Virus record (IMG/VR): IMGVR_UViG_3300034073_003883
Location: 1 to 20,651 of that record
Source of the DNA: a virus
Reading direction: 5' to 3' (one strand)
DNA: 20,651 bases
Numbering within the stretch: position 1 is the first letter of the stretch; the number at the start of each line of letters is the position of its first letter. Made by a program: the position numbers and the translations under genes. Below, one piece after another: positions 1 through 20,651 of this stretch. The notes beneath the pieces are model-generated. The model saw nothing but the letters and a program-made list of their open reading frames with translations, did no database searches and had not been told where the DNA came from.

Positions 1-26
1 ATTGTTTTATAGTTAGTTAGTGCCAT
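1..26 (-). CDS. Possible 5' end of a further leftward gene (partial)
   Basis: An ATG at 26-24 opens a frame reading MALTNYKT before the window ends. It starts 16 nt after the stop of the 469-aa gene, in line with the tight spacing of this block. No Shine-Dalgarno sequence is visible, and the AT-rich motif at 30-37 almost abuts the ATG. With eight codons nothing can be said about function; by position it would be another virion gene. Confidence 0.35.
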
Positions 27-42
27 TTATATAAATATTTTG

Positions 43-1452
43 TTATCTTATTCTTCCCGTGTTACCATCATTTATAGATGGAAGTCCATCCTGTGTATCA
101 GTTCCACCTCCTTGTTCCCCTGTTTGACCACCAGTTCCAAAATTCGAAGTTGGAGTTGGTGTGGGTGTAGATGTTGGTGTAGGTGTTGGAGTTGGAGTTG
201 AAAAATTATTAAATTTTTCACTTACTATTCCATATCCACTTACAAACTCAATACTATTTCTTTTTGCCTTTAATGTAATAATAGAAGTTACACTTTGTCT
301 TCTTTGTTGATTACCACAATCTACATATTCAATTTCTACTGCACCACCAATTGCTTGTAAAGGAGTTACATTATATTCAATACAATCTACGGAAACATAT
401 GTTGCCGTTGGAGTTGGTGTTGCAACTGGAGTTTGAGTTGGTGTTCTTGTTGGAGTTGGAGTTGCTGTTCTCGTTGGGGTTGGGGTTGGGGTTCTCGTTG
501 GAGTTGGGGTTGGAGTCTGTACAGGACTACCGCCACCTGTTCTTCTTGTCGGGGTTGGAGTTGGGGTTGGTCTAATTGCACCACCACCACCTCTTGTAGG
601 CGTCGGGGTAGAAGACGGAGAACCTTGTGAAGATTCTAATTGTCTAATTCTTTCTAATAATTGTGTTATTTCCCTTCTTAATGATTCAATTTCACTTTTT
701 AATTGGGAATTTTCCACATTTAACTGATTTATACCACTATTTAATTGCTCGTTTTGTGATTTTGATTCTGATAAAGAACCAGCTAAATTAATATTTTGTT
801 GAGTAGCTGCTTGAAGTTGATTATTTAATTCTCGTATTTCTGCTCTTAAATCACTAATTGTTGATTCATTAGAAGAAATAGTTATCTGATTATTTTGAAT
901 ATTTCCTTTTAATGCTTCTATTTGAGCATTCAATTCCGCAATTTTTATATTGAGGTTATTTATTTCTGATTGTAAATTATTTTTATCATTAATAGATTGT
1001 TGTAACTGTACTGTTAATGATTCAATTACAGCCTGTAAAGATGTTATTGTTTCTTGTTGTGAAAGAATTTGTGATTGTAAAGCTGTATTTTCACTTTGAA
1101 GTAAATTTACCTGTGATTCTAAATTTCTAACCTGAGTTTGCAAATTAGCAATTTGTTCTAACAAAAGATTATAATCATTACTTAATTGATCGTATAAACT
1201 TTTTAAAACAAATTGTTGCCTTGGCGGTGGCGGTGGTGGTGGTACTAATTCATCTATAACTGTATCAACAACCTTTGTAAGCTCACGTTCGTTATATTTT
1301 GGTTTTTCAATATAACCCGATGTTTCACCATCACGGTCACCTCTTGGAGAAGGTACAAAAAACGTGTGTCTCTTATCTTCATCAAGAGAAGTAATTGCAG
1401 TAGAACCACTTTTAAGTAATTCCTCGATTCTAAATTCTTTATCTAAACCCAT
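43..1452 (-). CDS. Coiled-coil virion protein with Pro-Thr repeat linkers
   Basis: A 469-aa protein of unknown function, probably a tail, whisker or fibre component because it is the last gene of the baseplate run. Seen in order: a charged N-terminal region (1-70); a run of seven prolines (71-77); a long coiled coil with heptad-spaced Leu/Ile and many Gln/Asn (about 82-275); a Pro-Thr repeat linker mixed with Gly-rich stretches (about 282-350); a small beta-rich domain with Cys357 and Cys379 (about 352-416); a second Pro-Thr stretch (419-435); and a Gly-rich tail. The architecture of trimerising rod, flexible linker and small terminal domain suits an extended surface appendage, which is inference. 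The start ATG shares one base with the stop of the upstream gene (TAATG), indicating coupled translation. There is no Cys pattern or catalytic motif that I recognise. Confidence 0.85.
   Translation of the reverse strand: MGLDKEFRIEELLKSGSTAITSLDEDKRHTFFVPSPRGDRDGETSGYIEKPKYNERELTKVVDTVIDELVPPPPPPPRQQFVLKSLYDQLSNDYNLLLEQIANLQTQVRNLESQVNLLQSENTALQSQILSQQETITSLQAVIESLTVQLQQSINDKNNLQSEINNLNIKIAELNAQIEALKGNIQNNQITISSNESTISDLRAEIRELNNQLQAATQQNINLAGSLSESKSQNEQLNSGINQLNVENSQLKSEIESLRREITQLLERIRQLESSQGSPSSTPTPTRGGGGAIRPTPTPTPTRRTGGGSPVQTPTPTPTRTPTPTPTRTATPTPTRTPTQTPVATPTPTATYVSVDCIEYNVTPLQAIGGAVEIEYVDCGNQQRRQSVTSIITLKAKRNSIEFVSGYGIVSEKFNNFSTPTPTPTPTSTPTPTPTSNFGTGGQTGEQGGGTDTQDGLPSINDGNTGRIR
148..198 (-). 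repeat. Pro-Thr coding microsatellite, short copy
   Basis: Tandem hexamer-like repeat (coding strand ACTCCAACACC type units) encoding residues 419-435, almost pure alternating Thr-Pro. It lies C-terminal to the small Cys-containing domain and mirrors the longer tract at 403-609. Confidence 0.85.
403..609 (-). repeat. Pro-Thr coding microsatellite, long copy
   Basis: Imperfect tandem repeats of 6 bp and multiples encoding residues 282-350 as TPTPTPTR-like blocks interrupted by Gly-rich segments. Such tracts can change length by slippage, so the linker is a plausible site of natural length variation. That is inference; the repeat itself is plain in the sequence. Confidence 0.85.
1222..1242 (-). 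repeat. Polyproline tract
   Basis: Seven consecutive proline codons (residues 71-77 of the 469-aa protein) built from CCA/CCG codons. They separate the charged N-terminal region from the coiled-coil rod and probably act as a stiff spacer. Confidence 0.85.
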
Positions 1453-2510
1453 TATTTTTCAACCAAGAAAGTTAAGTCTTTATCCGAGAAGTATTCTATA
1501 ACTCCATCTCTTTCTACTTTAATTTCAATATAATATTCTCTATTTGTTTCCCAATTTGTAAGATTTAATTTAAAATAATTTCCATTAGAGTCACACGAAA
1601 CTTTTGAGTAATCAGAAAATGGTATAAGAACTTCATCTGTTATTACATCTTTAATTTGGTAATAAGTTGTAGATGGTAAGTACTTTATATCGTTGTACGC
1701 AAATTGATTTTGGTATGTTTTAAGAGGATACAATTCTCTACCAAAAACATTTATAACAGGTTTTGAGTTAACTTTGTATTTTGTTTTAAGTCGTTTGAAA
1801 GTAACTTGAATATCATCTGCAGTTAATTCAGTAAGTGAGCCTGTACTAAATGATGAATCATCCCAACCAATTCTAATTTTTGGTTGGTATATTGTATTTG
1901 TTTCTTTTGAGAAAAACTTTAATTGACCGTAGTCATTTGTATCATTTTCAAAAGCAGATGAATGTCTTAAGATGAAACCCTCATTTGGAAGAGAACCACT
2001 TAACCATTCTTTCATCGGATTAAGAACATCCATAAAAATATCTACTGACTCATAAGAAAATGATTGTGTAGATTCTGAACCCGTATACCAAGTTCCACCT
2101 TTACCATCAAATGAACCAGTTACACCCGTATCATAACTACCAATCAACCAACTAACATTGGTTGAACGATTAGACCAGGTAACACCCTGTGATGATATTT
2201 CATCAAAACGAGTACCAATACCCATTTCCCAACTACCAGAAATTGGATTTGCGTAAATAGTATAATCAAGTGGAATTTCATCACTTTCTGCTTCTCTTAA
2301 AATAAGAGTTGCTTCAGACATCGTTACTTCGCCATTCGAAATAAGTGTAGAAAGAGTGTCGGTATCAAACTTAATTAGTGAATGAGCAACATCTTTTAAA
2401 TTTCCATAATAAGTTTTAGAAATTTCAAGTATTTCATCTCTACCTGTATTCTGTGATGGTTGCTGTAAATAAATGGTTGCATCTTTTGATGAAGTAACAA
2501 AATAATACAT
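1452..2510 (-). CDS. Baseplate-associated structural protein with DNRLRE/CBM96-like domain
   Basis: A 352-aa protein between the gp6-type wedge gene and the coiled-coil protein, hence probably part of the baseplate or tail fibres. The N-terminal half reads like a DNRLRE (CBM96-type) beta-sandwich: KDATIYLQ near residues 9-16, an NTGRDEILEI segment near 21-30, SLIKFDT near 44-50, and an SEATLILREAES strand near 65. The family is known from surface and carbohydrate-binding proteins. The C-terminal part (about 225-352) is another beta-rich module with repeated aromatic residues. The gene is joined at both ends by one-base TAATG overlaps. Carbohydrate binding is inference from the domain type; a purely structural role is equally possible. 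Confidence 0.65.
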   Translation of the reverse strand: MYYFVTSSKDATIYLQQPSQNTGRDEILEISKTYYGNLKDVAHSLIKFDTDTLSTLISNGEVTMSEATLILREAESDEIPLDYTIYANPISGSWEMGIGTRFDEISSQGVTWSNRSTNVSWLIGSYDTGVTGSFDGKGGTWYTGSESTQSFSYESVDIFMDVLNPMKEWLSGSLPNEGFILRHSSAFENDTNDYGQLKFFSKETNTIYQPKIRIGWDDSSFSTGSLTELTADDIQVTFKRLKTKYKVNSKPVINVFGRELYPLKTYQNQFAYNDIKYLPSTTYYQIKDVITDEVLIPFSDYSKVSCDSNGNYFKLNLTNWETNREYYIEIKVERDGVIEYFSDKDLTFLVEK

Positions 2511-4543
2511 TATACGACTCTCCCTACTATGTCTTTGTCGGGGTATTTAACTTCAAATACCGATGGATCTAATGATGGATATACAAGTTTGTTTCTTGTT
2601 GCTGCTAAAATATTATACGAATGTTCTGAATAAACTCCACTACATTTATTAACTATTTCACATTTTGGAACAGATTGAACTCCCTCAACACCTGCAATTA
2701 ATAATTCAATTTCTGAAATATTAATTGTCATGTTAAACGTCCAATTATCAATATTAAAATATTCCTTTAGTTCATTAATACATCTTATAAGAACTTCTCT
2801 TTTATTATAACCACCATAAACTCTAATTTCGAAATCAACTCCAATATTAATAATAAAACCATCTAAAAGATTTACACCATCGGTAAGCATTCTAAATTCG
2901 TTGAGGTAGGTCTTTACATTTTCTTTAACAGCTCTGTTTAAAGTTGTAAGTTTTTTTTCACTATCATATCCGAGTAAATAAAGATTTATTGCAAAAGGAT
3001 TATTTTTTTCATCTATGTTTTGTTTTTTACCAATTAAAAATTTTCTAATTTGGTCTTTAATTTCTTGCTCAGACGGTTCCTGATTATCAGGTTTATCTAC
3101 AAATGATTTTACTAAATCAGTAAATTCTTGTAAGTGATCTGGATTTGTTAAAATAGAAGATGGGGAATTATTATCCAATTCACCATCAGGAGCACAATAT
3201 GCTTTTGCAACGCCACCATATTTTGGAGGTAAGGAAAGAGCACGTACTTGATAATCTTTTCGTGTTACTGCTCTGTTCTGTGACCCAAATGTAGCAAGTG
3301 CATTTTCTCTAATTTCTTCGATTGTTTCTGCTCCCTTACCACCTGTGGCAGGTGTCTCATTTTCAATTGCAATTGAACTCTTATATCGTCTATATAAAGA
3401 TAACTCGGTTTCAGAAAAAATTGAGGTATCTTCATCATATTCTATTGAAATTATTCTTGTTAATTCACCCTTAGAAACATTACTTTGAACACCACCACCA
3501 ACTAAATAAGTTACTGTAAATTCTTTGTTTATAGGAGGAGCTTGACCGTAGGTTTTTTGTTTAAGAAAATTTGCAGGGTCAAAAGAAGAATTTAATCTAT
3601 CTATTGAGTTTGGTAAGCCTAAACCAACATTTTTAAAATTTGGTATTAAAGTCTCATCAGAAGTAACTTCACTACCTCCACCAAATACTACTGAAGTTGT
3701 ATTGTCTGAATTAATTTGTTTTACAAATCTTTTTTGTGTTTTAATTAATTTTAAAATACTCGGAACTGAGTCTTTAAATTGATAAAGTTCTTTATCATTT
3801 TGTTCAGAATTTGGATAATCTACATACACCATTTCCTGAGCCAAGTATGGAACTTCATACCACTTGTTACCATCGGAATCTCTAACATCGGTTATATCAA
3901 TAACATTTTTTTCAGGTAAATCAATTCTTGCAAAACTTTCTATATCAGAGAAAATTTTTCTAATTGTTTTCTGTGTTGCTGAAATTGCATTTACATATTT
4001 TTTAATAAGGTATGTTTGGGGTTCATTTCCGTCTTTTTGAAAAATAGTAATTTCTCGTTCATCGGGGTCATTAAAATCAACAGGTTCAGTTGTTCTAAAT
4101 CTTACACCCGTATCTGAACCTTCTAATACCATCCCTTCCTTAATTCTAAAATAATATTTCGAATCGGGTCTGTTATCTTTTCCTAAACCAATACTTGGAA
4201 CTAATTGATAAACTGCAACTTTACAAATTGCAGGTGATGTAATTTTTGGTTTATATCCTAAATACTGAGAAAGGGCTATAACATTATCTCTATCCTCCGC
4301 ATATAACATTAAAGACTCTTTAAGAGTATCATCTATGTAATATGAAAGAACGTCACCAACATATGCTGCCATTTCAATAAAAAGCATGCCGGGTGATGAT
4401 TCATTAAAATCAGAATATGTTTTAGGAAAATAAATTTTTGAATACTCAATTAAATTTTGCCTAAATGATGCAAAATCTTTTGCAAGATAATTTATATCTC
4501 TATTTTTATTACTTTTTTTCGTTATTGAATTTAATTCTGCCAT
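2510..4543 (-). CDS. Baseplate wedge protein, T4 gp6-like (baseplate J family)
   Basis: At 677 aa it is close to T4 gp6 (660 aa), the protein that forms the ring holding the baseplate wedges together. The N-terminus is characteristic of the gp6/baseplate J family: INYLAKDFASFRQNLIEYSK, then SPGMLFIEMAAYVGDVLSYY (about residues 50-69), with LSQYLGYKP near 92-100. A central segment has ENALATFGSQNRAVTRKDY (about 400-420), the usual J-family signature before the C-terminal beta-rich domains. It lies immediately downstream of the gp25-type gene (4-nt gap), the same functional pairing as in other contractile tails. It is not truncated. The family assignment is firm; the gene symbol is left blank because the naming belongs to T4. 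Confidence 0.92.
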   Translation of the reverse strand: MAELNSITKKSNKNRDINYLAKDFASFRQNLIEYSKIYFPKTYSDFNESSPGMLFIEMAAYVGDVLSYYIDDTLKESLMLYAEDRDNVIALSQYLGYKPKITSPAICKVAVYQLVPSIGLGKDNRPDSKYYFRIKEGMVLEGSDTGVRFRTTEPVDFNDPDEREITIFQKDGNEPQTYLIKKYVNAISATQKTIRKIFSDIESFARIDLPEKNVIDITDVRDSDGNKWYEVPYLAQEMVYVDYPNSEQNDKELYQFKDSVPSILKLIKTQKRFVKQINSDNTTSVVFGGGSEVTSDETLIPNFKNVGLGLPNSIDRLNSSFDPANFLKQKTYGQAPPINKEFTVTYLVGGGVQSNVSKGELTRIISIEYDEDTSIFSETELSLYRRYKSSIAIENETPATGGKGAETIEEIRENALATFGSQNRAVTRKDYQVRALSLPPKYGGVAKAYCAPDGELDNNSPSSILTNPDHLQEFTDLVKSFVDKPDNQEPSEQEIKDQIRKFLIGKKQNIDEKNNPFAINLYLLGYDSEKKLTTLNRAVKENVKTYLNEFRMLTDGVNLLDGFIINIGVDFEIRVYGGYNKREVLIRCINELKEYFNIDNWTFNMTINISEIELLIAGVEGVQSVPKCEIVNKCSGVYSEHSYNILAATRNKLVYPSLDPSVFEVKYPDKDIVGRVV

Positions 4544-4547
4544 TTAT

Positions 4548-4982
4548 TTATCCACTTACCGTAAATGTTATTTCTTGTAAATCTATTTCGTTTCCAACTG
4601 TAAATTGAATTTTTAAATTTGCTTTATTTTCATCTTTCATTTGATCCGTTAATTCAACTTCAATTGATTCGATTGTTATATAAGGTAACCAAAAATTTAC
4701 ACTATCTGTTATAACCTGTTGGAGTCTTGTTTCAAATATACCATCTTCCATTTGTTCAAAAAGAAGATTTTGTAAACCAGAACCATACAAAGGTTGCATG
4801 ACTCTTTCACCTTGTTGAGTTTGAAGTAAATTTAAAAGATTTGATTTGGCCTGATCAAATGAGGTAAAATTCTGCTCAAAATACCCATTCTGACCTCTTT
4901 GTAAAGGAAGTTTCAATCCATATGCAAAAGAATCAAAATCTTCTGTATCTTTAACAACTTTTTTACCAATTACATAAGCCAT
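4548..4982 (-). CDS. Baseplate wedge protein, T4 gp25-like
   Basis: A 144-aa protein matching the GPW/gp25 family (T4 gp25 is 132 aa). The best conserved part is QQGERVMQPLYGSGLQNLLF (about residues 56-75), corresponding to the family motif in which a Glu-Arg pair precedes P-x-[FY]-G. A C-terminal beta strand set (INFT-type, about 100-144) follows. The upstream segment DFDSFAYGLKLPLQRGQNGYF fits the usual N-terminal arm. In contractile tails gp25 binds gp6 and the first sheath ring, and the gp6-type gene is directly downstream here. The start overlaps the preceding stop by one base (TAATG). Confidence 0.92.
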   Translation of the reverse strand: MAYVIGKKVVKDTEDFDSFAYGLKLPLQRGQNGYFEQNFTSFDQAKSNLLNLLQTQQGERVMQPLYGSGLQNLLFEQMEDGIFETRLQQVITDSVNFWLPYITIESIEVELTDQMKDENKANLKIQFTVGNEIDLQEITFTVSG

Positions 4983-5593
4983 TATTTTTTAAACCTTTTT
5001 ACTAACTCCGAATTATCTCTATTTAAAATTCTATCTAAACCAGCCAAGCCTGTTGTTACACCAAGACCATTTTTTCTTGAACTACCACCACTCAATCCCA
5101 TTTGTTGTTCCATTTGTGCTCTCATATTTACACGAACTTGATTTGGGTCTTCTTGAAATTGTGGTTGAAAAGCGGTATTCATAGTTGGCCATTCTTCGTA
5201 ACCAGTTTCTTCATTTAACATATTAGATTGTGAAAACTGATCTAACACAGAAGAATTACCCGCCAATCCATTACTTCTTTGTTGGTGAGTAAAGGGTTGG
5301 GTTTGAGCAAGAACCTCGTTTAAAACGGGATTTTTGGTAAGTTGTCTTCCTTTTAAGAATGATGGTGAAGTTGTTTTTTGTTCTACTCTATCTTCTTCTA
5401 AAACCATATTAGCCATTTCAAATGGATCATATACTTCTTCTTCTACCAAGTTTTTCTTTAATTTACTCGGTTTAATTTCTTTTAGAAGTTTGACCTGTTT
5501 AGAAACTTCTTCTTTAATTAAGTTCGGTAATTGTCTTTTTACTTCTTTTTCAACAATTAGTTTAATTACTTCTACTAATTTCTTATTATCCAT
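4982..5593 (-). CDS. Unknown protein in the baseplate cluster
   Basis: A 203-aa protein with no recognised domain. Residues 1-50 form a Lys/Glu-rich amphipathic helix (EVIKLIVEKEVKRQLPNLI), likely a coiled coil. The middle is Gln/Asn-rich and looks disordered (about 75-165). The C-terminus has a Gly-rich stretch (GLSGGSSRKNGLGVTTG) and a basic end. The gene starts a sub-unit of the structural block: a TATTTATA motif lies 19 nt before its ATG, and its stop is coupled by TAATG to gp25. A virion, scaffold or assembly role is inferred only from position. No Shine-Dalgarno sequence is visible before the ATG. Confidence 0.75.
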   Translation of the reverse strand: MDNKKLVEVIKLIVEKEVKRQLPNLIKEEVSKQVKLLKEIKPSKLKKNLVEEEVYDPFEMANMVLEEDRVEQKTTSPSFLKGRQLTKNPVLNEVLAQTQPFTHQQRSNGLAGNSSVLDQFSQSNMLNEETGYEEWPTMNTAFQPQFQEDPNQVRVNMRAQMEQQMGLSGGSSRKNGLGVTTGLAGLDRILNRDNSELVKRFKK

Positions 5594-5612
5594 AATAAAT
5601 CATTTAATTTAC

Positions 5613-5624
5613 TATAAATATATA
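5613..5624 (-). promoter_or_regulatory. Candidate late promoter (TATTTATA type)
   Basis: On the minus strand TATATATTTATAG lies in the 48-nt gap between the 187-aa and 203-aa genes. Its TATTTATA core ends 19 nt before the ATG, the same spacing as the copy before the 136-aa gene. No TTGACA-like -35 is visible, as expected for promoters read by gp55-type sigma factors. Assignment as a promoter is inference. Confidence 0.4.
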
Positions 5625-5641
5625 AGATTTGTTTTATTAAA

Positions 5642-6205
5642 TTAAGGAACGGTGTAACCCACCCAAGGTAAAACACCTGGAGCCGGTGGAGCCCCAGGAG
5701 GAGCGGGATAAATAGAAAGTGTATTGTATAATCCACTTATTGTTGTTAAATGAGTTTGAATAGTAGAAATTAAAACAGAAACAAATGGATTTACACTATC
5801 GGATGGAGCCTGAGGTGACGGAACTACCCATGTACCAGGATTTAAAACAGGATTTGAAACACTACTAACATTTGAAACAGCACCAATTGCGGGAATTATT
5901 GGTGGAGGTCCTGCTAAAAGTTGAGCTCCGGTCCAATAAGTAATAAATCCAGGACCCAAATTCTGAATTATTGGCGTTGGTGAAACTGTTACATTAAGTG
6001 TTGCTTTTAATACAGATTTTATATTACTTTCCATACCACTAACATTAGAAGTCATTATTGGTATAGAGTTAATTGTTTGAAATCCTGACTTAATTAGTGT
6101 ATCGTATTCTCGTGTTAAAAAAGTTGCAAAATCATCCGAATCTTTTACATTTTCAGGTTTATTCAAATAATTTGTTAAATTTGCTTTAAATGCTGATATA
6201 GACAT
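5642..6205 (-). CDS. Unknown Pro/Gly-rich protein of the virion cluster
   Basis: A 187-aa protein I do not recognise. The first 60 residues are a soluble helical region (AFKANLTNYLNKPENVKDSDDFATFLTREYDTLIK is split by a short acidic patch). The remainder is rich in Pro, Gly, Val, Ile and Ser, with GPGFITYWTGAQL near 84-96 and a proline-rich tail (APPGAPPAPG). It is hydrophobic but has no clean membrane helix, so a beta-rich surface module is more likely. A GGAG Shine-Dalgarno sequence lies 6 nt before the ATG, and the gene begins 2 nt after the stop of the gp5-like gene. Its placement between gp5-like and gp25 genes makes a baseplate or tail role the best guess. Confidence 0.75.
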   Translation of the reverse strand: MSISAFKANLTNYLNKPENVKDSDDFATFLTREYDTLIKSGFQTINSIPIMTSNVSGMESNIKSVLKATLNVTVSPTPIIQNLGPGFITYWTGAQLLAGPPPIIPAIGAVSNVSSVSNPVLNPGTWVVPSPQAPSDSVNPFVSVLISTIQTHLTTISGLYNTLSIYPAPPGAPPAPGVLPWVGYTVP

Positions 6206-6207
6206 AT

Positions 6208-7449
6208 CTACTCCGTGAAGTTTGTAGTAGACAACATAGTTTGTAAATCTTTTTTAATTTGATTAAGTTTTTGAACGTGAGGTGGAAGGGGACCAGGTGA
6301 AGTCGGCCCAGCGGGTGTGGCCCAAACCATTTTTAAAATTTCATCTATCAACTGTGTTAGTAATTTTTTTAAAGTTTCACCTCTTACTAATGGCTCATCT
6401 TCTGCCTCAATATTTAAAAATATTTTACCCGAAGTTCCCTGACCCAACAAATAAGTTGGATTATCATTCATCGTCATACGAAACTCACCGTTAAAATCTA
6501 ACTCCGCTCCAGCTTTTCCATTATCTATTGAAAACTTACCGTCAGAAATAAAACCATAATTTCCCTTTGAAAAGAAAATCATTTCATCTGTTTTGGAAGA
6601 AAGAATTAATCTACCCGTGTTAATTAAAATTTGGTCTAAACCTTTAAATTCACTTGGAAATGATTCAAAAACTTTTGGAGTTGTTTCCATTTTTTGAGAA
6701 CCATTATCATCTAATGTTCCAGGAGAAAGTTTAATTTCATAGTCACCTGATGTAATTGCTATAATTGAACCATCTTTATTTACGTCTTCTTCAATTAATT
6801 TTGATTTAGAACTTCCTTGTTCTATTTCTGAATTTTGTCTGTTTCTAATTAGTATTGTTGGAGAAAAGGAATTATCTGCATTATTATATCCACTAAATCT
6901 TATAGATTGACCAAATCGTGATTGTAATAATTTATCACCCTCATATAATTTAAGAGGATTAACTTGTTGCTCACTAAAATATTCACCGGGAATTTTTGGT
7001 TCATTCGCCGATGAACCACCCTGTGGTGACTTTGTTGAAGAACTTTGGCTATAAGTTGAACTTGAAGTGGTATCTTCTTTTTTATTAAAAAAATTTGTTG
7101 AATTAGTGTTACCTAAATTTAAATTGGAATTTGTTTTTCTTTTATAATATTTTCTATTTCCAATTTCTACTAAATCAACAGTTTCACCTCTCAAGGGAAT
7201 ACCCTCATCGGGGAATAGAGGGGGGTAACTAATTAAACTTGTGTCAGCGGTAAATGAATCATCTGCCTTTCTTACTATAACATAACCAACTATTGCCGTA
7301 TTTTTAGACTCAGTTTCACTTCCTTCTAAATCATCGACATTTTCATTATTTTCATCTAAGATAACATCCCAAACTTTTGCAGAAAAATTATTTTCTTTTT
7401 TTGTTTTAAAGCTAGCACTTCTATCAGATTGTTGTAATCTTATTGACAT
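6208..7449 (-). CDS. gp5-like baseplate hub/spike protein without lysozyme domain
   Basis: A 413-aa protein resembling the gp5-like proteins of T4-type marine phages. The N-terminal part (about 50-110) has the features of an OB-fold with GYVIVRK and a PLRGETVDLVEIGNRKYYKR segment. After a Ser/Thr/Asn-rich linker (about 112-150) comes LYEGDKLLQSRFGQSIRFSG (about 168-187) followed by SPTILIRNRQ, the segment that begins the hub region in these proteins. The C-terminal half is repetitive beta structure and ends in helices with a Pro-rich insert (GPTSPGPLPPH). T4 gp5 carries an internal lysozyme domain; no such segment with catalytic Glu is visible here, so cell-wall digestion must come from elsewhere. 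It lies in the baseplate operon, 1 nt from the preceding stop. The assignment is based on motif memory, not alignment. Confidence 0.65.
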   Translation of the reverse strand: MSIRLQQSDRSASFKTKKENNFSAKVWDVILDENNENVDDLEGSETESKNTAIVGYVIVRKADDSFTADTSLISYPPLFPDEGIPLRGETVDLVEIGNRKYYKRKTNSNLNLGNTNSTNFFNKKEDTTSSSTYSQSSSTKSPQGGSSANEPKIPGEYFSEQQVNPLKLYEGDKLLQSRFGQSIRFSGYNNADNSFSPTILIRNRQNSEIEQGSSKSKLIEEDVNKDGSIIAITSGDYEIKLSPGTLDDNGSQKMETTPKVFESFPSEFKGLDQILINTGRLILSSKTDEMIFFSKGNYGFISDGKFSIDNGKAGAELDFNGEFRMTMNDNPTYLLGQGTSGKIFLNIEAEDEPLVRGETLKKLLTQLIDEILKMVWATPAGPTSPGPLPPHVQKLNQIKKDLQTMLSTTNFTE

Positions 7450-7450
7450 T

Positions 7451-7861
7451 TTATTTTCCCAACTTTTGTTTTATTTCCTCAACCTCGTTTGTTAATTCAT
7501 CAACTCTTTCTTCGTTTTCCTCTTTTACTTCAGACATGGTAATTTGGAGTTCATTCAATAATTGTTCTTTTTCTTTTTCAGACAAAAACCCCTCATCTCC
7601 TTCTGATTTGGCTTGTGACGAAATTAATCTTTGAGCAATTGCAGCCATTTTAATCAACGACTCATCATTTTTAACTGATGTATCTACCAAATCTTTTATA
7701 ATTGGCCCGATGACTGCCATATCTCCTGCATGACGGATAACCTTTTTCATCTCCGCAATAAGTTCAGATATTCTTTGTTTTTTATTTTGTTGATTGTCGT
7801 AAATATCCTTAAAAAGACCACTTAAATCTTTTCCTGGAAATAATTCAAAATTTACACTCAT
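7451..7861 (-). CDS. Unknown helical protein heading the virion operon
   Basis: A 136-aa protein without a recognised family. I start it at the ATG at 7861 (MSVNFELFPGKDLSG) and not at the in-frame ATG at 7930: the longer form would run through the rho-independent terminator at 7895-7922 and overlap the preceding stop. The protein is mostly helical. Residues 20-75 contain a regular amphipathic helix pair (ISELIAEMKKVIRHAGDMA), and the C-terminal 45 residues form a Glu/Lys coiled coil ending in VEEIKQKLGK. It is the first gene after the terminator and the putative late motif, and is followed after 1 nt by the gp5-like gene, so it probably belongs to tail assembly. Confidence 0.75.
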   Translation of the reverse strand: MSVNFELFPGKDLSGLFKDIYDNQQNKKQRISELIAEMKKVIRHAGDMAVIGPIIKDLVDTSVKNDESLIKMAAIAQRLISSQAKSEGDEGFLSEKEKEQLLNELQITMSEVKEENEERVDELTNEVEEIKQKLGK

Positions 7862-7880
7862 AAAATTATTGTTTTTATTA

Positions 7881-7891
7881 TATAAATATCC
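7881..7891 (-). promoter_or_regulatory. Candidate late promoter before the virion operon
   Basis: On the minus strand GGATATTTATATAATAAA follows directly after the terminator of the carbamoyltransferase gene. The TATTTATA core (7881-7888) ends 19 nt before the chosen ATG at 7861, and a TATAAT hexamer overlaps its 3' side. No -35 element is visible. The position between a strong terminator and the first structural gene is where a new promoter is needed. Confidence 0.5.
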
Positions 7892-7894
7892 AAA

Positions 7895-7922
7895 ACAAAA
7901 AAACCTCCGATTGGAGGTTTTT
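7895..7922 (-). terminator. Rho-independent terminator after the carbamoyltransferase gene
   Basis: Perfect 10-bp stem AAAAACCTCC / GGAGGTTTTT (7899-7908 and 7913-7922) with a 4-nt loop, followed on the minus strand by a T tract. It begins 5 nt after the TGA stop of the carbamoyltransferase gene and separates the metabolic/sigma operon from the virion operon. Confidence 0.92.
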
Positions 7923-7926
7923 AAAA

Positions 7927-9639
7927 TCAAACTACGTTCTTTTTTATTATGTAATTATGAACTACAAGTATATCCATTTCACAATTTAAAAAAGTTTTAA
8001 TTGCCGTTTCTGGATCTAAAACCATCGTTTGGTCTTTTAAATTAAATGAAGTGTTTAAAACTATTGGATATCCATTATCAACATTTAATTGTTTAAGAAG
8101 TGCATACATTCTTCTATGTTGTTTCATATTTACAGTTTGTATTCGTGCACTACCATCTACGTGAGTTATTGCAGGTAAATAACTTCTATGTTCTTCTTTA
8201 ACCTTTACAACTTGATTCATGTAAGGAACTGGAAACTTATAATCAAAATATTTTGTTAATTCTTCTTCTTTAACAATAGGTGCAAATGGACGGAATCCTT
8301 CACGTTTTTTTACAACTCTATTCAATCGTTGTTTCATTTGCGGGTCACGTGGATTTGCTAAAATTGAACGATTACCAAGAGCACGAGAACCAAATTCCAT
8401 TCTACCTTCGAACCAACCAACAACATTTCCATCTGTTATTTCTTTACTTATAATTGGAATTATTTCACTATTATTTTTAAACTCATAATAGATGTAATCT
8501 TTATACTTTTCTAATATAGGTAATACCGTTTCATTAGACCAATACGGTCCTAAAAAAGGATTGACGTTTTCAGGTCTATCTTTAATACCCGACTCTGTGT
8601 AATAATAAAAAAGAGCAGCTCCAATTGCCGAACCAGCGTCAGATGGTGCAGGTGGAATCCATATATTTTTATAATTTGTTTTTTCTAAAATTTTACCATT
8701 TGCAGTTCCATTATAAACACATCCCCCGCTAAGGCAAAGATTATGTGTTGGATTATTAACATATAATTTATTTAGTAGTCTAAAAAAGTAGTGCTCATAT
8801 TCATGTTGAAGAGTTGCAGCTAAATCTTTGTGATCTTGTGTAATCGGGTCTTCTGGTAATCTATTTGAAATTCCTAAAACATCAATTAATTTTTGATTAA
8901 ACATATTCTCATCAGACCAATCATACGTAAAATACTTCATATTAATTTTAAAACCACCGTCATCTGTTGGTGTAATTAACTTTGAAAATTTAGAAAGATA
9001 TTTTTTATAATCACCATAAGGTGCAAGTCCCATAACTTTATATTCACCTTCATTTGGTTTAAAACCCAAAAATGCGGTAATTGTTGAATATAACATACCC
9101 AACGAATGGGGAAATTTAATTGATTCAATTTTACTTATTACATTCGATTCTGCATAAAATAAAGCAGTGGTATCCCATTCACCCACACCATCTACTGAAA
9201 GAATTGCTGACTTTTCAAAAGGTGATGTGTAATATGCATATGCAGCGTGAGAGTGATGATGACTTCCATAAACAATTTTAACATCATCGCGTGTTATATC
9301 AGTCATCAATTTTTGATGTTCTGATATTTGATTTTTATTTCTTGAATATATTGAATTTCTTTTAAATAAATTTTTAAACCCACCCCTTTGTAATGACTTT
9401 TCGATTCTATCAAGTTTTTCAAATGGATTTTCATAGAAACAAATGGCATAGATATCAGAACCAGTTATTGAATTATTATTTAATAACCAATTAATTGAAT
9501 TAGAAGGAAATGAAGAGTCATGTTTTATTCCTGTAAATCGTTCTTCTTCTACTGCTCCTAAAACTATTCCATTTTTAATTAATGCTGCTGCTGAATCATG
9601 ATAACCAGCAGAAATTCCAAGTATATATTTATCAATCAT
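7927..9639 (-). CDS. O-carbamoyltransferase, NodU/TobZ/CmcH family
   Basis: A 570-aa full-length member of the family that transfers a carbamoyl group from carbamoyl phosphate, through an ATP-derived carbamoyl-adenylate, to a hydroxyl of an acceptor. The N-terminal Kae1-like ASKHA domain opens with ILGISAGYHDSAAALIKNG (7-24). The metal-binding HHHSHAA motif is at 127-133, followed by SVDGVGEWDTT (148-158) and NEGEYKVMGLAPYG (196-209). SGGCVYNGTANG is near 304-315 and PAPSDAGSAIGAAL near 330-343. The C-terminal YrdC-like domain carries EFGSRALGNRSILANPRD. The acceptor is not deducible; phage homologues are suspected of modifying DNA bases or cell-surface glycans. The start overlaps the sigma gene's stop by 8 bp, and the gene is closed by a terminator, so it is co-transcribed with the sigma gene. 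Confidence 0.93.
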   Translation of the reverse strand: MIDKYILGISAGYHDSAAALIKNGIVLGAVEEERFTGIKHDSSFPSNSINWLLNNNSITGSDIYAICFYENPFEKLDRIEKSLQRGGFKNLFKRNSIYSRNKNQISEHQKLMTDITRDDVKIVYGSHHHSHAAYAYYTSPFEKSAILSVDGVGEWDTTALFYAESNVISKIESIKFPHSLGMLYSTITAFLGFKPNEGEYKVMGLAPYGDYKKYLSKFSKLITPTDDGGFKINMKYFTYDWSDENMFNQKLIDVLGISNRLPEDPITQDHKDLAATLQHEYEHYFFRLLNKLYVNNPTHNLCLSGGCVYNGTANGKILEKTNYKNIWIPPAPSDAGSAIGAALFYYYTESGIKDRPENVNPFLGPYWSNETVLPILEKYKDYIYYEFKNNSEIIPIISKEITDGNVVGWFEGRMEFGSRALGNRSILANPRDPQMKQRLNRVVKKREGFRPFAPIVKEEELTKYFDYKFPVPYMNQVVKVKEEHRSYLPAITHVDGSARIQTVNMKQHRRMYALLKQLNVDNGYPIVLNTSFNLKDQTMVLDPETAIKTFLNCEMDILVVHNYIIKKNVV

Positions 9640-10405
9640 AACCTAAATAATCTTCACTGTCAAAATAATCATCATCAAAAGAATTACTTCCACTCCAAAA
9701 AATGTTTTTACCATTTTTTATATCACCATACTCTAAATATTGATTTAATAGTATTTTTTGATGTTCTTTCATTACATTTACAACTTTGGTAATATAATGA
9801 GTTTTACAATCAGTCATTTCTCTGATTAAAAGATATAAATGTTTTTTATTAAAGTTTTCAATATAATCAGACCTTCTGAATAACTCTAATACTGCGTCCG
9901 CTATTTGAATATCCCTTTTTTTTGAAAAAACATGGGTCAAATTTCTATCCCAATATTCTAACATTAAATCTTTGAATTCCTTAAACTCTGTTGCCTCCTC
10001 TTCTTCATAAAAATCATTTTCAGGATTCCAAGTTGAGGGCATTTCAGAGATAAGAGCGTTTTTCTTCCACCTTTTATAATTTCCATTGTTTTTAAGAATC
10101 AAGTGATTTTTTGCAACAATAGTAAAATATGAAAAAGCTCGACCTTTTCCTTCTTTATACATATGGAGTTTTTCAACCATTGTTGAAACAACTTCAACTT
10201 GTATATCTTCCTTTGAAACATCAAAATATTGAAACTTAAACGTATTAATTACGTTTTCTGCAAGTTTTTCAAAAGGATATTTAATCCTTTCTTGATATAT
10301 TTTTGAACGTTTGTATGGGTCTTTTGTTTTATTATACTCTATAATCGCTTGTTGTGCTTCACTTCCAAAATAAACTTTTGATTTTTTCTTTCTTTGTTTT
10401 ATCAT
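9632..10405 (-). CDS. Late-transcription sigma factor, T4 gp55-like
   Basis: A 257-aa protein resembling T4 gp55, the small sigma-70-related factor that redirects host RNA polymerase to late promoters (T4 gp55 is 185 aa). The region YQERIKYPFEKLAENVINTF (about residues 38-57) and the following helices DIQVEVVSTMVEKLHMYKEGKGRAFSYFTIVAKNHLI (interrupted here for length; about 67-103) match the sigma region 2 core, with the aromatic-rich GRAFSYFTIVAKN typical of the -10 recognition helix. A C-terminal acidic tail (SFDDDYFDSEDYLG) could bind a sliding clamp or co-activator, as gp55 does with gp45; this is inference. It overlaps the preceding gene by 4 bp (ATGA). Its likely targets are the TATTTATA motifs in front of the virion genes. 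Confidence 0.85.
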   Translation of the reverse strand: MIKQRKKKSKVYFGSEAQQAIIEYNKTKDPYKRSKIYQERIKYPFEKLAENVINTFKFQYFDVSKEDIQVEVVSTMVEKLHMYKEGKGRAFSYFTIVAKNHLILKNNGNYKRWKKNALISEMPSTWNPENDFYEEEEATEFKEFKDLMLEYWDRNLTHVFSKKRDIQIADAVLELFRRSDYIENFNKKHLYLLIREMTDCKTHYITKVVNVMKEHQKILLNQYLEYGDIKNGKNIFWSGSNSFDDDYFDSEDYLGYD

Positions 10406-10662
10406 ATAATATTTTTAAGATTTTCTATAATATCTTTAATTTCTTTAAAAGATGATCCAACTTCATCATCGGATTCAAAAGAACCACGTAAGTCTGCATT
10501 CTGCATATCTTCGTAGGCCTTTTCAATTTTAATTTGAATGTCTTCAAGTGTTTCTATAAGAGTATCCTCTAATTGTTCGTTCTGCAAAAGTAAATTTCGA
10601 ACAATAAATAAAAGAGTAAGGGTAGAGAGAGTTAGTATTACTGTAATTATTTCAAGTATCAT
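10402..10662 (-). CDS. Small single-pass membrane protein with coiled-coil tail
   Basis: An 86-aa protein with an N-terminal membrane helix (about 4-26, LEIITVILTLSTLTLLFIV) and a charged helical domain behind it. The tail contains ADLRGSFESDDEVGSSFKEI (about 56-75), a motif that looks conserved enough to be functional, although I cannot name its family. The gene is coupled on both sides: TAATG with the lytic transglycosylase upstream and ATGA with the sigma gene downstream. Pairing with a cell-wall enzyme suggests a lysis accessory or inner-membrane spanin-like part. That is a guess from context. Confidence 0.75.
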   Translation of the reverse strand: MILEIITVILTLSTLTLLFIVRNLLLQNEQLEDTLIETLEDIQIKIEKAYEDMQNADLRGSFESDDEVGSSFKEIKDIIENLKNII

Positions 10663-11171
10663 TATGGTGCTATTTCTAAGTGATTATTTACTTTATTCCA
10701 ATATTTATCAGTTGATTTTTTTTGAAGTCCATTAGGACCACCATTCCATGTTCTTGCAATTGCTTCATAGTCATCAAACCCACCATGATAGTAATCAACA
10801 AATATTAAAAACATTTCAACCGATTTTTCTTCATCATATCTGTCTGAATACGTATATCGTTTTGGTTTACCTTGAAGTCTCAAAATTCTATTTACATCGT
10901 CAACCATTACTGGTCTAATCTGTAAAATCCCAATAGATGGCCCTCCTTTTAAATGAGTATCACCAACTGCTCTTGGATTTCCATTTGATTCAACTTCAAT
11001 TAATGCGTTTAACAAGTCTTTATAATATTCATCAGTTTGTGATTCATCTAAAATTTCAAAATTTTCTAAATCTTCATCAATTTTTATATCATAACTTAAA
11101 ATTAATCTTGAGGTGGTAAATACTGCAATAAATAAAAAAATAATACTATATATAAGTTTTTTATTATTCAT
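10662..11171 (-). CDS. Membrane-anchored lytic transglycosylase (SLT-like)
   Basis: A 169-aa protein with an N-terminal signal anchor (about 5-25) and a lysozyme-like SLT domain. The catalytic motif is IEVESNGNPRAVGD (58-71), with Glu61 as the likely acid/base, followed by GPSIGILQIRP (77-87) and, near the C-terminus, ARTWNGGPNG, all standard for GH23-type transglycosylases. The enzyme would cleave the glycan chains of peptidoglycan from the periplasmic side. A GGAG Shine-Dalgarno sequence lies 9 nt before the ATG. The uncleaved hydrophobic N-terminus means it could act as a SAR-type endolysin or as a membrane-held transglycosylase; which one is open. No holin is evident in the window. Confidence 0.88.
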   Translation of the reverse strand: MNNKKLIYSIIFLFIAVFTTSRLILSYDIKIDEDLENFEILDESQTDEYYKDLLNALIEVESNGNPRAVGDTHLKGGPSIGILQIRPVMVDDVNRILRLQGKPKRYTYSDRYDEEKSVEMFLIFVDYYHGGFDDYEAIARTWNGGPNGLQKKSTDKYWNKVNNHLEIAP

Positions 11172-11216
11172 AGAATTTCTCCGTTTGAATAAATTAAAAA
11201 AATAAAAAATATAGAA

Positions 11217-11462
11217 TCAGGCCTCGCCTGGCTTTCCAAAATACGGAATAAATGGTATTTTTTCCGCGGTTTCTACATTTTTTATCATAACATCAACTTT
11301 TTCACGCATAAAATTTACATTAACTTTAACTCTTTCTTGAAGGTCTTCTTTTGAAATAATACCATAATCAACTATAACTTCACATAAAGTTTGATTGATT
11401 ATTTCTTGTTCAAGAATCCTATTTAAGAGTTTTTCTATTATTTGGGTTGATATTGAGTTCAT
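11217..11462 (-). CDS. Small helical protein, unknown
   Basis: An 81-aa protein with no recognised domain. It starts with a helical segment (TQIIEKLLNRILEQEIINQT), followed by VIVDYGIISKEDLQERV, which reads like a helix-turn-helix or small oligomerisation domain, then a basic helix and a short tail PYFGKPGEA. The chosen ATG at 11462 lies 44 nt inside the preceding gene in another frame, unusually deep for this phage. No alternative ATG occurs before residue 52, so the long overlap is accepted. No Shine-Dalgarno sequence is seen. Confidence 0.65.
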   Translation of the reverse strand: MNSISTQIIEKLLNRILEQEIINQTLCEVIVDYGIISKEDLQERVKVNVNFMREKVDVMIKNVETAEKIPFIPYFGKPGEA

Positions 11463-11676
11463 TTAGTAATTGTCTAATTGTCTCCGGCTCATCATCTCCA
11501 TAAATTAAATCACCAAAGGCTTTTTTGATTGAATTGTTTGTATACCCCAAAGATGATGCCAATCTCACACACATAACTTTATATTCCTGAATATTCATAT
11601 CATCAGGAACTGTGAATTCTATTTTTGAAGCTTCACGATTGTGTTCTTCATTTAAAATAAATATAAGTTTTGCCAT
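11419..11676 (-). CDS. Small acidic protein, unknown
   Basis: An 85-aa protein that begins with a beta strand (AKLIFILNEEHN) and continues IEFTVPDDMNIQEYKVMCVRLASSLGYTNNSIKKAFGD, a strand followed by two helices. The LGY.NNSIKKAFG segment resembles a small DNA- or protein-binding helix pair, but I cannot assign a family. It lies 12 nt downstream of the peptide deformylase gene and belongs to the same transcript. Its 3' end overlaps the next gene by 44 nt. Confidence 0.65.
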   Translation of the reverse strand: MAKLIFILNEEHNREASKIEFTVPDDMNIQEYKVMCVRLASSLGYTNNSIKKAFGDLIYGDDEPETIRQLLNELNINPNNRKTLK

Positions 11677-11688
11677 ATTTAATACTTT

Positions 11689-12309
11689 TTAAAGGATTTC
11701 AACAAATGGTGAGTTAAATTCACCCTTGCTATTACGAACAAATTTATATTTAACGAACTCGGTTGACCCGTCTTCTAATCTAACCATAACTCGTTCATTT
11801 CTTTTGGGAGTGGTTGATTTGTATGTTCTGTTATATCTTCTTTCAATATCTGTAATTAGAATACCATTTAAGTGGTCTAATTCGTGTTGAGCAACCACAC
11901 ACTCTAACATTCCCTCATCATTCCAAAAATCTTCAGGTGTTTCCCAATTTTCTTTATCAGGTGAAAATAATACAGTTCCCAAATTGTCACATTCTACTGT
12001 AAATGTTTTATATCTGATAGTATTAACAGGACTTCTCATTGTTCTTGGGATAGAAAGACAAGATTCTCTATATACAACACTTTCCTGACTCGTTTCAACT
12101 ATCCTTGGATTGATTAAAACCAGAGGTTCTTTAACATTTATAATACAAGCACGGTATGGCAATCCAAGTTGATTTGCAGACATTCCAATTCCACCAAATC
12201 GCCTCAAACTCTTTTCTAATGTATTTGAAATGTTGTCAATTTGTTCTTGTGTAAATTGAGATTGATTTACTTCTCTTCGGAGAGATTCTTTGTTTTTGTT
12301 TAATTTCAT
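11689..12309 (-). CDS. def: Peptide deformylase
   Basis: A 206-aa enzyme that removes the formyl group from the N-terminal methionine of new proteins. All three family motifs are present: GIGMSANQLG (40-49; motif 1), ESCLSIP (82-88; motif 2, where most bacterial enzymes have EGCLS) and QHELDHLNG (141-149; motif 3). The metal ligands are Cys84, His142 and His146, with Glu143 catalytic. It is longer than typical phage versions because of an acidic insert (about 115-133) and a C-terminal extension (about 165-206). Phages of aquatic bacteria often carry deformylases, possibly to keep host photosystem or virion proteins processed. It is the first gene after a strong sigma-70 promoter and has no obvious Shine-Dalgarno sequence. 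Confidence 0.93.
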   Translation of the reverse strand: MKLNKNKESLRREVNQSQFTQEQIDNISNTLEKSLRRFGGIGMSANQLGLPYRACIINVKEPLVLINPRIVETSQESVVYRESCLSIPRTMRSPVNTIRYKTFTVECDNLGTVLFSPDKENWETPEDFWNDEGMLECVVAQHELDHLNGILITDIERRYNRTYKSTTPKRNERVMVRLEDGSTEFVKYKFVRNSKGEFNSPFVEIL

Positions 12310-12344
12310 AAAATAATTTTTGATATTTTAGTTAAGTATATTAT

Positions 12345-12373
12345 AATATAAACATTTATTTTTTAAATGTCAA
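12345..12373 (-). promoter_or_regulatory. Sigma-70-type promoter before the deformylase gene
   Basis: On the minus strand a perfect -35 TTGACA (12373-12368), a 17-nt spacer and a -10 TATATT (12350-12345). The -35 overlaps the last codons of the cytidylyltransferase gene. The expected start of transcription is about 30 nt before the deformylase ATG. This would allow host polymerase to read the deformylase-to-carbamoyltransferase unit before late factors exist. Confidence 0.8.
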
Positions 12374-12843
12374 GTTGCTGAATTGGAATATTTTTCCAAC
12401 AACCAAGATGATGATTGAATCTTATCACCAAGTCCCCAAACAAGATCAATACCCAATGACCTACAAGTTTCAGTTTCAACATTATCAGTTGGTAATCTGT
12501 CTCCTCCGTTTCCAAAGGCCAGATCACCGATTTTATATTCACCATATAATCTTTTATATCTGTTTATTGAATGGTCTATAAAATCAATTGCCGTAGTGTC
12601 ATCAGGTATTCTTGGATTCATTACATAAACATGGTCAACACATTTTAAATTTTCTATGATAAATTTCCGTTCTTCACTATCCATAAAAAATTTACCTTTT
12701 TTGTTTTTTAGCCAGAAATCTGAGTTTAACCCGACCCATAATTCATCTGCCAATTCTTTTCCACGATTAAGGGCTTCAATATGTCCTTTATGAACAGGAT
12801 CAAATCCCCCACTTATCAACATAACTTTATATTTTTTTTTCAT
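12370..12843 (-). CDS. Cytidylyltransferase-like nucleotidyltransferase
   Basis: A 157-aa enzyme of the HxGH nucleotidyltransferase superfamily. The N-terminus VMLISGGFDPVHKGHIEALN holds the nucleotide-binding GGFDPVHKGH (about 12-21). The second conserved region appears as SSSWLL near the C-terminus, in the place of the ISST-type motif. Size and motifs resemble glycerol-3-phosphate cytidylyltransferase (TagD) and the RfaE C-terminal domain, which activate small phosphates with CTP or ATP. The substrate is unknown. A GFDPVHxGH motif also occurs in NMN adenylyltransferases, so NAD metabolism is an alternative. AAGGA lies before the ATG, and the start overlaps the preceding gene by 17 bp. Confidence 0.82.
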   Translation of the reverse strand: MKKKYKVMLISGGFDPVHKGHIEALNRGKELADELWVGLNSDFWLKNKKGKFFMDSEERKFIIENLKCVDHVYVMNPRIPDDTTAIDFIDHSINRYKRLYGEYKIGDLAFGNGGDRLPTDNVETETCRSLGIDLVWGLGDKIQSSSWLLEKYSNSAT

Positions 12844-13027
12844 TTTCCTTTTCCTTATATTCTAACCATTCCATATAACCCATGTCGGGTAAATCCATAA
12901 TTTTTTTCTCACTTTTTTTTTGTAAGAAATCTATTTCTTGTTGCAATTTTTGTATTTTTTCTTTATCTTCTTGTGTTTGATGTTCCTTCATTTTAATGTA
13001 TAATATTTCTTTATATAAATTTTCCAT
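12827..13027 (-). CDS. Small coiled-coil protein, unknown
   Basis: A 66-aa, highly charged protein that is almost entirely helical: KEHQTQEDKEKIQKLQQEI forms a coiled coil (about 14-42) and is followed by MDLPDMGYMEWLEYKEKENE. No family is recognised. It is a real gene by context: its ATG shares one base with the SpeD stop (TAATG) and its end overlaps the next gene by 17 bp. It may be a small adaptor for one of its neighbours, which is inference only. Confidence 0.65.
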   Translation of the reverse strand: MENLYKEILYIKMKEHQTQEDKEKIQKLQQEIDFLQKKSEKKIMDLPDMGYMEWLEYKEKENEKKI

Positions 13028-13371
13028 TAAATACCTCTTTTAATATATTGATTTGTATATTTTGTCGGTGAAAACAAATCAATTAAATTTCTTGTAATAT
13101 TTTGACCTATTTTAAAATCACCACAAGTAAAAACATCAAGTGCGGCATACTCACTTTCTGGCCAAGTGTGGATGCTAACATGAGATTCTGCAATTAAAAT
13201 AATACCCGAAACTCCTTGTGGTGAAAATTTATGAAAGTTATCATTAATATAAGTTGCCCCACTTTCTCTAACACAACTTACCATTCCTTCTTGAATATAT
13301 TCTAAATTATCCAAAATTTTAGAATTTACTCCATTTAACTCTAACAAAAAATGATGTGAAATTGTTTCCAA
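13027..13371 (-). CDS. speD: S-adenosylmethionine decarboxylase (class 1B, bacterial type)
   Basis: A 114-aa proenzyme that cleaves itself to generate a pyruvoyl cofactor and then decarboxylates S-adenosylmethionine to the aminopropyl donor for spermidine. The self-cleavage motif AESHVSIHTWPE is at 61-72, with cleavage expected between Glu62 and Ser63. Ser63, His68 and Cys83 have the same numbering as I recall for the Thermotoga maritima enzyme, which supports the start. The start codon is TTG at 13371-13369: the nearby upstream ATG is out of frame and reaches a stop after 11 codons. AAAGG lies 7 nt before the TTG and AGGAG further up. No spermidine synthase gene is in the window, so decarboxylated SAM must be used by a host or distant phage enzyme. 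Confidence 0.95.
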   Translation of the reverse strand: METISHHFLLELNGVNSKILDNLEYIQEGMVSCVRESGATYINDNFHKFSPQGVSGIILIAESHVSIHTWPESEYAALDVFTCGDFKIGQNITRNLIDLFSPTKYTNQYIKRGI

Positions 13372-13398
13372 TTCATAGCCTTTCTCCTATAATAAGTT

Positions 13399-14385
13399 TT
13401 AATTTGATAATGGTATCTTTATTGACGGGTGAGATTGATAGTTTTGAATTTGGTAATCAAACTCACCATTTAAAATATCTACATTAGATACTTTTACGGT
13501 AGGTAACTCAAAAGGTACTCTACCTAACTGATCCATAACTCCTTCAACTTGATTAACGTAAATATGAACATCACCTAAATTACAAATCAATTCATCAGGA
13601 ATCATGTTCACTTCTTTACCTAAAAGTTCCAAAAGCATACCATAGGATGCAAGATTGAATGGAAGTCCAAGAGGAACATCATTACTTCTCATATTGAACA
13701 TTAGAGATATTGCTCTTTGAGGTATATTTTGTTTATCACACATTTCATCATTTACTACTTCACCCAACTCAAAATTACCTAATCTCATTCTTTCTTGTAT
13801 AGAAAGTTCTCTCGTGTATACTTGAAAGCCGTAATGGCAAGGTGGTAAAGTCATATAGGGAAGGTCATTTACATTCCATGCACTGACCACCAATCTTCTA
13901 CTATCTGGATTTGTTTTTAATTGTTCTATTAGATTTTTGATTTGGTCTATTCCATTCCAATCTCTCCATTGCTTACCATAGATAGGGCCTAAATATCCCC
14001 ACTCATCATTAAAAGCATCGTCTGTTTTAATTCTTTCAATAAACTCTTTCATAGTATTGGGGAGTTTATATTCATCTTGATAAGACGTTCTTAAAGTAGA
14101 AGTTGCATCCAAATAATACTTAAAGGCATCACCATTCCAGATATTACAACCATTTTCGTTGAGATAACGAACATCTGTTCTTCCTTTCAGAAACCATTTT
14201 AGTTCAGCCATCACAGAACCGATGGCCATTTTCTTTGTAGTAAGAAGTGGGAATCCTTCAGCCATCTGATGTCTTATTTGGTAACCAAAAATAGAAAGTG
14301 TTTTTCCATTTCTAGTTTCTTTTTCTACTCCATTATCTAAAATATCTTGTAGTAGATTTTGATATTGTAAATCTAAATTATTCAT
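13399..14385 (-). CDS. thyA: Thymidylate synthase, ThyA type
   Basis: Methylates dUMP to dTMP with methylene-tetrahydrofolate. The 328-aa protein has FPLLTTKKMA (45-54), GPIYGKQWRDW (133-143), the phosphate-binding SRR (162-164), the catalytic PPCH with Cys183 (181-184), MRSNDVPLGLPFNLASYG (232-249) and GDVHIYVNQ (271-279). Asn244 in GLPFN is the residue that favours a uracil base over cytosine, so dUMP is the likely substrate. Oddities are an insert of about 30 residues (191-224) between the catalytic Cys and the RS-D motif, and a C-terminus ending PLSN where most enzymes have an Ala-Val/Ile end; both raise the possibility of a dUMP-modifying variant. The gene overlaps the helicase gene by 4 bp (ATGA). 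Confidence 0.92.
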   Translation of the reverse strand: MNNLDLQYQNLLQDILDNGVEKETRNGKTLSIFGYQIRHQMAEGFPLLTTKKMAIGSVMAELKWFLKGRTDVRYLNENGCNIWNGDAFKYYLDATSTLRTSYQDEYKLPNTMKEFIERIKTDDAFNDEWGYLGPIYGKQWRDWNGIDQIKNLIEQLKTNPDSRRLVVSAWNVNDLPYMTLPPCHYGFQVYTRELSIQERMRLGNFELGEVVNDEMCDKQNIPQRAISLMFNMRSNDVPLGLPFNLASYGMLLELLGKEVNMIPDELICNLGDVHIYVNQVEGVMDQLGRVPFELPTVKVSNVDILNGEFDYQIQNYQSHPSIKIPLSN

Positions 14386-15767
14386 AATTTTATTTCTTCT
14401 AATCTTAGTATTTCTTCTTTTATCTTTATATTATAAGGATTCCAAGTGATATTGTCAAGCAACCATTTACGGTAATATGGTGGAATTGAACGGACTGGTT
14501 TTCCTTTATACTTACCGAAAGTCATATATACTTTTTCCTCATCACCGTCTTCATTAACTTTCTTGGTAATATCAATACCACCCTCTAAATGAAAACCGAT
14601 TTCGTGAATTGGAATACCTGTAATTTGTTTTTTATTCTCACCATAAAGTTCCCAATTTTCGTCATCGTCTTCTTTGTAATAAAGGTCTTCTACTTTACCG
14701 AACCTGTCTAATGAACCAACAAAATCAACCACTAAACAATTTTCTTTGTCGGGGTGGATACGAGTTCCTCTACCGACAAACTGATACCACCACGAGATTG
14801 AGGCAGTGGGTCTTCCTGTAATTAAACAATCCAATTCAGGGTAGTCAAACCCAACAGTTAAAACATTTACTTGAACTACTACCCGTAATTGTCGGTTCTT
14901 AAACTCGGTAATTATTCGGTCTCGTTCAGGTTTTGGTGTGTCACCTGTTACTACTGCGGCATTGGGTATTCGTTTAGCTAATTTAGTTGCCTGTTCTATC
15001 GTTGGAACGGCAATGAGTATAGACTTTCTATCTTGTAATTCAGCACACTTCTTAACAATTTTGTTTTCAATATTTTGATTTTCGTACGCCTTTTCAATAG
15101 ATTTGTTTGTATATTCAGCCCCACTTGAATTAAAAACCAACTCACCTGTGTTAAAATTATATGATTGGTAAACAAGTGGAGTCCAAAATCCATTCTCAAC
15201 CATCTCGTTAATTTGTGAAGCATAAAGAATGTGTTTAAAAAATACACCATGCTTTGAACGGTTAGTTAGCATCACCAACTTTGAATATGGACCAGTTTCT
15301 CCCATATTCGTTTGTAGTTTAAGTGGAGTTGCGGTAAGACCAAGGACATGAGTTGCTTTCATTCCTTCCACAAATCTTCGTAACATACCACTTTTTTCAC
15401 GTGGGTATCTGTCACACTCGTCTATAATAACTTTTGTGAAACCAAGTGACCGAAACTGATGGGAAATGTTGATAATAGAACCAATAGTTGCATAAGTCAC
15501 ATCACCGATTTCCTTTTCTCCCATAGACGCGGAATAAATACTTGCTTCACCACCTAAATTAATAAACTTGTTATAATTTTGTTCTAACAATTCTTTTGAT
15601 GGTTGTAAAACTAAAACCTTTTCACCAATGCCCTTTGCAATATGAGCAATAACAATAGACTTACCAAATGCAGTTGGAGCTACAATAATACTTGGTTTCA
15701 TCTTCGGTGTTTTAAAAAACTCGACACCTATTGCAACTGGTATTTCTTGGTTAGGTCTGAGTTTCAT
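14382..15767 (-). CDS. SF2 DNA helicase, RadD-like, with C-terminal DUF3820-like tail
   Basis: A 461-aa helicase. Motifs in order: RPNQ (Q-like motif, 4-7), Walker A APTAFGKS (30-37), DECD (116-119), GLTATP (143-148), VVTGDTPKPERD (272-283), VLTVGFDYP (302-310), RPTASIS (319-325) and QFVGRGTR (329-336). The order and wording follow bacterial RadD (YejH), a recombination-intermediate repair helicase, more closely than T4 UvsW as I remember them. The usual C-terminal zinc-finger part of RadD is absent. Instead, residues 414-440 contain MTFGKYKGKPVRSIPPYY, which looks like a DUF3820 module often attached to exonucleases. Its ATG overlaps the flavodoxin-like gene's stop by one base. A role in repair or recombination-dependent replication fits its neighbours, UvdE and ThyA. 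Confidence 0.85.
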   Translation of the reverse strand: MKLRPNQEIPVAIGVEFFKTPKMKPSIIVAPTAFGKSIVIAHIAKGIGEKVLVLQPSKELLEQNYNKFINLGGEASIYSASMGEKEIGDVTYATIGSIINISHQFRSLGFTKVIIDECDRYPREKSGMLRRFVEGMKATHVLGLTATPLKLQTNMGETGPYSKLVMLTNRSKHGVFFKHILYASQINEMVENGFWTPLVYQSYNFNTGELVFNSSGAEYTNKSIEKAYENQNIENKIVKKCAELQDRKSILIAVPTIEQATKLAKRIPNAAVVTGDTPKPERDRIITEFKNRQLRVVVQVNVLTVGFDYPELDCLITGRPTASISWWYQFVGRGTRIHPDKENCLVVDFVGSLDRFGKVEDLYYKEDDDENWELYGENKKQITGIPIHEIGFHLEGGIDITKKVNEDGDEEKVYMTFGKYKGKPVRSIPPYYRKWLLDNITWNPYNIKIKEEILRLEEIKL

Positions 15768-16369
15768 TATGGTATAAGAATATTTTGTTTTGTCTTTTGA
15801 ATATCATTATCTACATCATTTCTTACTCTTTGTAAATATTTTATTCTTTTTTTGTTTGACACAAACGGAACCGACCAAAATTGACGAGTTTTTGTCCTAA
15901 ACCAACCAAATACAAAAGAATATACACCCATTTCTAATCTTAATCTTACTGAATTAACATAAAGAGTTAAAACAGGAAGTGCTGGTGCACCATGAGTTAA
16001 ATAAGTTCTTACTTTTTTATCTTTTAGTAATGGAACTGGAAATCCGTAAGTTTTTGTAATAGGTTGAAACTTATATGCAAAGTTTGGTGTAAATACCTGA
16101 TCAAAAAATCCCTCTAATAGTGGAGTTGTTCTAAACCACCATACAGGAGATATAAAATAAATTCGGTGACTTTCTTTTACTAATCGTTGATACTCTTTTA
16201 CTTGTTCTTGATTTTTATACCAACGAGAGGGTGAGAACTTTTCTTCGTATAAGTCGATTACGTGATATTCCTCGCCCCAATACTCCAATCGTTTAATGAT
16301 AGTTTGAAGGATACCATTATAACAAAAGGAATTTTTATCAGGGTGGCCTATGACTATTAAATTTTTCAT
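15767..16369 (-). CDS. Flavodoxin-fold NAD(P)H oxidoreductase
   Basis: A 200-aa protein of the Flavodoxin_2 family (MdaB/KefF/NQO-type quinone reductases). The N-terminal LIVIGHPDKNSFCYNGI (4-20) forms the FMN-phosphate loop; FISPVWWFRTTPLLEGFFDQ (73-92) is the second flavin-contact segment, with the typical P-x-WW; YLTHGAP follows near 122-129. Such enzymes transfer two electrons from NAD(P)H to quinones and counter redox stress. The C-terminal third is unusually basic and aromatic. It is uncommon in T4-like phages to my knowledge. It is translationally linked to the 51-aa membrane peptide upstream (ATGA) and the helicase downstream (TAATG). The substrate is unknown. Confidence 0.85.
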   Translation of the reverse strand: MKNLIVIGHPDKNSFCYNGILQTIIKRLEYWGEEYHVIDLYEEKFSPSRWYKNQEQVKEYQRLVKESHRIYFISPVWWFRTTPLLEGFFDQVFTPNFAYKFQPITKTYGFPVPLLKDKKVRTYLTHGAPALPVLTLYVNSVRLRLEMGVYSFVFGWFRTKTRQFWSVPFVSNKKRIKYLQRVRNDVDNDIQKTKQNILIP

Positions 16370-16521
16370 TTCATCGGTGATTTGTTTGTTCCCATTTTGG
16401 AAGAAAAATCTTTAAGAATGTGAATTAACATTCCAATTACCAACCAAAAACTTGCGTAAGGTATTAATTCTATAATATCTAATACCAATATCCAAAATAC
16501 ATCTATTTGTGAGTTTATCAT
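16366..16521 (-). CDS. 51-aa single-pass membrane protein
   Basis: Read directly from the sequence: ATG at 16521-16519, stop TGA at 16368-16366, giving MINSQIDVFWILVLD at the start and KSPMK at the end. Residues 8-37 are hydrophobic (WILVLDIIELIPYASFWLV), a likely membrane helix broken by one acidic pair, followed by a basic cytosolic tail. It overlaps the preceding stop by ATGA and its own stop overlaps the next ATG in the same way, so the frame is locked between two real genes. No family is recognised. It may anchor the flavodoxin-like or nucleotidyltransferase-like neighbour at the membrane; that is inference. Confidence 0.75.
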   Translation of the reverse strand: MINSQIDVFWILVLDIIELIPYASFWLVIGMLIHILKDFSSKMGTNKSPMK

Positions 16522-17159
16522 ATAAGTTTTTTTGTAGTTATAATTTTATCAATATTTTTAAAAAAATAATCAAATTGAATATCATTCATTGTTTTTAAGT
16601 CTTTAAAAATACCAACATATTGACGTTGTTTTATTCTTTTAATTGCCTTTTTTAAACTTTTTGATAAAATATTATCTATTTCTAACTGATACAATTCGTT
16701 ATTAATTTTTTTAAAATTATCTAATTCTCTAACGTGAACCGTATTATTATCTTTTTTTGTAATTATCTTTTGAAAAAAACGAGTTAATAAAATATTATTA
16801 AATACAAAACTATTATTTACAAATTTTAAACCATAACAAGTTTCAAAAACATTATAATTTACATGAAATATATCTATAAATAAATTATTTTTAATACCCA
16901 AAATAAATGCAGTTTTTAATATATTTTTTATTTCACAATAATTTAAATCTTTATTTGAAGAAATGATAATATCAACATCTTTTGTTGGTATCTTTGAAAT
17001 TCCATAAATTTGTTCTGCAAAATTACCACAAAATAAAAGATTATAATTAGTTAAATCACATTTAGATAAAAATTCTTCTCTCCATATAAAAAAACTACTT
17101 TCGGTTGGAATATTAATTTTTTGAGTATTAACTTCTATATCTTCAAATATTTGAATCAT
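16518..17159 (-). CDS. Nucleotidyltransferase-fold protein, unknown specificity
   Basis: A 213-aa protein with the minimal nucleotidyltransferase signature: LLFCGNFAEQIYGISKIPTKDVDIIIS (41-67, read in two parts), that is a small-residue loop (G45) followed by Asp61-x-Asp63, and a third acidic residue Asp96 in NLFIDIFHV. These are the metal-binding carboxylates of the Pol-beta-like superfamily (MNT toxins, AbiEii, aminoglycoside nucleotidyltransferases). The C-terminal half is helical and Lys-rich (SKSLKKAIKRIKQRQYVG). The gene is richer in AT and in Asn/Lys/Ile/Phe codons than its neighbours, hinting at separate acquisition. It starts 6 nt after the UvdE stop and is coupled by ATGA to the 51-aa membrane gene. 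No antitoxin or HEPN partner is visible. Confidence 0.7.
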   Translation of the reverse strand: MIQIFEDIEVNTQKINIPTESSFFIWREEFLSKCDLTNYNLLFCGNFAEQIYGISKIPTKDVDIIISSNKDLNYCEIKNILKTAFILGIKNNLFIDIFHVNYNVFETCYGLKFVNNSFVFNNILLTRFFQKIITKKDNNTVHVRELDNFKKINNELYQLEIDNILSKSLKKAIKRIKQRQYVGIFKDLKTMNDIQFDYFFKNIDKIITTKKLI

Positions 17160-17165
17160 TTAATA

Positions 17166-18107
17166 TTAATAGCTTTCTACTGTTAATAACCCACTATAAT
17201 GTTCTACATTTTCTAAACCCAAAAAGGGTAAAATAGCCAATTCTTTCATTTTACTCTCAACCATTATATCTATATGGTTTCCATAAGTATTAGGTAATTT
17301 AGTAATGTAATCTGAATGGGCTTGTGGTTTAAGTTTGTAATTGTTTTCGTGTAATGATTTACTTTCTGAATAATGAACGACAGGTGTAATCCCTTTTGGC
17401 CAAGTTGAAATTGCTAATTTAAGTGCTTCTTGTTCGCTAAGACCACCCGTACAAAATTGATGGTGATGGTAATCAAAAACGATTGGTATACCGATTTTTT
17501 TGTGGATATACATTAAGTCTTTGACTGAATACATACTTTCCTTATCATCGTTTTCAACAGTTAGTCTTGATTGGACTGTTGGTGATAGTCTTTTAAAGTT
17601 TTCACAAAATCTATCCATGGCAGATTTTTTATCACCATACACACCATTACAATGAATATTTATTTTGTTATATGGTGTTTGACTTAATCCCATTTCGTCA
17701 AATATTTTACCATGGATTTCCAAATCAATAATAGTGTTTCTAACTACTGACTCTTTTGGAGATGTTAAAACGTTAAAAGGACCGGGATGACAAGTAATAC
17801 GAATATTATTTTCTTTTGCAAAGTTACCTGTGTCTTTGAGGGACTTGGATATATCATCGTAGTGAGGTAGGTTTTCCATTTTATACTCAGATAACCAAGG
17901 AAACATTTCACTTGATAGTCTGAATAACTTAATACCGTTGTCGTTATTCCACTTAACAATTCGATACAAGTCACGGACATTGTTAAGTGATAATTCGGAT
18001 GCATAATCAATACCTTTTTCTTTAAAGGTTTTTTTAATCATACTTCTGTTAGTAGTAACTCCCTCAAAACGAAGAGACATATTGATACAGGCGTATCCTA
18101 AATTCAT
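17166..18107 (-). CDS. UV damage endonuclease, UvdE/UvsE family
   Basis: A 313-aa TIM-barrel endonuclease that nicks DNA 5' of UV photoproducts and other lesions. Family signatures: NLGYACINMSLR (2-13), KLFRLSSEMFPW (60-71), ITCHPGPFNVLTSP (104-117), NIHCNGVYGDK (150-160), TVENDD (183-188), VFDYHHHQF (210-218), VVHYSES (243-249), QAHSDY (262-267) and DIMVESK (280-286). Likely metal ligands are His107, His152, Glu185, Asp212, His215, His245, His264 and Glu284. The residue two before His245 is Val, where I recall a carboxylated lysine in the Thermus enzyme. It is the first gene after a sigma-70 promoter and leads a repair/nucleotide operon. It resembles full-length bacterial enzymes. Confidence 0.93.
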   Translation of the reverse strand: MNLGYACINMSLRFEGVTTNRSMIKKTFKEKGIDYASELSLNNVRDLYRIVKWNNDNGIKLFRLSSEMFPWLSEYKMENLPHYDDISKSLKDTGNFAKENNIRITCHPGPFNVLTSPKESVVRNTIIDLEIHGKIFDEMGLSQTPYNKINIHCNGVYGDKKSAMDRFCENFKRLSPTVQSRLTVENDDKESMYSVKDLMYIHKKIGIPIVFDYHHHQFCTGGLSEQEALKLAISTWPKGITPVVHYSESKSLHENNYKLKPQAHSDYITKLPNTYGNHIDIMVESKMKELAILPFLGLENVEHYSGLLTVESY

Positions 18108-18140
18108 TTATTTGCAGTTTGTTGAAAATTATATAACTAC

Positions 18141-18169
18141 AATATACAAAATAATTTATTAAAAGTCAA
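18141..18169 (-). promoter_or_regulatory. Sigma-70-type promoter before the UV endonuclease gene
   Basis: On the minus strand -35 TTGACT (18169-18164), a 17-nt spacer and -10 TATATT (18146-18141). The start of transcription would be about 27 nt before the ATG at 18107. The design is nearly identical to the promoter before the deformylase gene. The promoter lies in the 64-nt gap behind the 411-aa gene. Confidence 0.78.
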
Positions 18170-18171
18170 AT

Positions 18172-19407
18172 TTAATATGTTTTACTTTCAAAATCAGTTG
18201 GATAATTTGTTTTTATTTCTTTAAGAGCTCTTTGAGAACCTCCCTGAAATTTTAACCAATAATCAATTGCCTTTCTGTCATTTATCCAACGATCTTTTTT
18301 ATTCCAATCAAACCATGGGTGCATATAGTATGGGTTTCCATTATATGGTGTTTTCCACCCACCTTCTTCATACCACTTTCTTCTTTCTTCTTCACTCACG
18401 ATACCATCTTTATCATAGTCCGCTTCATCAAATTCTTGTTTCATATCATTTAAATCAGGTTCATCCTGACTTTCTTCATAAGAAACATCATTATTCACCT
18501 CATAATCAAATAATAAGTTTTCTTTCTCAAACTTTTCGATTGTGTCATTATACAATCCACTCTTTTCATCATTATAAAGTTGGTAATGTTTATCATCTAA
18601 TTTTTTCTTATCTTCTTCACCTTTATCTACTTTGAGTGCAGTATTAAATGCAATAACAAGGGTTACGGCCAATGGATCAAATACAAAAACAATTAGGAGA
18701 GCAAAGAAATTAATAATTGTACTCATGGGCAATCCGCTTACTTCTGCCATAAATTTTAGAGGGCCAACTTCGCCTGCTACTTCTGAACTTTGTTGAATAG
18801 AAAGTATTTCCAAATCTAAATCGGTGACCTGTTGTGTTAAATCTTCTATTCTTTTTGAAACCACATCTCTTTGTTGTTTTGAATCATTTAGTTGATTTTC
18901 TAACGTTCTTCGAGTTGCAGAAGAGGTTGTTGTAATTAATTGTCCTGATTCATCTCTATATTGAATAACGTTATTTGATAACCCCTTTGTTAGTTCATTT
19001 ATAGAATTTGAAAGATTTTGTCTTTCTAAAACAAATCCATTTAATTGTTCTTGTAATCTTTCTTTTCGTAAATCTACTACTTGAACTTGTTTGTCTATTA
19101 CAGATAATTCATCTGCGGTTGTTTGATAGGCGGAGGTTAAAAATCCATATATACCCAAAGATGTAATAAATATTAAAACAACAACACCTATTACCAAGTA
19201 TGTTCGTAGAAAGACATTTATTTTATCCCAATATGCATAAAGAAAAGAAGCTGCTATCAACTTACCGAATTCCAATGACCCGGCCATCAACATCACAGCA
19301 AGACTTGCCCCTGCAAATAACTTTGAGAGTCCTGTAACTGAAAAGAATGCCGCTGCAATAGCAATTAGGAGTGCGGAAACTCCTAAAAGAAAAGTTCTTA
19401 ATTTCAT
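18172..19407 (-). CDS. Membrane protein with coiled coil and EF-hand-like loop
   Basis: A 411-aa integral membrane protein. Hydrophobic segments: about 5-25, 30-58 and 69-93 at the N-terminus and 229-257 further on. Between them is a long coiled coil (about 97-208, with LRKERLQEQLNGFVLERQNL) that must be on one side of the membrane. The C-terminal 150 residues are soluble and acidic and contain DYDKDGIVSEEE (330-341), which fits the 12-residue EF-hand loop D-x-D-x-D-G-x-[ILV]-x-x-x-E exactly and so may bind calcium; there is only one loop. A tail rich in Trp/Tyr follows (WYEEGGWKTPYNGNPYYMHPWFDW, split for reading at 345-368). Function is unknown. The start is coupled by TAATG to the 59-aa gene. 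Confidence 0.82.
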   Translation of the reverse strand: MKLRTFLLGVSALLIAIAAAFFSVTGLSKLFAGASLAVMLMAGSLEFGKLIAASFLYAYWDKINVFLRTYLVIGVVVLIFITSLGIYGFLTSAYQTTADELSVIDKQVQVVDLRKERLQEQLNGFVLERQNLSNSINELTKGLSNNVIQYRDESGQLITTTSSATRRTLENQLNDSKQQRDVVSKRIEDLTQQVTDLDLEILSIQQSSEVAGEVGPLKFMAEVSGLPMSTIINFFALLIVFVFDPLAVTLVIAFNTALKVDKGEEDKKKLDDKHYQLYNDEKSGLYNDTIEKFEKENLLFDYEVNNDVSYEESQDEPDLNDMKQEFDEADYDKDGIVSEEERRKWYEEGGWKTPYNGNPYYMHPWFDWNKKDRWINDRKAIDYWLKFQGGSQRALKEIKTNYPTDFESKTY

Positions 19408-19586
19408 TACGAAATATCTACGAGTTCCTGTATCTTCTGTAACCCGTTAATAATTTCTTTTAAATATTGTTGTGCTTCTTGAGGATTGGCCTGTTTAGTA
19501 CCATCAATCATTTTGTTAATCAACGTTACTCTACTTTCACAAGCTTCAATTAAACTTCCAATTTTTTCTTTATAAGGTTGTTTCAT
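19407..19586 (-). CDS. 59-aa helical protein, unknown
   Basis: Read from the sequence: ATG at 19586-19584, stop TAA at 19409-19407, encoding MKQPYKEKIGSLIEACESRV and continuing to KIQELVDIS. The product is one or two amphipathic helices with a single Cys. The stop shares its last base with the ATG of the 411-aa membrane protein, the TAATG coupling seen throughout this window, which strongly supports it as a gene. It is the first gene after the hsp20 terminator and the AT-rich motif at 19611-19620. No family is recognised; it may be a partner of the membrane protein. Confidence 0.75.
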   Translation of the reverse strand: MKQPYKEKIGSLIEACESRVTLINKMIDGTKQANPQEAQQYLKEIINGLQKIQELVDIS

Positions 19587-19610
19587 ATTTGATATAGTTT
19601 TAATTGTATT

Positions 19611-19620
19611 AATAAATATT
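19611..19620 (-). promoter_or_regulatory. AT-rich promoter-like motif (AATATTTATT)
   Basis: On the minus strand AATATTTATTAATAC, 24 nt before the ATG of the 59-aa gene and directly behind the hsp20 terminator. It resembles the motifs at 5613 and 7881 but ends in T and has different spacing, so it is the weakest of the set. Confidence 0.3.
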
Positions 19621-19627
19621 AAGATAT

Positions 19628-19663
19628 AAAAAAAGGGGTGATTTTATCCAAACCACCCCTTTT
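19628..19663 (-). terminator. Rho-independent terminator after hsp20
   Basis: Perfect 10-bp stem AAAAGGGGTG / CACCCCTTTT (19631-19640 and 19654-19663) with a 13-nt loop. On the minus strand it ends in seven T. It begins 14 nt after the hsp20 stop, so hsp20 is transcribed as its own unit or ends the transcript from upstream. Confidence 0.9.
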
Positions 19664-19677
19664 AACGTCAAGTATTA

Positions 19678-20064
19678 TTATGAGAGTTTAATTCTCTTGG
19701 CTTTTCGTTCTTCTTTTTTATCAACTGTAAGTGTTAAAAGACCGTTGTTGAAGGCTGCCTTTGTTGTTGTTCCATCATATTCTTCACCAAGTTTAAATGA
19801 AAAATCAAGGTCATTTACAAAAGCCGATGAACCCTCGGGTTTAATTGAACTAACATGAATATGTGTATCAGTCACATCAAGATTAATATTTGATTTATCA
19901 TGACCGACAGCATTTACATTAATTTCAAGTAACCCATCTTTGTTAATTCTTGATTCATAAACCGCATTTTTGTAATAATATTTATTAAGATTATCAAATC
20001 TTAATCTACTTGGTGTATATAAAATATCATCCAAAAGTGCGTCAAATGAAGTAATGTTTGTCAT
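19678..20064 (-). CDS. Small heat-shock protein, Hsp20/alpha-crystallin family
   Basis: A 128-aa chaperone that holds unfolding proteins. The alpha-crystallin domain spans about residues 35-118: EINVNAVGHDKSNINLDVTD (47-66) corresponds to the first conserved region, DFSFKLGEEYD (86-96) to the middle, and AAFNNGLLTLTV (103-114) is the A-x-x-x-N-G-[VL]-L signature. The tail ends KRIKLS, a version of the I-x-I/L anchor used for oligomer assembly. A strong AGGAG Shine-Dalgarno sequence lies 9 nt before the ATG. Hsp20 genes are common in T4-like phages of aquatic bacteria. Here the gene stands alone between a two-site operator-like promoter region and a terminator, suggesting dedicated control. 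Confidence 0.95.
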   Translation of the reverse strand: MTNITSFDALLDDILYTPSRLRFDNLNKYYYKNAVYESRINKDGLLEINVNAVGHDKSNINLDVTDTHIHVSSIKPEGSSAFVNDLDFSFKLGEEYDGTTTKAAFNNGLLTLTVDKKEERKAKRIKLS

Positions 20065-20118
20065 ATTTTTTATCTCCTGTTAAGGTTATTTGGTTATTTG
20101 TTTTATAGTATTTAAACA

Positions 20119-20147
20119 ATTATCATACCAACTTTTATTTGTCACAA
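20119..20147 (-). promoter_or_regulatory. Candidate hsp20 promoter overlapping the operator
   Basis: On the minus strand TTGTGA (20147-20142), a 17-nt spacer and GATAAT (20124-20119), 4/6 and 5/6 matches to sigma-70. The -35 lies inside the operator-like repeat copy nearer the gene. A second possible -10, TATAAA at 20107-20102, lies closer to the start. Neither is proven. Confidence 0.5.
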
Positions 20148-20170
20148 ATATTTACTAAATTTGTGACAAA
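20138..20170 (-). promoter_or_regulatory. Paired operator-like repeat upstream of hsp20
   Basis: A perfect 12-bp inverted repeat TTTGTCACAAAT / ATTTGTGACAAA (20138-20149 and 20159-20170) with a 9-nt spacer. Each arm is itself a palindrome around one base (TTTGT-S-ACAAA), so the region also reads as two copies of an 11-bp site with centres 22 bp apart, two turns of the helix. One copy overlaps the candidate -35. The arm/9-nt/arm layout is like CIRCE, although the arm sequence is different. No T tract follows on the minus strand, which argues against a terminator. Confidence 0.65.
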
Positions 20171-20192
20171 ATTTCAGTATTAATATTTTTGT

Positions 20193-20207
20193 ATGACAGA
20201 ATGTCAT
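20193..20207 (-). repeat. Small inverted repeat at the end of the 107-aa gene
   Basis: ATGACA-GAA-TGTCAT, a perfect 6-bp inverted repeat with a 3-nt loop, overlapping the TGA stop of the 107-aa gene. It shares the TGTCA core with the paired operator nearby and could be a further weak site or a small mRNA hairpin. Confidence 0.45.
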
Positions 20208-20527
20208 TCTTCTATCTGTCTTTTTGTCAGAACTCTGTATAATAATTCTAATTCTTCTTCGGTTTTACAGACACCAAGACCAACATAGTCTGCTAATTCA
20301 ACCAAAAATTGCCCTTTATCAACTCCCATTTGTTTCCATTCATCCTCAATAGAAGAAATTAAAAGAGGTGCATTTGGATCTGGATTGTCTTTTGGAATTG
20401 GAAGTATAAAATAAACATATTCATCATCGTCATCTTTTTCTTCTATTTTCTCCCAACCCTGTCTTTTAAATGTTTCTTCGGTTATGGAAGTTTCGGAAAT
20501 AAAATACAATTCATCGTTATACTTCAT
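20204..20527 (-). CDS. Small acidic protein, unknown
   Basis: A 107-aa protein with no recognised family. It begins MKYNDELYFISETSITEETF, has a short acidic run (EEKDDDDEYVYF, about 29-40), a Pro-rich turn (PIPKDNPDPNAP, about 43-54) and a helical C-terminal half (about 58-107) with one Cys. The alternation of strand, turn and helices suggests a small globular domain. Its ATG overlaps the stop of the partial gene upstream (ATGA), so it belongs to a transcript coming from the right of the window. It is followed by the 139-nt hsp20 control region. Confidence 0.75.
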   Translation of the reverse strand: MKYNDELYFISETSITEETFKRQGWEKIEEKDDDDEYVYFILPIPKDNPDPNAPLLISSIEDEWKQMGVDKGQFLVELADYVGLGVCKTEEELELLYRVLTKRQIEE

Positions 20528-20651
20528 TCTAATACAAATTTAATTGTTTTTGTTATTTGTGTTTCGGTGATTCTTGAAGTTATAATTAAGGTATCACCTT
20601 TCATAGAATAAATTGGAGCAATTGTAACAAAAACTTCACCATTATCATTTG
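20524..20651 (-). CDS. 3' end of an unknown gene (partial)
   Basis: An open frame runs from the right edge to a TGA at 20526-20524, giving 41 residues that begin NDNGEVFVTIAPIYSMKGDT and end IKFVLE. The sequence alternates hydrophobic and polar residues as in beta strands. The stop overlaps the ATG of the 107-aa gene by ATGA, the linkage used elsewhere here, which supports it as a real gene. The start lies outside the window and no function can be given. Confidence 0.65.
   Translation of the reverse strand, partial: NDNGEVFVTIAPIYSMKGDTLIITSRITETQITKTIKFVLE

Follow-up and report, generated by a model that had tools for sequence, protein, structure and literature searches.

The window, by which we mean the whole stretch of 20,651 nt that was analysed, comes from a tailed phage; it is a fragment of 20.6 kb that contains baseplate-wedge genes, and auxiliary genes are abundant between positions 7927 and 18107 (carbamoyltransferase, AdoMet decarboxylase, thymidylate synthase, peptide deformylase, UvdE endonuclease and a flavodoxin-like reductase). 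On its minus strand, an hsp20 gene for a 128-aa alpha-crystallin protein (19678-20064; PF00011, E 2.7e-8) starts with the ATG at 20064 and lies downstream of a 107-aa gene on the same strand for which no family was found (20204-20527). An unstranded 33-bp inverted repeat, TTTGTCACAAA-N11-TTTGTGACAAA, occupies 20138-20170, on the 3' side of the 107-aa gene, past its stop codon, and 73 nt from the hsp20 ATG. As a sequence-only reading of this DNA had described, its 12-nt arms (20138-20149 and 20159-20170, read on the plus strand) are 100% complementary and separated by 9 nt, and the same element can also be read as paired palindromic 11-mers of the form TTTGTSACAAA, TTTGTCACAAA at 20138-20148 and TTTGTGACAAA at 20160-20170, centred 22 bp apart. 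The window, which is the entire assembly of this record, has no further exact copy. Taken singly, 11-mers that differ at two positions or fewer are not above chance (16 observed, 20.2 expected), but the pair stands out: shuffling the bases of the window 200 times produced none with zero to two mismatches, and 0.025 per window with three.

Two further elements lie close to the repeat. The small TGTCA-type repeat announced by the same reading is indeed present as the unstranded 13-bp heat-shock-type palindrome TGACAGAATGTCA (20194-20206), which overlaps the TGA stop codon of the upstream gene. On the hsp20 side, GGTATGATAATTG (20117-20129, minus strand) is a candidate promoter core; by inspection, relatives and hosts have a similar block, GGTAT-N5-TTG-like and placed 13 nt past the palindrome in relatives L157 and L158 and hosts L174 and L175. 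The type of promoter and the hosts of the site-bearing phages pT24 and Panino suggest a Bacteroidota as the host of the phage.

The same site in bacterial genomes

When 84,980 bacterial and archaeal species, each represented by one genome, were searched with the site pattern, 76 loci came up, and those with spacer 11 were mostly from Bacteroidota. The search of candidate host genomes that had been proposed from the sequence thus recovered the same 33-bp architecture, mainly before DUF6088 (AbiEi-like) genes, which lie just downstream in 57 of these pattern-found loci, about 10-25 nt away (median 18 nt for spacer 11). As the 76 loci were picked by pattern, the converse test was run from DUF6088 genes in an unbiased sample, 199 genomes from the family of a Flavobacterium. 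DUF6088 was present in 22 of them, and 12 of 13 canonical DUF6088 genes carried the site (up to four mismatches allowed), which began 47-62 nt ahead of the gene and had spacer 11 in every case. The gene after DUF6088 was an AbiEii toxin in all 24 cases scanned. The DUF6088 proteins matched the AbiEi_4 model weakly in 13 of 20 cases and the TAA_AbiEi model, below its cut-off, in 19 of 20; a DUF6088 profile gave sub-threshold matches only against PDB, two of them to AbiEi/AbiGI HTH segments. Because DUF6088 and AbiEii genes follow the site and DUF6088 is weakly similar to AbiEi models, these genome comparisons show the 33-bp site to be the predicted operator of DUF6088 AbiEi-like antitoxin-repressors in AbiE-like type IV toxin-antitoxin operons of Bacteroidota, where the DUF6088 proteins are presumably autoregulators. 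A consensus is thereby obtained for the DUF6088 operator, and no description of a DUF6088 binding site was found in the literature searched.

The -7 box of Bacteroidota promoters has the consensus TAnnTTTG. Across 47 spacer-11 DUF6088 operators, this box was found in the direction of the gene only in 36, in both directions in four and in the reverse direction only in none, and it straddles the spacer and the second arm. Because the box runs in the gene direction, the DUF6088 operator includes the promoter core and is an operator-promoter. A promoter made of the two arms as -33 and -7 elements was rejected, the spacing of 22 being unsuitable, and a loxP/dif-like recombination site, considered for its arm-spacer-arm layout, was abandoned when the copies in genomes were recognised as promoters of DUF6088 genes.

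In the unbiased host set, the centres of the arms co-vary (CAC/GTG, AAC/GTT, CCC/GGG), with symmetric changes across hosts such as TTGTCCCAAA/TTTGGGACAA. Since the arm centres vary together, the site is probably a single inverted repeat read half by half and not two independent palindromes. Such symmetric variation would fit pairs of AbiEi-like monomers better than two independent dimers, and the earlier picture of two repressor or activator dimers bound side by side is not retained.

Published operators of AbiEi proteins (AbiEi of Streptococcus agalactiae and Rv2827c of M. tuberculosis) are inverted repeats of 23 bp, 3 or 13 bp apart (PMC7319586). As in AbiEi autoregulation, the DUF6088 systems combine an antitoxin-repressor and a partner of AbiEii type with inverted repeats that lie in pairs over the promoter, and negative autoregulation is expected (PMC7319586), but the arms here are of 12 bp with a 9-nt spacer, the proteins are of the DUF6088 subfamily, and in the phage, where no antitoxin gene was detected, an unrelated gene bears the site. 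More distant DUF6088 homologues (L358-L361, L363-L366) have different inverted repeats upstream (GTCCAGTTT...AAACTGGAC; GTCAAGT...ACTTGAC). Outside Bacteroidota (L074, L080, L106, L137, L142 and others), DUF6088 operators are of the spacer-12 form, and this spacer often contains a TATACT-like -10 box, while in Halobacteriovoraceae/Oligoflexia (L097, L101, L121, L131) the same repeat lies over the end of a gene, with no DUF6088 promoter.

The window element has arms of the TTTGTNACAAA type and spacer 11, and on the plus strand all its 33 bases are those of five DUF6088 operators (L085, L086, L102, L114 from Kaistella haifensis and L124 from Chryseobacterium). It is followed by hsp20 instead of a DUF6088 gene with an AbiEii partner, and a profile search found no DUF6088 gene in the window record. 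As the window 33-mer is identical on the plus strand to the host operators, its match to the -7 box, TAAATTTG (20156-20163, plus strand), faces away from hsp20, an assignment based on the sequence and the orientation statistics of the host operators. The element thus resembles a DUF6088/AbiEi-like operator but is no autoregulatory copy. It had been suggested that the phage captured a site of a host stress regulator; the host type of the site is borne out, but the site is of the class that belongs to AbiEi-like antitoxin-repressors and not a heat-shock site.

The site in phage genomes

A scan of IMG/VR allowing spacers of 8-14 gave 43 contigs, 40 of them with spacer 11 (30) or 12 (10); counts of distinct phages are approximate, since many contigs are near copies, and the start codons of phage loci are mechanical calls. 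HSP20 is encoded in four of 28 exact-site phage records and in all four the site lies directly before hsp20, at 73 nt in the window, 67 nt in L004/L012 (one lineage) and 80 nt in L041. The hsp20 genes of the window, L004/L012 and L041 are unrelated to each other. The repeat before hsp20 is therefore no accident of one phage, as it recurs there in two unrelated lineages. Among the 28 site-bearing records, DUF6088 was detected in L036 only, in its own operon, and there was none in 35 further phage records or in the complete phages pT24 and Panino, so that nearly all phage records searched have no detectable DUF6088 gene, with a model that finds the family where it is present (L036; 22 of the 199 genomes).

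The isolates pT24 (Tenacibaculum phage) and Panino (Maribacter phage) thus carry the site and lack DUF6088. In pT24 it lies 82 nt before a gene, and a further inverted repeat, TTTTTAACAC...GTGTTAAAAA, encloses the operator (L344, about 2480-2550). In Panino it lies between tRNA-Tyr and tRNA-Ser, and in L017/L038 and L026 after tRNA-Cys. These operators between the genes of phage tRNA arrays are at 347-379 in L017, 9126-9158 in L038, 1854-1886 in L026 and about 2498-2532 in L345; in L038 and Panino the next tRNA is a few nucleotides past the operator. Other copies stand about 136 nt before recA/uvsX-like phage genes.

With a degenerate pattern, sites turned up in 20 of 38 phage records, whereas the reversed control pattern gave one; many of these records had been chosen for having a site, so that the additional copies are the informative part. 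DUF6088-less phages have one to three sites, at times of different specificity variants (CAC, TAC and CCC types in G002), and the phage copies show the host variants CAC, AAC, CCC and TATGTCAC. The related phages G085 and G089 share an HNH gene, and 17 nt ahead of it, at one and the same locus, they have TATGTCAC...GTGACATA and TTTGTCCC...GGGACGAA, respectively. The two variants (L382, 1050-1082; L383, 1073-1105) differ by concerted changes of both arms, which argues for selection by a DNA-binding protein. The arm centres are non-complementary in 12 of 30 distinct phage sites. Hybrids of one CAC arm and one AAC arm occur in L189, L198, L199, L205, L208 and L214; none was seen among the 12 unbiased host operators.

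The hsp20 promoter of related phages

A close-relative search with the hsp20 protein found none in IMG/VR or INPHARED. An alignment-based search gave 75 phage loci with a related hsp20 which, together with the window, make 59 distinct upstream regions. The palindrome TGACAN3TGTCA is present in 54 of the 59 and occurs twice in 23, in 18 of these exactly 32 bp apart. The window has a single copy (20194-20206), with the 33-bp site in the position of the second copy of its relatives; in the relative L270 a partly decayed 33-bp site is found at the same place. Most related hsp20 phages are without the 33-bp element and keep TGACAN3TGTCA instead, an outcome that the sequence-only reading had itself named as counting against its proposal that the repeat controls hsp20.

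In host genomes, an exact match to the relaxed form TGNCAN3TGNCA was found before hsp20 in five of 19 cases (Fisher 8e-6) and before groES in six of 13 (Fisher 3e-8), compared with two of 305 control ORFs. Of the two window elements, TGACAGAATGTCA at 20194-20206 matches it and the 33-bp element, a distinct site, does not. Given its presence in 54 of the 59 phage regions and its enrichment ahead of groES and hsp20 in hosts, the small palindrome appears to be the conserved heat-shock-type control of the phage hsp20, with the 33-bp site as a probable added layer. For Bacteroidota we propose a candidate heat-shock element, TGNCAN3TGNCA; no published name was found for this palindrome before groES/hsp20 of the group.

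Possible roles of the phage copy

With moderate confidence, we read the 33-bp element as a complete copy of a DUF6088-family operator placed at the phage hsp20 promoter, where an AbiEi-like repressor of the host would bind and tune hsp20. Both the binding of a host protein to this copy and the sign of the control are inferred. The host DUF6088 protein would occupy both arms as a pair and, with one arm over the -33/-35 region of the candidate hsp20 promoter, repress the gene; if the element's own -7 box drives transcription of the plus strand, this would be repressed likewise. Repression would end if the DUF6088 protein were missing or lost, or if replicating phage DNA titrated it, and a heat-shock regulator would work at the adjacent TGACAN3TGTCA. 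Many hosts would lack the regulator, as DUF6088 is in only 22 of the 199 genomes sampled around a Flavobacterium. The orientation of the -7 box away from hsp20, its absence from the L004 element and the lack of the element in most related hsp20 phages speak against this model.

Phages lacking a DUF6088 operon appear to have taken over the binding site of its regulator. More tentatively, Bacteroidota phages without AbiE may hold host AbiEi-like operators in variants that follow those of their hosts, such that the defence state of the host switches hsp20, recA, tRNA arrays and HNH genes, or the repressor is drawn off its own operon. If true, the expression of phage genes would be coupled directly to a host regulator of abortive infection. 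In the literature searched, we found no report of such cross-talk, and nothing relevant on phage decoys of toxin-antitoxin operators or on AbiEi in Bacteroidetes. Both TGNCAN3TGNCA and the phage operators are open to testing in cultured strains and the isolated phages pT24 and Panino.

An unlikely alternative is that the copies serve mainly as decoys which titrate the host antitoxin-repressor and upset the AbiE defence operon, the placement at hsp20 being secondary. The one to three sites of DUF6088-less phages, sometimes of different variants, and the hybrid or non-complementary arms would suit such a function, but so few sites make a poor sponge, and many are at promoter positions (hsp20, 17 nt before the HNH gene, a few nucleotides before tRNAs, upstream of recA). 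We give still less weight to a regulator encoded by the phage itself, whose AbiEi-like DNA-binding domain the family models would miss. It could lie elsewhere in the genome, as the window is a 20.6-kb fragment, and in several phages two or more promoters bear a site, as in a small regulon; however, the complete pT24, Panino and other large records have no DUF6088 match, and the phage variants match host operators.

That the element acts in RNA, as a 3'-end hairpin or terminator of the upstream gene, is highly improbable. It lies past that gene's stop codon and its predicted fold is of -13.8 kcal/mol (z -2.3), but the stem is AT-rich, unlike the G+C-rich stem of an intrinsic terminator, no U-run follows, and the arm centre is unpaired in the 12 of 30 phage sites; moreover, the -7 box lies inside the element in DUF6088 operons, which therefore would not transcribe it wholly. 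We attach hardly any probability to a captured, functionless piece of a DUF6088 promoter: the box facing away from hsp20 and the decayed copy in L270 would agree with it, but all 33 bases are intact in the window and the site recurs independently before hsp20 in unrelated phages.

The CIRCE/HrcA element is an inverted repeat with a 9-nt spacer before a heat-shock gene, a layout that the window element shares and that had been pointed out from the sequence. A CIRCE-like heat-shock operator for hsp20 was nevertheless rejected as the least credible reading, since the arms are unrelated to those of TTAGCACTC-N9-GAGTGCTAA, the chromosomal copies of the 33-bp site belong to DUF6088 genes and not to chaperones, and the groES and hsp20 genes of the host clade bear TGNCAN3TGNCA.
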